Shown one piece after another: positions 1-64,000 of a DNA stretch of 64,000 bases. The notes beneath the pieces are model-generated. The model ran no database searches. It was not told where the DNA came from and saw nothing but the letters and a program-made list of their open reading frames with translations. The stretch spans positions 3,100,001-3,164,000 of the forward strand of contig NZ_CP151634.1 in the NCBI RefSeq assembly GCF_038397725.1, in the 5' to 3' direction. The translations under genes were made by a program, and so were the position numbers. The DNA comes from Microbacterium sp. LWO13-1.2 (GTDB lineage Bacteria > Actinomycetota > Actinomycetes > Actinomycetales > Microbacteriaceae). Numbering within the stretch: position 1 is the first letter of the stretch; every line of letters starts with the position of its first letter.

Positions 1-161
1 AGCTTCATCGGCTGCAACTCCACGTTGAGCCGGCAAACGAGGCATCGTGTCGGACGGCTGAGCGCGCCGGATTTGAACGCGAAGGGTTACTCCGCTCCTG
101 GCAGGCCATCGGCGATGAACGCCGCGACATGGTCGTGTACGGGCTCATCAGGCCGCAGTAG
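1..161 (+). CDS. GNAT N-acetyltransferase, 3' end only
   Basis: This is the last 52 codons of a gene that begins left of the window; the reading frame uses positions 3, 6, 9 and so on, and ends at a TAG at 159-161. The visible residues include VEPANEASCRTAERAGFERE, followed by a short beta-strand-like end. The pattern N-x-x-S-x-x-x-A-E-R-A-G-F-x-x-E-G is the usual C-terminal part of RimJ/RimL-type GNAT acetyltransferases, where the Asn and Ser contact acetyl-CoA. The acceptor substrate cannot be told because the N-terminal half is missing. No terminator is visible in the 114 bases before the next gene. Confidence 0.75.
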   Translation, partial: LHRLQLHVEPANEASCRTAERAGFEREGLLRSWQAIGDERRDMVVYGLIRPQ

Positions 162-275
162 CGGCCGTCATCGCGACTGGTCGATTGGGTGCCCGAGATG
201 GATTCATTCCACTAGCAGCTGGCTCCTCTCCAATGCATTCACGGACACGCCACGCTCACCCGGTAAGGTGCGCGC

Positions 276-1031
276 GTGACCATCGATCGTTGGCAAGCTC
301 TCGGATTCGGCGCAGGAGTGCATCTCCTTCGCTTCGGGGTGATCGCGGGAGCACTCGCGCTCGCACCACTGCTGGGAATCTCAGGTTGGTACCTCGGGCT
401 CGCCGCAGACGTCGCCTGCGTTCTCCTTGCCGTCGTGCTCGTGACCGCACGCGGCCAGTGGTGCCGGTCTGGTCTGTTTTCGCTGTGGCGGGGGAGAACC
501 GCTGCCCTGTTCCTCATACCTTTCGTTGCCGAGTTGCTGCTGTGGGCGGTGCCGAGTGGTCTCGTCGAGCGTCCGCCCGGGTTCGGGCTCTGGGCACTCA
601 CTCTGCTCCTCGTCGGCGTGAACGAAGAACTCATCAGCCGCGTCGTCGTGCTGGAGCGTATGCGGAGCTCTTTCGGTCCCTTCGGCGCCGTCGCGCTCAC
701 CGGCGCCCTGTTCGGCCTGCAGCACCTCTCCGCGTTCGCCACCTCCGCACGCACGGTCGAGGATGTGCTCCTCAATGTTCTTGTCTCCGCGTGCTACGGC
801 ATCGGATTGGCAGCATTCCAGTACCGCTTCCGCTGGGTGCTTCCGCTGGTACTCCTGCACGCTGCCGTCGACTTCACGACGATCCTCTCCGCGAATCCGC
901 TGCCAGACCCCGCCGTCGCCGTCACTTGTCTCGCGTTCCTAGCGACCGCGGCGGTGATCCTGCGCCCGCTCGTCACCGACCGCGGTTCTTTCCGTCGTCG
1001 CCCCGCCGAATCCCGAACCGGGTCTTCCTGA
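276..1031 (+). CDS. CPBP-family intramembrane metalloprotease
   Basis: A 251-residue polytopic membrane protein starting at a GTG. It carries the hallmark motifs of the CPBP (CAAX protease/bacteriocin-processing, Abi) family: the paired glutamates E117-E118 with R122 in NEELISR, H150 in FGLQHLS, and H195/D199 in LLHAAVDF. These residues form the membrane-embedded active site of the family. About six to seven hydrophobic stretches span residues 12-220. Substrates of bacterial members are mostly unknown; roles in peptide processing or bacteriocin immunity are known for some relatives. It stands alone, with no peptide or bacteriocin gene beside it, so the job here is open. Confidence 0.8.
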   Translation: MTIDRWQALGFGAGVHLLRFGVIAGALALAPLLGISGWYLGLAADVACVLLAVVLVTARGQWCRSGLFSLWRGRTAALFLIPFVAELLLWAVPSGLVERPPGFGLWALTLLLVGVNEELISRVVVLERMRSSFGPFGAVALTGALFGLQHLSAFATSARTVEDVLLNVLVSACYGIGLAAFQYRFRWVLPLVLLHAAVDFTTILSANPLPDPAVAVTCLAFLATAAVILRPLVTDRGSFRRRPAESRTGSS

Positions 1032-1186
1032 CTGCTTCTACGAGGTCGGTGACAACGCCTGTGAAGTCGAGCCCCGCAGCAACCTGTGGAATGCAATCGG
1101 ATCTTTACTCCGGAAGCTCCGTGGGGGGGGTGCCAGCCACGCGATCACCCACAGCGATCTGCTCCACGTTCCAGGTCAACGCGCCA

Positions 1187-2005
1187 CTATCGGCTGATGA
1201 GCCTCATCAAGTGGCCGACCTGAGCTTCAGTTGTGCCAGGCGGGTTGCGGCGGAAAGCGCTGTTGCCGGGGAGGAGCATCGCCAACCAGAAGGCTGCCCA
1301 GAGCGGTCGGTATGCACGCATCCGCACTCGCTCTTCTTCTGACAAGCCGACAGCGGCGGTCAGCGCTTCGGCATCGAACACGCCATCGAGGCGAGCGGCA
1401 ATGTGCTCGACGTGATCGGCCAGGTCGTATGCCGGATCTGTGAGGCCACCGTCTTCGAAATCAACAAGGCGGCATGTACGACCATCCCAGAGGATATTCG
1501 CGGGGTTCAGATCCGCGATCCCGAGTGCCACGAGCCGCGGGTCTGGGAGTACATCGGGTCGAGCCAGCCATTCACGCGCGGCTTCGATTCCGTCCGCCAC
1601 CTGTAACGAATCCTGGCAGGGGGAGAGGTCGTAGGTGCTGCTCAGCCAGCCCGTAAGGGCATGAGGAAGCGACGACGGGCCGTAGCGGCGCTCTGTGATC
1701 CCCGCGGCCGCGATGTGCTCGACGGGAATGCTGTAAAGGCGCTGCAACGCCCGCCCCAGAGACACTGTCTGCTCTGATGTCAGCGGCGTGTGGCCGAGGG
1801 GCTCTCCAGCCAGCCGTTCCATGATCACAACCGGGTGCCCTTCGACGGTCTCTCGTCTCAGTGGTCGGGGAGTGATCCCGGGCGCGTGCTCCCAAATGAG
1901 GCGGAGACAGCTCCATTCACGATCAGCTTCTCCGTCGGCCCAATGCAGAAATCTCTTCCGGACCTCTGTGTCGCTGAAGCGCAGATCGTGAGTCCGAGAC
2001 GGCAT
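1187..2005 (-). CDS. Aminoglycoside phosphotransferase-like kinase
   Basis: A 272-residue protein of the APH/choline-kinase fold, starting at the ATG at 2005. An upstream extension of the frame would run antisense through the divergent GNAT gene and is not real. The family's catalytic loop is present as IADLNPANIL (about residues 163-172) with the catalytic Asp165 and Asn170, and the metal-binding DFE motif follows at 182-185. The usual His-Gly of the HGD motif is replaced by Ile-Ala, so activity or substrate may differ from true antibiotic kinases. The gene is divergent from the neighbouring GNAT with 72 bases between. Function is inferred from fold only. Confidence 0.75.
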   Translation of the reverse strand: MPSRTHDLRFSDTEVRKRFLHWADGEADREWSCLRLIWEHAPGITPRPLRRETVEGHPVVIMERLAGEPLGHTPLTSEQTVSLGRALQRLYSIPVEHIAAAGITERRYGPSSLPHALTGWLSSTYDLSPCQDSLQVADGIEAAREWLARPDVLPDPRLVALGIADLNPANILWDGRTCRLVDFEDGGLTDPAYDLADHVEHIAARLDGVFDAEALTAAVGLSEEERVRMRAYRPLWAAFWLAMLLPGNSAFRRNPPGTTEAQVGHLMRLISR

Positions 2006-2077
2006 GCCACACAGCCTATGGGGCTTGTAGGCGACTCTTTCAAAGAAGCGCCTGGCCAACCGAGATAGTGTCGCGGT

Positions 2078-2728
2078 ATGGAACTGGAAGAGATCTGGCC
2101 CCTGTTCGGGCTCGAGATCGCCACGCCGCGACTCGTGTTGCGACCCGTCCGAGACGACGACCTGCCGGAACTGCTGCAGGCCGCGCTCGACGGTGTGCAT
2201 GATCCCGAACGCACGCCTTTCAGCATCCCGTGGACCGATGCTGCTCCCAGCGAACTTCCGGGTAATCTCGCGTCTTTTCAGTGGAGCCTGCGCAACCGGG
2301 TCCATGCGCACAATTGGGCGATTGCGTTCGCTGTCCACTACGAAGGTCGCGTGGTGGGATCGCAGGACCTTTCCGCATACGACTTTGCGAATCGACGCAC
2401 TGTGAACACCGGGTCGTGGCTCACCAAGTCGGTGCATGGCCACGGCCTCGGGACCGAGATGCGTGCGGCGCTGTTGCTGTTCGCCTTTGACACGCTCGGT
2501 GCGGAGTGGGCCGAATCAGGCGCCGCGAGTTGGAACGAAGCGTCCCTCAAAGTCTCGAAGAAGCTCGGCTACGAGCTGAACGGTGTGACACGCGTCGCTC
2601 CGCGCCCGGGGGAGTCGGTCGACGAGCAACGAGTGCGCCTGGAGAAGAAGTCTTTCGTCCGGCCCGATTGGTCGATTTCCATTCGCGGCGCAGCGCCGGC
2701 CCTTGCCCAGTTGGGAATCCGCGGATAA
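2078..2728 (+). CDS. GNAT family N-acetyltransferase (RimJ/RimL type)
   Basis: A 216-residue GNAT acetyltransferase. The N-terminal TPRLVLRPVRDDDL (16-29) is the standard first strand of the RimJ/RimL group, and GHGLGTEMR (121-129) is the pyrophosphate-binding loop for acetyl-CoA. The later SWNEASLKVSKKLGYE carries the Asn-x-x-S signature. Members of this group acetylate protein N-termini or small amines; the acceptor cannot be read from sequence. It starts at the ATG at 2078, divergent from the APH-like gene, so the two could share a promoter region. A clear Shine-Dalgarno sequence is not obvious. The pairing of APH- and GNAT-fold genes resembles small-molecule modification sets, but that is inference. 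Confidence 0.82.
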   Translation: MELEEIWPLFGLEIATPRLVLRPVRDDDLPELLQAALDGVHDPERTPFSIPWTDAAPSELPGNLASFQWSLRNRVHAHNWAIAFAVHYEGRVVGSQDLSAYDFANRRTVNTGSWLTKSVHGHGLGTEMRAALLLFAFDTLGAEWAESGAASWNEASLKVSKKLGYELNGVTRVAPRPGESVDEQRVRLEKKSFVRPDWSISIRGAAPALAQLGIRG

Positions 2729-2755
2729 TCCTGCCGCAACTGCACCGCTATTTGA

Positions 2756-3238
2756 TCAGTCGAACGTGAACGGCATCCGGAGTGCACCTCTGAGCTGCAA
2801 AGCGAACGGTTCGCGCTCCGAAGGATCGACCCACCGTGCCTCCTCTTGTCGCTGATAGAGGCGATCGTCTGTGAAGCGCGGGAACACGTGCATATGAAGG
2901 TGCCACACATCCTGATTCCCGGCGGGCTCGTTGTGCTGTCGAGTCGACGTGCCCTCGCATCCGTAGGACGCGCGGATGCCGATCGCGACCCGCTGCGTCA
3001 GCTCCCACACCGCGTACCCGTCCGCTGATGACAGGTCGTAGATGTTCTCCACGTGCACCCGCGGAATGACGAGGACCGCCCCGGGATTATCTGGCCACCA
3101 CTTCGGAGCGATGCGAGCATAGGCGCGTTCCGTGACGGCAACGATGTCAGAGGGCTGGTTCTGTTCGTTGAAGATGCCTTGCTGGAGCAGACAGAACGGA
3201 CACGAGTAGCCGGCCGGCTCATGCGTAGTCGAAAGCAC
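2756..3238 (-). CDS. HIT-family nucleotide hydrolase/transferase
   Basis: A 160-residue protein of the histidine-triad superfamily. The triad HLHMHVF lies at residues 113-119, and the conserved strand AVLVIPRVHVENIYDL lies at 54-69. An early CPFC (13-16) resembles the zinc-binding pair of many HIT proteins. HIT proteins cleave nucleoside phosphoramidates or related nucleotide conjugates. The frame starts at a GTG at 3238; no strong ribosome-binding site is visible, so the start is moderately certain. Its stop is 27 bases from the end of the convergent GNAT gene, and no terminator stands between them. Confidence 0.85.
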   Translation of the reverse strand: MLSTTHEPAGYSCPFCLLQQGIFNEQNQPSDIVAVTERAYARIAPKWWPDNPGAVLVIPRVHVENIYDLSSADGYAVWELTQRVAIGIRASYGCEGTSTRQHNEPAGNQDVWHLHMHVFPRFTDDRLYQRQEEARWVDPSEREPFALQLRGALRMPFTFD

Positions 3239-3377
3239 ACACGATCATCCCACGGAGGGGGAGTGGCACCTCGGCTTCTCGTGGTGACCTGGCGCAATCG
3301 GGGCCGGCATACTCGATTCGATGCATCAGTGGATGTCGCGCTGACCGCGAGTGCGGACCCGCAGCTAGCCTTCTTCT

Positions 3378-4016
3378 ATGCGCATCGTGGTTGACGCGAG
3401 TGACACAATGGCCCGCCTCGGCCAGGTTGCGATCTGGTCGTTCGAGCTTGAGGCGTGGGGGGAGTGTGCTCAAGCTGCCACGGAGGAAGAAGCTCGCTCC
3501 CGCTTCGCGAGACGGGCCAGAATTGCACCTGAGGTTCTTGAGGTGCAAGAGCGAATCACTGGAGCTACGGCCGTCTTCGCTAACGATCTGCTCCCTGGAA
3601 AAGATGCGCAGATTTCACGGACCGTCCAGATCATTGACGCGCAACGGATCCTCACGCTCGCGCTGCTGAACGCCGCTACCGACGAAGAGTTGGATATGCA
3701 CGATCCCGCAGTGAAGCAGCCCGCATGGATGGCTTGGCGCACGCCGGGGGAGATACTTCGGCATATCGCCGACACCGAAGCACGCGCCTATCCGCGATGG
3801 TGTGGGCTGGCGCAGCTGGAGCCCATCGATGACCTTCGCGAGGAGCTCGCTCGCTCCTCACGTCATATCCGCGAGATCGTCCACACCATGCCGAGGACGT
3901 TTCGAAACGAGCATCGCGGCGAAATGTGGACTCCAGTCAAGCTTCTTCGCCGCCTGGCCTGGCACGAACGCATCGAGCTGGTTTTCTTGCGTCGACGTCT
4001 GCAGCAGCTTCGTTGA
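3378..4016 (+). CDS. DinB-fold protein with HicB-like N-terminal domain
   Basis: A 212-residue protein with two parts. Residues 1-55 look like the HicB-type beta-alpha fold (FELEAWGECAQAATEEEARS), in which a substrate-like strand is followed by a helix. From about residue 85 onward there are helices typical of DinB-like metal-binding bundles, with LRHIADTEARAYPRW and RRLAWHERIEL supplying the first and third family histidines. DinB-fold proteins include thiol-dependent S-transferases and many damage-induced proteins of unknown role. A HicB-like head fused to a DinB bundle occurs in other actinobacteria, but its job is unknown. Start at ATG 3378 has no clear ribosome-binding site. Confidence 0.65.
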   Translation: MRIVVDASDTMARLGQVAIWSFELEAWGECAQAATEEEARSRFARRARIAPEVLEVQERITGATAVFANDLLPGKDAQISRTVQIIDAQRILTLALLNAATDEELDMHDPAVKQPAWMAWRTPGEILRHIADTEARAYPRWCGLAQLEPIDDLREELARSSRHIREIVHTMPRTFRNEHRGEMWTPVKLLRRLAWHERIELVFLRRRLQQLR

Positions 4017-4199
4017 CGGCTCATCGGTTCGGCGATTAGAACTGCGGCCAAATCCTCCGAGCTACCAGCTACCGATGCATCAGCGGAGATCGCTATGGTT
4101 GCTTGCATGGCGATCGTTTCGGTGTATCTCGACGGCTCTGGAGTGAGCCCTCGGCGCGCGCATCGCTGATCCCAGACACACGGCACACCCCAGAGCCCC

Positions 4200-4233
4200 A
4201 AGGTGAAGACCATCCGGTCTTCACCTTTCTTGC
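4200..4233 (+). terminator. Perfect 12-bp terminator hairpin in the tyrS leader
   Basis: The arms AAGGTGAAGACC (4200-4211) and GGTCTTCACCTT (4216-4227) pair perfectly around the loop ATCC and run into a T-rich TTTCTT tail. It lies 183 bases after the DinB-fold gene and 58-90 bases before tyrS, so it may simply end the upstream transcript or act as an attenuator for tyrS. No T-box core and no Tyr-rich leader peptide could be seen in 4017-4290. Confidence 0.75.
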
Positions 4234-4290
4234 GTTCGACGCGAGCGGGGTCTGCTGGGAGTTCTCGCTCACAGATCGAGGGAGAATTCC

Positions 4291-5496
4291 ATGACCACAC
4301 CTGACCAAGTGCTCGACCGACTGAGCCGCACGACTGAGCAGATCTTCGGCCGTGAAGACCTGCTGGAACGGCTCTCCCGCGGGAGGCCGCTCCGGATCAA
4401 GTTCGGCGTCGATTGCACTGCGCCCGACCTGCATCTCGGCCACGCAGTGAATCTCTGGATGATGCGGTACCTGCAGGATCTCGGTCACGTCGTCGTCTTC
4501 CTTCTCGGCGACACCACGACCCGAGTCGGCGACCCCACCGGCCGCAGCAGCACCCGCCCCGTGCTCACCACGGACCAGATCGAACGAAATGCTCAGGCAT
4601 TCCTCGATCAGGTGAGCCTCGTCCTGCGACATGAGCCGGACGTGCTCGAGATCCGTCGCAACTCGGAGTGGTACGACTCCATGTCGATCAGCGACTTGAT
4701 CGGCGAACTGAGCCTTGTCACACACAGTCAGCTGATGGCCCGCGACATGTTCCAGAAGCGGGTCGAGGAGCGCCGTGAGATCGCGATGCACGAGTTGGTC
4801 TACCCGGTGCTGCAGGGCTTCGACAGCGTGGCGCTGCAATCGGATCTGACGATCGTCGGCTCCGATCAACTTTTCAACGAGAACATGGGGCGAGAGCTTC
4901 AGGTGAAGCACGGCCAGCGGCCACAGACCGTCATCACAAGCACCATCACTCCGGGTCTCGATGGGGGCCCAAAGCAATCGAAGTCGTTGGGAAACTACGT
5001 CGGGCTCGCGCAGGTGGCGGACGACAAGTTCGGACGACTGATGACCTTGAACGACGATCTCATCGGCGTATGGGCGAAGGTTTACACCGAACTGCCGCTG
5101 GCCGTCGTAAGCGAACTTGCCCAACGATCCGGCCTCGGTGGCGTGGACGCTCGCAACGCCAAGCTGGACCTTGCGGAGGCGATCGTTGCGCGCCACCATG
5201 GCGTCTCGGAGGCTGAGCGAGCGCGGCGTACGTTTCTCGAGGTGTTCTCAGAGCGCGCGTTTCCCGACGGGATGCCGCAACTCGATGTGCTCCACCATGC
5301 GACCGTACTTCAGCTCGTGGAGGCTGCGCGTCCTGAGCTCACACGGTCAGGTGCGCGGAGACTCATCGCCGAAGGAGGCGTACGGATCAATGGTGTGAAG
5401 CGGCTCGATGGCGAAGAACTCGTGTCTGTGGGAGCCGAGGATGTGCTCCAGGCTGGGCGACGACGCTGGTTCAGGCTGGCTGTGCACGGTGGTTGA
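4291..5496 (+). CDS. tyrS: Tyrosine--tRNA ligase
   Basis: A 401-residue class I aminoacyl-tRNA synthetase that charges tRNA-Tyr with tyrosine. HLGH (48-51) is the HIGH motif, KQSKS (228-232) the KMSKS motif, and YPVLQGFD (171-178) supplies the Tyr, Gln and Asp that recognise the tyrosine substrate. A C-terminal S4-like RNA-binding segment (SGARRLIAEGGVRINGVK) closes the protein. The KMSKS form and the setting among accessory genes resemble the TyrZ-like type, which many bacteria carry as a second, regulated or inhibitor-tolerant copy. Whether a main copy exists elsewhere cannot be seen here. The leader contains a strong terminator hairpin. RBS GAGGGAG precedes the ATG. Confidence 0.95.
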   Translation: MTTPDQVLDRLSRTTEQIFGREDLLERLSRGRPLRIKFGVDCTAPDLHLGHAVNLWMMRYLQDLGHVVVFLLGDTTTRVGDPTGRSSTRPVLTTDQIERNAQAFLDQVSLVLRHEPDVLEIRRNSEWYDSMSISDLIGELSLVTHSQLMARDMFQKRVEERREIAMHELVYPVLQGFDSVALQSDLTIVGSDQLFNENMGRELQVKHGQRPQTVITSTITPGLDGGPKQSKSLGNYVGLAQVADDKFGRLMTLNDDLIGVWAKVYTELPLAVVSELAQRSGLGGVDARNAKLDLAEAIVARHHGVSEAERARRTFLEVFSERAFPDGMPQLDVLHHATVLQLVEAARPELTRSGARRLIAEGGVRINGVKRLDGEELVSVGAEDVLQAGRRRWFRLAVHGG

Positions 5497-5857
5497 TGCA
5501 GACCAGGAAAGGCAGAGAGCGCGGCTTCTCATCGCAACCGGGGGAGGAGCCGCTCGTGTTCTCTTCGCGTGCTCGTGGTTTTCCATCGCAGAGTCCGTCC
5601 AGCAACTGGAAGCGAAATCACGCAGCCGTCGCCTTGAGAACGCCCTGCGGCAAGTTCTCACGGCGACCGCCACAGATTATTTCTCCAACGAATGTGCTGA
5701 GGTCAGAAGCGAGAGACGCCGTTTCGAACGACGGTTTCCGTCGCCGCCCATCCGATCCCAGATCTGCTTCACCCGCGTGCGCCAACCGCAAGATCCACTC
5801 CGGAGGGGAGTCGCGCCATCCGGCGTACGCGCCTCCAGAGCGGGTCGACATTCCTCG

Positions 5858-5885
5858 AGCTGACATAATGTGCATTATCGGCTAC
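5858..5885 (+). other. dif: Chromosomal dif site (XerC/XerD recombination site)
   Basis: The core TGACATAATGTGCATTATCG matches the reverse complement of the actinobacterial dif consensus as remembered (TTCRCCGATAAT-VN-ACATTATGTCAAGT), with mismatches confined to the outer two or three bases of each side. ACATAATGT and ATTATCGG are the two recombinase-binding arms and flank the 6-base centre. XerC/XerD with FtsK resolve chromosome dimers here, so it marks the replication terminus. It sits in the only gap over 300 bases in the window (5497-5930). Nothing else was recognised in that gap; short frames through it have no RBS and no family resemblance. Confidence 0.85.
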
Positions 5886-5930
5886 AACCCGATACGGTGC
5901 GGCAGCTGCAACGCGTCCCTGAAAGCAACC

Positions 5931-7019
5931 TCAGCGGCGGCCATAGAGATGATCGCGAAGAACGCTCATGGCTTCCGAGGCGGTGCTCGCCCCAGGGACA
6001 GCTTCTCTGCCGGCGACGAAGATCACATCGTCATGATCCGCGTAGACAGACCATTCGGCCGAGAACACATCGTTGCCGCCGTCGTGCCAGTAAAAGCGGC
6101 CAATGCCCGCGACGTCCTGAACGACCAGCCCATAGCCATAGAAACTCGTGCCGGAAGCGTCCTCTGCAATGTGAGGATGCAGGAGCTGTTCCAAAGATGA
6201 TTCGGAAACGACTTTTCCATTAAGAAGGGCCTGGAGGAAACCCAAGAAGTTCTCGGCGGTCGTGATCAGTCCGCCGTTGCCGATGAGGTGCCATGACGCA
6301 TCGTGACCTCCCCAGCTGGCGTCGATGACGCCCTTTCCTTCCGTGGATCGAAGCGAGCGTCCGTCGTCATAGGACGACAAGTAACCGATGCTGTCCAGCC
6401 CTGCCGGCGCCAGTACCTCGTCGCGTAGGTATTGCTCGTACGATAGGCCGCTGCGCACTTCGATGATGGCAGCGAGTATCGAGTAACCGACGTTGGAATA
6501 GGCGTATTGCGTACCAGGAGTCTCGACGAGTGGAGATGCGAATGCTCGCTGGAGAAACTCGTCTCTGTTGATCTCCTCGGCGTCGTCACCGACGGATTCG
6601 GTGAAGCCGCCGGCATGAGTAAGAAGCTGCTCGACCGTGATCATCGCTTTGTCACTGGGTACCTCGTGAAAGATGTCCGAAAGCGTCTCGTCGAAGCGCA
6701 CTCCGGACTGTTCGACAAGTTTCGAGACCGCCACCGCTGTCACCGTCTTGGTGATCGACCCGATGTCGACGAGAGACTTCTCGGGAGCCACGGCGTCATC
6801 TCGAAGCGCACCGAACTCTCGCACGACCGCGGGCGCTCCGTCGTGGGAAAAGGCCACGATCACGGGTGCCATCTCACGCTCGAGGACGTCGAAAGCCGCG
6901 GCGAGCCGGTCGTTCGTCGTCGAGGGCAGCGCCTCGTCAGGCTCGCGCTCGGCGCTACTGCAGCCGGCAATCGACAGCACCAGAGCGACGCTGGAGAGGG
7001 CACAGAGCAGTCGACGCAC
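5931..7019 (-). CDS. Lipoprotein serine hydrolase, beta-lactamase class C family
   Basis: A 362-residue exported serine hydrolase of the class C beta-lactamase/DD-peptidase group. The signal peptide ends in a lipobox, LSIAGC, with the lipidated Cys20, so it should be anchored outside the membrane. Family motifs are all present: SITK (88-91, the nucleophile Ser and its Lys), YSN (174-176) and HDGG (313-316, in place of KTG). Family members act as carboxypeptidases, esterases or beta-lactamases; the HDG form is common in esterase-like members. It lies directly beside the dif site and downstream of the UvrA-like gene on the same strand, with 137 bases between, so probably has its own promoter. 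Confidence 0.85.
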   Translation of the reverse strand: MRRLLCALSSVALVLSIAGCSSAEREPDEALPSTTNDRLAAAFDVLEREMAPVIVAFSHDGAPAVVREFGALRDDAVAPEKSLVDIGSITKTVTAVAVSKLVEQSGVRFDETLSDIFHEVPSDKAMITVEQLLTHAGGFTESVGDDAEEINRDEFLQRAFASPLVETPGTQYAYSNVGYSILAAIIEVRSGLSYEQYLRDEVLAPAGLDSIGYLSSYDDGRSLRSTEGKGVIDASWGGHDASWHLIGNGGLITTAENFLGFLQALLNGKVVSESSLEQLLHPHIAEDASGTSFYGYGLVVQDVAGIGRFYWHDGGNDVFSAEWSVYADHDDVIFVAGREAVPGASTASEAMSVLRDHLYGRR

Positions 7020-7156
7020 GTCTCGACGTTAGAAGAGACCAGGCCGCGCCGCGACCTTTCAAAGGGAACCGAGAACATCCTGTGGGCGGGGCCACAGGAC
7101 CGATCCGGCCGGCAACTCCCCCGCCCGTGCCCACAACGCCATGTCCACGCTCCTGG

Positions 7157-9514
7157 TTACGAGCTGACGTACTCCGCCAGATGCTCCCCCGTCAGCGTCG
7201 ATCGATCCGCCACGAGCTCTGCCGGAGTCCCCTCGAAGACGACACGCCCGCCGTCGTGACCGGCCCCCGGTCCGATGTCGATGATCCAATCGGCGTGCGC
7301 CATGACAGCCTGGTGATGCTCGATGACGATCACGGTCTTGCCGGAGTCGACGAGGTGATCCAGCAAACCGAGGATCTTCTCCACATCGGCCAGGTGCAGA
7401 CCGGTCGTGGGCTCGTCGAGTACGTATACATCGCCCTTCTCCCCCATCTGGATCGCCAGCTTGATGCGCTGACGTTCTCCTCCGGACAGGGTCGACAGCG
7501 GCTGGCCGAGCGATAGATAGCCGAGCCCGACGTCTTCGAGCCGACCGAGAATCGCCGCGGCCGCTGGAATCTTCGCCTCCCCTTCCGAGAAGAACCCGCG
7601 GGCTTCTGACACCGGCAGATCCAGGACCTCGGTGATGTCGCGCCCTGCCAGCTTGTACTCGAGCACGCCCGCCTGGAAGCGCTTGCCTCCGCAGTCCTCA
7701 CAGGGTGTCTCGATGGTGTCCATGAAACCGAGTTCGGTGATGATGACGCCAGCGCCCTTGCAACTCGGGCATGCGCCCTCGGAGTTCGCGCTGAACAGTG
7801 CCGGCTTCACGCCGTTCGCCTTCGCGAAGGCCTTTCGGATCGGCTCGAGCAGCCCCGTGTACGTGGCCGGGTTGCTGCGCCGCGAGCCCTTGATCGCGCC
7901 CTGGTCGATCGACACGACACCCTCGCGCTTCGAGACGGAGCCGTGGATGAGCGAGCTCTTCCCTGAGCCGGCCACTCCGGTCACGACCGTCAGCACGCCC
8001 AGGGGGATGTCGACATCGACGTCCTGGAGATTGTTCGCCGTGGCGCCGCGCACCTCGATCGCACCGTCGCCGGTGCGGACCTCTGCCTTGATCGCAGCAC
8101 GATCTTCCAGATGGTTGCCCGTGAGTGTGCCACTGGCCTTGAGTCCGGCGACGTCGCCCTCGAAGCAGATCGTTCCGCCGCGGCTTCCGGCGCCGGGACC
8201 GAGGTCGACGACGTGATCCCCGATCGCGATCGTCTCTGGCTTGTGCTCGACGACCAACACGGTGTTGCCCTTGTCCCGCAACTTCAGCAGCAGCGAGTTC
8301 ATCCGCTGGATGTCATGCGGGTGCAGCCCGATCGTCGGCTCGTCGAAGACGTAAGTGATGTCGGTCAGCGACGAACCCAGATGACGCAGCATCTTGATGC
8401 GCTGCGCCTCTCCCCCGGACAGAGTGCCTGACGGCCGGTCGAGGCTGAGATATCCGAGTCCGAGAGTCACGAATGCGTCGAGGTTCGCGCTCAACGCCTG
8501 CAGCAGAGGCGCCGCCTCGGGAAGCTTCAACCCACGCACCCACACGGCGAGATCGGTCACCTGCATCCGGCAGGCATCCGCGATGCTCACCCCGTCGATC
8601 TTCGACGATCGCGCTCCTTCAGTGAGCCGAGTCCCGTCGCATTCAGGGCAGACGGCGAACGTCGCGACGCGCTGCACGAAAGCGCGGATGTGGGGCTGCA
8701 AAGCGTCGATGTCCTTCGAGAGCATCGATTTCGTGATCTTCGGGATCAGGCCCTCATAGGTCATGTTGATCCCGGAGATCTTGACTTTGGTGACCTCGCC
8801 GTAGAGGAACAGATGGCGCTGCTTCTCGGTGAAATCGGCGATCGGCTTGTCGGCGGGATAGAAGCCGGAGGCCGAGAACCCCTTCACCATCCAGCCGTCC
8901 GCTGTGTATCCGGGGACCATGATGGCGCCGTCGTCCAGCGACTTCGATTCGTCGACGATCTGTGCCAGATCGAGATCGGAGACCGCTCCCCTGCCCTCGC
9001 ATCGCGGGCACATGCCGCCGAGATAGATGGCGTCCTTGACGATCTTCTTCTCGCCGCCGGGCCCCGTCATCACACCGCTCGCTCTTTGCGTGGGGATGTT
9101 GAAGGAGAACGCCGTCGGTCCACCGATATACGGATGCCCGAGCTTGCTGAACAGGATGCGCAGCATCGCGTTCGCGTCGGTCACCGTGCCGACCGTCGAA
9201 CGCGGGTTCGCGCCGAGACGCTCCTGATCGACGATGATCGCGGTCGTCAGCCCCTCCAGCACATCGACATCCGGACGCGGCACCGACGGCATGAACCCCT
9301 GGACGAAGGCGCTGTACGTCTCGTCGATCATCCGTCGCGACTCCGCGGCGATGGTGTCGAAGACGAGTGAGCTCTTCCCCGACCCTGATACCCCCGTGAA
9401 CACGGTGAGCCGCCGCTTCGGGATATCGACGCTGATGTCCTTCAAGTTGTTCTCGCGCGCACCCTGCACACGGATCAGGTCATGGGTATCGGCTGCATGG
9501 GCGGCAGAGCTCAT
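7157..9514 (-). CDS. UvrA-like excinuclease ATPase (short, drug-resistance type)
   Basis: A 785-residue paralogue of UvrA, shorter than the about 950-residue housekeeping UvrA. Two ABC units are visible: Walker A motifs GVSGSGKSS (41-49) and GVAGSGKSS (513-521), ABC signatures LSGGE at 365-369 and again near 700, and Zn-binding pairs CPRC (169-172) and CPEC (289-292). Such short UvrA-like proteins (DrrC-like) are linked to resistance against DNA-intercalating drugs or unknown DNA adducts. A good RBS (AAGGA) precedes the ATG. It follows a VOC gene and an AraC regulator on the same strand by 36 bases, so the three probably form one operon. Confidence 0.88.
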
Positions 9515-9550
9515 CAGTGTCCTTCGGGGTTCGAGAGTGAGAGGGGAAGG

Positions 9551-9970
9551 TCAGGCGGTCTGATTGATGCGGAGCAGGTTTCCCGCAGGATCGCGGAATG
9601 CGCAGTCACGGACACCATAAGGCTGTTCCATCGGCTCCTGAACGACGTCGGCGCCCTTCTCGACGAGGCGTTCGAACAGGGCATCCAGATCGTCACTTGC
9701 CAGCGTCAGCGCCGAGTAGCTCCCCTTGGCGATGAGCTCGAGAATCGTCTGACGCTCAGCGTCGGTGATTCCCGGGTCCGTTGCCGGTGGATGCAGGACG
9801 ATCGATGTGTCGGGCTGCCCCTCGGGGCCGACGGTCAGCCAGCGCAGGCCGTCATAACCGACGTCGTTGCGCACCTCGAACCCGAGGGCGTCGCGATAGA
9901 AAGCGAGCGCAGCCTCGGCATCGGTGTGCGGGAGAAATGCGTAATGGATGCTGATATTCATGGTGTTCAC
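9551..9970 (-). CDS. VOC superfamily (glyoxalase/bleomycin-resistance fold) protein
   Basis: A 139-residue one-domain VOC protein: HYAFLPHTDAEAALAFYRDAL near the N-terminus and DPAGNLLRINQ at the C-terminus are the usual first and last strands, with a paired beta-alpha-beta arrangement between. VOC proteins bind a metal or a small molecule; members act as glyoxalases, dioxygenases or drug-sequestering resistance proteins. The start overlaps the stop of the AraC gene by four bases (ATGA), so translation is likely coupled; a second in-frame ATG three codons later is possible. Downstream is the UvrA-like ATPase. Confidence 0.82.
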   Translation of the reverse strand: MNTMNISIHYAFLPHTDAEAALAFYRDALGFEVRNDVGYDGLRWLTVGPEGQPDTSIVLHPPATDPGITDAERQTILELIAKGSYSALTLASDDLDALFERLVEKGADVVQEPMEQPYGVRDCAFRDPAGNLLRINQTA

Positions 9971-10407
9971 ACTATGTTCGCGTCGGTGCGGGGCGCTTCT
10001 TGATTCCTGATCGGTCGGATGACCTGCTTCGCCTGGAACGTCGGGATCCCGTCCACGTTGGCGGCGCGTTCACGGTACACGCTGGGTGAGACACCGACCA
10101 GTTCGGTGAATCGGGTGCTGAAGGTGCCGAGCGATGAGCATCCGACCTCGAAGCACACGTCGGTGACGCTCAGATCGCCGCGTCGCAGCAACGCCATGGC
10201 CCGCTCGATACGTCTGGTCATGAGATAGGAGTATGGCGACTCGCCGTAGGCCTCACGGAACTTCCGACTCAGATGCCCCGCCGACATATGCACGCCCCTC
10301 GCCAGAGCCTCCACGTCGAGCGGACGCGCGTAGTCCCGATCGATTCGATCACGCACCTTCCGCATGACCGCGAGTTCACGGAGTCGGGCATCGTCGACAG
10401 GTGTCAC
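9967..10407 (-). CDS. AraC-family transcriptional regulator, DNA-binding domain only
   Basis: About 146 residues, from a GTG at 10407 with AGGA seven bases upstream; a longer frame from a TTG lacks an RBS. The whole protein is the two helix-turn-helix domain of AraC/XylS regulators: VEALARGVHMSAGHLSRKF is the first HTH, and VTDVCFEVGCSSLGTFSTRF with GVSPSVYRER the second. No ligand-binding domain is present, so it resembles SoxS/MarA-like regulators whose activity is set by their level. It is the first gene of the operon with VOC and UvrA-like genes and probably controls them and itself. The divergent HdeD-like gene shares the 136-base upstream region. Confidence 0.85.
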   Translation of the reverse strand: MTPVDDARLRELAVMRKVRDRIDRDYARPLDVEALARGVHMSAGHLSRKFREAYGESPYSYLMTRRIERAMALLRRGDLSVTDVCFEVGCSSLGTFSTRFTELVGVSPSVYRERAANVDGIPTFQAKQVIRPIRNQEAPRTDANIV

Positions 10408-10543
10408 GAATCGATCCTGGCACGCACAGGCGTCTCCGCCTATGACGTCTTGCAACGCCCCGAGACGACCACTCCCCTGTTCTTGGCCCTTTCGGCGCTA
10501 CGCTGAGGCCAACCTCACAGGATGTTCTCAGAAAGGGCCCAAA

Positions 10544-11098
10544 ATGTCCGAATCATTCACGGAAGCGCGGTCGGCTCTCAAGTCGATCCGCATCACGCTC
10601 GCGATCTCCGGCGCACTTGCACTGATCGCCGGCCTCGTGCTCCTGATCTGGCCGGTGAAGTCGGCGGTCATCATCACCGGGATCTTCGCCTCGTACCTGA
10701 TCATCGCCGGACTCGTCTACGTCGGGATCGGCATCTTCTCCGGCAACAAGGGATGGGCGCGTATCGGGCACCTCGTGCTCGGACTGCTGTACATCGTCGC
10801 GGGCGTCATCGCCTTCACGAACCTCACCGCGGCCGCAGCGAGCCTGGCGATCATCGTCGTGATCTTCATCGGCATCAGCTGGATCGTGGACGGAGTCGTC
10901 TCCCTCACGCTGCTCGGTCAGGACGGCTCCCGAGTCTGGACGCTGCTCTACGCGCTTCTGAGCGTCGTGGCCGGCATCGCCGTCCTCACGCTCGGGTTCG
11001 CAGCCGTGCCGCTCTTCTGGCTGCTCCTTGCCGCTTCTCTGATCGCGCTCGGCATCGTGCAGATCGTTCGCGCGATCACCCTCGGCAAGTCGGCGTAA
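10544..11098 (+). CDS. HdeD/DUF308-family membrane protein
   Basis: A 184-residue protein almost entirely made of hydrophobic helices, six in number, arranged as three repeats with the YLIIAGLVYVGIGIF-type pattern of DUF308/HdeD proteins. In enterobacteria HdeD is linked to acid resistance; in actinobacteria the role is unknown. The chosen ATG at 10544 has a good RBS (AGAAAGGG) and leaves out a longer frame that would run antisense into the AraC gene. It is monocistronic, followed by a clear terminator, and divergent from the araC-VOC-uvrA operon. Confidence 0.8.
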   Translation: MSESFTEARSALKSIRITLAISGALALIAGLVLLIWPVKSAVIITGIFASYLIIAGLVYVGIGIFSGNKGWARIGHLVLGLLYIVAGVIAFTNLTAAAASLAIIVVIFIGISWIVDGVVSLTLLGQDGSRVWTLLYALLSVVAGIAVLTLGFAAVPLFWLLLAASLIALGIVQIVRAITLGKSA

Positions 11099-11114
11099 CA
11101 GCCCCTGCGACGCG

Positions 11115-11160
11115 AATCGGCCCCGTTCTGCACAACAGCAGACCGGGGCCGATTCCGTTG
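11115..11160 (+). terminator. Rho-independent terminator after the HdeD-like gene
   Basis: The arms AATCGGCCCCG (11115-11125) and CGGGGCCGATT (11144-11154) form an 11-bp stem followed by CCGTTG. The stem starts 17 bases after the stop codon. It can also serve the convergent SDR gene, whose stop is at 11195. Confidence 0.7.
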
Positions 11161-11194
11161 CCGATCAGCTTGGCGCCGGTCGGTGGCGTTCAGT

Positions 11195-11959
11195 TCACTC
11201 AGCCGCGAACGCGCTCACATCGCCGACGAGGCGCGTGTTGTCGGCCGGCACAGGATCGACGGCCGCCTGCGCGACCTCGGCCGCGAACTCGGAGACGTTG
11301 TAGAGCTTGCCGGCCGATTCGCGCCGCTCGGCGATGGCGCCAGGATTGGCGCGCTCGAGAAGCGTGGCCGTGATCGTGCCTTCGATCATGTCGCCGGAGA
11401 CGACCGTGAAGCCGACGCCCTTCTCGGCGAGGCCAGGGATGAGCTCGCGCAGTGCGTCTTCTCCGGCACGCTTGGAGAGCGCGACCGGCTCGTATTCCGG
11501 CATGGTCGGCGTCGTCCGGATGAAATGAGCCTGGTGGCTGGTCACGAAGACCACACGGGCGCCATCACCCAGAAGCGGGAGCGCGGCGTTCAGCACGTTG
11601 AGCTGAGCATCGCGATTGAGCGTCAGCGCGTAGTCCTCGGCCATGCCGGATTCCATGCCACCGGACGCGTTGAGCACGAGGATGTCGAGACTCCCGAACT
11701 CCTCGCGTACCGCGTCGAACATGTCGGAGACGGATGCGGGATCGGTGAGGTCGGCGGCCACGGTGAGGACGCGCCGCCCGAGAGCGCGCAGTTCGACGGC
11801 GAGCTTCTCAGCGCGCGGCGCCTTGTTGCGGAAGTTGATGACGACATCGGCGCCCGCTTCCGCGAGATACCGGATGGTGTCGGCGCCGATCCCCCGGGAT
11901 GATCCGGTGACAAGAGCGACCTTGCCGTCGAGGGAACCTGCGGGGAGAAGCTCGGTCAC
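11195..11959 (-). CDS. Short-chain dehydrogenase/reductase (SDR)
   Basis: A 254-residue Rossmann-fold oxidoreductase. TGSSRGIG (about 18-25) is the cofactor-binding glycine motif, NASGG the structural NAG-like motif, and the active-site region holds Ser in VTSHQAHF and a downstream Y-x-x-x-K-equivalent YEPVALSK (Tyr to Lys spaced by six, not three). That last spacing is unusual, so catalytic competence is less certain. A cofactor preference for NADP(H) is suggested by SSRG plus the basic residue after it. The GTG at 11959 has AAGGAG at good spacing and is preferred over an ATG 12 codons upstream. Substrate unknown. Confidence 0.82.
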   Translation of the reverse strand: MTELLPAGSLDGKVALVTGSSRGIGADTIRYLAEAGADVVINFRNKAPRAEKLAVELRALGRRVLTVAADLTDPASVSDMFDAVREEFGSLDILVLNASGGMESGMAEDYALTLNRDAQLNVLNAALPLLGDGARVVFVTSHQAHFIRTTPTMPEYEPVALSKRAGEDALRELIPGLAEKGVGFTVVSGDMIEGTITATLLERANPGAIAERRESAGKLYNVSEFAAEVAQAAVDPVPADNTRLVGDVSAFAAE

Positions 11960-12079
11960 GGTGACTCCTTGTGATGCGTGAGACGCCGCGATCACGCGAC
12001 ATCCTCACACTATCAATCCCCGCTCCCGACACCCGATCCGAGCCAGGGCGCGTGATAGGTTGACCGCAAAGGAGAGCGC

Positions 12080-12553
12080 ATGGACACTTTCGCCACATTC
12101 GTTCAGTTCATCGACCAGTGGGCATGGATCGGCTGGCTCGTCCTGATCGCCGCTTTCCTGGTGATCGAGATGCTGACACTCGATTTCACCTTCCTGATGC
12201 TGAGTTTCGGCAGCGCGATCGGTCTCGTCACCGATCTCGTCGGGGTTCCGGTGTGGGTGCAGGTGATCATCGCTGCCGCAGCTGCCGCGATCTTCATCCT
12301 CTTCCTGCGTCCGCCGCTGCTCAAGCGCCTTCGTCGCGGCGAGGACCCGACCAAATCGAACGTCGACGCCCTCATCGACCTCCGTGGCATCGCGCTGCAT
12401 GAGATCACGCAGGTATCGGGACAGGTGAAGCTGAGCAACGGCGACACCTGGACCGCACGAACCCCCGCCGGTGTGCCCATTCCGCAGGGCGCGACGATCG
12501 CGATCACCGCGGTCAGCGGCGCGACCGCCATCGTCCGACCCGTCAACGACTAG
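12080..12553 (+). CDS. NfeD-family membrane protein
   Basis: A 157-residue NfeD-like protein. The N-terminal half has three membrane helices (WAWIGWLVLIAAFLVIEM, an LSFG-containing helix and a third ending at LRPPLLKRL), and the C-terminal half is the OB-fold domain (GQVKLSNGDTWTAR ... VSGATAIVRPV). NfeD proteins pair with SPFH/stomatin proteins in flotillin-like membrane assemblies. The gene is 9 bases upstream of the SPFH gene, with AAAGGAGAG before its ATG, and starts a three-gene operon. The short form without the ClpP-like protease part is the common one beside stomatins. Confidence 0.88.
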   Translation: MDTFATFVQFIDQWAWIGWLVLIAAFLVIEMLTLDFTFLMLSFGSAIGLVTDLVGVPVWVQVIIAAAAAAIFILFLRPPLLKRLRRGEDPTKSNVDALIDLRGIALHEITQVSGQVKLSNGDTWTARTPAGVPIPQGATIAITAVSGATAIVRPVND

Positions 12554-12562
12554 GAGACTTCA

Positions 12563-13498
12563 GTGAACGATTCCTCGTTCATCCCGACCGCGATCCTCTG
12601 GATCCTGGTGGTCGCGATCATCATCTTCGTGGTGGTGACCATCGCCCGATCGATCCGGATCATCCCGCAGGCGACTGCGGGAGTCGTCGAGCGGCTCGGC
12701 CGGTACCACAAGACCCTGATGCCCGGTCTGAACATCCTGGTGCCCTTCATCGATCGCCTCCGCCCGCTTATCGACATGCGTGAGCAGGTCGTCTCATTCC
12801 CTCCGCAGCCGGTGATCACGGAAGACAACCTCGTCGTCTCGATCGACACGGTCGTGTACTTCCAGGTGACGGATGCTCGAGCGGCGACCTACGAGATCGC
12901 GAACTACCTCGGCGCCGTCGAGCAGCTCACGACCACCACGCTCCGCAACGTCGTCGGTGGTCTGAACCTCGAAGAGGCGCTCACGAGCCGCGACAACATC
13001 AACGGCCAGCTGCGCGTCGTCCTCGATGAGGCCACGGGCAAGTGGGGAATCCGCGTCGGCCGCGTCGAGCTCAAGGCGATCGACCCGCCCCTGTCCATTC
13101 AGGACTCGATGGAGAAGCAGATGCGCGCCGAGCGTGACCGCCGCGCCGCCATCCTGACGGCCGAGGGAACCAAGCAGTCCGCGATCCTCGAGGCTGAGGG
13201 CGCACGGCAGGCAGAGATCCTCCGCGCCGAAGGTGACAAGCAGGCCGCTGTCCTCCGCGCTCAGGGAGAGGCGGAGGCGATTCAGAACGTCTTCACCGCC
13301 ATCCACCAGGGCGCTCCGGACGACAAGCTGCTCGCGTATCAGTACCTGCAGATGCTGCCGAAGATCAGCGAGGGCCAGTCCAACAAGCTGTGGATCATCC
13401 CGAGTGAGCTCACCGAGGCGCTCAAGGGCATCGGCACCGCTTTCACGCCGCGTCCCGGATCCGGCCAGCCGCCGACCAGCCCACCTCCGGGCGTGTGA
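12563..13498 (+). CDS. SPFH/stomatin-family membrane protein (QmcA-like)
   Basis: A 311-residue SPFH-domain protein starting at a GTG preceded by AGGAG. One N-terminal membrane helix (about 8-28) is followed by the SPFH core (GVVERLGRYHKTLMPGLNIL) and a long coiled-coil with repeated AEG/EAEGA units (ILTAEGTKQSAILEAEGARQ onward to about 240). A Pro-rich tail closes the protein. Stomatin-like proteins form large membrane rings that scaffold proteases or organise lipid domains. It is translated from the same mRNA as the NfeD partner and overlaps the GDPD gene by four bases. Confidence 0.92.
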   Translation: MNDSSFIPTAILWILVVAIIIFVVVTIARSIRIIPQATAGVVERLGRYHKTLMPGLNILVPFIDRLRPLIDMREQVVSFPPQPVITEDNLVVSIDTVVYFQVTDARAATYEIANYLGAVEQLTTTTLRNVVGGLNLEEALTSRDNINGQLRVVLDEATGKWGIRVGRVELKAIDPPLSIQDSMEKQMRAERDRRAAILTAEGTKQSAILEAEGARQAEILRAEGDKQAAVLRAQGEAEAIQNVFTAIHQGAPDDKLLAYQYLQMLPKISEGQSNKLWIIPSELTEALKGIGTAFTPRPGSGQPPTSPPPGV

Positions 13499-14271
13499 CG
13501 CACCCCTATTTCGGCAAGGCGCGGCATCCTCGAGTCCTCGCCCATCGTGGTCTTCTCACCGCGGCGGGCGAGGATTCCGGTGTCTGGGACAACACGGCCG
13601 CGGCCTTCGCGGCCGCTCATGCCGCGGGAGCCGAGTACATAGAGACCGACTGCCAGGTCACCGCAGACGGTGACGTCGTGCTCTTCCATGACGTGACACT
13701 TCAGCGCCTCACCGGCGATCCACGGCGCGTCAATGAGGTGAGTACGGTCGAACTCGCTCGACTGTTCGCCGACCACGGCGGTCTTCTGACGGTGGCTGAG
13801 GCTCTGGACTCCTTCCCCACTGCGCGGTTCAACATCGATGTGAAGACCGCCGCCGCCGTGGAACCGTTGGGGACGATCCTCGCCGACCACACTCATCGTG
13901 TACTGGTCACGAGCTTCTCCGACGCGCGCCGACGCGCGACGATCGCTGCGGTGCTACGCGCCGGCGCCGCCATGCCTCCTGCCAGCTCAGCCGGAAGCCG
14001 CACCATTGCGGCGCTTCGCGGGTTGTCCTCGGTGCGCCTCTCCCCCGCGCGTCTCCTCCGCGACATCGACGCGCTGCAGATTCCGGAGAGACACGGCGCG
14101 ATACGCGTGCTCACACCGGCCCTCCTGCGCGCCGCACATCGGCACGGCGTGGAAGTCCACGTCTGGACCGTCAACGAACCCTCAGACATGCAACGGCTCG
14201 TGAGGCTCGGCGTCGACGGCATCGTCTCGGACCGTGCCGACATCGCGGTGAAGACCGTCCAATCGTTCTGA
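13495..14271 (+). CDS. Glycerophosphodiester phosphodiesterase
   Basis: A 258-residue GDPD of the TIM-barrel family, which hydrolyses glycerophosphodiesters to glycerol-3-phosphate and an alcohol. Signatures: LAHRG (the first catalytic His near residue 17), ETDCQVTADGDVVLFHD (metal ligands Glu and Asp plus the second His), and VHVWTVNEPSDMQRLVRLGV with GIVSDR at the C-terminal end. No signal peptide, so cytoplasmic. Its GTG start overlaps the stop of the SPFH gene (GTGA), so translation is coupled to the NfeD-stomatin pair, suggesting a lipid-turnover link. Confidence 0.92.
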   Translation: MTHPYFGKARHPRVLAHRGLLTAAGEDSGVWDNTAAAFAAAHAAGAEYIETDCQVTADGDVVLFHDVTLQRLTGDPRRVNEVSTVELARLFADHGGLLTVAEALDSFPTARFNIDVKTAAAVEPLGTILADHTHRVLVTSFSDARRRATIAAVLRAGAAMPPASSAGSRTIAALRGLSSVRLSPARLLRDIDALQIPERHGAIRVLTPALLRAAHRHGVEVHVWTVNEPSDMQRLVRLGVDGIVSDRADIAVKTVQSF

Positions 14272-14389
14272 CCCCTCCGCACGTCCCTGGGCGCTGAGAT
14301 TCGACTGTGAATCCGGGCCAAAGGTCGCTGACATGGATGAAGCGCACAGGCTGAGGCGTTATACCTGACAACGACGAGAGGACCACACA

Positions 14390-14773
14390 ATGGCAGATCG
14401 CAGCCTGCGCGGCATCCGACTCGGCGCCCAGAGCCTACAGAGCGAAGAGGGCGTCGTTTTCATGGAACGCCGCGAGACCATTTACACCTGTGACGAGTGC
14501 GGACACGTCACCAACCTGATGTTCTCGGCCGAGGCCGAGCCGCCGCAGACCTGGGAGTGCCGCTCGTGCGGCGCTGACGCGCGTCTGAACATCGACGGTC
14601 AGGCCGTGACCCTCGAGGTCACCGACGAGAAGGCTGTGCGCACACACTGGGACATGCTCATGGAGCGCCGCACCCGGGCGGAACTCGAGGAACTGCTCGA
14701 AGAGCGCCTCGCCTTCATCCGCGCCCGCCGCGGTGCCGGTGAGGACCCGACCAGGGAGAAGATCGGCGCCTAA
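14390..14773 (+). CDS. rbpA: RNA polymerase-binding protein RbpA
   Basis: A 127-residue actinobacterial transcription factor that binds RNA polymerase with the group 1 sigma factor and stabilises open complexes. The N-terminal tail GIRLGAQSLQSEEG, the zinc-type cysteines of YTCDECG (near 34-37) and WECRSCG (near 57-60), and the C-terminal sigma-interacting helix WDMLMERRTRAELEELL are all present. A good RBS (GAGAGGA) precedes the ATG. Its stop overlaps the convergent lnt stop by four bases. It has its own promoter in the 118-base gap behind the GDPD gene. Confidence 0.96.
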   Translation: MADRSLRGIRLGAQSLQSEEGVVFMERRETIYTCDECGHVTNLMFSAEAEPPQTWECRSCGADARLNIDGQAVTLEVTDEKAVRTHWDMLMERRTRAELEELLEERLAFIRARRGAGEDPTREKIGA

Positions 14774-16293
14774 CGCCGACGTGCGCGCCACCCACTGAGG
14801 ATGAGCGCGCCCAATCCGCCCCACATCAGCAGTTGCTGAACCCAGGGGCCCAGCAGCACACCAGCCGTGAGGCCGGAGCGGAGCTCGACATCCTCGAGCA
14901 TCGCCCCGGCCTCATCTGCGTTCAGCGACACCACCGTCGAGCCGTCGGGGCGAATGATCTGGCTGGTGCCGACCGTCGAGATGTTCACCACGGTCCGGCC
15001 GGTCTCGATCGCCCGCATCCGCGCGATCGCGAGCTGCTGGAGATTCTCGTCGGTGCCACGGAAGTCGGCGTTGTTCGTCTGGAAGACCAGCACTTGCGCA
15101 CCGGCGTTCAGTCCCGCGTTGATGACATCGTCGTGGATCACATCGAAACAGATCGCCAGCCCGACCGTCGCGGCGTCCACCTCGACGACCGGCGGGTTCG
15201 TGCCCGGCGTGTATTCACGTTGGAGCAGACCGATCAGATCCGGAGCGAGTGCGTTGAAGAAAGCACGATCAGGCACGTACTCCCCGAACGGAACCGGATG
15301 CCGTTTGTCGTGCAGTTGATCCGCAGTGCCTGCCTGTGTCCACAGCAGCGAGGTGTTGAAGTATCTGTCGTCGCGCGCCGTCGCCGCGTTCACGAGAAGC
15401 GGCGCGTCGAGTCTGGTCGATAGCAGCGTCAGACGCCGAGCCAACGTCGGGTCCGCGGTGGGGTCCCCGTCGAGTGACCCTTCCGGCCAGACCACGAGGT
15501 CGACGTCCTCGCCGATGAGCGGCTTCGTCGCATCGGTCTGCGCCTGGATCACCGAGTACGGCTCACGGACGTCGAAGTAACCGGTCGGGCCGTTGCCCTG
15601 CACGGCGCCGATCCGCAGCGTGCCGGTGGGGGACGTCGGGAACAGCGGGGTGAAGAGCATCACCAGCACGAGGACGACCGGCGCGATGAGCCGCACCGGC
15701 CGCTGCCAGGCGCGCAGGCGGACGACTTCGATGAGCATCGCGACGAGCAGGATCATGAGGAAGCTCACACCGCTCACGCCGAGCCAGGATGAGATCGGAG
15801 CCAGCGGGCTCTGCGCCTGACTCATTCCGATGCGTGCCCACGGAAAGCCGCCATACGGCCAGGAGCCGACGAAGAGCTCACGACCGACCCAGAGGGCGGC
15901 GATGACGGCCGGGAGCCCGAGGAGACGCCCTGTGGTGCCGGGGAAGGCACGTGGCATCCAGCGATAGGCCAGCGCGATCGGAATGATGGCGACGGCGGTG
16001 AGGACGCCTTCCACGACGCTGAGGGCGGCCCACGGTATCGGGCCGAGATAGCGCGAGGTCCAGGAGACCAGCAGGGTGAAGAAAACGACTCCGTACACTG
16101 CGCCAACGAGCAGTGCTCCCCCGACGCGCCGACCGATCAGTGCCAGCAGCAGCAACGCCGCGGCGGGGAAGGCGAGAATCCAGGCGGCGACGTCCGGGTA
16201 GGCGAGATCCATCAGTCCGCCGGCGACCGCCGCGAAGACTACGGCAACCCAGAGCGGCAGGAGCGGCTTCAGGCGCGCGGGAGCGTTCGGCAT
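14770..16293 (-). CDS. lnt: Apolipoprotein N-acyltransferase
   Basis: About 507 residues from the ATG at 16293, which has a strong RBS (GAGGAGG); a longer frame runs into helY and is not real. The N-terminal third has six or seven membrane helices; the rest is an extracytoplasmic nitrilase-fold domain with the catalytic triad Glu (in WPEGSLDG), Lys (in DKRHPVPFGEYVP) and Cys (in LAICFDVIHDD). The enzyme adds the third acyl chain to lipoproteins. It is not fused to a Ppm1 mannosyltransferase, unlike the mycobacterial version. It follows helY by 10 bases at the end of the long minus-strand operon. Confidence 0.94.
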   Translation of the reverse strand: MPNAPARLKPLLPLWVAVVFAAVAGGLMDLAYPDVAAWILAFPAAALLLLALIGRRVGGALLVGAVYGVVFFTLLVSWTSRYLGPIPWAALSVVEGVLTAVAIIPIALAYRWMPRAFPGTTGRLLGLPAVIAALWVGRELFVGSWPYGGFPWARIGMSQAQSPLAPISSWLGVSGVSFLMILLVAMLIEVVRLRAWQRPVRLIAPVVLVLVMLFTPLFPTSPTGTLRIGAVQGNGPTGYFDVREPYSVIQAQTDATKPLIGEDVDLVVWPEGSLDGDPTADPTLARRLTLLSTRLDAPLLVNAATARDDRYFNTSLLWTQAGTADQLHDKRHPVPFGEYVPDRAFFNALAPDLIGLLQREYTPGTNPPVVEVDAATVGLAICFDVIHDDVINAGLNAGAQVLVFQTNNADFRGTDENLQQLAIARMRAIETGRTVVNISTVGTSQIIRPDGSTVVSLNADEAGAMLEDVELRSGLTAGVLLGPWVQQLLMWGGLGALILSGWRARRR

Positions 16294-16303
16294 CCGCCCC
16301 TCC

Positions 16304-18775
16304 TCACATCGACGAGTATGCGACGATGCCACGGCGCACGCCGTCGAGTGCGGCCCGGGCGGTCCGCGCAAGGGCAGCATCCTCGGCCACGATCGAGAGC
16401 TGGTCGAGCAAGTCGATCGTCTGCTTCGCCCACCGCACGAAATCTCCCGCTGCCATGTCGGCGTCGATGAGCACTCGGTCGAGCATCCCGCCGCGCGCCC
16501 AGCTGTGCATCGCTCCGGCGAGACCCGCAGCCAGAGGCTCGCTCCCAGGCAGATGATGGTCCTTCTCCAGGTCGTCCAGCTGAGCCCACAACGTCGACGT
16601 CTTCTCGTACGCCGCACGGAAGGCCCCTCGTGGAAGGCCTCGCTCCCCCGAGTTCGCCTCATCGCGTCGGGGTTCGTAGACCAGGCAGCAGGCCATCGCG
16701 GCGAGCGACGGCGCGTCCAGTCCCGTCCACAGGCCCTGGCGAAGAGACTCCGCGACGAGCAGGTCGCGCTCACCGTAGATGCGGCGCATCGTACGCCCGG
16801 CATCCGTCAGGCTCGTCTCGGCTCCTGATCCGGTGACGTAGTCGAGGGTCTCGAGCACTTCGACCACCCGGTCGAAGACGCGCGCGACCGTACCCGTCCT
16901 CGTCTCGATCTGCCGGCGGATCCGGTCGTTCTGCCGCTTGAGCTTCCAGTAGCGCTCGGCCCAGCGGGCGTGCGTCTCTCGGTCGGGACAGTTGTGGCAC
17001 CCATGCCGCTGCATGCGTGTGCGCAGACTCTGAATGCGCTTGACCCTCTTCTCGCGCTCTGCGCGCGAGCCATGAGAGTCCTGGCGGTTCTTCTTCTCCA
17101 GATCGCTGAGCTCGCGGCGGATCGCCGCATACTCGGGGAAGTCGCCATGCTCGCACGCCATCGACTTCTGGTAGCCGGCGAGCGACTCCTCCGCTTCGCG
17201 CACCTGGCGCGCCAGACCCACCACGGCGCGGTCGGCCTGGAACTGGGCGAACGAGGACTCCAGGATCTGCCTGGCTCGTGTCTTCCCGAACAGGTCGATG
17301 AGGTTGACGGCCATGTTATAGGTGGGCCGGAAGCTGGAGTTCAGCGGATAGGTGCGCCGCGATGCGAGAGCGGCGACCGCCTGCGGATCCATCCCCTCGG
17401 TCCATTGCACGACCGCGTGGCCTTCGACGTCGATGCCGCGACGCCCGGCGCGACCCGTGAGCTGCGTGTACTCCCCCGACGTGATCGCCACGCGCGCCTC
17501 GCCGTTGAACTTCTCCATCTTCTCGAGCACCACGGTGCGCGCAGGCATGTTGATCCCGAGCGCCAGCGTCTCGGTGGCGAAGACGGCCTTGACGAGCTTG
17601 AGGCGGAAGAGCTCCTCGACGACCTCTTTGAACGCCGGGAGGAGTCCGGCGTGGTGGGCGGCGACGCCGCGCTCGAGGTTGTCCAACCAGTCCCAGTACC
17701 CGAGGACACCGAGGTCCTCCTCCTGAAGCGCACGGGTGCGCTCCTCGACGATCGCGCGGATTTCGGCGCGCTCCTCGACCGTGGTGAGGCGGATGCCGGA
17801 ACGGCGCACCTGCTGCACGGCGGCGTCGCACCCCACACGACTGAAGATGAAGAAGATCGCGGGCAGGAGATTGGCGCGCTCGAGCAGGCGCACGACATCC
17901 GGGCGATCCATCCGCTCGATCCGCCGCACGTTGGCCGCACGTGCCGGTTTGTGGCCTCCACGCGGTCGTTGCGCGTGCCTTCCCGCATGACGTTCGCTGC
18001 GATACGTCTGCGCCTCACGGTTGCTGTCGTACCTGGACCCGGTGAAGGATCGGATGCGCATCAGCTCTTGATTCACCTGAGCGGTCGCGATGCCTGCACG
18101 GTCGTCGAAGAGCGGGAGCAGGTCGTCGCGGACGAGCACATGCTGTTCCAGCGGCACCGGCCGGATCTCGGAGACGATCACTTCGGTGTCGCCGCGAACC
18201 GTGTCGAGCCAGTCGCCGAACTCCTCTGCGTTGGAGACAGTGGCGCTGAGGGACACGAGCCGCACCTGCTGCGGGAGGTGGATGATGACCTCTTCCCAGA
18301 CAGCTCCGCGGAAACGGTCCGCGAGGTAGTGGACCTCATCCATCACGACGTAGCGGAGATCGCGAAGGGCGGCGGAATCCGCATAGATCATGTTCCGCAG
18401 CACCTCGGTGGTCATCACCACGATCCGGGCGTTGCCGTTGATGTTCGTGTCACCGGTGAGAAGGCCGACCTGATCGGCGCCGTACACCTCGACGAGCTCA
18501 CGGAACTTCTGGTTCGAGAGCGCCTTCATGGGCGTCGTGTAGAAGGCCTTGTCGCTCGGCGTCTGCATCGCGAGATGGATCGCGAACTCGCCGATGATGG
18601 TCTTTCCCGCGCCGGTGGGAGCGGCGACCAGCACGCTGTGACCGCGCTCGAGTGCGTGGCATCCGGCGACCTGGAACGGATCCAGGTCGAAACGCTGGAC
18701 TGCCGCGAAAGCGGTCGTCTCAGGATGATCGGTCGCGTCCCGTGCGGCGGAGTACCGCTCGGACGGCGAACTCAT
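16304..18775 (-). CDS. helY: Ski2-like DEAD/DEAH RNA helicase HelY
   Basis: An 823-residue superfamily 2 helicase of the Ski2/Mtr4 type. The Q-like region FDLDPFQ, Walker A APTGAGKT (52-59), DEVH box (146-149), SAT motif LSATVSN, and helicase C-terminal motif QLTGRAGRRGID are present. After the core comes a long helical and cysteine-containing section (HGCHNC near residue 600), typical of actinobacterial HelY. It is thought to act in RNA processing or decay. Its ATG overlaps the tatC stop (ATGA), so the two are coupled. This link of tatAC with helY is conserved across actinobacteria. Confidence 0.93.
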   Translation of the reverse strand: MSSPSERYSAARDATDHPETTAFAAVQRFDLDPFQVAGCHALERGHSVLVAAPTGAGKTIIGEFAIHLAMQTPSDKAFYTTPMKALSNQKFRELVEVYGADQVGLLTGDTNINGNARIVVMTTEVLRNMIYADSAALRDLRYVVMDEVHYLADRFRGAVWEEVIIHLPQQVRLVSLSATVSNAEEFGDWLDTVRGDTEVIVSEIRPVPLEQHVLVRDDLLPLFDDRAGIATAQVNQELMRIRSFTGSRYDSNREAQTYRSERHAGRHAQRPRGGHKPARAANVRRIERMDRPDVVRLLERANLLPAIFFIFSRVGCDAAVQQVRRSGIRLTTVEERAEIRAIVEERTRALQEEDLGVLGYWDWLDNLERGVAAHHAGLLPAFKEVVEELFRLKLVKAVFATETLALGINMPARTVVLEKMEKFNGEARVAITSGEYTQLTGRAGRRGIDVEGHAVVQWTEGMDPQAVAALASRRTYPLNSSFRPTYNMAVNLIDLFGKTRARQILESSFAQFQADRAVVGLARQVREAEESLAGYQKSMACEHGDFPEYAAIRRELSDLEKKNRQDSHGSRAEREKRVKRIQSLRTRMQRHGCHNCPDRETHARWAERYWKLKRQNDRIRRQIETRTGTVARVFDRVVEVLETLDYVTGSGAETSLTDAGRTMRRIYGERDLLVAESLRQGLWTGLDAPSLAAMACCLVYEPRRDEANSGERGLPRGAFRAAYEKTSTLWAQLDDLEKDHHLPGSEPLAAGLAGAMHSWARGGMLDRVLIDADMAAGDFVRWAKQTIDLLDQLSIVAEDAALARTARAALDGVRRGIVAYSSM

Positions 18776-19587
18776 GCGGTGTCCGGGATGAGCCCGGCCG
18801 CCGCATTGCGCTTGTGCTTACGCCGATCGAAGAGCATGGACAGTCCAGCGGCCGCGAAGTACAGCACGATCAGGATGCCGGCGAGCATCAGCATGCTCAC
18901 CACATCGGCTGCGGGAGTCGCCAGCGCCGCGAATACCGTCGCGATGATGATCGCGATCCGCCATCCCTTGAGGATCGCACGGCCGGACATGATCCCCGCG
19001 AAGTTCAGCGCCACGAGGAAGACCGGGAGCACGAACGAGATGCCGATCACGATCATCAGTTTGAAGACGAAGTCGTAGTACTCCTGCGCGTAGTAGAAGT
19101 TCGTCGCGCCGTCAGGTGTGAAGCTCCACATCAGTTCGATGACGTGAGGCATGATCATCACGCCCAGGTAGCAGCCCCCGAAGAAGAGCGGCACGGCCGC
19201 GAGGACGAACCCGACGGTGTACTGGATCTCCTTGCGAGTGAGCCCCGGCATGATGAACGCCCAGACCTGCCACAGCCATATCGGCGCGGACAGGAACAGT
19301 CCGATCGAGAACGCGATGCGCATACGCATGTCGAATGCGGACGTGATCGTGCCGAAGTTGAGGGCACTGAAATCGTCGCCGCGTTTCTCGGTGATGATGC
19401 GGATCGGCTCGGTGATGAAGTGGATGATGGGGTCCGCGACGATGAACGCGATCACCATGCCGACCAGCAACGCGAGCGCTGCCCACATCAGGCGCTTGCG
19501 CAGCTCGACGAGGTGCGCGCCGAGCGACATCCTCCGGTCGCGGTGCGGCGTCTTACCTTTGTCCGCGGTGGATTCTGAGACTTCCAC
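18772..19587 (-). CDS. tatC: Twin-arginine translocase subunit TatC
   Basis: A 271-residue integral membrane receptor of the Tat pathway, which exports folded proteins. Six hydrophobic spans are visible between about residues 30 and 250. The N-terminal MSLGAHLVELRKRL holds the conserved Glu and Arg that read the twin-arginine signal, and FVLPVFLVALNFAGIMSGR is the usual fourth to fifth span. It follows tatA by six bases and overlaps helY by four. No tatB is present here, as in most Gram-positive Tat systems. Confidence 0.96.
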   Translation of the reverse strand: MEVSESTADKGKTPHRDRRMSLGAHLVELRKRLMWAALALLVGMVIAFIVADPIIHFITEPIRIITEKRGDDFSALNFGTITSAFDMRMRIAFSIGLFLSAPIWLWQVWAFIMPGLTRKEIQYTVGFVLAAVPLFFGGCYLGVMIMPHVIELMWSFTPDGATNFYYAQEYYDFVFKLMIVIGISFVLPVFLVALNFAGIMSGRAILKGWRIAIIIATVFAALATPAADVVSMLMLAGILIVLYFAAAGLSMLFDRRKHKRNAAAGLIPDTA

Positions 19588-19593
19588 GGACGG

Positions 19594-19830
19594 TCAGGCG
19601 CGCGGCGGAGTCTCAGTCTCGGAACCGGGGTCCTTGACCGTGCTCTGCTCGGCAGAGGTGGAATCGGCGCGCGCGCCGTCCTCTTCCTTCATGGCCTTCA
19701 TCTCGCCCTTGAACACGCGGGCGGACTGCCCCATGCTCTTCGCAAGTGCCGGGAGCTTCGCTGCTCCGAACAAAAGAAGGATCACAGCGAGGACGATCAG
19801 CAGATGCCAGCCTTGCATTCCAGCGAACAT
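19594..19830 (-). CDS. tatA: Twin-arginine translocase subunit TatA
   Basis: A 78-residue pore-forming Tat subunit: one N-terminal transmembrane helix ([20 protein letters not shown], residues 7-26), the hinge [15 protein letters not shown], an amphipathic helix and an acidic, disordered tail. It oligomerises to let folded proteins through the membrane. It lies 40 bases after pafC and six before tatC, in the pafBC-tatAC-helY operon. Confidence 0.95.
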
Positions 19831-19870
19831 GTCTTCTTCCCGTCGTAGGTGGTTTCGATCAGTCTAATGG

Positions 19871-20854
19871 TCAATCATCGTGCTGCGGATGCCGATACAG
19901 TGCGAGTCCCGCTGCCGCCCATTCTCGGGTGGCCGTCCGGGCGATGCCGGGGTCTTTCACCTCGAGTGCACCGCCGAAGCGGGCGGCGACGCGCTTGATG
20001 CCGCGCGGGTCGGCCAGACGCAGGCGGGCTTCGAGGACCCCATCGCGTGTTTCGACGTTGTCCGCGGAGAGGAATCCGCCGAGCAGGGGTGCGAGTCGCT
20101 CTGGGAGCACCACCCGAACCTCGCCCTCGTCATCGACGGCGGAGAACGCCTCGGGGACGGAGTCGCCGGCGTGCGTGATCGGAATATCGGTCAACTGCGG
20201 GTCACTGACGCGGTCCAGGTGGAAGGTGCGCATCGCCTCGCGCAGATGACACCAGCCCTGCAGATACCATTGCGCGTTGGTGATCAGGATCTGCACAGGG
20301 TCGACCGTGCGCGTCGTCGGTGCGGCATCCGGCGCCTGATACGTGAAGGAGACGGCTACGCCCTCCTGCACTCCCCTGGCGACGACCTGCCGCACGTGAT
20401 CGACGGCGCTCGGGGCGACGACCACCTCGGCCGGCGCGTTCGCCGCACCTCGGGACAGCTTGGAGATGAGTCCGGCGATGAGGCCCGAATCGGAGACCGC
20501 TGGCACTGCTGCGACCATCTGAAGCCCGGCGAGCAACGCGGCCGCCTCCCTCGCGGTGAACCGAGGCACTCTCCGCAGGGCGACGTCATTGGTGATCTCG
20601 ATGACGTCGTCCTCGTCGAGGAGATCCCAGTTGATGTCGAACATCTCCTGGGGCTGCTGCCAGTAGCCGGAGTCGCCGGGCAGCCCGATAACGGTGAGCT
20701 TCTCCACCATCCCGCGCATCTCCTGGGGCGTCACACCGAACTCCTCGGCGGCCTCGGCGAGTGATACCTGCCCGTGCTCGAGGAGGTACGGCACCAGTGT
20801 GAGGTAGAGCCGGACTCGGTCGGCTGCGAGCAGCGGCTTGGTCTGAGCGCTCAT
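19871..20854 (-). CDS. pafC: WYL-domain transcriptional regulator PafC
   Basis: A 327-residue partner of PafB. The N-terminal winged helix (RVRLYLTLVPYLLEHGQVSL) is followed by the WYL domain, in which QWYLQGWCHLREAMRTFHLDRV is the core strand-helix element, and a C-terminal WCX-like extension. In mycobacteria PafB-PafC is the main LexA-independent activator of the DNA damage response. Its ATG overlaps the pafB stop by four bases, giving equal synthesis of both subunits. The name comes from their place beside pafA, but no pafA is present upstream here. Confidence 0.93.
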   Translation of the reverse strand: MSAQTKPLLAADRVRLYLTLVPYLLEHGQVSLAEAAEEFGVTPQEMRGMVEKLTVIGLPGDSGYWQQPQEMFDINWDLLDEDDVIEITNDVALRRVPRFTAREAAALLAGLQMVAAVPAVSDSGLIAGLISKLSRGAANAPAEVVVAPSAVDHVRQVVARGVQEGVAVSFTYQAPDAAPTTRTVDPVQILITNAQWYLQGWCHLREAMRTFHLDRVSDPQLTDIPITHAGDSVPEAFSAVDDEGEVRVVLPERLAPLLGGFLSADNVETRDGVLEARLRLADPRGIKRVAARFGGALEVKDPGIARTATREWAAAGLALYRHPQHDD

Positions 20855-21843
20855 CGTGCCTCCTCCGCATCCGTATGGCTCTCGATGACCGCACGCAGAC
20901 GGGCGATCACCGCATCGCGTAGCGGGGCAGGATCCACGACTCTGACCTCAGGACCGTAGGACGCGATCTCGTCGGCGAGGATATGAAGATCCACGAACGG
21001 CACGCGGATGCCCTGCGGTGCCGCCGTCGCTCGGCGCCCCAGCCGCAGCGCGGCCTCTGTGCCCGGTGTGACCTCCAGGAGAGCCGTGTTCTCCGCGGCA
21101 ACGCGGTCGAGACCGGCCAACGCGCGCTCTCCCGCCCCGTCACGCAGTCCGGGAGCGAAAGTCTCGTTCGTGATGGTGACATCGCCAGTGATCCGGCTGA
21201 GCAGGAACATCCGGTCGGCGTCGGCATCGACATCGATGCCGAAGACGTGCCATCGCGCCGCATAGTCCACAAGCGCCAGAGGGCGGATCCGACGGCGCCG
21301 CGGAGCATCCTCACCCGGCTTGAGATAGTCGAACACGACCACTCGGCATTTCTCGATCGCGTCCTGAAGGGGCGCGAATCCGGCGTCGCGTGCGGTGATC
21401 CGCGGCGCGAATCCGATGATCGGCTCGTCTCCGTCGATTCCGAGCGCACGGATCTTGCGCACTCCGGACTGCGCGTCGGCCGAAACGGATTCCGCGCTCC
21501 AGACGCTGCCGGCCAGTCGCAATACCGCAAGCTCGGCGGAACTGAACTCGATGTCGCTGGGCAGGTCGTATTCCGCCTGCGGTATGCGATAGCGAGCCTC
21601 GCGGAGGTCATTCGGGTCGGACGGATCTCCGATGGTCTCGATCGGCACACCGAGTGTGCGCAGCTCATCCTTGTCGCGCTCGAACATCTTCTCGAGAGCA
21701 TCCGCGCGCGTTCCGGCATCGGCACGCTGCCGATAACCGGAGACGTTGTCGAGAATCTGCTGCTTGGTGAGCCCGATCTCCGTGGCCATCAACGCCACGA
21801 CGAGATTCGTCAGGCGCTCCTCCGCGGGAATCCGGGCAGCCAT
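20851..21843 (-). CDS. pafB: WYL-domain transcriptional regulator PafB
   Basis: A 330-residue regulator starting at the ATG at 21843, which touches the stop of the FKBP gene by one base (TGATG). The N-terminal helix-turn-helix (RLTNLVVALMATEIGLTKQQI) is followed by a WYL domain (RRIRPLALVDYAARWHVFGI) and the WCX end (VPFVDLHILADEIASYGPEV). With PafC it activates repair genes after DNA damage. A longer frame reaching 22017 runs through the FKBP gene and has no separate support. Confidence 0.93.
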   Translation of the reverse strand: MAARIPAEERLTNLVVALMATEIGLTKQQILDNVSGYRQRADAGTRADALEKMFERDKDELRTLGVPIETIGDPSDPNDLREARYRIPQAEYDLPSDIEFSSAELAVLRLAGSVWSAESVSADAQSGVRKIRALGIDGDEPIIGFAPRITARDAGFAPLQDAIEKCRVVVFDYLKPGEDAPRRRRIRPLALVDYAARWHVFGIDVDADADRMFLLSRITGDVTITNETFAPGLRDGAGERALAGLDRVAAENTALLEVTPGTEAALRLGRRATAAPQGIRVPFVDLHILADEIASYGPEVRVVDPAPLRDAVIARLRAVIESHTDAEEAR

Positions 21844-22778
21844 CACTGCGTCGGTGCCGAGGTGACACCCAGAACATCGACGACGACCGCGATCGCGGGC
21901 GAACCGTCGGTCGCCGGCAGCACGACCATCACCTGGGAGCCGACCGGCTGGCCGACGAGAGCGTCGGCCACCGGAGCGGCGATGTCGCGAAGCTGCGCAC
22001 TCGGCTTGTCGCCCCACGTGGTCTGCAGAATCTGCTTGTCGTCCCAGCCGATGGCGGTGAAATTGACCAGCGGAGTCTGCTCGGCCGTCAACACTTCACC
22101 TTCACCCTTGATGAGCGTCTGCACCGTCTGCTTTTCGGGTGCTGCGCTGTCCGGAATGATGATGCCGGGGGTGCCGTCTGTCGCGCGAACGACGGTCGGC
22201 AGGCCGCGCGCATCGTTGAACTGGAGAGCACCCTCGGCCTTCGGCAGGAATGCGTCCAGCACGTCGATCACGAAGATCGCGGTGTCGTCGGCAGCCAGGC
22301 CGAGTCCTTCGATGTTGGCCGGTCCGAAATCATCCGCCGTGAGCGCGGCGAGGATGCGTGTACCGGCGGTGGCGCACTGCAGGACGTCGCCGAGACCCGG
22401 CGAGCGTTCCGCCCACTCGTTGATGGTCATCGCCGGCGCTGCGGCGCTTGAGTCGTAAGGCGTGGCGAACACCTGCTTGCCGGTTTCGCCGCTGTAGATC
22501 GACAGCTCGAGGTTCAGCGCCTGCTGCGCACTCACCAGCGCGCGGCCATCACCCGTTGCGACGTCGGTGAAAGACGTCTTCTTCACGTGAACCGGCGAGA
22601 ACACCTCGACCTCGGGCGCTTCGCCCACTTCGCCTTCGACCGTGACAGCCTCGCCGATGCCGCTCGCCGACGCCGTCCGATCGCAGGAAGCACCGTTGAA
22701 GGTCGGAGCCGCGGTGCACCCGGTCAGGGCGAGGACGGCAAGGCTGAGGGTGGCCAGAGCGGCGGACGTTTTACGCAC
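21843..22778 (-). CDS. FKBP-type peptidyl-prolyl isomerase lipoprotein
   Basis: About 311 residues from a GTG at 22778. The signal peptide ends in LALTGC with a lipidated Cys near residue 20. Two FKBP-like halves follow: the first around VHVKKTSFTDVATGDGRALV, the second around TVQTLIKGEGEVLTAEQTPLV with QILQTTWG and VGSQVMVVLPATDG, the classic FKBP end. It should fold proteins outside the membrane. It starts only 10 bases after trmI and touches pafB, so it sits in the middle of the operon, at the place where proteasome genes stand in relatives. Confidence 0.88.
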   Translation of the reverse strand: MRKTSAALATLSLAVLALTGCTAAPTFNGASCDRTASASGIGEAVTVEGEVGEAPEVEVFSPVHVKKTSFTDVATGDGRALVSAQQALNLELSIYSGETGKQVFATPYDSSAAAPAMTINEWAERSPGLGDVLQCATAGTRILAALTADDFGPANIEGLGLAADDTAIFVIDVLDAFLPKAEGALQFNDARGLPTVVRATDGTPGIIIPDSAAPEKQTVQTLIKGEGEVLTAEQTPLVNFTAIGWDDKQILQTTWGDKPSAQLRDIAAPVADALVGQPVGSQVMVVLPATDGSPAIAVVVDVLGVTSAPTQ

Positions 22779-22788
22779 GCGCTCCAGT

Positions 22789-23808
22789 CTATTCCGTCCC
22801 CTGCTCGGTTTCGCGCGATGCCGAGGCGAGACGCGCCCCGTCGGCCGCCTTCGCGGCCTCCCTGGCACGCTTGCGCAGATTCTTATCGGTGATCTCGCGG
22901 TCCCCCACGGCCCCGGGGGTCCACTGCTCGACATCGGCGTCACCGTAGCTGCTCTTGGACGCACGGCGCTTGACAGAGGGAGCGATGGCCCCCGGTGCCA
23001 GACGACGCGCGGTGAGCAGGAAACCGGTGTGCGCGACCATCCGGTGGTCTGGTCGGACAGCGAGCCCTTCGACGTGCCAGCCGCGGACCATGGTTTCGGA
23101 GGCGTCCGGATCGGTGAAGAGTCCGGTGCCACGGATGTACTCGGCAACCCTCGAGAGCTGCGTCGCGGTCGCGACGTAGCAGAGCACCACGCCACCCGGT
23201 GTGAGCGCCTCGGCGACAGCATCCATGCATTCCCAGGGCGCGAGCATGTCGAGCACCACGCGATCGACGCTCCCGGAAGGCTGCTCGAGAGGAAGAGCCT
23301 CGGTCAGGTCGCCGACGACGACGCGCCAGGTATCCGGGGTTCCGCCGAAGAAGGTCGCGACGTTGCCCTTGGCGACCTCTGCGAAATCGTCGCGACGTTC
23401 GAACGACACGAGCTTTCCAGCGGGACCGACCGCGCGCAGCAGCGAGAGCGACAGCGCCCCCGAGCCCACCCCGGCCTCGACCACGGTGGCACCGGGGAAA
23501 ATGTCGGCCTGCATCACGATCTGCGCGGCATCCTTCGGGTAGACGATCGCCGCGCCACGCGGCATCGACATCGCGAAGTCCTTGAGCAGCGGGCGAAGCG
23601 CGAGGTATTCGTGCTCCGAGCTGTTCGCCACGACAGAGCCGTCTGGGAGGCCGATGAGATCCCGATGCCGCAAGACGCCGTGGTGGGTGTGGAGCTCGCC
23701 GTCCTCCTTGAGGGTGACGGTGTGCAGGCGGCCCTTGGGACCGGTGAGCTGCACACGATCGCCCTCGCGGAACGGCCCACTGGGGCGCTGTGCGCTCGCT
23801 TCGGTCAT
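22789..23808 (-). CDS. trmI: tRNA (adenine-58-N1)-methyltransferase
   Basis: A 339-residue AdoMet-dependent methyltransferase that makes m1A58 in the T-loop of tRNAs. The N-terminal beta domain (REGDRVQLTGPKGRLHTVTL) is followed by the Rossmann core: YPKDAAQIVMQADIFPG, motif I VVEAGVGSGALSLSLL and the motif IV-like VVLDMLAPWE. A basic C-terminal tail (about 290-339) is typical of actinobacterial forms. Its ATG overlaps the HAD gene's stop by four bases. In proteasome-bearing actinobacteria this gene stands directly before arc/mpa. Confidence 0.94.
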   Translation of the reverse strand: MTEASAQRPSGPFREGDRVQLTGPKGRLHTVTLKEDGELHTHHGVLRHRDLIGLPDGSVVANSSEHEYLALRPLLKDFAMSMPRGAAIVYPKDAAQIVMQADIFPGATVVEAGVGSGALSLSLLRAVGPAGKLVSFERRDDFAEVAKGNVATFFGGTPDTWRVVVGDLTEALPLEQPSGSVDRVVLDMLAPWECMDAVAEALTPGGVVLCYVATATQLSRVAEYIRGTGLFTDPDASETMVRGWHVEGLAVRPDHRMVAHTGFLLTARRLAPGAIAPSVKRRASKSSYGDADVEQWTPGAVGDREITDKNLRKRAREAAKAADGARLASASRETEQGTE

Positions 23809-24497
23809 CGGGTGACTCCTGTCATTGCGGTCATTCGGCCGAAGAGGTCGACCAGATCAGCGGCTTTTCGCTCATGCAGCGTCGGCCAGAGTTCGTGGGC
23901 GCCGAGATCGTCGAGGGAGACGATGTGCGGCACGCCGAGCACGACGGCGCCCGATGCGATTCCGGAACGCAGCCCCGTCGGAGAATCCTCGATGACGACG
24001 GCGTGCGCGATGTCGATGTCGAGCAGCTCAGCGGCTCGGAGGTACGGCTCAGGGTGCGGCTTCGGTTGCTCGACATCATCGCCGGCGACCACGATGTCGA
24101 ACGCGTCGAATTCGATGAGCTCGACGACGCTCAGCGCCATCCGCCGCAGCGACATGGTCACGAGGCCGGTGCGGATGCCCGCATCCTTGAGGTCGCGGAG
24201 AAGCTCACGCGCGCCGGGGCGGAACGGCACGCCATTCGTCCGCAGTGACTCCTGCACCTGGTCCGTCAAGTACTGGATGATGGCCTCGGGGTCCATCTCG
24301 ACACCCGCGTTCCGCAGAATCACGGCACTGTCGTGGAGGCCGTTGCCGACCAGTTGCAGCGCATCGGCGTGGCTCCACGTTCCGCCGAACGACTCCACCA
24401 GCACCGTCTCCGCAGCCATCCAGTACGGTTCCGTGTCGACGAGTGTTCCGTCCATGTCCCAGAGGACTGCCTTGGGCTGTCTGATCACTGAACCCAT
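23805..24497 (-). CDS. HAD-superfamily phosphatase (beta-phosphoglucomutase-like)
   Basis: A 230-residue HAD hydrolase starting at the ATG at 24497; a longer frame would run antisense through the PAC2 gene. Motif I DMDGTLVDTE (nucleophile Asp14), motif II TMSLRR, motif III lysine in QPKPHPEPY and motif IV VVIEDSPTGL are all present. The helical cap between motifs I and II is the C1 type of the phosphoglucomutase/phosphatase group. Substrate unknown. It is the first gene of the long minus-strand operon and diverges from the PAC2 gene across an 81-base promoter region. Confidence 0.92.
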   Translation of the reverse strand: MGSVIRQPKAVLWDMDGTLVDTEPYWMAAETVLVESFGGTWSHADALQLVGNGLHDSAVILRNAGVEMDPEAIIQYLTDQVQESLRTNGVPFRPGARELLRDLKDAGIRTGLVTMSLRRMALSVVELIEFDAFDIVVAGDDVEQPKPHPEPYLRAAELLDIDIAHAVVIEDSPTGLRSGIASGAVVLGVPHIVSLDDLGAHELWPTLHERKAADLVDLFGRMTAMTGVTR

Positions 24498-24578
24498 GTT
24501 AGCCGCGGCCGCGCCCACACCCCCGCCGACGCCGACTAGCCTTGGGGTACCTGTCCACGACCTCGAAGGGAGCCCACG

Positions 24579-25427
24579 ATGGATGTTCTCGGTTCGCGCA
24601 TCATCATCGCCGCCTTCGACGGCTGGAACGATGCGGGCGAGGCGGCGAGCGGTGCGATCGAGGCGCTGCGGTCGATGACCGACTACGACCTCGTGCACTC
24701 GATCGACCCCGAACTGTACTTCGACTACCAGTACACGCGCCCGGCCACCCGGATGGATGCCGAGGGCAGACGTCAGCTGCGATGGCCCGAGGCCGGACTG
24801 TGGCGACCGCGCGATGCCGGCACCGGTCCCGAGTTCTGGCTGCTCACCGGCGTCGAGCCGGCACGCACCTGGCAGGCGTTCGCCAGCGAGTTCATCGACG
24901 TCGCACTGCGCGACGACGTATCCGGTCTGGTGACGCTCGGTGCCATGCTGTCCGACGTTCCGCACACGCGCCCGATCTCGATCTTCGCATCGAGCCAGAA
25001 CGAGCAGGTGCGCGAAGCGCACGGTCTGGAGCGCTCGCTCTACGAGGGGCCGGTAGGCATCCTGAGCGTCTTCGAGCACTTCGCCGAGCATGCCGGCATT
25101 CCCACGGCCAGCCTCTGGGCGAGCGTCCCCCACTACGTCGCCACGGCGACTCCCTCGCCGAAGGTCACCCTGGCGCTGCTGGACAGGCTCGAAGAGCTGA
25201 CCGGTGTCAACGTCCCGCGGGATCATCTGCGCACGGAGGCAGCGGCCTGGGAAGCCTCGATCGACGCGGCGGCGGCAGAGGACGAGGACATGGCCGAGTA
25301 CATCCGCCAGCTCGAGCGCACCCGCGACACCTGGGACTCCCCCGACGCCTCCGGCGATGCCATCGCCCAGGCCTTCGAGCGCTACCTGCGGCGCCGCGGC
25401 GACGGGCCGGGCGACTTCAAGCGCTAG
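24579..25427 (+). CDS. PAC2-family protein
   Basis: A 282-residue protein of the PAC2 (proteasome assembly chaperone 2) family. The N-terminal IIIAAFDGWNDAGEAASGAIEAL is the family's signature strand-helix, and VGILSVFEHFAEHAGIPTASLWASVPHYV the central one; the C-terminus (from 240) is an acidic coiled-coil. Eukaryotic PAC2 helps build proteasomes; in actinobacteria the gene is a constant neighbour of the Pup-proteasome region, but its role is not settled. Its presence here without any proteasome gene nearby is notable. Its RBS GAAGGGAG precedes the ATG. Confidence 0.9.
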   Translation: MDVLGSRIIIAAFDGWNDAGEAASGAIEALRSMTDYDLVHSIDPELYFDYQYTRPATRMDAEGRRQLRWPEAGLWRPRDAGTGPEFWLLTGVEPARTWQAFASEFIDVALRDDVSGLVTLGAMLSDVPHTRPISIFASSQNEQVREAHGLERSLYEGPVGILSVFEHFAEHAGIPTASLWASVPHYVATATPSPKVTLALLDRLEELTGVNVPRDHLRTEAAAWEASIDAAAAEDEDMAEYIRQLERTRDTWDSPDASGDAIAQAFERYLRRRGDGPGDFKR

Positions 25428-25431
25428 GCGC

Positions 25432-26256
25432 TCAGGCGGCGATCACTCCGGTGCCGAGCAGGACGAGCAGCGCGACGCCGAGCAGGATCCGGTAGATCAC
25501 GAACGGCAGGAAGCTGCGCTTCGAGATCCAGTTCATGAAGAACGCGATCACGCCGAGGGCGACGACGAACGCGATTCCGGTCGCGGCCAGGGTGTCGCCC
25601 AACGAGAAGATCGACGGCTCATCCCAGCTCTTGAAGAGCTGATAGAAGCCGCTGCCGAAGACGGCAGGGATCGCCAGCAGGAATGCGTAGCGCGCGGCAG
25701 CCGCGCGCTCGTAGCCCAGGAACAGCCCGATCGTGATCGTTCCGCCCGAGCGCGAGACACCGGGGATCAGCGACAGCGACTGCGCGAGACCGAACGCGAT
25801 GCCGTGCGGGACGGTGAGCTCGTTCAGCTTGCGCCGCTTCGCCCCGACGTAGTCCGCGATTCCGAGCAGGATGCCGAAGACGATGAGCATGATGGCGATG
25901 AGCCACAGCGAGCGGAAGACGGTCTCGATCTGATCCTGGAAGAGCAGGCCGAGCACGACGATCGGGATGCTGCCGATGATGATCAGCCATCCCATCCGTG
26001 CATCCGGGTCGTTTCGCGGCGCCTTCCCGGTCAGGGAACGGAACCACTGCGAGATGATCCGCACGATGTCGCGCCAGAAGAACACGACGACGGCGGCCTC
26101 GGTGCCGATCTGCGTGATCGCGGTGAAGGCGGCCCCCGGGTCCTCACCGGAAGGCAGGAAAGTTCCGAGAATGCGCAGGTGCGCGCTGGAGGAGATCGGC
26201 AGGAACTCGGTGAGTCCCTGAACGATGCCGAGGATGAGCGCTTCAAGCAGGTGCAT
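25432..26256 (-). CDS. uppP: Undecaprenyl-diphosphatase
   Basis: A 274-residue integral membrane phosphatase of the UppP/BacA family, recycling the carrier lipid for cell-wall synthesis by removing a phosphate from undecaprenyl diphosphate. The two signature stretches are [20 protein letters not shown] (9-28, with the catalytic Glu and Ser) and [17 protein letters not shown] in the second half (with the Arg). Seven to eight membrane spans. Excess gives bacitracin tolerance. It is convergent with PAC2, leaving four bases between the two stops. Confidence 0.96.
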
Positions 26257-26306
26257 GGCGGGGCCTTCTGTGTTCGTGGAGCGGCGCAGGTGCGGTGGAT
26301 GCGCGC

Positions 26307-27602
26307 TCAGTAATGGCGCAGCAGATCGGTCAGCACCTGCTGGCCGAAGACAAGTGATTCTACGGGCACGCGTTCATCGACTCCGTGGAACATCCCGGTG
26401 AAGTCCAGATCGGCCGGCAGCCGGAGAGGGGCGAAGCCGTACCCGGTGATGCCGAGGTAGGACAGCGCCTTGTTGTCGGTTCCGGCGCCCAGCAGGTACG
26501 GAATCACCGGAACACCGGGATCGTGCCGTCCGAGGCTCGCGACCATCGCCTCCACGAGATCGCCGCTGAAGGGCGTTTCCATGCCGATGTCGCGGACCAC
26601 CGTCTCGATGGTGATCTCGTCGCCCACGATCTCCTGCAGCTGCGCGAGCACGTCGTCCTCGGTGCCGGGGATGACGCGCACGTCGATGAGCGCCTCTGCG
26701 CGCTCCGGGATGACGTTGTGCTTGTATCCGGCGGTGAGAACGGTCGGGTTCGTGGTGGTGCGGAACGTGGAGCGCAGGAATGCCTCGGCGGGGCCGGCGG
26801 CGGCAGCCAGAGCGTCCGGATCGTCCACGGGGCGACCGCTCAAGGCACTGAGACCGTCCAACAGCGCCTCGGTCGTCGCTGTGAGCCGGATCGGCCAGCG
26901 GGTGCGCCCGATCGCGGCGACCGCCTCGGCGAGTTTGGTGACGGCGTTGTCTTCGTGCAGCCTGCTCCCGTGGCCTGCTCGCCCCTTGGCGACGAGGCGG
27001 ATCCAGATGAGCGCCTTCTCGCCGACCTGGAGCAGGTACGCGCGCCGGTCGTCGACCGTGATCGAATATCCGCCGACCTCGCTGATGGCCTCCGTCGCTC
27101 CGGCGAACCATTCCGGCCGGTTCTGGACGACCAGCGCCGAGCCTTCGACTCCGCCGTTCTCCTCATCGGCGAAGAACGCCAGAACGAGGTCGCGCTCCGG
27201 CTGCTCCCCCGCACGCAGGATGTCGGCAACCGAGGTGAGGATCATCGCGTTCATGTTCTTCATGTCGACCGCTCCGCGGCCCCACAACATCCCGTCCTGC
27301 ACGATGCCGGCGAACGGGTCAACGCTCCAGTCCTCCGCCATCGCGGGCACGACGTCGAGGTGGCCGTGCACGACCAGCGCCGGCTTCGTGCGGTCACGGC
27401 CGGGGACGCGCGCCATGACGTTGGTGCGCCGCGGGATCGGCTCGTAGTACTCCGGCGTCAATCCGAGCGATTCCAGGTACGCGCCGACGTACTCGGCTGC
27501 CTCGCGCTCACCCTTCGCGTTGCCACCTCCGAAGTTCGAGGTGTCGAAGCGGATGAGTTCGCTCGCGATGCGGACGACCTCGGGGACGGAAGGATCGATC
27601 AT
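26307..27602 (-). CDS. M20-family metallopeptidase
   Basis: A 431-residue di-zinc peptidase/deacylase starting at the ATG at 27602. Conserved parts: [11 protein letters not shown] (the first zinc ligand His and the bridging region Asp), [10 protein letters not shown] (the bridging Asp), FADEENGG (catalytic base Glu and ligand) and a final His-containing segment near the C-terminus (FHGVDERVP). The lid dimerisation domain lies at about 190-310. Members of this ArgE/DapE/Acy1-like group split N-acyl amino acids or dipeptides; substrate unknown. It lies upstream of uppP on the same strand with 50 bases between. Confidence 0.92.
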
Positions 27603-27713
27603 GCATCCCAGGCTATCGAAACGACGTGCCACGCCCGGGCGCTGCCCCGGTTCGAACAGTCTCGCGGATCGTGCTAGTGTCATTCTTCGGTCGGCAACGA
27701 TCATCCAACACCT

Positions 27714-27796
27714 GCGCGGGTGGCGGAATGGTAGACGCGCTGCGTTGAGGTCGCAGTGCCCGCAAGGGCGTGGGGGTTCAAGTCCCCCTCCGCGCA
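27714..27796 (+). tRNA. tRNA-Leu(GAG)
   Basis: A class II tRNA of 83 bases. The acceptor stem pairs GCGCGGG with TCCGCGC, the anticodon stem CTGCG/CGCAG holds the loop TTGAGGT with anticodon GAG, a long variable arm (GTGCCCGCAAGGGCGT) follows, and GGGGGTTCAAGTCCCCC is the T arm. No CCA is encoded after the discriminator A. Confidence 0.96.
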
Positions 27797-27806
27797 CAGG
27801 TATGGA

Positions 27807-27834
27807 GAAGGCCCCCGAGAGGGGGCCTTCTTCG
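27807..27834 (+). terminator. Rho-independent terminator after tRNA-Leu
   Basis: Arms GAAGGCCCCC (27807-27816) and GGGGGCCTTC (27821-27830) form a perfect 10-bp stem with a GAGA tetraloop, followed by TTCG. It begins 10 bases after the tRNA and ends just before the sugar dehydrogenase gene. Confidence 0.85.
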
Positions 27835-27857
27835 TATCCAGGGTGATCGGAGTCGCC

Positions 27858-28949
27858 ATGCCAGGACCGAAACGCGGGATGCTCTCCCTCTTCGTCGTGT
27901 CAGCGGTGCTGCTCACAGCGTGCACGCAGCCGGTTCTGTCCGGGAACCCCGGTTCCTCCTCGTCACCCGGTCCGACAAGCTCATCGCCTGGTCCGATAGG
28001 CACGGGAGAACCGACCGTCATCGCCTCCGGTCTCGATGCGCCGTGGTCGGTCGTCTTCGCGGGCGATACCGCACTCATCAGCGAGCGCGACACGGCGATC
28101 GTGCGCGAACTGCTCGCCGACGGTTCGACGCGCGAGGTGGGCACCGTAGGCGGCGTCACCGCCAGAGGCGAGGGCGGCCTGCTCGGACTCGCCGTGCACG
28201 ACGACACCTCCCTCTACGTCTACTCGACGGGCAGCGACGGCAATCGCATCCAGCGTTTCCGCCTCACCGGCGAGCCGGGATCCCTGTCGATCGGCGCAGT
28301 GGAGACGATCATCGACGGCCTGCCATCGGCCGGAAATCACAACGGCGGCAGGATCGCCTTCGGCCCCGACGGGATGCTGTACGCCACGACCGGCGACGCC
28401 GGGGATCCGGACAGCGCGCAGGATCGCGACAGTCTCGGTGGAAAGATCCTGCGACTCACACCGGATGGCGCAATCCCCGCCGACAACCCCTTCCCCGACT
28501 CCCCCGTGTACAGCTACGGCCACCGCAACCCGCAGGGCATCGCATGGTCGAAGAACGGCACCATGTACGCCTCGGAGTTCGGACAGGACACCTGGGATGA
28601 GCTGAACGTCATCGCTGCCGGGGAGAACTACGGGTGGCCCGAGGTCGAGGGCATCGCCGGCTCACCAGACTATGTCGACCCCGTGCAGCAGTGGGCGCCA
28701 GCTGATGCGAGCCCGAGCGGCATCGCCATTCGCGGAGGGATGCTCTATATCGCGAATCTGCGCGGTGAGCGACTCCGTGTCGTGCCCCTGGACGATCCGT
28801 CGACCTCGTCGGAGATTCTCGTCGGCACGAATGGGCGGCTGCGCGATGTCGTCGAGACCCCGGACGGTGCCCTGTTGGTGCTCACGAACAACACCGATGG
28901 GCGCGGGGACCCCGGCGAGGACGACGACCGGTTGCTTCAGCTCGACTGA
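27858..28949 (+). CDS. PQQ-dependent sugar dehydrogenase-type lipoprotein
   Basis: A 363-residue exported beta-propeller of the soluble glucose/sorbosone dehydrogenase family. The signal ends in VLLTAC with the lipidated Cys near residue 22, followed by a Ser/Pro/Gly-rich linker. Family marks: LDAPWSVVF, GEGGLLGLAV, SAGNHNGGRIAFGPDGMLYATTGDA (with the active-site His), and YGHRNPQGIAWS and GENYGWP. The related enzymes oxidise aldoses with PQQ; no PQQ synthesis genes are nearby, so the cofactor would need to come from elsewhere, or the protein may have another activity. The ATG at 27858 was chosen because GGAG stands seven bases upstream. Confidence 0.9.
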   Translation: MPGPKRGMLSLFVVSAVLLTACTQPVLSGNPGSSSSPGPTSSSPGPIGTGEPTVIASGLDAPWSVVFAGDTALISERDTAIVRELLADGSTREVGTVGGVTARGEGGLLGLAVHDDTSLYVYSTGSDGNRIQRFRLTGEPGSLSIGAVETIIDGLPSAGNHNGGRIAFGPDGMLYATTGDAGDPDSAQDRDSLGGKILRLTPDGAIPADNPFPDSPVYSYGHRNPQGIAWSKNGTMYASEFGQDTWDELNVIAAGENYGWPEVEGIAGSPDYVDPVQQWAPADASPSGIAIRGGMLYIANLRGERLRVVPLDDPSTSSEILVGTNGRLRDVVETPDGALLVLTNNTDGRGDPGEDDDRLLQLD

Positions 28950-28955
28950 GCGACG

Positions 28956-30056
28956 TCAGAGCGCTCCGACGCCGAAGACCAAGCCGAGCACGTAGGTGAC
29001 GGCAGCTGCCCCGAACCCGATGGCCAGCTGGCGGAGTGCGCGACGCAGAGGGGGGCCGCCGGAGAGGATGCCGACCATGGCTCCCGTCGACAGCAGCGCT
29101 ATGCCGACGAGCACGAGTGCCACGATGATGGCTGTGGTTCCTTGCAGGCCGAACAGCCACGGCAGAACCGGAATGATCGCCCCCGACGCGAACAGCAGGA
29201 AACTCGAGATCGCCGCCGTCCAATCTCGGCCGACGATCTCATGGTCATCGGATGCACCGTGGACGCGGACAGGTCCGGTGACCGTTCGACGCACGCCTTC
29301 CTGCGCCGCCGCGACGACGCGGCGCGCCCGCGCCAGCGCCTCCTCCTGGGCCATCCCCCTCGCCCGGTAGACCAGCGCGAGCTCGTTCTCGTCGATGTCG
29401 AGGTCGGCCGCGGCATCCGCTGCGTCCTCATTCGCCTCCGTGGATGCGAGGAGCTCGCGCTGGGAGCGCACCGACACGAACTCCCCCGCGCCCATCGAGA
29501 GCGCTCCGGCGAGCAGACCGGCGATGCCACTGAAGAGCACGAATCCCGAACTCACCCCGGTCGCACCGATGCCGAGCACCAGGGCCAGGTTGCTGACCAG
29601 TCCGTCATTCGCGCCGAACACGGCGGCACGGAAGGAGCCGGAAAGCCGCCGTCGGCCCCGCGCGGCGAGTCCTCGGACGACCTCGTAGTGGACCTTCTCA
29701 TCTGCCCGCATCGCCGGTGTGGCGTACTGCTCAGCGTCGTAGGGCGAGCGTGCCTCGGCGTTCTGCGCGAGGGCCAGAACGAAGATCGAGCCGAAGCGAC
29801 CGGCCATCCAACCGAGCATCCGAGAACGCGCGCCGGCGCTGGGAAGACGTGCGGGTTCTCCGCCGAGCAGGTCGAGCCAGTGCTGCTCGTGACGGCGTTC
29901 GGCATCAGCGAGATGGAGCAGGATCTGCTGTTCTTCGCCGGTTCGTCGCGCGGCGAGCTTCTGATAGACGAGTCCCTCCGCTCGCTCTTCCACCAGGTAA
30001 CGGGCCCAGCGGCGGCGATCGGCTGCGGTCGGCTCGGCGGCAGCGGGCGCGGTCAT
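28956..30056 (-). CDS. VIT1/CCC1 transporter with ferritin-like domain
   Basis: A 366-residue protein with two domains. Residues 15-135 look like a ferritin/rubrerythrin four-helix bundle: EERAEGLVYQKL, LHLADAERRHEQHW and RADEKVHYEVVRGL give the E, ExxH and E(xx)H metal ligands. From about 145 on, the VIT1 iron/manganese transporter begins: FRAAVFGANDGLVSNLALVLG, a SMGAGEFVSVRSQREL loop, a charged cytosolic metal-binding stretch, and three C-terminal membrane helices. It probably moves Fe(II) or Mn(II) across the membrane, with the ferritin-like head capturing or oxidising the metal. Excellent RBS (GGAGG). The sugar dehydrogenase gene ends six bases away on the other strand. Confidence 0.92.
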   Translation of the reverse strand: MTAPAAAEPTAADRRRWARYLVEERAEGLVYQKLAARRTGEEQQILLHLADAERRHEQHWLDLLGGEPARLPSAGARSRMLGWMAGRFGSIFVLALAQNAEARSPYDAEQYATPAMRADEKVHYEVVRGLAARGRRRLSGSFRAAVFGANDGLVSNLALVLGIGATGVSSGFVLFSGIAGLLAGALSMGAGEFVSVRSQRELLASTEANEDAADAAADLDIDENELALVYRARGMAQEEALARARRVVAAAQEGVRRTVTGPVRVHGASDDHEIVGRDWTAAISSFLLFASGAIIPVLPWLFGLQGTTAIIVALVLVGIALLSTGAMVGILSGGPPLRRALRQLAIGFGAAAVTYVLGLVFGVGAL

Positions 30057-30186
30057 GGAACCTCCAGGTCGATGGGCAACCGTTCCACGCTATCCGCGCG
30101 GCGGGACCGGATACGGCCGGATGCCCGGATTGCCAGCATTTCGGGCATCCGAACGGGCCGGCGGACGGGTCTGCTCGAGACCGGAA

Positions 30187-31959
30187 CTACGACCGCACGC
30201 GTTTGCGAAGGACATCGATCCGTGACTGCAGTTGCGTCACGGTCGCCTGTGCGACCGCGGGACCGCCGCAGATGCGCCGGAGCTCGGCATGCACCGCACC
30301 GTGCGGTTCTCCGGCCTGGCGGGCGTAGAGCCCGACGAGGCTGTTCAACAGCTGTCGCTGCTCTCGAAGGGTGCGGTGCAGCGGCGCGGGCAACGTGGAG
30401 GTCGCGGTGGGTTCGGTGTTCGCTTCGCGTGTCTCGCGCAATCGTGATTGGCGCGCCTGTCGCTGCATCAGCAGCTCGTGCACGTGCTCCGGCTCGAGCA
30501 GGCCGGGGAATCCGATGAACTCCTCCTCCTCGGGCGTACCGGGCTCGGCGAGCTGGCCGAACTCGTCGCCGTCGAAGACGACACGGTCGAAGTGGGCGAG
30601 CGACGAGATCGCCTTGTAGCTGAACTCCTGCGTCAGGGCGTCTGAGGCGTCTTCTTCGCGGTTCGCACTGTCCAGGAGCGAGTCGTCGAGACCGTCCTCG
30701 TCTTTGCTCTGGCGATCCAGCGCGTGATCGCGCTGCTTCTCCATCTCGTTGGCGAGGCCCATCAGCACGGGGACGTTGGGAAGGAACACGCTCGCGGCCT
30801 CGCCTCGGCGCCGCGCACGCACGAAGCGTCCGATCGCCTGTGCGAAGAACAGCGGCGTCGAGGAAGACGTCGCGTACACGCCGACGGCGAGCCTAGGCAC
30901 ATCCACACCCTCGGACACCATGCGCACCGCGACCATCCAGCGGTCGGTGCTCGCGCTGAACTTCTCGATGCGCTCAGAGGCCGTCGCGTCGTCGGAGAGG
31001 ACGACCGTCGGATGCTGACGAGTGATGCTGTGCAGGATCTTCGCGTAGGCACGCGCCACCGTCTGGTCGGTGGCGAGGACCAGTCCCCCGGCATCCGGCA
31101 CGTGATGGCGGATCTCGGTGAGCCGGCGGTCCGCAGCCGACAGCACCGCGGGCATCCAATCGCCTTCAGGGTCCAGAGCCGTCCGCCACGCCTGCGACGT
31201 GACATCCTTCGTGTTGTCCTGGCCGAGATGCGTCTCGATCTCGTCACCCGCGCTGGTGCGCCAGCGCATCTTGCCCGCGTACATGTGGAACAGCACAGGC
31301 CGCACGACGCCGTCCGCGAGAGCGCGACCGTAGCCATAGCGGTAATCAGTGCTGGAGACGCGCGCGCCGGATTCGTCCGGCAGGTAGTCGACGAACGGAA
31401 TCGGCGCGGTATCGCTGCGGAACGGCGTTCCGGACAGCAGCAGACGGCGCCGCGCCGGGCCGTAGGCGTCGCGAATGGCATCGCCCCAGCTCAGCGCGTC
31501 GCCGCCGTGATGCACCTCGTCGAGGATCACCAGCGTCTTGGCGTCTTCGGTGAGGTGACGGTGCACGGATGACTTCGCCGCGACCTGGGCGTACGTGACG
31601 ACCGCACCGTGGTAGTGCCGCGCCGGCGCCCAGTGACTGTTCTTGAACCGCGGGTCGAGCCGGATGTGGACGCGAGCGGCGGCATCCGCCCACTGGGTCT
31701 TCAGATGCTCGGTCGGCGCCACGACGATGATCCGGTCGACCTCACCGATGCGCAGCAGCTCGACGGCGAGCGTGAGCGCGAAGGTCGTCTTACCTGCGCC
31801 CGGTGTCGCCGCCACCAGGAAGTCGCGCTGATCGGCCTGGAAATACGCGTCGAGCGCCTCCCGCTGCCAGGCGCGGAGCTTGTCGGCCGTCCCCCACGGG
31901 GCGCGCTGGGGGAAAGACGGAGAGAGCATCGAGTCAACGATAATCGCTGTGTCCGACAT
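30187..31959 (-). CDS. DEAD/DEAH-box helicase, XPB/Rad25-like
   Basis: About 590 residues of a superfamily 2 helicase. Walker A ATPGAGKT, DEVHHGGD (DEAD-type box), the SGTPFRS motif III region, a helicase C-domain with RMVSEGVDVPRL and the motif VI QAIGRFVRARRRGE are all present. A C-terminal 180 residues rich in Gln, Arg and Glu follow, with no known domain. The protein resembles the XPB/UvrB-N type found in most actinobacteria; a role in repair is inferred. Start is uncertain: ATG at 31959 was picked, GTG at 32007 and ATG at 31929 are possible. It diverges from the SGNH hydrolase gene. Confidence 0.88.
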   Translation of the reverse strand: MSDTAIIVDSMLSPSFPQRAPWGTADKLRAWQREALDAYFQADQRDFLVAATPGAGKTTFALTLAVELLRIGEVDRIIVVAPTEHLKTQWADAAARVHIRLDPRFKNSHWAPARHYHGAVVTYAQVAAKSSVHRHLTEDAKTLVILDEVHHGGDALSWGDAIRDAYGPARRRLLLSGTPFRSDTAPIPFVDYLPDESGARVSSTDYRYGYGRALADGVVRPVLFHMYAGKMRWRTSAGDEIETHLGQDNTKDVTSQAWRTALDPEGDWMPAVLSAADRRLTEIRHHVPDAGGLVLATDQTVARAYAKILHSITRQHPTVVLSDDATASERIEKFSASTDRWMVAVRMVSEGVDVPRLAVGVYATSSSTPLFFAQAIGRFVRARRRGEAASVFLPNVPVLMGLANEMEKQRDHALDRQSKDEDGLDDSLLDSANREEDASDALTQEFSYKAISSLAHFDRVVFDGDEFGQLAEPGTPEEEEFIGFPGLLEPEHVHELLMQRQARQSRLRETREANTEPTATSTLPAPLHRTLREQRQLLNSLVGLYARQAGEPHGAVHAELRRICGGPAVAQATVTQLQSRIDVLRKRVRS

Positions 31960-32055
31960 TCCTCGCGCGCGCTCCCCCGGCGCTCGGTGCGAGGTAGGCT
32001 CGGTCACTGCGCCGTGGCCACCGCCGGACGGCGTTCGTTCGCGAAGGAGAGCTGG

Positions 32056-32907
32056 ATGACCGACCAGGATTCGACTCGGACCTCACCCCTCGACAACGAG
32101 ACGGTCCACCCGTGGCGACGTTTCGTCGCCGTCGGGGATTCATTCACCGAGGGAATCGGTGACCCCGATCCCGCTGCCCCTGGCGGACACCGCGGTTGGG
32201 CCGACCGCGTCGCCGCGGTTCTTGCTCAGCAGGTCGATGACTTCGCCTACGCGAATCTCGCGGTGCGCGGGAAGCTGATAGCTCAGATCGTCGCGGACCA
32301 GATCGAGCCCGCCGTCTCGCTGCGCCCGGACCTCGTGTCGATCTGTGCGGGCGGGAACGACGTCATCCGGCCCGGCACCGATCCGGACGCCATCGCCGCC
32401 CAACTCGAGGATGCGGTCGCCCGCCTCGCCTCGACCGGCGCATCCGTGCTCTTGTTCACCGGCATCGATACGGGGTTCACGCCGGTGTTCCGTCCGTTCC
32501 GAGGAAAAGTCGCGATCTACAACGAGAACGTGCGCGCGATCGCCGATCGGCACGACTGCATCATCGCCGATCAGTGGGCGCTCAAGGTCGTGCAGGATCT
32601 GCGTTTCTTCGACGACGACCGCCTGCACTACAACGCACTCGGCCACCACGAAGTGGCGCGGATGGCGCTGCGCGCCCTGAACGTCCCGAACGACCTCTCC
32701 GCCATGCAGCCGGAAGCCATCCCGATGCGCACCTGGCGCGAGGCCCGCTCCGAAGACCTCGGCTGGGCACGCGAGCACCTGGTGCCGTGGGTGCTCCGGC
32801 GCATTCGTCACCAGTCATCTGGGGACAACATCGGGGCCAAGCGACCCGATCCCGCGCCGGTCGTCTGGCCGCAGGCCGACTACACGTCAGACCCGCCGAG
32901 CGAGTGA
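32056..32907 (+). CDS. SGNH/GDSL-family hydrolase
   Basis: A 283-residue SGNH hydrolase: block I FVAVGDSFTEGIGD (the nucleophile Ser near residue 30), block III GGNDVIR (the Asn in the oxyanion hole) and block V DRLHYNALGHHEVA (Asp and His). No signal peptide, so likely cytoplasmic. It resembles the actinobacterial SGNH esterases acting on acyl or acetyl groups, substrate unknown. The ATG at 32056 has a fine RBS (GAAGGAG). A longer frame would run antisense through the helicase. Its last 21 bases overlap the convergent hypothetical gene. Confidence 0.9.
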   Translation: MTDQDSTRTSPLDNETVHPWRRFVAVGDSFTEGIGDPDPAAPGGHRGWADRVAAVLAQQVDDFAYANLAVRGKLIAQIVADQIEPAVSLRPDLVSICAGGNDVIRPGTDPDAIAAQLEDAVARLASTGASVLLFTGIDTGFTPVFRPFRGKVAIYNENVRAIADRHDCIIADQWALKVVQDLRFFDDDRLHYNALGHHEVARMALRALNVPNDLSAMQPEAIPMRTWREARSEDLGWAREHLVPWVLRRIRHQSSGDNIGAKRPDPAPVVWPQADYTSDPPSE

Positions 32908-33579
32908 GACCTCGATCAGCGGGAGGAACTCGCGTGGGACGACCGCGGTGACGACGAGGTCGTCGGCCATCCTGACGCCGATCGCGTAGACGAACGGGTC
33001 TGTGTCGATCTCGACGGACGGGATTCGAGTCCCATCGACCACGACGGATGCCGCGGTGTTCACCGCCGCCGGCGTCACCTGCCACCCGGTCGTCTCGAAA
33101 GGTCCGGGTGGGCCGGCGGGTATGCCGAGCTCTTCCCGGAATCGGTTCATCAGAATGTGGTTCGTATGGTGGATGATCTGGTTGCCGAGATCCTCAGGGG
33201 TCGGATCTCGGCGCCACGTCGTGCGCACCGCCTCCCAGATGCGGGGATAGCGCATCTTCTCGGCCCCTCGGACGAGCCAGTCCGGCCGGGGCCAGGGCGG
33301 AACCTCGTCGAGAGCCGCGCGGGTCTGCTCGTCGAGTTCGGCGAGATTGACAGGATCGTCACGGTCCTGCGGGTTCCGCCAGACGGTGTATCCAACCGCA
33401 ACCTCGAGCTCTCCGGGTCCGCCGGAACCCCCGACAGTTCCGAGACCCGGTGAGCGATCGTCCTCGAGCGAAGGCTGCGCGCCGAGTCCCCAGACCGGAA
33501 ACGGAAGCGCCCGTACCCTCGCTTCAGCCTGGGCGAACGGATCCGGTGCATCCGGTGGCAGAACTCCCGCGAACTCCAT
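32887..33579 (-). CDS. Conserved hypothetical protein
   Basis: About 230 residues, not recognised. The region before the ATG at 33579 (another ATG lies just in front) is not supported. The protein is Pro- and Trp-rich in the middle (DEVPPWPRPDWLVRGAEKMR), has an acidic segment at 85-105, a motif NQIIHHTNHILMNRF with three histidines that could bind a metal, and ends in a strand-rich part (VDGTRIPSVEIDTDPFVYAIGVRM). No signal peptide or membrane segment. It overlaps the SGNH gene convergently by 21 bases and lies 40 bases downstream of the TrmH-type gene, with which it may be co-transcribed. Confidence 0.7.
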   Translation of the reverse strand: MEFAGVLPPDAPDPFAQAEARVRALPFPVWGLGAQPSLEDDRSPGLGTVGGSGGPGELEVAVGYTVWRNPQDRDDPVNLAELDEQTRAALDEVPPWPRPDWLVRGAEKMRYPRIWEAVRTTWRRDPTPEDLGNQIIHHTNHILMNRFREELGIPAGPPGPFETTGWQVTPAAVNTAASVVVDGTRIPSVEIDTDPFVYAIGVRMADDLVVTAVVPREFLPLIEVSLARRV

Positions 33580-33619
33580 CATCCGAGTCTGCGGCAGTCC
33601 CCTCGTTGGGGCAAGAACG

Positions 33620-34420
33620 TCAGCGCGACAGCGACCACAACGCCACCGCCGCCGCTGAAGCGACGTTGAGGGAATCCACTCCCCCACGCATCGGGATCGT
33701 GACGACCGCATCCGCGACCTCCAGCGCGCGCTCCGAAAGACCGTGGCCTTCGGACCCCATCACCAGCGCCACCCGGGGCGGGCGATCCGCCGCATACGCG
33801 TCAAGCGTCACCGCGTCATCGCTCAGCGCGAGGGCCGCGAGCTCGAAACCCGCTGCATGCAGTTCCTCCGCCGCGGCATCCCATTCTCCGAGCCGTGTCC
33901 ACGGCACCTGGAACACCGTGCCCATGCTCACTCGTACGCTTCGCCGGTACAGCGGATCGCTGCACCGCGGAGACACGAGCACGGCATCCGCTCCGAGCCC
34001 CGCGGCCGCACGGAAGGCGGCGCCGACATTCGTGTGATCCGCGAGGTCGTCCAGGATCAGAACCAGGGAGGCGTCTTTCACGACATCGGAGACAGACGGG
34101 AGCACGGGCCGGTGCATCGAAGCGATCGCGCCTCGATGCACGGCGAACCCGGTGACGCTCTCCGCCACGTCGTCCGGAACCACGTAGACCGGAACCGGCG
34201 CGCCATCAAGGATCGTCCGGATCTCGTCGACTCGACGCTGCTGCACCATGACCGACCGGGGACGATGCCCCGCGGCGCACGCGCGGGCGATGACTTTCGC
34301 TGATTCCGCGATGTACAGGCCGCCCGCGGGCTCCACAACGCGGCGCAGAGCGACCTCGGTCAGCGATCGATAGTCGTCCAGGCGCGGGTCGTCCGCGGTG
34401 TCGACGTGCACGAGTTCCAT
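33620..34420 (-). CDS. TrmH-family (SpoU) RNA 2'-O-methyltransferase
   Basis: A 266-residue knotted (SPOUT) methyltransferase. The N-terminal substrate-binding domain (GGLYIAESAKVIARACAAGH) is followed by the SPOUT core with the three family motifs: LVLILDDLADHTNVGAAFRA (motif 1 with Asn and Arg), ALVMGSEGHGLSERAL (motif 2) and IPMRGGVDSLNVASAAAVAL (motif 3). It methylates a ribose 2'-OH in rRNA or tRNA; which one cannot be told. Start at the ATG at 34420 is 14 codons inside a longer frame. It diverges from the sirtuin gene. Confidence 0.92.
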   Translation of the reverse strand: MELVHVDTADDPRLDDYRSLTEVALRRVVEPAGGLYIAESAKVIARACAAGHRPRSVMVQQRRVDEIRTILDGAPVPVYVVPDDVAESVTGFAVHRGAIASMHRPVLPSVSDVVKDASLVLILDDLADHTNVGAAFRAAAGLGADAVLVSPRCSDPLYRRSVRVSMGTVFQVPWTRLGEWDAAAEELHAAGFELAALALSDDAVTLDAYAADRPPRVALVMGSEGHGLSERALEVADAVVTIPMRGGVDSLNVASAAAVALWSLSR

Positions 34421-34475
34421 AGGCGTCCAGCCTGACACGTCCCGCGGGCATCGTAGAATCACTCGAGGAGGTGCC

Positions 34476-35315
34476 GTGAGCGCGATGACAGACGAAGAGC
34501 TTCAGGCTCGCCTCGTCGAATCCGCTGATCTGCTCCGCGGGCACCGGATCGCACTCCTCACCGGAGCGGGCATCTCGACGGATTCCGGCATTCCCGCCTA
34601 TCGTGGCGAGGGCGCACGTCCCGGCAGCGATCCCATGACGATCCAGACCTACCTGGGCGATGAGGCTGCTCGCCGCCGGTACTGGGTCGGTGGGCATCTC
34701 GGCTGGCGCGCGTTCGCGAATGCGGCACCGAACGCCGGCCATGTCGCGCTCGCCGAGATGGAGTCATCCGGCGTCGTCAGCGGCGTGATCACGCAGAACG
34801 TCGACGGACTGCACCTGCGCGCCGGGAGCTCGCACGTCATCGAGGTGCATGGGACGATGCGCCGTGTCTTCTGTCTGCACTGCGGTCAGGTCTTCGACCG
34901 TCGTGACGTCGCTGTGCAGATCGAAGAACGCAACCCTTGGATCGCGGTGCCCGAGAACGTGGCGCTCGCCCCGGACGGCGATGTCCTGCCGGAGACGACC
35001 GCGGGCTTCGTCATCCCGACGTGCACGGTGTGCGACGGGATGCTCAAACCGGACGTCGTCTTCTTCGGCGAGTATGTACCGCCGGACCGGTTCCGCGCCG
35101 CCGAGTCGCTGCTGCGCGCCAGCAGCGCCCTGATCGTGGCCGGCTCCTCGCTCGTCGTCAACTCGGGCGTGCGTCTCATCGAACGCGCTCGCCGCCGCAG
35201 CATTCCGCTGATCATCGTCAACCGAGAGCCGACTCGCGCGGACCCGTGGGCGAATGTCACCATCGCCGCGGGCACCAGCGATGTGCTCCCTGCCCTCCAG
35301 GAGCTGTTGAAGTGA
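34476..35315 (+). CDS. Sir2-family NAD-dependent protein deacetylase
   Basis: A 279-residue sirtuin. LLTGAGISTDSGIPAYRG binds NAD, ITQNVDGLHLRAGSSHVIEVHG holds the NVD motif and catalytic His, and the four zinc cysteines are in CLHCG and CTVCDG. VVFFGEYVPPDRF and SLVVNSG are the remaining family marks. It removes acyl groups from lysines with NAD consumption. The GTG at 34476 is chosen because GAGGAGG stands five bases before it; an ATG three codons later has a worse spacing. The stop overlaps the downstream phosphatase start, so they are coupled. Confidence 0.93.
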   Translation: MSAMTDEELQARLVESADLLRGHRIALLTGAGISTDSGIPAYRGEGARPGSDPMTIQTYLGDEAARRRYWVGGHLGWRAFANAAPNAGHVALAEMESSGVVSGVITQNVDGLHLRAGSSHVIEVHGTMRRVFCLHCGQVFDRRDVAVQIEERNPWIAVPENVALAPDGDVLPETTAGFVIPTCTVCDGMLKPDVVFFGEYVPPDRFRAAESLLRASSALIVAGSSLVVNSGVRLIERARRRSIPLIIVNREPTRADPWANVTIAAGTSDVLPALQELLK

Positions 35316-35896
35316 CCCTGCTCACGCTCGTCCGCCACGGTCAGACCGATTGGAACCTCGACCGCCGTATCCAGGGCACCACGGACATCGCTCTGAACGA
35401 CACCGGACGCGCCGATGCACGCACGGCGGCCGCGCTCCTCGCCGATGGAACGCACCACACGATCTATGCCAGTCCTCTGGTGCGCGCACACGAGACCGCG
35501 CAGATCATCGCTTCGGAGCTCGGCCTCGACACGCCGCTGCTCGTTCCCGACATGCGGGAGCGGGAGTTCGGTGCGGGCGAGGGGATGCTGGTCACCGACT
35601 ACATCCAGACCTACGGCGATTGGCTCTCCGACGTGCCTGGTGCGGAGTCGCTCGCCCAGGTTTGCGATCGCTCCATGTCGGCGCTTCATCGGATCGCCAG
35701 GGACGCGCGTCGCCGCTCGGCGCCCCTCGCCGAGTCCGTCATCGTCGTGACCCACGGCGGCGTGATCCGTTCGCTGATCGACCATGTCTCGGGCGGCACT
35801 CTGCCTCGGGACGGCGAACCGCTCCGCAACGGCTCAGTGCACCGATTCGAGGCGTCCCCCGGATCGCTGCGCCTGCTCGAGCACGCCGTCCTCTGA
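35312..35896 (+). CDS. Histidine phosphatase (phosphoglycerate mutase-like)
   Basis: A 194-residue branch-1 histidine phosphatase. LVRHGQT (6-12) has the phospho-accepting His, the acid-base residues sit in ASPLVRAHETA and EREFG, and VTHGGVIRSL has the second catalytic His. It is a monomeric-type small acid phosphatase; substrate unknown. The GTG start overlaps the sirtuin stop (GTGA). It is convergent with the dehydrogenase E2 gene, with only seven bases between stops and no visible terminator. Confidence 0.9.
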   Translation: MTLLTLVRHGQTDWNLDRRIQGTTDIALNDTGRADARTAAALLADGTHHTIYASPLVRAHETAQIIASELGLDTPLLVPDMREREFGAGEGMLVTDYIQTYGDWLSDVPGAESLAQVCDRSMSALHRIARDARRRSAPLAESVIVVTHGGVIRSLIDHVSGGTLPRDGEPLRNGSVHRFEASPGSLRLLEHAVL

Positions 35897-35903
35897 CAGA
35901 TCG

Positions 35904-37274
35904 TCAGCTGAGCAGCATCGCCCGCCCCGGTTCCTCCAGGATGTCGGCGACATCCTTGAGGAATCGCGCCCCTTCCGCGCCGTCCACGAGACGGTGATCG
36001 AAGGAGAGGCTCAGCGTCATCATCTGACGCAGCGCGATCTCGCCGCGGTACTCCCACGGCTGTCGGCGGACCGCGCCGACCGCGAGGATTCCGGACTGTC
36101 CCGGCGGCAGGATCGGAGTGCCCGCATCGACGCCGAAGACGCCGATGTTCGAGATCGAGAAGGTCCCGCCGGCGAGTTCCGCCGGTGACGTCTTCCCGGC
36201 GCGCGCGGTCTCCGCGAGGGAGCGCAACGCATCGGCGAGTTCGACGAGTGTGAGCCGTTCCGCGTCTCGGATGTTCGGGACGATGAGCCCTCGCTCCGTC
36301 GCTGCGGCGATGCCGAGGTCGACGAAGTGGTGCTGCACGATCTCTGCCGCAGCTTCGTCCCAACTCGAGTTCAAGCCCGGGGTGCGCCCCAACGCGAGGC
36401 ACACGGCCTTCGCGATAATCGCGAGAGGGCCGATCCGATGACCGGAGAGCGAGCGGTCCTCGCGCAGTGACGCGAGCAGATCCATCGTCGCCGTGACGTC
36501 GACCGTGTGGAAGACCGTCACGTGCGGCGCGGTGAAGGCGCTCTGCACCATGGCCGCGGCCGTGTGCTTACGAACCCCGCGGATCGGGATCCGCGTCTCT
36601 CGCTCCGCGTCGGCGAAGGATCCGACCGACCGCGGTGCCGCGAACCCGATCGCTTCGGCAGCGGGAGTTTCGACGGCCGTTGCAGCGCCGACCCGCTCAG
36701 CGTAGACATCGACGTCGCGGCGGGTGATCACCCGATCGCCGACCTCCGCAGCCACCAGGACGAGATCGATGCCCAGACGCTTCGCGTGAGCGCGCACGGG
36801 GGGCGTGGAGCGCGGGCGCTCGAGGACCTGCTCCGTGGTCGCTCGGGGACTGGCGTCGTGCGGGGCTGCTTCGAGCACTGCGGTGTCGGCCGAGACGGAC
36901 ACCGCCGAAGCGCGGCGGGTTCGACGAGCGGGGCGACCGGAAGACGACGGTGCTGCACCGTAACCGACGAGGTTCGGCTGCGCCTTCTCCTGCGGTTTGT
37001 CCTGGGCAGGCGCATCCGTCGTTGACGGCTCCTCACCGACCACATCGAATTCGATCAGCGGAGCGCCAACGGCGACGGTCTCCCCCGCCTCCGCATGCAG
37101 CGCAGACACCGTTCCCGCATAGGGCGACGGAAGCTCGACCACGGCCTTCGCCGTCTCCACCTCGGCGAGCGTCTGGTTCAAGGCGACGGCGTCGCCGGGT
37201 GCGACCAGCCACTGCACGACCTCGGCCTCGGTGAGTCCTTCACCGAGGTCGGGAAGTCGGAACTCGGCGATCAT
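35904..37274 (-). CDS. 2-oxoacid dehydrogenase E2, dihydrolipoyl acyltransferase
   Basis: A 456-residue E2 with three parts. The N-terminal lipoyl domain has its lipoylated Lys43 in VETAKAVVEL; the peripheral subunit-binding domain is at about 155-190 (PPVRAHAKRLGIDLVLV); the C-terminal catalytic domain has SFDHRLVDG (His427, Asp431). Linkers are Ala/Pro/Ser-rich. With the E1 genes just upstream it makes acyl-CoA from branched-chain or related 2-oxoacids. No E3 gene lies in the cluster, so E3 is shared with another complex. Its ATG overlaps the E1beta stop by four bases. Confidence 0.93.
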   Translation of the reverse strand: MIAEFRLPDLGEGLTEAEVVQWLVAPGDAVALNQTLAEVETAKAVVELPSPYAGTVSALHAEAGETVAVGAPLIEFDVVGEEPSTTDAPAQDKPQEKAQPNLVGYGAAPSSSGRPARRTRRASAVSVSADTAVLEAAPHDASPRATTEQVLERPRSTPPVRAHAKRLGIDLVLVAAEVGDRVITRRDVDVYAERVGAATAVETPAAEAIGFAAPRSVGSFADAERETRIPIRGVRKHTAAAMVQSAFTAPHVTVFHTVDVTATMDLLASLREDRSLSGHRIGPLAIIAKAVCLALGRTPGLNSSWDEAAAEIVQHHFVDLGIAAATERGLIVPNIRDAERLTLVELADALRSLAETARAGKTSPAELAGGTFSISNIGVFGVDAGTPILPPGQSGILAVGAVRRQPWEYRGEIALRQMMTLSLSFDHRLVDGAEGARFLKDVADILEEPGRAMLLS

Positions 37275-38281
37275 GCTTCGGCCCCCGTCAGGCTGTTCGG
37301 ACGGTCCAGAACCCGGTCGACGGCATCGAGGAGCCGGTCGAGATCCGGGAGGTGGTACTTCTCCAGCTTGGCCGGCGGGTACGGGATGTCGTGGCCGGTG
37401 ACCCTGAGGGGTGCGGATTCCAGGTACTCGAAGCAGCGCTCGGTGATGCTGGCGATCACTTCGGCGGCGACTCCTGCTTCTCGCGATGCCTCGTGAGCGA
37501 CGACGACACGCCCGGTCTTGCGCACGGATGCAGCGACGGAGTCGTAGTCGATCGGCGACAGAGAGCGCAGGTCGATGACCTCGATCGAGATGCCGTCGTC
37601 CTCGGCCGCCTCGGCCGCCTGCAGCGCGGTGGAGACCATGGCGCCGTAGGTGATGAGCGTGGCATCCGTGCCTTCACGCACCACACGGGCGAGGCCCATC
37701 GGAGGTGCGTCCGCGAGCGGGGCATCGAGGTCGACCTCCCCCTTGTGGTGATAGAGCCGCTTGGGCTCGAAGAAGATCACCGGGTCGTCGGAGGCGATCG
37801 CCTGGCGGAGGCTGCGATAGGCGTCCTCCGGGTTGGACACGGCGATCACGCGAAGCCCGGCCGTGTGCACGAAGTATGCCTCCGGCGACTCCGAGTGGTG
37901 CTCGGCCGCCCCGATGCCGCCCGCCCAGGGAATGCGGATGGTGATCGGCATCCGCACGCGGCCCTGCGTGCGATAGTGCAGCTTGGCGACCTGAGCGACG
38001 ATCTGGTCGAACGCCGGATAGACGAATCCGTCGAACTGGATCTCGACGACCGGGCGATACCCGCGGAACGCCAGACCGACGGCGGTGCCGACGATGCCGG
38101 ACTCAGCCAGTGGAGTGTCGATGACGCGCTTCGCGCCGAACTCGTCGAGCAGACCGTCGGTGATGCGGAACACGCCGCCCAGCTTGCCGATGTCCTCGCC
38201 GAGGAGCACGACCTTGTCGTCGTCGCGCATGGCCTGACGCAGGCCGGCCCCGAGGGCCTTGCCCAGAGTGAGCTCGGTCAT
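37271..38281 (-). CDS. 2-oxoacid dehydrogenase E1 beta subunit
   Basis: A 336-residue E1beta. Typical stretches are LGEDIGKLGGVFRIT, the RVIDTPLAESGIVGTAVGLA segment with the thiamine-activating Glu, YRPVVEIQFDGFVYPAFDQI, and the C-terminal EVIDLRSLSPIDYDSV. The ATG at 38281 has GGGAGGTG before it; a longer frame runs antisense-like through E1alpha. It pairs with the alpha subunit in the decarboxylating E1 heterotetramer of the branched-chain oxoacid complex. Two bases separate it from the E1alpha stop. Confidence 0.94.
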   Translation of the reverse strand: MTELTLGKALGAGLRQAMRDDDKVVLLGEDIGKLGGVFRITDGLLDEFGAKRVIDTPLAESGIVGTAVGLAFRGYRPVVEIQFDGFVYPAFDQIVAQVAKLHYRTQGRVRMPITIRIPWAGGIGAAEHHSESPEAYFVHTAGLRVIAVSNPEDAYRSLRQAIASDDPVIFFEPKRLYHHKGEVDLDAPLADAPPMGLARVVREGTDATLITYGAMVSTALQAAEAAEDDGISIEVIDLRSLSPIDYDSVAASVRKTGRVVVAHEASREAGVAAEVIASITERCFEYLESAPLRVTGHDIPYPPAKLEKYHLPDLDRLLDAVDRVLDRPNSLTGAEA

Positions 38282-38283
38282 CG

Positions 38284-39399
38284 TCACACCTCCCCGTCGA
38301 ACGTCGCGAGGTAGGCGGCGTACTCGCCGCGCTGACGCTCGAGCCCGGTGTGCGGTTCGGCGTAGACGCCGTCGAACACCGCGAGCGGCGGGCGCGTCGT
38401 CATGCCGAGGCAAGCCGCACGCATGTCCCGCGCCACGTCGTCGGCCGCGGCCTGAGTCTCGGCGAGATGCTCATCGCTGAGCTCACCTGCTGCGCGCAGA
38501 TGCGCCTCGAGGCGCGCGATCGGGTCGCGCTGGCGCCACTGATCCAGCTCGGCGCTCTCCCGGTAGCGGGTCGGGTCGTCCGCCGTGGTGTGCGGGCCCA
38601 TGCGGTAGGTAACCGCTTCGATGTAGGCAGGGCCCTTGCCGGCGCGGGCGTGAGCGAGCGCCCAGCGCATCGCCGCCATGCACGCCAGGACATCGTTGCC
38701 GTCGACACGGAGGCTCGGGATTCCGAATCCCGGCGCTCGGCCGGCGATCGGATACTGGGACTGCAGCGCGACCGGCTCGGAAATCGCCCAGTGGTTGTTC
38801 TGGCAGACGAAGACGACAGGAGCCTGGTACGACGAGGCGAAGATCATCGCCTCGTTCACGTCACCCTGGCTGGTGGCTCCGTCGCCGAAGTACGTCACTG
38901 CGACCTCGTCGGCGCCGTCGTGCTTGATGCCGAGCGCGTAGCCGACCGCGTGCAGGGTCTGCGCGCCGATGATGATCTGCAACGGTGCGACGCGCAGACC
39001 AGACGGGTCGTGGCCGGCGCCTTCCTCACCACGCCACATCCGGACGTAGTCGCCGGGGGCCGCACCGCGTGCGTAGATCACGCCGGTCTCCCGGTAACTC
39101 GGGAAGATGTAGTCCTGCGGAGCGATCGCGCGGGCAGTACCGATCTGAGTCGCCTCCTGACCCTGGCACGGCGCCCAGAGCCCGAGCTGCCCCTGGCGCT
39201 GCAGGGCGACGCCCTCGGCGTCGATGCGGCGAAGAATGATCATGTCTCGGTGCAGTGCCCGCAGCTGTTCTGCATCGACGTCGGCGACGTATGCATCCAG
39301 CTGGGGGTTCGAGATGCGAGTGCCGTCCGGTGTCAGGATGCGCTCAGTGAGCTCCAGATCCTGTGCGGTGTCGGCGATCGGCGTGATCTGCGGTGACAT
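38284..39399 (-). CDS. 2-oxoacid dehydrogenase E1 alpha subunit
   Basis: A 371-residue thiamine-diphosphate enzyme of the BCKDH/PDH E1alpha type. Marks: IFPSYRETGVIYARG, GDGATSQGDVNEAMIFAS (the GDG-x(n)-N thiamine motif), CQNNHWAISEP and the loop RMGPHTTADDPTRYR with conserved His and Arg. The sequence style points to branched-chain oxoacids, but pyruvate or related acids cannot be excluded. First gene of the operon; the upstream 171 bases are shared with the divergent Lrp gene and carry a palindrome likely bound by it. Confidence 0.94.
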   Translation of the reverse strand: MSPQITPIADTAQDLELTERILTPDGTRISNPQLDAYVADVDAEQLRALHRDMIILRRIDAEGVALQRQGQLGLWAPCQGQEATQIGTARAIAPQDYIFPSYRETGVIYARGAAPGDYVRMWRGEEGAGHDPSGLRVAPLQIIIGAQTLHAVGYALGIKHDGADEVAVTYFGDGATSQGDVNEAMIFASSYQAPVVFVCQNNHWAISEPVALQSQYPIAGRAPGFGIPSLRVDGNDVLACMAAMRWALAHARAGKGPAYIEAVTYRMGPHTTADDPTRYRESAELDQWRQRDPIARLEAHLRAAGELSDEHLAETQAAADDVARDMRAACLGMTTRPPLAVFDGVYAEPHTGLERQRGEYAAYLATFDGEV

Positions 39400-39497
39400 C
39401 GTCGTCCTCCCAAGTCTCAGCGGGCCCTTGTGGGGCGCAAACGCTGCGGCCCGGCGTCTTCACCGGATGCTCTGAGCGTACGACCGTTGAACACCTC

Positions 39498-39535
39498 GCT
39501 CAAGCAATGGAAAAGCCCTTGAGCATGTTGCTCAA
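39498..39535. promoter_or_regulatory. Likely Lrp/AsnC operator between the E1alpha and lrp genes
   Basis: TTGAGCA-TGT-TGCTCAA (39519-39535) is a perfect 7-bp inverted repeat around a 3-base centre. A further half-site GCTCAAGCAA (39498-39507) stands in front. The palindrome lies 36 bases before the lrp ATG and about 120 bases before the E1alpha ATG. Lrp/AsnC regulators bind such degenerate palindromes in multiples. The regulator-site link is inference from position and symmetry. Confidence 0.6.
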
Positions 39536-39570
39536 TTCTGCGGGTTCACACCCTGCTAAGGTTTGGCACT

Positions 39571-40044
39571 ATGCCCGGACTAGACCGCATCGACCTCGAG
39601 CTGCTCGCCGCGCTCGCCGACGATCCACGGATCACGATCGTCGCCCTCGCCGAGAGTCTCGGCCTCTCTCGAAACACCATCCAGGCACGAATGGCGCGGC
39701 TGGAGCAGAGCGGGATATTCCTCTCCTACGAGCGCTCGTTCTCCACCGACGTGCTCGGCTTCCCGCTGCAGGCCTTCGTCAGCATCGGCGTGCGTCAGAC
39801 CGAGCTCCCCCGCATCATCAGCGAGCTCGCGCGCATCCCCGAGGTCGTGCAGGCGCACGGCCTCAGCGGCTCGATCGACCTGCTGGCCCGAGTGGCGTGC
39901 CGCGACGCGCGGCACCTGTTCGACACCGACGCGCGCATCCTCTCGATCGAAGGCGTGGAGCGCACCGAGACGTCCCTCGCGATGGGCGAGGTCATCCCGT
40001 TCCGGGTCGCCGGACTCATCGGCCTCGCTCGACGGGAACCTTGA
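39571..40044 (+). CDS. Lrp/AsnC-family transcriptional regulator
   Basis: A 157-residue Lrp-type regulator. The winged-helix DNA-binding part (LDRIDLELLAALADDPRITI, ESLGLSRNTIQARMARLEQ) is followed by the RAM ligand-binding domain (VSIGVRQTELPRIISELARI, VVQAHGLSGSIDLLARVAC). It diverges from the branched-chain oxoacid dehydrogenase operon, the arrangement of BkdR regulators, which sense branched-chain amino acids and control bkd genes. A palindrome lies in the shared upstream region. Its 3' end overlaps the convergent hydrolase gene by 29 bases. Confidence 0.93.
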   Translation: MPGLDRIDLELLAALADDPRITIVALAESLGLSRNTIQARMARLEQSGIFLSYERSFSTDVLGFPLQAFVSIGVRQTELPRIISELARIPEVVQAHGLSGSIDLLARVACRDARHLFDTDARILSIEGVERTETSLAMGEVIPFRVAGLIGLARREP

Positions 40045-40915
40045 GGAAACGCCGGATCGCGCCGGCCGCCTCTGCCGGCGTCTCATAGTGGATGAGATGC
40101 CCGACGTCGGCGATCTCCACGAGTGAGGCGTCGTCGAACAGGGTCGCCAGCGTGCGCTCGGCCTCGATGGGCGTGATGTCATCCTGCTGAGCGGCGACGA
40201 GCAGGGTCGGCACCGAGATCGCCGTCGCGAACCCCCGCACATCATGCGAGACGCTCGCGACGAATGCGTCGCGCAGCACGTCGCGGTCGGCGAACCGGGA
40301 GAAGTACGTGTCGTGCTGATCATGGATGAAACGTCGGAGCGCAGCATCCTTCGTCTTCGCCATCGATACGCTCATCACCCGGACGATCAGACGATTGCGC
40401 AGCAGCGCGGTACCGAGGCGGGCAGGGAGCCAGGCGCCGAGATCGTAGTAGAGCACGGCAAGCCTCGTCATCAGGCCCTTGGGTCCTTCCAGCGCCGGCG
40501 CTCCGATCGGGTTCAGCAGAATCAACCGGGGCGTCTCCAGCCCGCCGGCGACCGCAGCAGACGTGACGATCGACCCGAAGGAGTGACCGAGGATGATCGC
40601 GCCGGGCGCGACCTGAGCGGCGAACTCAGTCAGCCACGCCGCGTATTCGTCGAGATCGTGCGTGCGCCCCGGGATCGGGCCGGTCTCCCCGAAACCAGGA
40701 AGATCCGGGGCGATCACGCGGATCTCTGGAAGGTAGGCGAGCACTGGTTCGAGCCCGTGATGCTCACCGCGGAAGCCATGCACGGCGATCACCGTGGTCT
40801 CGGCGTCGGCGGGGCCGTACACCCAGTACGCCGTGGTGCCCCCGCGTACCGTCGCTTCGAGCCGCTGCACCGGAAGTCGGTTCAGACGGTCGGCGTACGG
40901 CGAGGGCACAGTCAT
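40016..40915 (-). CDS. Alpha/beta-fold hydrolase
   Basis: A 299-residue alpha/beta hydrolase. HGFRG is the oxyanion strand-loop, DLPGFGETG the usual second loop, GHSFGSIVTS the nucleophile elbow with Ser, AQQDDITP the acid strand, and VGHLIHYETP the catalytic His. No signal peptide. Substrate unknown; esterase or lipase-like action is inferred from the fold. It is convergent with the Lrp gene, overlapping it by 29 bases, and diverges from the exonuclease gene. Confidence 0.9.
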   Translation of the reverse strand: MTVPSPYADRLNRLPVQRLEATVRGGTTAYWVYGPADAETTVIAVHGFRGEHHGLEPVLAYLPEIRVIAPDLPGFGETGPIPGRTHDLDEYAAWLTEFAAQVAPGAIILGHSFGSIVTSAAVAGGLETPRLILLNPIGAPALEGPKGLMTRLAVLYYDLGAWLPARLGTALLRNRLIVRVMSVSMAKTKDAALRRFIHDQHDTYFSRFADRDVLRDAFVASVSHDVRGFATAISVPTLLVAAQQDDITPIEAERTLATLFDDASLVEIADVGHLIHYETPAEAAGAIRRFLKVPVERGR

Positions 40916-40982
40916 CCTTCGAGTCTACGGAGTGGCCGTGCGCCTTCCTGGCAATGTCTGCGGCCGGCTCTACCGTGAGTCC

Positions 40983-41690
40983 ATGACCCCCGCGTCCCCT
41001 CTCCCGCCCTGGCTCACCCGCGTCGGCGTCTTCGACTTGGAGACCACGGGAGTCGACGTCACAGCGGATCGCATCGTCACCGCCTACGTCGGCGTGCTGG
41101 ATGCGAAGGGCCATGAGATCGCGGCCCGATCGTGGATGGCCGACCCCGGTATTCCGATTCCGGATGGCGCCGCTGCGATCCACGGTGTGACGACAGAGCA
41201 CGCGAGGCGCGAGGGGCGCCCCGCCCGCGACGTCGTCGCCGAGATCACTGCAGCCCTGCGTGCGCTCTTGGCACAGGGCGTTCCGATCGTCGCGTACAAC
41301 GCCTCGTATGATTTCTCCCTGCTGACGCATGAGGCGCTCCGCCACGGCGTTGCCCCGCTGGTGGATCCAACGCCGATCATCGATCCGCTCGTGATCGACA
41401 AGGCTTTTGACCGATACCGACGCGGCAAGCGAACGCTCGAAGTCGTCGCGGCCCATTACGCGGTGCCCTTGGACAGCGCCCATGAGGCGTCCGCAGACGC
41501 CATCGCTGCCGGGCGCGTCGCTCAGGCGCTCGGCCGACAGTTCGAGATGCCGGACACGCCGCACGAACTGCACACCCGCCAGATCGGTTGGGCGCGGTCG
41601 CAGGCGGCAAGCCTGACCGAGTACTTCGTCAGCATCGGCCGCCTTGACCCGGAGAGCGCACTGGACGGCGCCTGGCCGATCCGCGGTTAG
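40983..41690 (+). CDS. DnaQ-like 3'-5' exonuclease
   Basis: A 235-residue DEDDh exonuclease. FDLETTG (the D and E of motif I), VAYNASYDFSLL (motif II Asp) and EASADAIAAGRV with the preceding His (HEASADA, motif III) are present. It resembles proofreading epsilon-like exonucleases of actinobacteria, not the full PolC/epsilon; substrate is single-stranded or mismatched DNA by family. The ATG at 40983 is chosen because the longer frame runs antisense through the hydrolase gene. A terminator follows. Confidence 0.88.
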   Translation: MTPASPLPPWLTRVGVFDLETTGVDVTADRIVTAYVGVLDAKGHEIAARSWMADPGIPIPDGAAAIHGVTTEHARREGRPARDVVAEITAALRALLAQGVPIVAYNASYDFSLLTHEALRHGVAPLVDPTPIIDPLVIDKAFDRYRRGKRTLEVVAAHYAVPLDSAHEASADAIAAGRVAQALGRQFEMPDTPHELHTRQIGWARSQAASLTEYFVSIGRLDPESALDGAWPIRG

Positions 41691-41703
41691 AGCGCCAACG
41701 GCA

Positions 41704-41736
41704 GGCGGAAGCAAGAACGTCGTTCCTGCTTCCGCC
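41704..41736. terminator. Bidirectional terminator hairpin
   Basis: GGCGGAAGCA (41704-41713) pairs with TGCTTCCGCC (41727-41736); the centre AGAAC/CGTTC adds a broken extension. It lies between the convergent exonuclease and DUF6458-type genes, within 14 bases of the first stop and 8 bases of the second. Confidence 0.65.
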
Positions 41737-41744
41737 CGTCGGCC

Positions 41745-42005
41745 TCAGACGACGTCGTCGTTGGTGGATGTGACCGTGCGGCGTGATGTCGGCTGTCCCG
41801 TCGCAGGATCGACGCTGGTGTGCGTCACCGCTTCAGAACGACGACGGCGAGCGAGCAGCACGATTCCGACGATGAAGACGACGACGCCCGCTCCCATGAG
41901 GATGTACCCGATCATGTCGAGATCGACGTACTCGACCTCCACGTTGACGGCGAACACGAGGATCGCGCCGATCACGAAGAGTACTACTCCGGTGCCAATG
42001 CTCAT
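41745..42005 (-). CDS. Small two-helix membrane protein (DUF6458-like)
   Basis: An 86-residue protein starting at the ATG at 42005. Two membrane helices (GVVLFVIGAILVFAV and IGYILMGAGVVVFIVGIVLL) flank a short polar turn with VEVEYVDLD, followed by an Arg cluster (ARRRR) and a Ser/Thr-rich tail. This layout is common in actinobacterial small membrane proteins of the DUF6458 group. No function is known. A longer upstream frame in the same phase is not supported. Confidence 0.8.
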   Translation of the reverse strand: MSIGTGVVLFVIGAILVFAVNVEVEYVDLDMIGYILMGAGVVVFIVGIVLLARRRRSEAVTHTSVDPATGQPTSRRTVTSTNDDVV

Positions 42006-42142
42006 GATGTCCTCCACTTCTTGCGGCGCTGTGCCGCGGACCTCCACACTCGGGGGCAGGAGCGGAGACCGGAAGGGGCTTGACAGCGCTCGGCAGGTGC
42101 TTGATGTCACGCGCGCAACGCACGGCGAAGCCGAGAAGTCGA

Positions 42143-42219
42143 TGGTGGGGCGGGCGGGACTTGAACCCGCGATCGTTGGGTTATGAGCCCACTGCCTTGA
42201 CCAGCTTGGCCACCGCCCC
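42143..42219 (-). tRNA. tRNA-Met(CAT), elongator-type
   Basis: Reading from 42219, the acceptor GGGGCGG pairs with CCGCCCC, and the discriminator A is followed by an encoded CCA. The anticodon loop is CTCATAA with CAT. The G1-C72 pair is present and the initiator C1-A72 mismatch is absent, so it is an elongator Met tRNA or possibly an Ile tRNA with lysidine; the two cannot be told apart by eye. Confidence 0.9.
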
Positions 42220-42261
42220 GTATGCATCCAGCCTAGTGCTGACTCTGCATCGTCGCCGGAG

Positions 42262-42798
42262 TCAAACCGGAACGGCCGCGCTGTGCGTCTGCAGATGCGA
42301 GAGATAGATGTCGGCGTTGGCGAGGAGCCCGGCTCGCTCCTCGTCGCTGAGGACGCGTCGCACCTTCGCCGGTACACCGGCCACCAACGAACCGTCCGGA
42401 ATCTCGGTACCACCGAGCACGACAGCGCCACCGGCGATGAGGCATCCGGCGCCGATCACCGCGCCGCTGAGCACGACCGCTCCCATCCCGATCAGAGAAC
42501 CGTCTCCGATCGTGCATCCGTGCACCACAGCGTTGTGGCCGATCGAGACCTTTTCGCCGATCACGACGGGGTGACCGGCGTCGACGTGCACCGAGACGTT
42601 GTCCTGCACGTTGCTGCCCGCACCGATCACGATTCCGGCTGAATCGCCACGCAGAACGGCGTTGTACCAGACGCTCACGCCGGCCGCGAGTGAAACGTCG
42701 CCGACGATGCGCGCACCCTCGGCGACGAAGGTCGCGTCGGCGATCGACGGAGTGCGGCCCGGCAGGGCGAGAACGGATGCTCCTGGTGCGATGCTCAT
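42262..42798 (-). CDS. Gamma-class carbonic anhydrase-like protein
   Basis: A 178-residue left-handed parallel beta-helix protein of the gamma-CA/PaaY group. Hexapeptide repeats (VGDVSLAAGVSVWYNAVLRGD, IGAGSNVQDNVSVH, IGEKVSIGHNAVVHG) run through residues 30-140, and the metal-binding histidines are in SVHVDAGHP and VSIGHNAVVHGC. Family members hydrate CO2 or act on acyl-CoA-like substrates. It is monocistronic on the minus strand, between tRNA-Met and the divergent dps gene. Confidence 0.93.
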   Translation of the reverse strand: MSIAPGASVLALPGRTPSIADATFVAEGARIVGDVSLAAGVSVWYNAVLRGDSAGIVIGAGSNVQDNVSVHVDAGHPVVIGEKVSIGHNAVVHGCTIGDGSLIGMGAVVLSGAVIGAGCLIAGGAVVLGGTEIPDGSLVAGVPAKVRRVLSDEERAGLLANADIYLSHLQTHSAAVPV

Positions 42799-42872
42799 GA
42801 GGCGAGACTACCCTCGGTGACCCGGAATCCCGCGTGATTCCGGGCCGGTAAGCGGAGCCTCAGCTTGCTTGC

Positions 42873-42897
42873 GGAATGTCTGAGGCTGAGTAGCGTT
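42873..42897 (+). promoter_or_regulatory. SigH/SigR-like promoter for dps
   Basis: GGAAT (42873-42877) and GTT (42895-42897) are separated by 17 bases, close to the GGAAT-N(17-19)-GTT promoter of the oxidative-stress sigma factors SigH/SigR. The GTT lies 42 bases upstream of the dps ATG. An inverted repeat AGCCTCAG ... CTGAGGCT overlaps this area and may form a stem. Inferred by pattern only. Confidence 0.45.
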
Positions 42898-42938
42898 GTC
42901 TTCATCAGGTACGAAGAAGCCATGTCAAGGAGCGCACA

Positions 42939-43424
42939 ATGAGCAAGGCACAGACTGTTTCCACCACCGCCAGCGACCCGACCGTGGCAGCTGCCACGGC
43001 CCAGTTCCTCTCGCCCGTGGTGCTGGGTCTCGAAGCCCTCACCGTGAACGGCAAGCAGGCGCACTGGCACGTCCGCGGCGCCAACTTCGTCGGCGTGCAC
43101 GAGCTGCTCGACACCATCGTCGCCCACGCCGGCGACTTCGCCGACACCGCCGCGGAGCGCATCGTCGCTCTCGGCCTCCCGATCGACGCTCGACTGAGCA
43201 CGGTCGCCGAGAAGGCCGGCACGACCTCGGTCCCCGCCGGCTTCACCCAGTCCGACGAGCTGGTCCGCGCCGTGATCTCGGACATCGACGCCATCCTCGT
43301 CGACGTCAAGGCCGCGATCGATGGTCTCGATGAGGTCGACCTCACCAGCCAGGACGTCGCGATCGAGATCATGCGTGGTCTCGAGAAGGACCGATGGTTC
43401 CTCGTCTCGCACATCGCGGCATAA
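42939..43424 (+). CDS. dps: Dps-family ferritin-like DNA-protection protein
   Basis: A 161-residue Dps. The ferroxidase residues fit the usual pattern: His in AHWHVRGANFVGVHELLD (near 42-54), then Asp and Glu in the AGDFADTAAERI stretch. Dps forms 12-mers that store iron, use up H2O2 and coat DNA. The N-terminal tail is short and Ser/Thr-rich with one Lys, so DNA binding may be weak. RBS AAGGAG precedes the ATG. A SigH/SigR-type promoter pattern stands upstream and a strong terminator downstream. Confidence 0.95.
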   Translation: MSKAQTVSTTASDPTVAAATAQFLSPVVLGLEALTVNGKQAHWHVRGANFVGVHELLDTIVAHAGDFADTAAERIVALGLPIDARLSTVAEKAGTTSVPAGFTQSDELVRAVISDIDAILVDVKAAIDGLDEVDLTSQDVAIEIMRGLEKDRWFLVSHIAA

Positions 43425-43439
43425 GCACCACTCAAGGCA

Positions 43440-43482
43440 GGGAGGGTACCCGGGATTCGTCCCGAGTACCCTCCCTTTCTGT
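43440..43482 (+). terminator. Strong rho-independent terminator after dps
   Basis: GGGAGGGTAC-CCGGGA and TCCCGA-GTACCCTCCC form a 16-bp stem with one mispair and a TTCG tetraloop, followed by TTTCT. It ends six bases before the stop of the convergent amidohydrolase gene and may serve both. Confidence 0.88.
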
Positions 43483-43487
43483 ATGCG

Positions 43488-44984
43488 TCAGCTCAGGTGG
43501 GTGAGCCGGCCCGCGAGCACCGTCGCGAACACGGGCATCTGCCGCAGAGCATCGGCCGGCGCGGCCTGAGGGTCCTGGCTGCACAGCACGATGTCGGCAG
43601 GTTCTCCTGGGCGCAGCGATGAACGCACACTCGCCCGCAGCGCGTCGTCGACGCTGAGGCTCTCTTCTGGATGCCACGGCGCGCGATCGCCGTCGGTACG
43701 CGCTACGGCGGCAGCGATCGCCTGCCAAGGATCGAGCGGCGCCACCGGCGCGTCGGACCCGAATCGCAGTTCGACCCCGGCGTTGCGCAGAGCGGCGAGC
43801 GGATAGCCGATCGCTGTCTGCTCGGCCCAGAGGCCATCCACGAGATCACGGTCGTCGAGCGCGTGCTGCGGTTGCACGCTCGCGATCACGCCGAGGCGGG
43901 CGAAGCGTGCAAGATCTGCGTGCCGGACCAGTTGGGCGTGCTCGATCGTGCCGCTCGCGCCGGAAAGAGTGAAGGCGTCGAGCGCTGTCGTGGTCGCCCG
44001 GTCACCGATGGCGTGCACCGCGGCAGAGAGTCCTGCGCCCGTCGCTCGGATGAGGAGGTCGACGAGTTCGTCGGGCTCGACATTGAGGACGCCGAAGTTG
44101 CCCGCATCGCCGGCATACGGATACGAACATGCTGCGGTGCGCGTTCCGAGAGAGCCGTCGGTGATGACCTTCAGAGAACCGACTCGCACGAGCCCGGCGC
44201 CGTCGACGGTGGCATCCGCTGTCTGACGGAGGTCTCCGGTGCGGAGCCCGGCCGCGACCGCGCGTTCCAGGTCGAACGGGTAGATCGCGAACTCCACGCG
44301 ATGTGCCGCGAAGCCGGCCGCGATCCGGCGCGGCCAGGCGTCGGCGTTCCAGGCCATGTCGAAATCGACCAGGCCCGTGACACCACGCGCTGCGGCCTGC
44401 TCCCCCGCCAGCCGCACCGCACGATCACCCCGCTCCGGGTCCGCCGCGTTGAGGCGTCGAGAGATCTCGAACGCGTCCTCCTCACGGAGCATTCCGTCGG
44501 GGCTGGTGAACCCTTCCCTGCGGAGGGCCGCAGAGTTCAGCCAGACGCTGTGCACATCCGCGTTGATGAGGTACGTCGGCACCTCGCCGGTGCGGGAGTC
44601 GAGCAGGTCGAGTGTGGGTTCATCTGCCCACAGGGCGTCCCGGAATCCGCTGCCGACACGACGACCGTCGGGCAGTGCCGCCACCGATGCCATGCGCACC
44701 GCGGCCTCGGACGCCGATGACACCTCACCCAGACTCTCGCGCTCGGCGGCCAGCGCCCATTGCACGGTGTGCACGTGATTGTCCCAGAGGCCCGGCACGA
44801 CCCAGCTGCCATCCGCCTCGAGCACATCACCGCTGGTGGGAAGAGCACCTGTCGGCGCGATGTCAGAGATCACACCGCCGTCGATGTGGATGTCGACCGG
44901 CTCGTCCGACGGGAGAAACTCGCGACCCGGACCAGCGATACGTGCGCCCCTGACCACTCCGATGTGCGCCCCTAGTGCCGTCAC
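43488..44984 (-). CDS. Amidohydrolase-family protein (YtcJ/amidase-like)
   Basis: A 498-residue metal-dependent hydrolase of the amidohydrolase superfamily, YtcJ-like group. The N-terminal beta domain ends in VVPGLWDNHVHTVQWAL, with the HxH metal motif. Further ligands lie in LKVITDGSLGTRTA, SAAVHAIGDRA, and the final Asp in FGSDAPVAPLDP. The C-terminus repeats the beta domain (GEPADIVLCSQDP). Members cut amide or formamide bonds in varied substrates. The GTG at 44984 overlaps the PaiB-like stop by four bases, so both are made together. Confidence 0.9.
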   Translation of the reverse strand: MTALGAHIGVVRGARIAGPGREFLPSDEPVDIHIDGGVISDIAPTGALPTSGDVLEADGSWVVPGLWDNHVHTVQWALAAERESLGEVSSASEAAVRMASVAALPDGRRVGSGFRDALWADEPTLDLLDSRTGEVPTYLINADVHSVWLNSAALRREGFTSPDGMLREEDAFEISRRLNAADPERGDRAVRLAGEQAAARGVTGLVDFDMAWNADAWPRRIAAGFAAHRVEFAIYPFDLERAVAAGLRTGDLRQTADATVDGAGLVRVGSLKVITDGSLGTRTAACSYPYAGDAGNFGVLNVEPDELVDLLIRATGAGLSAAVHAIGDRATTTALDAFTLSGASGTIEHAQLVRHADLARFARLGVIASVQPQHALDDRDLVDGLWAEQTAIGYPLAALRNAGVELRFGSDAPVAPLDPWQAIAAAVARTDGDRAPWHPEESLSVDDALRASVRSSLRPGEPADIVLCSQDPQAAPADALRQMPVFATVLAGRLTHLS

Positions 44985-45622
44985 CGCTGGACTCCGGTGC
45001 GCGCATCCTGGGCGCGTCGCATCTCGTCGGCCAGCGCGGCGTTCGCATATGGTCCGTCTGCCGCCAGAGCATCGATCACGGTCTCGATGGTCTCGGCCGG
45101 CTTGTTCTGACTGAGCTTGCGCTTCGCCACGACCCTGGTGGGTGTGAGCCGGAAGCCGACTGTCCCTGCCGCCATTCGGTTGACGAAGGCCTCGTCGTTG
45201 GGCCGCTCCCACATGCGCCGCGGTTCCGGCATCCGGCCTTCGAACCGGTCAACCAGCCGGTCGAGCACGGCAAGGTTCTCGTCCGCGTTGAGGATCTCAG
45301 GGATGCCGGCGAGATGCACCGCGGTGTAGTTCCACGTCGGCACTGCTTGGGCGCCCCCGTACCATCCAGGAGAGATGTACCCGTGCGGGCCCTGGAACAT
45401 GACCAGCAACTCGCGCTCTCCCATGCCGTGGATCAGGTCGTCCGGGCGGCCGACGTGTCCCACGATCGTGAGGTCGTCGCGATCCTCATCGAGCAGGACG
45501 ACATAGTGTGAGGCGACGAGGCCATCCGGAGCTGCGCTGACGATCGTCGCCCACGGATTCCCGTCGATCACACGACGGATCTCTGCGATATCGGCGAGCG
45601 TGAAACTGGGATTCTGACGCAT
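44981..45622 (-). CDS. FMN-binding PaiB-family protein
   Basis: A 213-residue protein of the PaiB family (FMN-binding negative regulator type). PWATIVSAAPDGLVASHYVV starts the split-barrel flavin fold; VGHVGRPDDLI and GPHGYISPGWYG are family marks, and VPTWNYTAVHLAG the conserved core. In Bacillus, PaiB affects sporulation and protease genes; a direct DNA role is unsettled, and an FMN-linked reductase job is possible. Coupled to the amidohydrolase gene, and 39 bases downstream of the Nei-like gene. Confidence 0.9.
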   Translation of the reverse strand: MRQNPSFTLADIAEIRRVIDGNPWATIVSAAPDGLVASHYVVLLDEDRDDLTIVGHVGRPDDLIHGMGERELLVMFQGPHGYISPGWYGGAQAVPTWNYTAVHLAGIPEILNADENLAVLDRLVDRFEGRMPEPRRMWERPNDEAFVNRMAAGTVGFRLTPTRVVAKRKLSQNKPAETIETVIDALAADGPYANAALADEMRRAQDARTGVQR

Positions 45623-45661
45623 CCTCTCAGCCTACGGCCGAGACGAGCGGGACAGGCTTGG

Positions 45662-46660
45662 TCAGGCCTGGCAGCGCGGACACCAGTACAGCTTGCGCGC
45701 GCCGATCTCCTCGAGGGCGATCTCGGTGCCGCAGATACGGCAGGGCAGACCTGCGCGGTGATACACCCAGTGTCGATCATCCCGACTCGCCATCGCCGCC
45801 CGATACTGCACCGGGTCCAGATCGTCCATGGTCATCATCTGACCGGTCTCCACGCCGACCGCGAGGAGACTCACCCAGTCGCGCCACAGTGCACGGATCG
45901 TGTCCTCCGGAACATCACGACCAGGAGTGTGGGGGTTCAGCCGCTCTCGGAACAGCATCTCCGCACGGTAGACGTTGCCGATGCCGCTGACCACCGACTG
46001 GTCCATCAGCAGCAGCGCGATCACGGTCTGCTTCTTCCGCACCGTGCGAACGAACCGCTCCTCATTCGCGATCGGATCGCCGACGAGCGGGTCGGGTCCG
46101 AGCTTCGCGACGGTGGTGAGCATCTCCTCGGGCGTCTGCAACACGCATGCAGTCGGACCGCGCAGATCTGCGGCCGTGATGTCGGTCATCAGCCGCAATC
46201 GCACCTGCCCGACGACCGGCGGCGGCCACTCGATGCCTTCGTCGGCAAGACCCTTGGTCTGCTCGGACATCCGCACGTGCACCCGGGTGCGCCGGGGCGC
46301 ACCGATCGAGGACAGCGAGTTCTCCCCCGCGTCGTCCAGGATCACGGCTTCGAGATCTGTGCCGCGCTGGTTGGTCTGCCCCATCCGCCCGTTCGCCGAG
46401 GCGATCGTCGGATCGACGAGGATGTCTCCCGCGAAATCCCAGGCGCCGTAGAGACCGAGATGCACCCGCAGCCACACGTCGCCCTCGAATTCGAGGAACA
46501 TCTGCTTGCCGACGGCCTGGACACTCACTGCCTCACGCCCGTCGAGAACCGCTGCGCCTTCGGCGAATCGACCCTGCGGGCTGGACGCGAAGATCGACTT
46601 GCCGATGAAGTTGCGATCGAACTGTCGAGCGATGCGGTGGACGGAATGTCCTTCAGGCAT
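45662..46660 (-). CDS. Fpg/Nei-family DNA glycosylase (Nei2-like)
   Basis: A 332-residue base-excision enzyme. The N-terminus MPEGHSVHR has the catalytic Pro2 and Glu3; PEGHS is the Nei2 form instead of Fpg's PELPE. The H2TH domain contains the conserved SGIGNVYRAEMLF, and the C-terminal zinc finger is CRICGTEIA and YWCPRC. It removes oxidised bases and cuts the abasic site. Length is longer than the usual 260-290, with an insert around 120-150. One base separates it from rpiB upstream. Confidence 0.92.
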   Translation of the reverse strand: MPEGHSVHRIARQFDRNFIGKSIFASSPQGRFAEGAAVLDGREAVSVQAVGKQMFLEFEGDVWLRVHLGLYGAWDFAGDILVDPTIASANGRMGQTNQRGTDLEAVILDDAGENSLSSIGAPRRTRVHVRMSEQTKGLADEGIEWPPPVVGQVRLRLMTDITAADLRGPTACVLQTPEEMLTTVAKLGPDPLVGDPIANEERFVRTVRKKQTVIALLLMDQSVVSGIGNVYRAEMLFRERLNPHTPGRDVPEDTIRALWRDWVSLLAVGVETGQMMTMDDLDPVQYRAAMASRDDRHWVYHRAGLPCRICGTEIALEEIGARKLYWCPRCQA

Positions 46661-46661
46661 C

Positions 46662-47147
46662 TCAGGCCCTGGGGTCCGGCAGCAGCGATCCGTCGCGCTC
46701 GTAGTCCGCGATCTGCGCGATACGGCGCACGTGACGCTCTTCGCCGGTGAACGGCGTCGTGATGAATCGGTCGATGAAGCTCGTCACTTCGTCGAAGGTG
46801 TGCTGACGGGCACCGATCGCGATCACGTTCGCATCATTGTGCTCGCGAGCGAGCTCGGCGGTGGAGAGGTTCCAGACGAGGGCGGCACGGATGCCCTGCA
46901 CCTTGTTCGCCGCGATCTGCTCGCCATTGCCGGATCCGCCGAACACCACGCCCAGCGCCTCGACTCCGGAAGCCTGGTCGGCCACGACAGCCTGTGCGGC
47001 ACGGATGCAGAACGCCGGGTAGTCGTCCACCGCGTCATACTCGACCGGCCCGTGATCGATGACGTCGTGGCCGGCGGAGCGCAGGTGCTCCTGCAGCTGG
47101 GTGGAGAAATCGAGACCGGCATGGTCGGTGGCGATGTGGATGCGCAT
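46662..47147 (-). CDS. rpiB: Ribose-5-phosphate isomerase B
   Basis: About 161 residues from the ATG at 47147, preceded by AGGA at usable spacing; an ATG three codons upstream is too close to any RBS. RIHIATDHAGLDF carries the sugar-phosphate site, CIRAAQ the active-site Cys position, and GVVFGGSGNGEQIAANK the anion-binding loop. It interconverts ribose-5-phosphate and ribulose-5-phosphate in the pentose phosphate pathway. It lies between hemH and nei, all on the same strand. Confidence 0.94.
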   Translation of the reverse strand: MRIHIATDHAGLDFSTQLQEHLRSAGHDVIDHGPVEYDAVDDYPAFCIRAAQAVVADQASGVEALGVVFGGSGNGEQIAANKVQGIRAALVWNLSTAELAREHNDANVIAIGARQHTFDEVTSFIDRFITTPFTGEERHVRRIAQIADYERDGSLLPDPRA

Positions 47148-47186
47148 GGGTTCCATCCTAGAAGTCGGCGAGCCCGACCGGTGGGA

Positions 47187-48371
47187 TCAGGGAGCGAGAC
47201 CTGCGGCGGCCGGTTTGAATCCGGCACGCACGTTCTCACAGCACCCGGGACGGCAGACGTCGAAGCTCGGCCCGAGGGCGGTCACGTGCTCCCGCTCGGA
47301 TGCCGCTCGCCCCTCGAGCCGCTCCTGGATGAGATCGACGATCCCGGCGACGAACGAGGCGGAGACACCGGGGGTCGGGGTGCGCACGAAGGCCAATCCG
47401 GCATCCGATGCCGCCTCCGCGGCCTCGGTGTCGAGGTCCCACAGCACTTCCATGTGGTCGCTCATGAAGCCCACCGGCACCACGATGACAGCCGTGCGCC
47501 CGCGAGCGGGAAGCTCACCGATCACGTCGCAGACGTCCGGCTCCAGCCACGGCTGGCTCGCGGGCCCGGAGCGCGACTGATAGACGAGTTCCCAGGACAC
47601 ATCGGCCGCAGTGGGGAGAACGTGCGCGACGCGGTCCATGACCCACTGCGCGACGGCCTCATGCTGGGCCGCATAGGCGCCGCCCGGCCCGAAATCGACG
47701 TCGCGTGGGCCGGAGCGCTGTGCGTCGGCGGTCGGGATGCTGTGCGTGGAGAAAAGAACCTGGATCGCGTCAGCCGGGATGCCGTCGGCGAGGAAGGTCT
47801 CGACAGCGGTGCGCACGCCCGTCTCGAAAGCCGCGACGAAGCCGGGGTGGTCGTAGAACGGACGAATCTTGTCGACCGTGACGGTCCCACCGAGTCCGGT
47901 CTCCTCCAAGACCTGCGCGAAATCTTCGCGGTACTGCCGACAGCTCGAGAACGAGCTGTAGGCGCTGGTGGCGAAGGCGAGCAGGGTGTTGTCTCCCTGC
48001 GCGGCGGCTTCGGTGACAGCGTCACCCAGGTACGGAGCCCAGTTGCGGTTACCCCAGTAGACAGGCAGATCGACGCCGCGCTCGGCCAGTTCCGCCTCCA
48101 GCGCCTGCTTCAGAGCGCGATTCTGGCCATTGATTGGGCTCACGCCGCCGAAGTGACGGTAATGGTGCGCGACCTCCTCGAGGCGTTCATCCGGGATGCC
48201 CCGTCCTCGCGTCACGTTGCGGAGGAAGGGAATCACATCGTCCTGCCCCTCGGGTCCGCCGAATCCGGCGAGCAGGATGCCGTCGTACGCGACGGGGCTC
48301 GTCACGTAGGGGGCGCCACCGGCAGCGGCGGCAGAGGCATAGGGAACGGCATCCGAATCGATCGCAGTCAC
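47187..48371 (-). CDS. hemH: Coproporphyrin/protoporphyrin ferrochelatase
   Basis: A 394-residue ferrochelatase, inserting Fe(II) into a porphyrin. In actinobacteria this is the coproporphyrin III ferrochelatase (CpfC). The family marks are LLAGFGGPEG, VYWGNRNWAPYL, LFSTHSIP (catalytic His) and VVPVGFMSDHMEVLWDLD (catalytic Glu). The C-terminus CRPGCCENVRAG supplies the three cysteines that, with one more in the body, hold a [2Fe-2S] cluster typical of actinobacterial members. An N-terminal 27-residue extension is present. Other haem genes are not in the window. Confidence 0.95.
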   Translation of the reverse strand: MTAIDSDAVPYASAAAAGGAPYVTSPVAYDGILLAGFGGPEGQDDVIPFLRNVTRGRGIPDERLEEVAHHYRHFGGVSPINGQNRALKQALEAELAERGVDLPVYWGNRNWAPYLGDAVTEAAAQGDNTLLAFATSAYSSFSSCRQYREDFAQVLEETGLGGTVTVDKIRPFYDHPGFVAAFETGVRTAVETFLADGIPADAIQVLFSTHSIPTADAQRSGPRDVDFGPGGAYAAQHEAVAQWVMDRVAHVLPTAADVSWELVYQSRSGPASQPWLEPDVCDVIGELPARGRTAVIVVPVGFMSDHMEVLWDLDTEAAEAASDAGLAFVRTPTPGVSASFVAGIVDLIQERLEGRAASEREHVTALGPSFDVCRPGCCENVRAGFKPAAAGLAP

Positions 48372-48512
48372 CGTCCCATCCTTCCACTCGAAACCTATGG
48401 GTATCCCCTCATCGCTCGCCCGGCGCGGCTCCTGGCGTAGGCTGTCATGGTTGCCGTCGACGCCAGCCGCGTCTCATTGCGGTGACATCCCCTCACCCCT
48501 GGGAGTACAGCT

Positions 48513-51077
48513 GTGCCTGGAGAGAACCTCACCCGCATCGAAGCGCAGGAGCGCCGCGACGTCATCGACACGCAGTCGTACGAGGTCGCACTCGATCTGA
48601 CGAAGGGTGCTGAGGTCTTCGGTTCCCGGAGCGTCGTGCGCTTCACCGCGACGCCGGAGAGCTTCACATTCATCGACCTCATCGCCCGTGAGGTGCGCGA
48701 GATCTCGCTCAACGGCGAACTGCTCGATCCGGATGAGGTGTTCGCCGACTCCCGCATCGCGCTGGCCAGCCTGCAGGCCGAGAACGTGCTCGTCGTCGAC
48801 GCCGACTGCGAGTACACGAACACCGGCGAGGGCCTGCACCGCTTCGTCGACCCGGTCGACCAGGAGGTCTACCTCTACTCGCAGTTCGAGGTACCGGATT
48901 CGCGACGCGTGTTCGCGGTGTTCGAGCAGCCCGACCTCAAGGCCACGTTCCAGTTCACGATCACGGCTCCCGCCGCGTGGAAGGTCGTCTCCAACTCCCC
49001 CACGCCCGAGCCAATCATCCACGACGGTTCCGCCGGCTCCGAGAGCGTCGCCACCTGGGGGTTCGAGCCCACGCCGCGCATCTCCTCCTACATCACCGCG
49101 CTGGTCGCCGGTCCTTACGAGTCGACGTTCTCCGAGCTCACCAGCTCTTCCGGCGACGTCATCCCGCTCGGCGTCTACGGCCGCAAGAGCCTCTGGCAGC
49201 ACCTCGATGCCGACTACATCTTCGACAAGACCCGACAGGGCTTCGAGTACTTCGAGTCGAAGTTCGGCGTTCCGTACCCGTTCGCCAAGTACGACCAGCT
49301 CTTCGTCCCGGAGTTCAACGCCGGCGCGATGGAGAACGCGGGAGCCGTGACGTTCACGGAGTCCTACGTCTTCCGCAGCAAGGTGACGGATGCCGTCAAG
49401 GAGCGTCGCGTCGTCACGATCCTGCATGAGCTCGCGCACATGTGGTTCGGCGATCTCGTCACCATGAAGTGGTGGAACGGCCTCTGGTTGAACGAGTCGT
49501 TCGCCGAGTGGGCATCGACCATCGCCACGGCCGAGGCCACGGAGTGGACCGAAGCGTGGACGACCTTCAACGCGATGGAGAAGACCTGGGCGTACCGCCA
49601 GGACCAGCTCCCGTCGACGCATCCGATCGTCGCCGAGATCAACGACCTCGAAGACGTGCAGGTCAACTTCGACGGCATCACCTACGCCAAGGGCGGGTCC
49701 GTGCTCAAGCAGCTCGCCGCCTGGGTGGGCATCGAGGCGTTCTTCGCCGGTGTCTCGCAGTACTTCCAGAAGCACTCGTGGGGCAACACCGAATTGAGCG
49801 ACCTGCTGGTCGAGCTCGAAGCCACCAGCGGCCGCGAACTCAGCTCGTGGTCGAAGAAGTGGCTGGAGACCGCCGGAGTCAACACTCTCGAGCCGGTCAT
49901 CGCCGATGACGCCGACGGCACGATCACCCGGTTCGCCGTGACGCAGACCGCACCGGCCGACTACCCGACCATTCGCCCGCACCGTCTGGGAATCGGCTTC
50001 TACTCGCTGCAGGAGGGCGCACTCGTGCGCAGCCACTACGTCGAGGTCGACGTCGACGGCGATCGCACCGAGGTGCCGGAGCTGCACGGCCTGACGCGCC
50101 CCGACCTGGTGCTGCTCAACGACGACGACCTCGCCTACGCGAAGATTCGTCTCGACGAGCGTTCACTCGCCACGGCGATCGCTCATCTCGCGGACATCAG
50201 CGCCCCCCTGGCGCGCTCGCTCGTGTGGGGCGCGGCCTGGGATCAGACCCGCGACGCCGAGAGCGCCGCGTCCGACTACATCGATCTGGTCCTCGGCAAC
50301 ATCGGCCGCGAGACCGAGTCGACCACCGTGCGCACCACACTCGCGCAGCTGCGCACCGCTGCGAACCTCTATGTCGCACCTGCAGACCGCACCGCGGCCC
50401 GCCAGAAGGTCGCCGACGGCCTGTGGGCGCTCGCCGAGTCGGCCGAGGCCGGCAGCGACAGCCAGCTGCAGTTCGTGACGGCGTTCGCGAACGCGCTGGT
50501 CACCGCGGAACACGCCGGTATCGTCGGCCGTCTGCGCGCGGGTGAGGAGACGTTGCCCGGCCTCGAGATCGATGCCGACCTCAACTGGCAGTTGCTCGTC
50601 GGCCTGGCCTCCATCGGCGCCACGGACGCAGCCTCCATCGATGCAGCCCTCGCCGCAGACAACACGTCGAAGGGTGCGGAGTTCGCGGCTCAGGCCCGTG
50701 CCTCGCTTCCGGATTCGGAGTCGAAGAAGGCGGCATGGGCGTCGCTCATCGAGCGCGATGACGCACCCAACACGATCGTCCGCGCTGCCGCCCTCGGATT
50801 CGTTCACCCGGCGGGCGTCGGCGTGCTCGGCGAGTTCGTTCCGGCGTACTTCGACATGCTGCTGCCGATCTGGGACTCCCGCAGCTACCAGATCGCTCAG
50901 TACCTCATCACCGGGCTCTACCCGACAGCGCTCGGCAACATCGAACTCCGTGATGCGACCCGCGCCTGGCTCTCGGCGAACCAGGATGCCGCGCCCGCGC
51001 TGCGTCGTCTGGTTCTGGAGAACCTCGCCGACGTCGAGCGGGCGCTGGCCGCTCAGGCGCGCGACGCGGACGACTGA
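48513..51077 (+). CDS. pepN: Aminopeptidase N
   Basis: An 854-residue M1-family zinc aminopeptidase from a GTG with GGGAG seven bases upstream. GAMENAGAVTF (near 270) binds the free N-terminus of the substrate; HELAHMWFGD (near 305) is the zinc HExxH with the second Glu in NESFAEW some 20 residues on. A Tyr in the TYAKG part completes the active site. The C-terminal 300 residues are helical (ERAP1-like). It trims peptides in the cytoplasm. It is preceded by a 141-base gap shared with hemH and followed by a hairpin. Confidence 0.96.
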   Translation: MPGENLTRIEAQERRDVIDTQSYEVALDLTKGAEVFGSRSVVRFTATPESFTFIDLIAREVREISLNGELLDPDEVFADSRIALASLQAENVLVVDADCEYTNTGEGLHRFVDPVDQEVYLYSQFEVPDSRRVFAVFEQPDLKATFQFTITAPAAWKVVSNSPTPEPIIHDGSAGSESVATWGFEPTPRISSYITALVAGPYESTFSELTSSSGDVIPLGVYGRKSLWQHLDADYIFDKTRQGFEYFESKFGVPYPFAKYDQLFVPEFNAGAMENAGAVTFTESYVFRSKVTDAVKERRVVTILHELAHMWFGDLVTMKWWNGLWLNESFAEWASTIATAEATEWTEAWTTFNAMEKTWAYRQDQLPSTHPIVAEINDLEDVQVNFDGITYAKGGSVLKQLAAWVGIEAFFAGVSQYFQKHSWGNTELSDLLVELEATSGRELSSWSKKWLETAGVNTLEPVIADDADGTITRFAVTQTAPADYPTIRPHRLGIGFYSLQEGALVRSHYVEVDVDGDRTEVPELHGLTRPDLVLLNDDDLAYAKIRLDERSLATAIAHLADISAPLARSLVWGAAWDQTRDAESAASDYIDLVLGNIGRETESTTVRTTLAQLRTAANLYVAPADRTAARQKVADGLWALAESAEAGSDSQLQFVTAFANALVTAEHAGIVGRLRAGEETLPGLEIDADLNWQLLVGLASIGATDAASIDAALAADNTSKGAEFAAQARASLPDSESKKAAWASLIERDDAPNTIVRAAALGFVHPAGVGVLGEFVPAYFDMLLPIWDSRSYQIAQYLITGLYPTALGNIELRDATRAWLSANQDAAPALRRLVLENLADVERALAAQARDADD

Positions 51078-51092
51078 GTCCTCTCGCCTCGA

Positions 51093-51137
51093 ATCGGGCC
51101 TCTGCCGCAGCGCTTCCAGCCTGCGCAGAGGCCCGAT
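51093..51137 (+). terminator. Hairpin after pepN
   Basis: ATCGGGCCTCTGC (51093-51105) pairs with GCAGAGGCCCGAT (51125-51137), a 13-bp perfect stem with a 19-base loop. It starts 16 bases after the pepN stop. There is no T-run behind it, so it may end transcription weakly or protect the 3' end. Confidence 0.6.
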
Positions 51138-51155
51138 CAGTAGGATCAGGAAGTG

Positions 51156-52232
51156 ATGTTGATGCCTTTCGAGACTGATCCAACGGCTCCCCCGACCGAC
51201 CTCGGCGGGTGGGGCGACGTGCTCGCCGTATTGGCCCAGATCGGCGGTAAGGCGCTCACCGTCGCACTGATCATCGTCAGTTGCGTCGTCATCGCCCTGC
51301 TGCTGCGTCTGGTGATCCGCCGCGTCGTCCACCGCATCGTCGACAGCGCCAAGAGCAAGGCCGCAGTCGACGACACCCAAGCCCTCGAGCGATCGCCCCT
51401 CGCGGACATGAGACTCGTGCAGCGCACTCGCACGCTCGGCAGCATCCTGCAGAACATCGTCAACGTGATGCTGGTCGTGATCGCTCTGGTGTTGACCGTG
51501 AACGCTCTCGATCAGAGCCTGCTCGGTTCCCTCACTCTGCTCACCGCTGCGGTGGGTGCTGGCCTCGGCTTCGGCGCGCAGAACATCGTCAAGGATGTGC
51601 TGAACGGTATCTTCCTCGTCGCCGAGGATCAGATCGGCATCGGCGATGTCGTCGATCTCGGCCTCGCCAGCGGTGTCGTCGAGTACGTCAGCGTTCGCAT
51701 CACCCAGGTTCGGGATGTCAACGGAACGCTCTGGTACGTGCGCAACGGCGAGGTGCTGCGGATCGGCAACATGTCGCAGGGGTGGGCACGAGCCATCATC
51801 GACCTCGGCGTCCCGACCGATGCCGACCTCGATCTGGTAGAGCAGACCATGCTCGAGACAGCTCAAGGGCTCGCCAAGGATCCCAAGTGGCGCACGCGCA
51901 TCGTGGAGAAGCCGGAAATCTGGGGGCTGGAGTCCATCGGCGGCGACGCTCTCGTCGTGCGCGTCGTGATCAAGGCGCGCGCGAACGCGAAGGACGACGT
52001 CTCGCAGGAACTCCGCAAGCGCCTGCGCACCGCGCTCTCCGAGAAGGAGATCGCCCTCCCGAGCATGGCTGCCGTCGTCCCGACCGGCCTCGACGGAGCC
52101 CAGCGCGTCCGCGGTGCCAACCCGCCGAAGACCCGGCCGACCGCCGTCACCGGTGTACCGACGGTCTCGCGCGGCATCTGGCGCAAGAAGGACACGGCGA
52201 CAGAGCCATCCAAGCCCAAGGACACGAAATGA
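51156..52232 (+). CDS. MscS-family mechanosensitive ion channel
   Basis: About 358 residues. Two to three membrane helices (GGKALTVALIIVSCVVIALLLRLVI, QNIVNVMLVVIALVLTV) lead into the pore helix VGAGLGFGAQNIVKDVLNGIF, followed by the beta domain with VEDQIGIGDVVDLG-type motif and a mixed C-terminal domain; a Lys/Thr-rich tail ends it. It opens on membrane tension to release solutes. Start could be the GTG at 51153, or ATG at 51156 or 51162; AGGA favours 51156. Its stop overlaps the globin ATG by four bases. Confidence 0.9.
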   Translation: MLMPFETDPTAPPTDLGGWGDVLAVLAQIGGKALTVALIIVSCVVIALLLRLVIRRVVHRIVDSAKSKAAVDDTQALERSPLADMRLVQRTRTLGSILQNIVNVMLVVIALVLTVNALDQSLLGSLTLLTAAVGAGLGFGAQNIVKDVLNGIFLVAEDQIGIGDVVDLGLASGVVEYVSVRITQVRDVNGTLWYVRNGEVLRIGNMSQGWARAIIDLGVPTDADLDLVEQTMLETAQGLAKDPKWRTRIVEKPEIWGLESIGGDALVVRVVIKARANAKDDVSQELRKRLRTALSEKEIALPSMAAVVPTGLDGAQRVRGANPPKTRPTAVTGVPTVSRGIWRKKDTATEPSKPKDTK

Positions 52233-52678
52233 CGTTCTACGACGAGGTCGGCGGCCACGACACCTTCGCGAAGATCGTCGCCGCGTTCTATCGCGGTGTC
52301 GCCGATGATCCGGTGCTGAAGCCGATGTATCCCGAGGAGGACTTGGGGCCGGCGGCCGAGCGACTCACGCTCTTCCTCGAGCAGTACTGGGGCGGGCCGA
52401 CGACGTACGGTGAGACCCGCGGGCACCCGCGTCTGCGCATGCGCCACATGCCGTTCCACGTCGATCCGGACGCCCGTGATCGTTGGCTGAAGCACATGCG
52501 CGCGGCCGTGGACGAGGCGAAGTTGTCGCCTCTGCACGAATCCACGCTCTGGGACTACCTCGAGCGTGCGGCGTATGCCATGGTGAACACATTCGAGCCG
52601 TCCGGCATCGGTCCCGCATCGGATGGCCGCGCGACACTCGAAACCCGAACTCGTCAGGATTCAACGGAGACCACATGA
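52229..52678 (+). CDS. Group II truncated haemoglobin (GlbO-type)
   Basis: A 149-residue truncated globin: the start MTFYDEVGGHDTFAKIVAAF is the 2-over-2 globin helix A/B, and WGGPTTYGETRGHPRLRMRHMPF holds the HxxLRxRH proximal-His motif typical of GlbO. Trp in the F-G region and Tyr in AYAMVNTF match group II. A polar tail follows. Members bind O2 and react with NO or peroxide. The gene overlaps mscS before it and the flavoprotein gene after it by four bases each. Confidence 0.93.
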   Translation: MTFYDEVGGHDTFAKIVAAFYRGVADDPVLKPMYPEEDLGPAAERLTLFLEQYWGGPTTYGETRGHPRLRMRHMPFHVDPDARDRWLKHMRAAVDEAKLSPLHESTLWDYLERAAYAMVNTFEPSGIGPASDGRATLETRTRQDSTETT

Positions 52679-54339
52679 CGCACCACCCCGCCTCCCTGTC
52701 CGCCGACGTCCTCGTCATCGGCTGGGGGCTGGCGGGGCTTGTCGCCGCCTGCGAGGCGATCGATGCCGGCCGTCGTGTGATCATCATCGATCAGGAACCG
52801 CGCGTGAACATCGGCGGCCAGGCCTGGTGGTCGTTCGGCGGATTGTTCTTCATCGATTCCCCGGAACAGCGCCGGATGGGCATCCGCGACTCCCTCGAGC
52901 TCGCCGCACAGGACTGGTTCGGAAACGCCGCGTTCGACCGGCCGGAAGACAAATGGCCGCGCCGCTGGGCGCAGGCCTACCTCGAGTTCGCCGCTGAGGA
53001 GAAGCGCGCATGGCTGCGCGAGCGCGGTGTCTCGTTCTTCCCGGTCGTCGGCTGGGCCGAACGCGGCGGCTACGGCGCCCTCGGCCCCGGCAACTCGGTC
53101 CCCCGCTTCCACATCACGTGGGGCACCGGCCCCGGCATCGTCGCCCCCTTCCTCGCGCGGGTCGAACAGGCCGAGGCCGAGGGCCGCCTCGTCGTGCTCC
53201 CCCGGCACCGCGTGAGCGAGTTGGTCGTCACGGACGGGGCGGTCACGGGTGCGCGTGGCAGCGTTCTCGCACCGGACGACGTCGCTCGGGGCGTCGCTTC
53301 GTCGCGAGATATCGTTGCCGACTTCGAGATCGCTGCTGGTGCGACGATCGTTTCCTCCGGCGGCATCGGCGGCAATCACGATCTCGTCCGCGCCGCCTGG
53401 CCTGCTCGACTGGGCACGCCGCCCGACCACATGTTGACCGGGGTTCCCGCGTACGTCGACGGTTCGATGCACGAGGTGAGTGCGACAGCCGGGGCGCACC
53501 TCATCAACGAGGACCGGATGTGGCACTACGTGGAGGGGATCACGAACTGGAATCCGGTGTGGCCGTCCCACGGCATCCGGATCCTCCCCGGCCCGTCCTC
53601 GCTGTGGCTCGATGCGACCGGAGCACGCCTGCCCGTACCGCTCTTCCCCGGCTTCGACACACTCGGAACGCTGGCGCATCTGCGCACGACGGGATACGAC
53701 CATTCCTGGTTCGTGACCTCGCGGCAGATCGTGGAAAAGGAGTTCGCTCTCTCGGGGAGCGAGCAGAACCCCGACCTCACGGGCAAAGACGTGAAGCTGC
53801 TGCTCAAGTCACGGCTCGCGAAGGGGCCGACCGGTCCTGTGCAGGCGTTCCTCGACGAGGGCGAAGACTTCATCGTCGAGAACGACCTGGAGACTCTGCT
53901 CGAACAGATGCGACGGCATCCCGGCGGTGACGCTCTCGACATCGATCGTGTCCGTCAGGAGGTGCTCGCCAGAGACCGGGAGATGGAGAACGACTTCACG
54001 AAAGACGCCCAGATCGGGATGCTCCGCTCGATGCGCGCCTACCGTGGGGACAAGCTGATCCGCACCGCGGCGCCGCATCGGCTGCAGGATCCGGCGGCCG
54101 GCCCTCTCATCGCTGTCAAGCTGCACGTGCTGACTCGGAAGTCGCTCGGGGGGATCGAGACGGACCTCGACGGACGCGCCCTCGGCCATGACGGCGCACC
54201 GATCCCCGGTCTTTTCGCGGCAGGCGAGGCAAGTGGCTTCGGTGGTGGCGGTCTGCACGGATACCGCGCTCTGGAAGGGACATTCCTCGGCGGATGCCTG
54301 TTCTCCGGGCGGCAGGCCGGCCGCGCTTCCGCACGCTGA
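52675..54339 (+). CDS. FAD-binding dehydrogenase (fumarate reductase/KsdD-like)
   Basis: A 554-residue flavoprotein. The start DVLVIGWGLAGLVAACEAI is the FAD-binding Rossmann motif, with the second acidic residue in IIIDQEP. TIVSSGGIGGNHDLV and PGLFAAGEASGFGGGGLHGYRAL are the later FAD-contacting parts. Members include 3-ketosteroid dehydrogenases and fumarate-reductase-like enzymes, and this fits the group known as FAD-binding dehydrogenases. Substrate unknown. Its ATG overlaps the globin stop (ATGA), making a three-gene coupled operon. Confidence 0.9.
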   Translation: MTHHPASLSADVLVIGWGLAGLVAACEAIDAGRRVIIIDQEPRVNIGGQAWWSFGGLFFIDSPEQRRMGIRDSLELAAQDWFGNAAFDRPEDKWPRRWAQAYLEFAAEEKRAWLRERGVSFFPVVGWAERGGYGALGPGNSVPRFHITWGTGPGIVAPFLARVEQAEAEGRLVVLPRHRVSELVVTDGAVTGARGSVLAPDDVARGVASSRDIVADFEIAAGATIVSSGGIGGNHDLVRAAWPARLGTPPDHMLTGVPAYVDGSMHEVSATAGAHLINEDRMWHYVEGITNWNPVWPSHGIRILPGPSSLWLDATGARLPVPLFPGFDTLGTLAHLRTTGYDHSWFVTSRQIVEKEFALSGSEQNPDLTGKDVKLLLKSRLAKGPTGPVQAFLDEGEDFIVENDLETLLEQMRRHPGGDALDIDRVRQEVLARDREMENDFTKDAQIGMLRSMRAYRGDKLIRTAAPHRLQDPAAGPLIAVKLHVLTRKSLGGIETDLDGRALGHDGAPIPGLFAAGEASGFGGGGLHGYRALEGTFLGGCLFSGRQAGRASAR

Positions 54340-54411
54340 GACGCACGCCTGCGGTCCGGCCCGGTACGGTTTCCGGATCATCAGCGGCAAAGCATCCGCG
54401 CCCGTGCGTGC

Positions 54412-55077
54412 CTAAGCAGCCGAACCGGTGCCTCTCACGGCGGTGAGACCCGTCGACACAGGGCCGCGGGCCAGCACGTGACCTCGTCGGAAGGCCAGCC
54501 GCGTCCATCGGCCGGACTGCGTCACCTGCACCTGCTCATCGCCGGAGATGAACCCGAAGGCATCCGCCGCGAACGCGACCCCTCGCGGAAGTCCCGCGAG
54601 GTCTTCGTCCGGTTCGCCCCAGATCGCCGCCCGCAACGCGCGGACCGCTTCCTCGCCGGATCCCGGCGTCGCTCCGCGTGCGACGGCGGAGATGCCCCAC
54701 TGCGCGCGCTGGGCGATGACGGATGCCGGAAGCGTCGTCGACGCTGCCCAACCGCTGCGCGGCGGCGCGATACCGGCCCAAGCCGGTGAGAGACCAGTCT
54801 CCGGGAGTTCCAGCGCTTGTGCGAGGTCGGATTCGGAGAGCGAGTCCACGACGATGTCGCACTCGAGTTCGGGATCGACGTGAACGATGCGCATCGCGAG
54901 GACCGTCGGGGTCTGATCGAAGAGTCCGTGCGGGGCGAGGGCCGCTGCGGTCAGGGCCAGCACGCCGTGCGCCGCCTGCAGCCGAACCCCCTCGTCCGAG
55001 ATCCGCTTGGCCCGTCCGACGAAGGTGAGTACGTCGCGGGACGTCTCCTGATCAGCGAGAACGAGATGGTGGGGCAC
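54412..55077 (-). CDS. Conserved hypothetical actinobacterial protein
   Basis: A 221-residue protein from a GTG at 55077; AGAGG stands before it. No membrane helix or signal. Marks that could be used to search for relatives are FVGRAKRISDEGVRLQAAHGVLALT near the start, MRIVHVDPE, GLSPAWAGIAPPRSGW and FRRGHVLARGPVSTGLTAVRG. The middle holds a basic-acidic mix with a Trp-rich segment. The function is unknown. It diverges from tesB across 51 bases and so may share a regulator with it. Confidence 0.8.
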   Translation of the reverse strand: MPHHLVLADQETSRDVLTFVGRAKRISDEGVRLQAAHGVLALTAAALAPHGLFDQTPTVLAMRIVHVDPELECDIVVDSLSESDLAQALELPETGLSPAWAGIAPPRSGWAASTTLPASVIAQRAQWGISAVARGATPGSGEEAVRALRAAIWGEPDEDLAGLPRGVAFAADAFGFISGDEQVQVTQSGRWTRLAFRRGHVLARGPVSTGLTAVRGTGSAA

Positions 55078-55128
55078 GCCCTCTAAACTACCAACGGAGA
55101 CAGCGCCTGCGGTCGCGGAGAGGAATAC

Positions 55129-56016
55129 ATGAGCCCGGACACGCACGCGAGGAAGACCGTCGATCGCCTGCTGGACGTGCTTGATCTGGACTTCACCCAG
55201 GCCCGCACCACTGAAGACATCTTCACCGGCACGTCGCACCCGATGCCGACCGGTCGCATCTACGGCGGCCAGGTGCTCGCACAGAGCCTCATCGCCGCGG
55301 AGCGCACGCTTCCCGAGAACCGAACCGTGCACTCGATGCACGGTTACTTCCTGCGACCGGGCGATTCCTCGCAGGGCATCACCATTGCGGTCGACCGGAT
55401 TCACGACGGTCGTTCGTTCTCGACACGGCGCTCGCAGGCCTATCAGAACGGCGTTCCGATCTTCTCGATGATCGCTTCTTTCCAGGACGACGATCCCGGT
55501 ATCGAGCACGCGGTGCCGATGCCGGAGGGCGTGCCGTCTCCGGACTCCCTCTCCCCCGATGAGGATCGTGACGCCGGCCTCCCGGAAGCGGTGGTCTGGA
55601 TGCTTCGGGAGCGGGCAGCCGACATCCGGCACGTCGATTCGCCTCTCTACCTTCCGAGCGACGACGAACGTGTGCCGCACCAGGGGGTCTGGATGCGGAT
55701 GCGGGCGGCTCTTCCCGACGATCCGGCACTTCACCGGGCGGCCCTGGCGTACTTGAGCGACATGACCATTCAGGAGTCGATCCTGCGCGCGCATGGCGTC
55801 TACTGGTCGCTGCCCGGCCTCAAGGTGGCGAGTCTCGACCACGCCATGTGGTGGCACCGTCCGGCGCGCGTCGACGAATGGCTGCTCTACGTGCAGGAAT
55901 CTCCGAACGCCAAAGGCGGGCGCGGTCTCGCGACGGGGCGGATCTACACCGAAGACGGCGCACTTGTCGCGAGTGTCGCCCAGGAGATCATGGTGCGGGT
56001 ACCCGAGGCCCCCTGA
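55129..56016 (+). CDS. tesB: Acyl-CoA thioesterase II (TesB family)
   Basis: A 295-residue double hotdog thioesterase. The first half has GRIYGGQVLAQSLIAAERTL and the HSMHGYFLRPGD segment; the second half DHAMWWHRPARVDEWLLYVQ and GRGLATGRIYTEDGALVAS, with the catalytic Asp, Thr and Gln positions of TesB. It hydrolyses medium- and long-chain acyl-CoA. RBS GAGAGGA precedes the ATG. It is convergent with the small 4HBT thioesterase, 12 bases apart. Confidence 0.95.
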   Translation: MSPDTHARKTVDRLLDVLDLDFTQARTTEDIFTGTSHPMPTGRIYGGQVLAQSLIAAERTLPENRTVHSMHGYFLRPGDSSQGITIAVDRIHDGRSFSTRRSQAYQNGVPIFSMIASFQDDDPGIEHAVPMPEGVPSPDSLSPDEDRDAGLPEAVVWMLRERAADIRHVDSPLYLPSDDERVPHQGVWMRMRAALPDDPALHRAALAYLSDMTIQESILRAHGVYWSLPGLKVASLDHAMWWHRPARVDEWLLYVQESPNAKGGRGLATGRIYTEDGALVASVAQEIMVRVPEAP

Positions 56017-56028
56017 CCTGTTCCGCGG

Positions 56029-56527
56029 TCAGCGTCGGTTGTACGCGATCGACGGCCCGAGGAACGGCTCCCAGGCGTCTCGCATCTCCTCGCTCAGGCG
56101 CGTCGGCCGACCGGTTCCGGCGTCCACGAGCACGATGACCGCCGTGGAGCGCGCATAGACGATTCGTTCAGCGAAGGACGGATCGTTATGCACCTCGTAG
56201 CAGACCTCGATACTGGACCCGCCGAGCTTGCCGAACCACATCTGCACTTCGAGCGGATGCCGCTGGTAGGGCACCGGTGCCAGATACTCGATCTCCTGGC
56301 GCGCGATCAGAGTCAGGATGCCTTCGTCGATGCCGGAGTCCAGCACTGCCGTCGACGGTGCTTCCTCGCCGGGACCGGCCCGCCAGAACGCACGTACGCG
56401 TGCCTCCTCGAGCAACTTGAGCATCGAGGTGTTGTTGACGTGGTTGAACGCGTCGAGATCGCCCCAGCGCAGGTGGATGGGGATGTGCAGCCTGACCGCT
56501 TCCGGCGAGGCTGCACTTGGCTGCGGG

Positions 56528-56535
<8 letters not shown>
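56029..56535 (-). CDS. 4HBT-type acyl-CoA thioesterase
   Basis: A 168-residue single-hotdog thioesterase. RWGDLDAFNHVNNTSMLKLLEEAR has the catalytic Asp and the HVNN turn; VCYEVHND and ARSTAVIVLVDAGTGRPTRL complete the fold. It cleaves a hydroxybenzoyl-, medium-chain- or branched acyl-CoA; substrate unknown. It starts at a GTG, eight bases inside the end of ettA, so it is coupled to the translation factor gene. Confidence 0.9.
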
Positions 56536-58207
<1,672 letters not shown>

Positions 58208-58326
58208 CGAAAACGCTCCTTCTATGTCGTCGAAGATCGACACTCCAGCTTACCGGCCTCTGCTGCACACCCTCGTCGGTGCACAGCCGGCTCCCCCGCG
58301 AGAACCCGGCAGCGACAAGCCGGATC

Positions 58327-58821
58327 TCACCAGTCAATCGGTCGCGTTGCCCCGACGAGACAGCGCCCTTCGGCGAGTTGAGCCATGACCGCGGTGACGG
58401 GCTCGCCGGTCGACGGCCCCACCTGTCCGACCAGGCAATGCGCATCACCCCAGCGCACCGAGAACTGCAGGCTCTCCGCGGCGTTGCCGACGGTCGTCTG
58501 GTCCGGCGTGACCTGCATGAACGAGCGGTCGAACCCAGCTGCCGCAAGCGCGTCGATATACGCGCGTCCGGACGCGCGTTCGCCGGATCCCCAGACCTGC
58601 TGCGTGATCGACGTGAAGATCGGCAGGTTGGCCTCCGCCGTACCCGCCGGGTCGTACACCGGTGGCTCCTGCGGCGGAGTCCCTGTCGCGCTGTCGGTGG
58701 GATCAGGGCTGCTCGACGGATTCGGTGTCGTCGTGCACGCGGTGAGCAGTATCGCCAGCGCCGCTGCGATCACCGCTCCCCGGATCGTTCGCGAAGCAGG
58801 AGCGTTCGGTCGTCGGAGCAC
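58327..58821 (-). CDS. Small lipoprotein, conserved hypothetical
   Basis: A 164-residue protein starting at a GTG. The signal peptide ends in ILLTAC (lipobox Cys near 29) and is followed by a Thr/Pro/Ser-rich linker with acidic residues. The remaining 100 residues (ANLPIFTSITQQVWGSG, GRAYIDALAAAGFDR, QFSVRWGDAHCLVGQVG) look like a small globular domain with two cysteines near its end that may form a disulphide outside the membrane. Similar proteins are frequent in Microbacteriaceae; function unknown. Confidence 0.8.
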   Translation of the reverse strand: MLRRPNAPASRTIRGAVIAAALAILLTACTTTPNPSSSPDPTDSATGTPPQEPPVYDPAGTAEANLPIFTSITQQVWGSGERASGRAYIDALAAAGFDRSFMQVTPDQTTVGNAAESLQFSVRWGDAHCLVGQVGPSTGEPVTAVMAQLAEGRCLVGATRPIDW

Positions 58822-58916
58822 GATTCGAGTCTACGGGTCGTGCTCCGACGGCCGATCGTCACGATCGTCGGTGCGGTCCTTCTCCGGGCCGCAGAGCCAG
58901 GGGTGCTCGCAGTCTC

Positions 58917-59441
58917 TCAGAAGGGTGTCGTATCGGCATCCGCCAGTTCCGGCGCCGCGTCCGGAGCCGTCCACACGGCAGCGCTGAGCGCCATCGCCTC
59001 GTCCGGATCGACGTCGGTCGCGGCTTCTTCCGGTCCGTCCGCCGCGTCGACGCCGATCGGCTCCCTGTTTTCGACAGGCGTGGAACGCGCGGCGCGAGCA
59101 TACGCGGCGGTCCCCCAGCGCAGGTCGTGGCCGATGGTGTCGGCGTCGATATCGACGCTTGTTCCGTGCTTGCCGTTGGCCTCCCAGTTGCGGATCTTCA
59201 GGCGTCCGGTCACGATCACGCTGTCCCCGGAGCGCAGCGACGCCTTCGCGTGCTCCGCCAGCTGACGGAAGGCCGCGATCGAGTACCAGTTCGTGCTGGT
59301 CTCGACCCATTGCTGAGTCGCGTTGTCGAACCGTCGCTGGGAACTCGCGACGCGGAAGTTCGTCACGGGGATGCCACTGGGCGTGCGCCCCAGCACCGGA
59401 TCGGTGGCGACGTTGCCCACGATCGTCAAAGTGTCAGTCAT
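58917..59441 (-). CDS. Single-stranded DNA-binding protein paralogue
   Basis: A 174-residue SSB with an N-terminal OB fold (TLTIVGNVATDPVLG, VTNFRVASSQRRFDN, STNWYSIAAFRQLAEHA). The C-terminal part is a 60-residue disordered acidic region ending in DADTTPF; the canonical SSB tip is DDDIPF or similar, so the tip is modified but keeps the Pro-Phe. It probably is not the main replication SSB (usually beside rpsF/rplI) and could be a competence- or repair-linked copy. The ATG at 59441 has AAGGAAA in front. Confidence 0.9.
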   Translation of the reverse strand: MTDTLTIVGNVATDPVLGRTPSGIPVTNFRVASSQRRFDNATQQWVETSTNWYSIAAFRQLAEHAKASLRSGDSVIVTGRLKIRNWEANGKHGTSVDIDADTIGHDLRWGTAAYARAARSTPVENREPIGVDAADGPEEAATDVDPDEAMALSAAVWTAPDAAPELADADTTPF

Positions 59442-59649
59442 TTTCCTTCTCCTCTGCGTCCCGGGTCGGTCGCCCGGATCGCTCCAGGATGCTCCTGACC
59501 GGAGAGTTCGGAACCGGCCAGGACCGGGATCTGTGCACTCTTCATCACCGCGACGGAATCGTGCAGAAGGAGTCGCCCGGGCGCATCGGAGCACGCGCAG
59601 CGCGAATGTCGGTGGTCGCTCATATGTTCGAACCAGAAAGGAGATTCCG

Positions 59650-59919
59650 ATGTCCGACAACCTGATCACGTCCCTGCCCGAGGTCCCGTATGCGACGCCC
59701 CGGCTCGCCTCCGCCCGAGAGAAGCTCGTCCGGGCCGCCGACCATCTGTGGCGAGTGCAAGATGGGGCCGGTCGCGTTCTCGGTCACCTGCGCATCGTCG
59801 CCGACCCGCTCGGCCTTCGCTATCGAGCAGAACGGCTGCATCTCGCCACCGGCACGTTTCGCATCGTCGGCGAGTTCTGGCGACCCGACGATGCGGTCGC
59901 GGCGCTGCGCAACGCATGA
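59650..59919 (+). CDS. Small hypothetical protein
   Basis: An 89-residue protein from an ATG preceded by AAAGGAGA, a strong RBS. No membrane segment. It looks compact, with ASAREKLVRAADHLWRV as a helix and AGRVLGHLRIVADPLGLRYR, HLATGTFRIVGEFW as a beta meander, and an RPDDAVAALRNA end helix. No family was recognised. It diverges from the ssb paralogue across 208 bases with no hairpin and is followed by tRNA-Arg on the other strand. Confidence 0.75.
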   Translation: MSDNLITSLPEVPYATPRLASAREKLVRAADHLWRVQDGAGRVLGHLRIVADPLGLRYRAERLHLATGTFRIVGEFWRPDDAVAALRNA

Positions 59920-59943
59920 GCTGTGAACGCAGTCGGCTGTGGG

Positions 59944-60016
59944 TGCCCCCGGCAGGATTCGAACCTGCGACCAAGAGATTAGAAGGCTCCTGCTCTATCC
60001 CCTGAGCTACGGAGGC
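59944..60016 (-). tRNA. tRNA-Arg(TCT)
   Basis: Reading from 60016, GCCTCCG pairs with CGGGGGC (one T-G pair), the D arm is GCTC/GAGC, the anticodon loop CTTCTAA carries TCT, and GCAGGTTCGAATCCTGC is the T arm. The anticodon stem GGAGC/TCTCT has a C-T mismatch at its last pair (31-39). CCA is not encoded. Confidence 0.95.
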
Positions 60017-60076
60017 GGCACAAATACCGTACCGCGCTCCGAAGGCCGATGTCTGCGCCGTCGATAGGATGGCCTC

Positions 60077-60703
60077 ATGGTATCTGCGTCCGAAAATGAT
60101 CGACTCGTCTGGATCGACTGCGAGATGACGGGCCTCGATCTTCAGGTCGATGAGCTCGTCGAGATCGCGGTGGTCATCACCGATTTCGAGCTCGAGCCGA
60201 TCGATCCGGGGTTCCAGATCGTGATCAAACCGAGCGACGCGGCGCTTGAGAACATGAACGACTTCGTGACGAAGATGCATGAATCGTCCGGCCTGATCGA
60301 GGAGATTCCGCTCGGCGTCTCCCTCGCCGATGCCGAGGCGCAGACCCTCGCCTATATCAAGCGATTCGTTCCGTTGGAGCGCAAAGCTCCGCTCGCCGGC
60401 AACACGATCGGCACCGACCGGATGTTCCTCGCGAAGTACATGCCGCAGATCGACAATTGGCTGCACTACCGCAACGTCGACGTCTCCAGCATCAAGGAAC
60501 TCTCCCGACGCTGGTATCCGCGCGTGTTCTTCCAGGCCCCGACGAAAGACGGCGGCCACCGCGCCCTCGCCGACATCCTCGAGTCGATCAGAGAGCTGCG
60601 CTACTACCGCGAAGCCGTCTTCGTCGCCGAACCCGGACCCTCCAGCGATCAGGCTCGCGACATCGCATCGCGCACCGTGTCGGAGTTCGCCCCGAACGTG
60701 TAA
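60077..60703 (+). CDS. orn: Oligoribonuclease
   Basis: A 208-residue DEDDh exonuclease that removes di- to pentanucleotides, including pGpG from c-di-GMP breakdown. WIDCEMTGLD (Asp14, Glu16), the GNTIGTDRMFLAKYMP segment (Asp) and GGHRALADI (His and Asp) form the active site; NVDVSSIKELSRRWYP is the family mark. It lies between two tRNAs. Start ATG 60077 with a weak RBS. Confidence 0.96.
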   Translation: MVSASENDRLVWIDCEMTGLDLQVDELVEIAVVITDFELEPIDPGFQIVIKPSDAALENMNDFVTKMHESSGLIEEIPLGVSLADAEAQTLAYIKRFVPLERKAPLAGNTIGTDRMFLAKYMPQIDNWLHYRNVDVSSIKELSRRWYPRVFFQAPTKDGGHRALADILESIRELRYYREAVFVAEPGPSSDQARDIASRTVSEFAPNV

Positions 60704-60738
60704 TAGAATCGTCTGGTTGCCTTCTCCGGAAGGCACAT

Positions 60739-60812
60739 GGTGGCTATAGCTCAGTTGGTAGAGCACCGCGTTGTGGTCGCGGGGGTCGCGGGTTCGAGCC
60801 CCGTTAGCCACC
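60739..60812 (+). tRNA. tRNA-His(GTG)
   Basis: GTGGCTA (from 60740) pairs with TAGCCAC; the extra G-1 at 60739 faces C73 at 60812, as required for tRNA-His. The anticodon stem CCGCG/CGCGG holds TTGTGGT with GTG. No CCA is encoded. The T arm is GCGGGTTCGAGCCCCGT. Confidence 0.96.
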
Positions 60813-60820
60813 CCAATCAC

Positions 60821-60860
60821 AGAAGAGGCCCGAACCGTGCGGTTCGGGCCTCTTCTGCGT
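60821..60860 (+). terminator. Rho-independent terminator after tRNA-His
   Basis: AGAAGAGGCCCGAACC (60821-60836) and GGTTCGGGCCTCTTCT (60841-60856) form a perfect 16-bp stem around GTGC. It starts eight bases after the tRNA. Confidence 0.9.
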
Positions 60861-60915
60861 TCGGCAGGCGCGCGCGAGGCAAGGTCAGACTCTGGCACGA
60901 CCCTAGACTGTCGAA

Positions 60916-61545
60916 GTGTCGTTGACGGTCTGGCTCTCCCTGCTCACCGCCTGTGTGGTCATCAGCTTCACTCCCGGCGCCGGTGCGATCAACACGATGT
61001 CGAATGCCCTCAACCAGGGCTGGCGTCGCTCGATCTGGGGTGTCATCGGACAGCAACTCGCACTCGTCGTGCACGTCGTGATCGTCGCCGCCGGCGTCGG
61101 CCTCATCGTCTCCAGCTCCGAGATCCTGTTCAATGCGATCCGCTACGCGGGTGCCGCCTATCTGGTGTACCTCGGCATCCGGCTCATCCTCGCCCGCCCG
61201 GTCGTCCCCGACGACGACGAGGCTGCGGTGCTCGTCACCCGGGAAGGCCGCTGGTCGATGATCCGACGCGGATTCTGGGTGAATCTCCTCAATCCCAAGG
61301 CGATCGTGTTCTTCCTCGCCTTCATCCCGCAGTTCGTCCGACTGGATGAACCGCCTCTCCCCCAGTACCTCGCGCTGATCAGCACCGTGATCATCGTCGA
61401 CGTGATCGTGATGTGGGGTTTCTTCGCCACGGCTGCCCGACCATTCCGCCGCCTCACACGATCCCCCCGGGGTCAGCGAACGCTCAACAGCGTGTTCGGC
61501 GCCCTGTTCATCGCCGTCGCCGCATTGCTCGTCTTCATGCACTGA
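60916..61545 (+). CDS. LysE/RhtB-family exporter
   Basis: A 209-residue membrane protein with five or six spans. The family start is FTPGAGAINTMSNALNQGWRRSIWGVIGQQLAL; the mid-part is YAGAAYLVYLGIRL and the conserved NLLNPKAIVFFLAFIPQFV. Members export amino acids such as lysine, homoserine, threonine or leucine; the substrate cannot be told. It starts with a GTG at 60916 and is followed by a 39-base gap before the metallopeptidase gene. Confidence 0.92.
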   Translation: MSLTVWLSLLTACVVISFTPGAGAINTMSNALNQGWRRSIWGVIGQQLALVVHVVIVAAGVGLIVSSSEILFNAIRYAGAAYLVYLGIRLILARPVVPDDDEAAVLVTREGRWSMIRRGFWVNLLNPKAIVFFLAFIPQFVRLDEPPLPQYLALISTVIIVDVIVMWGFFATAARPFRRLTRSPRGQRTLNSVFGALFIAVAALLVFMH

Positions 61546-61584
61546 CGACTTCGGAGCGCGTGTCTCCCCATAGGCTGGGCTGCG

Positions 61585-61932
61585 ATGGACATGGACGCTG
61601 CAGCCTTCGAAGAACTCGTCATCGACGAGCTCGACCGCCTGCCCGACGACATGGTGGACGGGCTCGAGAATGTCGTATTCGTCGTCGAGGATCGGCCAGA
61701 GGACGGCAGCCTCGACCTTCTCGGTCTCTACGACGGCCTGGCTCTCACCGAACGCACCCAGTACGGGATGGGCGAACTTCCCGACCGCATCATCGTGTAC
61801 CGGGAGTCTCACCTGGCGGCGTGCGACGACGAAGATCATCTCCGCGACGAAGTGCACACCACACTGGTGCACGAGATCGCGCATTTCTACGGCATCGACG
61901 ACGATCAGCTGCATGAATTGGGATGGGCATGA
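61585..61932 (+). CDS. Small metallopeptidase (zincin-like, DUF1025 type)
   Basis: A 115-residue zincin. TTLVHEIAHFYGIDDDQLHELGW holds the HExxHxxG-type motif (HEIAHFYGI) and a downstream His. The N-terminus is acidic (MDMDAAAFEELVIDELDRLP), and DLLGLYDGLALTER the conserved middle. The gene family is widespread in actinobacteria next to clpS; its substrate is unknown. Its stop overlaps the clpS ATG by four bases. Confidence 0.9.
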   Translation: MDMDAAAFEELVIDELDRLPDDMVDGLENVVFVVEDRPEDGSLDLLGLYDGLALTERTQYGMGELPDRIIVYRESHLAACDDEDHLRDEVHTTLVHEIAHFYGIDDDQLHELGWA

Positions 61933-62225
61933 GCCTGCCGCTGATCACGCCGGATCTGGCCGAAACCACCGATCTCTTCGCCGCGCCGATGGAGCCCTGG
62001 CAGGTCGTCGTGTGGAACGACCCCGTGAATCTGATGAGCTATGTCGTCCGCGTGTTCCGGACGTACTTCGGATACTCCGCTGATCGGGCGACCGCGCTCA
62101 TGCTGGCGGTGCACAATGACGGGCACGCCATCGTCGCGACCGGCCCGCGAGAGACCATGGAGGTGCACGCCCAGGCGATGCACGACTACGGCCTGTGGGC
62201 GACTGTTCGAAAGGCCCCGCTGTGA
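61929..62225 (+). CDS. clpS: ATP-dependent Clp protease adaptor ClpS
   Basis: About 98 residues from the ATG at 61929, which overlaps the metallopeptidase stop (ATGA); an ATG two codons earlier is possible. WQVVVWNDPVNLMSYVVRVF is the start of the ClpS fold, and HNDGHAIVATGPRETMEVHA contains the N-degron pocket region. ClpS hands N-end-rule substrates to ClpAP/ClpCP. The stop overlaps the DUF2017 start (GTGA). Confidence 0.95.
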   Translation: MSLPLITPDLAETTDLFAAPMEPWQVVVWNDPVNLMSYVVRVFRTYFGYSADRATALMLAVHNDGHAIVATGPRETMEVHAQAMHDYGLWATVRKAPL

Positions 62226-62713
62226 CGGACCGATCCGTGCACCTGTCCATCGCCCGGCTCGAGGGGGTCCAGCTCTCCCGACTCGTCGTTGACTTCGGCG
62301 AACTCGTCGGCGTCGCCCGCGACACGAGCGATCCGGCTATCGGCCGCCTGACCCCGAACGCCTATCCGGAAGATGCCGAGGCATCACTCGCCTTCGCCGA
62401 TAGCACCCGAGACGACATCCTCGATCGCAGGGCCGCAGATGCGGCGACAGTCCGGTCGGCGCTCGACGGATTCGACGTCGCCGTGGAAGCGCTCACCGAG
62501 GAACAGGCGCTCGCTCATCGAGAAGTCATCATCCCCGATGCCGATATCGACGCCTGGCTGCGCACGCTCACCGCGCTCCGCCTCGTGATCGCGTCCCGCC
62601 TCGAGATCACGGACGATGATCAGTACGATCCGGAGGACCCGCGATACGACGTCTACGCCTGGCTCGGGTATCGGCTGGAAGGCCTGATCCAGGCAGCGGA
62701 CGACCGCGACTGA
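62222..62713 (+). CDS. DUF2017 family protein
   Basis: A 163-residue protein from a GTG overlapping the clpS stop. LEGVQLSRLVVDFGELVG, LTPNAYPEDAEASLAF and PRYDVYAWLGYRLEGLIQA are the family blocks; the middle is acidic and helical. Its gene is a constant partner of clpS in actinobacteria, so a role with ClpS-Clp protease is inferred from context; no biochemical function is known. Confidence 0.88.
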   Translation: MTDRSVHLSIARLEGVQLSRLVVDFGELVGVARDTSDPAIGRLTPNAYPEDAEASLAFADSTRDDILDRRAADAATVRSALDGFDVAVEALTEEQALAHREVIIPDADIDAWLRTLTALRLVIASRLEITDDDQYDPEDPRYDVYAWLGYRLEGLIQAADDRD

Positions 62714-62729
62714 GGTCGCGAGCCCGAGG

Positions 62730-63311
62730 TCAGGGGATCTCGACGACCCGCGTCGCGAGCGCCCTCGGCGCATCGCGCTCGACATGGCGACGTTCCTGGG
62801 CTGCCCACCGATCCCAATGCGGTCGGTAGGTTTCACCGTCTCGCCGAAGTGCCCGCGACTTGCGTGAATGATCGGGAGCCTCCACCCATACCCGAACGTC
62901 AGCGAGTCTCGCGGTCGTGGGCGTGAGGGAACCGCTGCCCTCGATGATGACGCCCAGCGCAGGGTCGACGGCATGGCTCTCGGCTTCCGTTCCCTGCTCC
63001 CAGTCCCACCGTCGCCAGGTGCCGAGGAGACCTCGACCGTGCGGACGAAGAATCCACTCCTCCGCCCGCTCGACTCCGGCATCGAGACCATCCCATCCCG
63101 GATAGATCGAGTCCAGCGCGATCAGCTGAACGCGGCCTGCCACCGGCCACCGGCCGAGCAACCGTTGCGCCAGCGAAGTCTTGCCTGCGCCACTGCATCC
63201 GTCGATCAGCACGACGGGGTTGGCTGCAGCCAACGTCCTCACGTCGTCCGCGATCAGCGCCGCCGCGTGCTCGAGGGCCGCGGCGACCGGGTCGTCACTT
63301 CTTGAGTGCAC
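62730..63311 (-). CDS. P-loop kinase (uridine kinase-like)
   Basis: A 193-residue ATPase from a GTG at 63311. Walker A is DGCSGAGKTSL near residues 37-47; the Asp of the kinase substrate loop is in ALDSIYPGWDGL, and EGSGSLTPTT the later strand. RDGETYRPHWDRWAAQERRHVER is the lid region with Arg residues. It resembles actinobacterial uridine-kinase-like proteins without known substrate. Its 5' end overlaps the 3' end of the Gly-rich membrane protein gene by 17 bases on the same strand. Confidence 0.88.
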   Translation of the reverse strand: MHSRSDDPVAAALEHAAALIADDVRTLAAANPVVLIDGCSGAGKTSLAQRLLGRWPVAGRVQLIALDSIYPGWDGLDAGVERAEEWILRPHGRGLLGTWRRWDWEQGTEAESHAVDPALGVIIEGSGSLTPTTARLADVRVWVEAPDHSRKSRALRRDGETYRPHWDRWAAQERRHVERDAPRALATRVVEIP

Positions 63312-63627
63312 GGATGATGCGGGTGATGGCCCGTCCTGCCACCCAGACGAAGGGGATCGCGACGGCCAGCAACGAAACGAAGTTGGGCTCGAAGCGCAGA
63401 CCCTCTTCACGACGGACGTAGACACCGAGCGGGATTGCGATTCCGCCGCCTCCGCCACCCTCTCCCTCTGCCGCGCCTTCGGCACCGCCCGACCCACCGC
63501 CGAAGCCCGTGCATGTCAGTGCGACAGGCGTGAATTCCGCTCCGTCGACGGTCTGGGTGTTCCCGTAGGCGCTGTTCACGCCGAACGAGCCGGCGTTCTT
63601 CCCGAGTTCAAGTGCGATGTTGGGCAT
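63295..63627 (-). CDS. Gly-rich small membrane protein, hypothetical
   Basis: A 110-residue protein. The start is globular (MPNIALELGKNAGSFGVNSA), the middle is a 30-residue run of Gly, Glu and Ala, then IPLGVYVRREEGLRFEPN leads into one membrane helix (FVSLLAVAIPFVWVAGRAI) and a basic end (IIRALKK). The Gly-rich middle plus the PLGVYV strand is reminiscent of GerW/YtfJ proteins, but that is weak. It overlaps the kinase gene by 17 bases. Function unknown. Confidence 0.65.
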   Translation of the reverse strand: MPNIALELGKNAGSFGVNSAYGNTQTVDGAEFTPVALTCTGFGGGSGGAEGAAEGEGGGGGGIAIPLGVYVRREEGLRFEPNFVSLLAVAIPFVWVAGRAITRIIRALKK

Positions 63628-63664
63628 GAACCCACGCTAACCCACGACCGCGCTGCGCGGAACG

Positions 63665-64000
63665 TCAATCCAATCCGTGGGCTTTCGGATGCCGAGCTGC
63701 ACCGCGGCCTTCACCACGGCCGACGTGCCGAGCCCTCGTGATCGTGGAATTGCCGAAACGCGCGACGGCGTCATCGACGGCACCCTCGACGCGCCGCCAG
63801 TCCGCGTCGTCATCCCAGAGACCCAACCGCCCACCACCGGCCGGGCGGAGATTCTCGGCCCGCACACCGACGAGACGGACCGGATCGCGGCGTTCGATCT
63901 GCTCGAAGAGCGCCTGGGCGGCCTCGCCGATCCGCTGACCCACGGCGGTGGGCTCTGGGAGGGTCTGAGACCTGCTCAGTGTGCGGAAGTCGTCGAAACG
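63665..64000 (-). CDS. dinB: DNA polymerase IV, C-terminal part
   Basis: The frame enters from the right edge and ends at 63665. The visible 111 residues include RFDDFRTLSRSQTLPEPT, the little-finger domain entry of Y-family polymerases, then ALFEQIERRDPVRLVGVRAENL, an acidic loop LGLWDDDADWRRVEGAVDDA and the end RFGNSTITRARHVG. Pol IV copies damaged DNA. The palm and fingers lie beyond the window. Confidence 0.88.
   Translation of the reverse strand, partial: RFDDFRTLSRSQTLPEPTAVGQRIGEAAQALFEQIERRDPVRLVGVRAENLRPAGGGRLGLWDDDADWRRVEGAVDDAVARFGNSTITRARHVGRGEGRGAARHPKAHGLD

Follow-up and report, generated by a model that had tools for sequence, protein, structure and literature searches.

Kono et al. 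2011 (PMC3025954, partial text) described the closest counterpart of the present locus, giving the dif of Frankia alni and predicting exactly one dif in every single-chromosome actinobacterium of the set (66 of 66). In that account xerC lies mostly near dif, and replication ends near dif and not at it; the same distinction between a replication and a segregation terminus was drawn for other bacteria in a 2026 study (PMC13342612, partial text). Among the sequences that guide FtsK, the KOPS of E. coli and Vibrio, GGGNAGGG (PMC13342612 and PMC5357621, partial texts), is G-rich, lies on the leading strand, becomes denser near dif and flips at dif. Lactococcus has an atypical KOPS, an A-rich heptamer, together with a divergent gamma domain (Nolivos et al. 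2012, via PMC5357621). Architecture Imparting Sequences are strand-biased octamers selected towards the terminus, Actinobacteria included, and the available part of their description (PMC5993296) names no actinobacterial motif and ties none to FtsK. The main text of the Xer review PMC5357621 holds no word starting with Actino, Mycobacter or Streptomyces, and two actinobacterial FtsK papers, in their accessible portions, mention KOPS without an actinobacterial motif. Finally, dif is where filamentous phages such as CTXphi, XacF1 and others integrate via the host XerCD (partial texts), and the main text of Roux et al. 2019 (PMC6813254), as far as available, names neither dif nor Actinobacteria.

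We analysed a window of 64,000 nucleotides (bases 3,100,001-3,164,000 of the single 4,008,377-bp contig of Microbacterium sp. LWO13-1.2), in which a first-pass annotation had proposed a chromosomal dif. The dif itself is an ordinary, expected landmark of a known kind, and the new part is mainly the signposts around it, copies of the heptamer GGGGGAG that converge on the site from both sides (Table 1). As the best explanation of the locus as a whole, we consider it very probable that 5858-5885 is dif, with FtsK reading GGGGGAG and XerCD resolving chromosome dimers.

Table 1. Features of the dif region (positions in the window; offsets in bases from dif).
Feature	Position	Strand	Remarks
dif, 28 bp, 11+6+11: AGCTGACATAA TGTGCA TTATCGGCTAC	5858..5885	+	genome 3105858-3105885
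Putative XerD-binding arm	5858..5868	+	reverse complement TTATGTCAGCT; assigned by resemblance to proteobacterial dif
Central region TGTGCA, 6 bp, predicted strand-exchange region	5869..5874	+	most variable part between lineages
Putative XerC-binding arm	5875..5885	+	reverse complement GTAGCCGATAA; assigned by resemblance
Second left GGGGGAG, toward dif	3746..3752	+	offset -2125
Nearest left GGGGGAG, toward dif	5540..5546	+	offset -331
Nearest right GGGGGAG, toward dif	7116..7122	-	offset +1245
Second right GGGGGAG, toward dif	7184..7190	-	offset +1313
tyrS, tyrosyl-tRNA synthetase (TIGR00234)	4291..5496	+	3' end facing dif; context only
Serine hydrolase, beta-lactamase fold (PF00144)	5931..7019	-	3' end facing dif; context only
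UvrA-like ABC protein	7157..9514	-	most conserved of seven neighbours tested

The dif site and its place on the chromosome

The core proposed by the annotation, TGACATAATGTGCATTATCG, is present, exact, at window positions 5861-5880. A search of the window allowing three mismatches finds this one copy, and 100 dinucleotide shuffles hold no match; its inner 14-mer, with at most one mismatch, occurs once in the whole contig, in which the reversed control of that 14-mer has no occurrence. The single copy that had been expected of a true dif is what the 4.01-Mb chromosome holds, and several equal copies did not occur. The inner part, ATAA-TGTGCA-TTAT, has inner arms inverted around a 6-bp centre, which is the layout of dif; the two arms are assigned to XerD and XerC by their resemblance to proteobacterial dif. 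The reverse complement of the F. alni dif (PMC3025954) is identical to the site at 23 of 28 bases, including 22 bases, TGACATAATGTGCATTATCGGC, unbroken, and the layout, the single copy and the location in the terminus half are also alike, the difference being in the outer arm bases.

The core is kept in relatives. With up to three mismatches it was found in 54 of 57 related genomes, once in 52 of them and with a second, weaker match, which we ignored, in two (G025 and G053); the other three had no match at this threshold. Of 97 other genomes taken from the class, some of them common to both samples, 78 had a looser core and 19 had no match to it. Genomes of other classes matched the dif pattern in 9 of 72 cases, and the reversed control matched in two, so that part of these nine may be noise. 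No match to the looser core was present in any of the nine genomes of family f33, genus g48 (7.1-9.9 Mb), and likewise in ten genomes of other families (f24, f29, f31, f32, f45). We infer that f33 corresponds to the streptomycetes. Streptomycetes have linear chromosomes, for which no dimer resolution is needed.

The site lies in a gap of 434 bases between the convergent tyrS and serine hydrolase genes. The claim that dif explains an AT-rich patch holds only in part: the 28-mer has 43% GC in a gap of 61% GC, but the lowest-GC 20-mers of the window are found away from dif, at 5674 (same gap), 6206 and 9942. Synteny was rejected as support for dif: of 40 relatives, none has tyrS within 10 kb of the site and one has the serine hydrolase there. 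None of the left-flank genes tested (185, 1187 with a phosphotransferase fold, 3378 and tyrS) has a counterpart within 10 kb of dif in the 40 relatives, so this flank (185-5496) looks recently acquired. On the other side, 12 of 20 congeners and 7 of 20 genomes of other families have the gene for the UvrA-like ABC protein no more than 10 kb from dif.

One could think of 5858-5885 as a dif-like attachment site left by a mobile element, a phage or plasmid using the host XerCD, and not as the chromosome's own dif, since viral contigs and actinobacterial plasmids carry such sites and filamentous prophages sit at dif in other actinobacteria. We regard this as highly improbable, given that the site has a single copy in the genome, that it is opposite dnaA, that in a Pfam scan of the ten ORFs in window 185-13498 none matches a phage family (four match no family at all), and that the polarity of GGGGGAG flips exactly there.

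The position on the circle agrees with the chromosome's own dif. The dnaA gene is at 1,039,069-1,039,554, and the distance from it to dif is 0.484 of the circle; all 15 one-contig genomes, our own included, fall between 0.375 and 0.497 (median 0.482). The annotation had gone further, proposing that dif pinpoints the replication terminus, with a turn of GC skew within a few kb of 5870 as the check. This needs qualifying: dif is near the point opposite dnaA (~3.044 Mb), but the cumulative skew over the contiguous 400 kb around dif peaks at 3,037,908, ~6 kb from that point and 68 kb from dif, a distance equal to 1.7% of the chromosome. This turning point is imprecise because the skew is weak: among 60 sampled 20-kb stretches, which add up to 1.2 Mb or 30% of the chromosome, 57 have a skew below 0.04 and 49 have the expected sign (26/29 on one arm, 23/31 on the other). 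GC skew was too weak to place the turn and was dropped as the main locating test, polar motifs being used instead. On a 4-Mb circle we do not count 68 kb as far, so the offset is not a refutation of dif and, with so weak a skew, should not be pressed; motifs and skew disagree, the motifs side with dif, and we take dif to be the point where segregation converges. A replication fork trap (Ter-like) site would also be expected near the terminus, but we regard it as highly improbable at 5858-5885, where the sequence is that of an 11-6-11 dif and the local skew turn, weak as the skew is, is 68 kb away. A chromosomal dif, in single copy, approximately opposite dnaA, kept in relatives and with FtsK-type polar motifs flipping at it, is thus the reading of the annotation that we retain, and these sequence features support 5858-5885 as the probable XerCD target for chromosome dimer resolution.

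Polarity of GGGGGAG in the Microbacterium chromosome

Octamers were ranked for how strongly they favour the leading strand, the arms being set by dnaA and dif; the ranking used 36 stretches that keep clear of dnaA and lie over 200 kb from dif. The top octamer, CGGGGGAG, has a bias of 85 to 0; it may be among those listed by Hendrickson and Lawrence 2006 and by Nolivos 2012. The heptamer within it, GGGGGAG, points to dif in 136 of 137 copies within ~200 kb (contiguous 400 kb), and a freely fitted change point separates 68 to 0 on the left from 1 to 68 on the right, which puts the flip between -331 and +1245 bases of dif. Over all 60 sampled stretches 275 copies point toward dif and 20 away, and the 295 copies observed compare with 107 expected under an order-2 Markov model. 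The density of copies pointing to dif rises from 2.9 to 6.8 per 20 kb on approach to it, and 16 of the 20 wrong-way copies are 1.3-2.0 Mb from dif, where the polarity is weaker (53:16). An 11-mer containing GGGGGAG points to dif in 30 of 30 copies over the whole chromosome.

The bias depends on the order of the bases, four scrambles in the same genome being weaker (GGAGGGG 34:12, GGGGAGG 41:15, GAGGGGG 27:15, GGGAGGG 28:17). It is lost with substitutions at the five inner positions of the heptamer and kept with some substitutions of the first or last G (11:0, 10:2, 13:1, 12:1), so the exact motif is not settled. GGGGGAG has in this way the properties expected of a KOPS-like sequence, being biased to dif, flipping at dif and rising in density towards it, and like the KOPS it is G-rich and on the leading strand; it has only the GGGNAG part in common with GGGNAGGG, which in the same 400 kb has a ratio of 34:13 as against 136:1 and shows no strong polarity. 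The Lactococcus heptamer is GAAGAAG. Known guides were tried and rejected for weak or no bias: besides the E. coli KOPS (34:13), these were the B. subtilis SRS (12:5) and the Lactococcus motif (76:70).

The neighbouring tyrS and serine hydrolase genes are rarely near dif in relatives, and the motif flip is therefore not simply inherited along with them. Kono et al. (PMC3025954, partial text) set dif positions against GC skew, whereas here the polar motifs place dif much more sharply. The dif of actinobacterial genomes can then be located by the motif flip, with a precision far beyond that of GC skew.

GGGGGAG in other genomes and FtsK as its candidate reader

The same polarity was found in 80 relatives, in which 814 copies of GGGGGAG point toward dif and 20 away. 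Forty genomes of the same order (20 congeners and 20 of 16 other families) contribute 430 toward and 7 away, and 40 further genomes (38 of 17 other class families, one of the own family and one of another class) contribute 384 and 13. Each genome was read for at most ten kb to either side of dif, including where a contig end shortened the stretch, and the sample was made up of 40 fetched of the 54 relatives with the core, 39 of the 78 other class matches and one other-class genome of 16 matches, chosen mainly by room on the contig and family spread and not by motif. Polarity is weakest in family f32 (57:9 in six genomes) and holds at 42-52% GC, with 24:0 in family f37 and 7:0 in a genome of 42% GC (G149). 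Ranked against all heptamers, GGGGGAG heads the list in 9 of the 19 family groups among the 40 further genomes, takes second or third place in 4 more and falls below fourth place in 6, of which five are single genomes and the sixth is f32. Scrambles in the 40 further genomes reach 82:50, 68:53 and 84:45. A genome of 9.17 Mb (G071, family f33) gave no dif match, yet its copies of the 11-mer containing GGGGGAG are oriented outward, 58 out of 60, on either side of a divide in the middle of the chromosome, at 4.19 to 4.37 Mb, and these 60 copies compare with 34 of the reversed control, about twice as frequent; motif polarity is thus kept where dif seems absent.

GGGGGAG could be a leading-strand motif of another kind and not a guide for FtsK: it might act as a Chi-like recombination signal, mark gene starts, or reflect a strand bias of replication or mutation. 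In favour of such a motif is the bias across the chromosome of G071, where dif seems absent and the motif is only about twice as frequent as its reversed control. We nevertheless consider it unlikely, since the polarity flips within ~1.6 kb at dif with the density rising toward it, scrambles of equal composition are far less biased, a bias of 99% is far above the weak GC skew, and the polarity holds at 42% GC (7:0 in G149); a gene-start signal, moreover, would follow gene direction.

A guide for FtsK, which we prefer, has a candidate reader in the same genome. One FtsK with a gamma domain is encoded, and this domain aligns with chains 2j5o and 2ve8/2ve9, which we take to be Pseudomonas FtsK-gamma, 2ve9 being with KOPS DNA. 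The gamma helix is VGFAKAGRLMD in our FtsK and IGYNRAARMIE in 2j5o and 2ve8/2ve9. In 20 of 21 gamma domains from 16 families (our own and 20 fetched) the helix is identical, the other having one K to R change, and three fetched f32 genomes have the same helix despite the weaker polarity of that family. The contacts of the E. coli protein with KOPS are N1296, R1300 and E1303; their equivalents in our FtsK would presumably be A, R and D. A changed helix together with a changed motif is as co-evolution predicts, and this comparison of sequences would be compatible with it without being proof.

By analogy with KOPS, we read GGGGGAG as the probable actinobacterial KOPS, the FtsK guide. In its full form, which we judge to be probably correct, this hypothesis holds that GGGGGAG is the KOPS of Actinobacteria, one guide across the class (in 20-kb stretches of 42% to 78% GC) and in one genome of another class, that it is read by the differing VGFAKAGRLMD helix, and that, being kept in the 9.17-Mb genome without a dif match, it has a role that extends beyond dimer resolution to the pumping of chromosomes at large. 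Lactococcus offers a parallel (Nolivos et al. 2012, via PMC5357621, partial text), with a lineage-specific guide and a divergent gamma domain, the guide being an A-rich heptamer there and GGGGGAG here. The strand-biased octamers of the Architecture Imparting Sequences (PMC5993296, partial text), selected towards the terminus, resemble GGGGGAG as well. The converging arrows look like a segregation code common to related bacteria; among the hits listed from the open-licence literature we found no printed description of it, and the papers found there for GGGGGAG together with FtsK were unrelated. The flip yields in this way a concrete candidate FtsK guide sequence for a large bacterial group.

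The recombinase genes are also encoded. XerD scores 342.4 against an NCBIfam cut-off of 329.6, and for the XerC candidate the best family is XerC, with a score of 310.8, below the cut-off of 335.15. The XerC candidate is 90 kb from dif. At genome positions 3195860-3198807, also 90 kb from dif, this candidate and another tyrosine recombinase are 1.9 kb apart on opposite strands. We hypothesise that recombination between sister chromosomes would produce a dimer, which septal FtsK would pump, reading GGGGGAG as arrows to dif from both arms; where the two dif copies meet, the FtsK gamma domain would activate XerD, and the XerC/XerD pair, bound to the site, would exchange strands in the 6-bp centre, giving two monomers.

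Filamentous phages and other mobile elements at dif

An exact dif core was found in two viral contigs, L039 (4704-4731) and L040 (104-131). The replication protein of L039 is just under the Pfam Rep_1 cut-off and resembles that of Propionibacterium phage B5, among others, and L040 has one over the REP_ORF2-G2P cut-off. Each contig encodes an ATPase of family phrog_20922, that of L040 also matching Pfam Zot, the name of filamentous-phage assembly ATPases. The last 971 bases of L039 are the first 971 of L040, which places one dif between two facing filamentous-phage gene sets, and all four copies of GGGGGAG in the two contigs point to their dif.

The ATPase family is present in 1 of 394 genomes of the class, and this one genome, an Actinomycetota metagenome bin (G081), holds a filamentous prophage of ~7.5 kb with dif at one end and, at the other, a half site that has 17 bases in common with it (L173 4941-12460, G081:C113:17236-24755); its replication protein is identical to that of JAVEDI010000061.1. 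A second prophage, of ~8.4 kb, was found in a Nocardioidaceae bin (L212 2687-11065), flanked by a half site and by dif, which are 8.35 kb apart with 18 common bases, and GGGGGAG flips across its dif end. The half common to both sites is, in L173 and in L212, the presumed XerC arm with the centre. A half site also lies in the end of a phage replication gene, near the contig end, in Bifidobacterium merycicum DSM 6492 (L237 1-4570).

Filamentous prophages at dif are therefore present in two actinobacterial genomes (L173, L212) and probably in a third, L237 being only probable because the whole 18-mer has five mismatches, which is chance level, and the other phage end is beyond the contig. Like CTXphi, XacF1 and others, which integrate at dif via the host XerCD (partial texts), the L173 and L212 prophages sit between dif and a copied half site; here, as a difference, they reside in Actinobacteria, and their replication genes resemble that of phage B5, among others. 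These prophages make dif a docking place for filamentous phages in Gram-positive hosts. To our knowledge, few filamentous phages have been described for such hosts. A second contig end of B. merycicum (L247) has a related replication gene and a poor dif-like site with 5 mismatches; all 5 and 8 copies of GGGGGAG in L237 and L247 point to these contig ends, and the dif of B. merycicum may lie between them.

This kind of replication gene was found at 79 loci, 29 of them judged actinobacterial by title; among these, full sites were noted at two loci, a half site at L237 and no such site at the other 26. Phage B5 was rejected as a dif phage, having no dif-like site within 5 mismatches, and among 18 further contigs similar to the L039 replication protein none had a dif match with up to three mismatches and one had a match with 4. 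As 7 of 150 mononucleotide shuffles reached four or fewer mismatches, two of them with 2 or 3, matches of this kind carry little weight by themselves. Matches to dif in 42 phage records, with E-values from 0.07 to 10, were taken as chance; many of them fall within coding genes of Aeromonas and Pseudomonas phages, and three rows are microviruses.

In five Flavobacterium loci (L208, L214, L217, L220 and L234, near 9770) and in Lacinutrix (L211, at 9707), a dif-like site with 2-3 mismatches to the proteobacterial core lies ~210-280 bases from the matched part of the replication gene. The viral contig L104 has two dif-like sites of the same orientation, at 6083 (1 mismatch) and 9938 (3 mismatches), separated by 3.85 kb, with three ORFs, related by eye, within the pair and a flip of GGGGGAG at the first site. 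Three more viral contigs, L105, L106 and L108, carry a site of actinobacterial pattern with 2 mismatches to our core, L105 together with a terminase. L106 and L108 have the site region in common and are tailed-phage-like by eye, one presumed terminase tested giving no Pfam match; the four GGGGGAG beside their site all point toward it. Dif-like stretches occur also in eleven plasmid records (H16-H26), 8 of the 11 rows having E-values above 1, and a 465-kb Microbacterium plasmid among them has 22 bases identical to dif.
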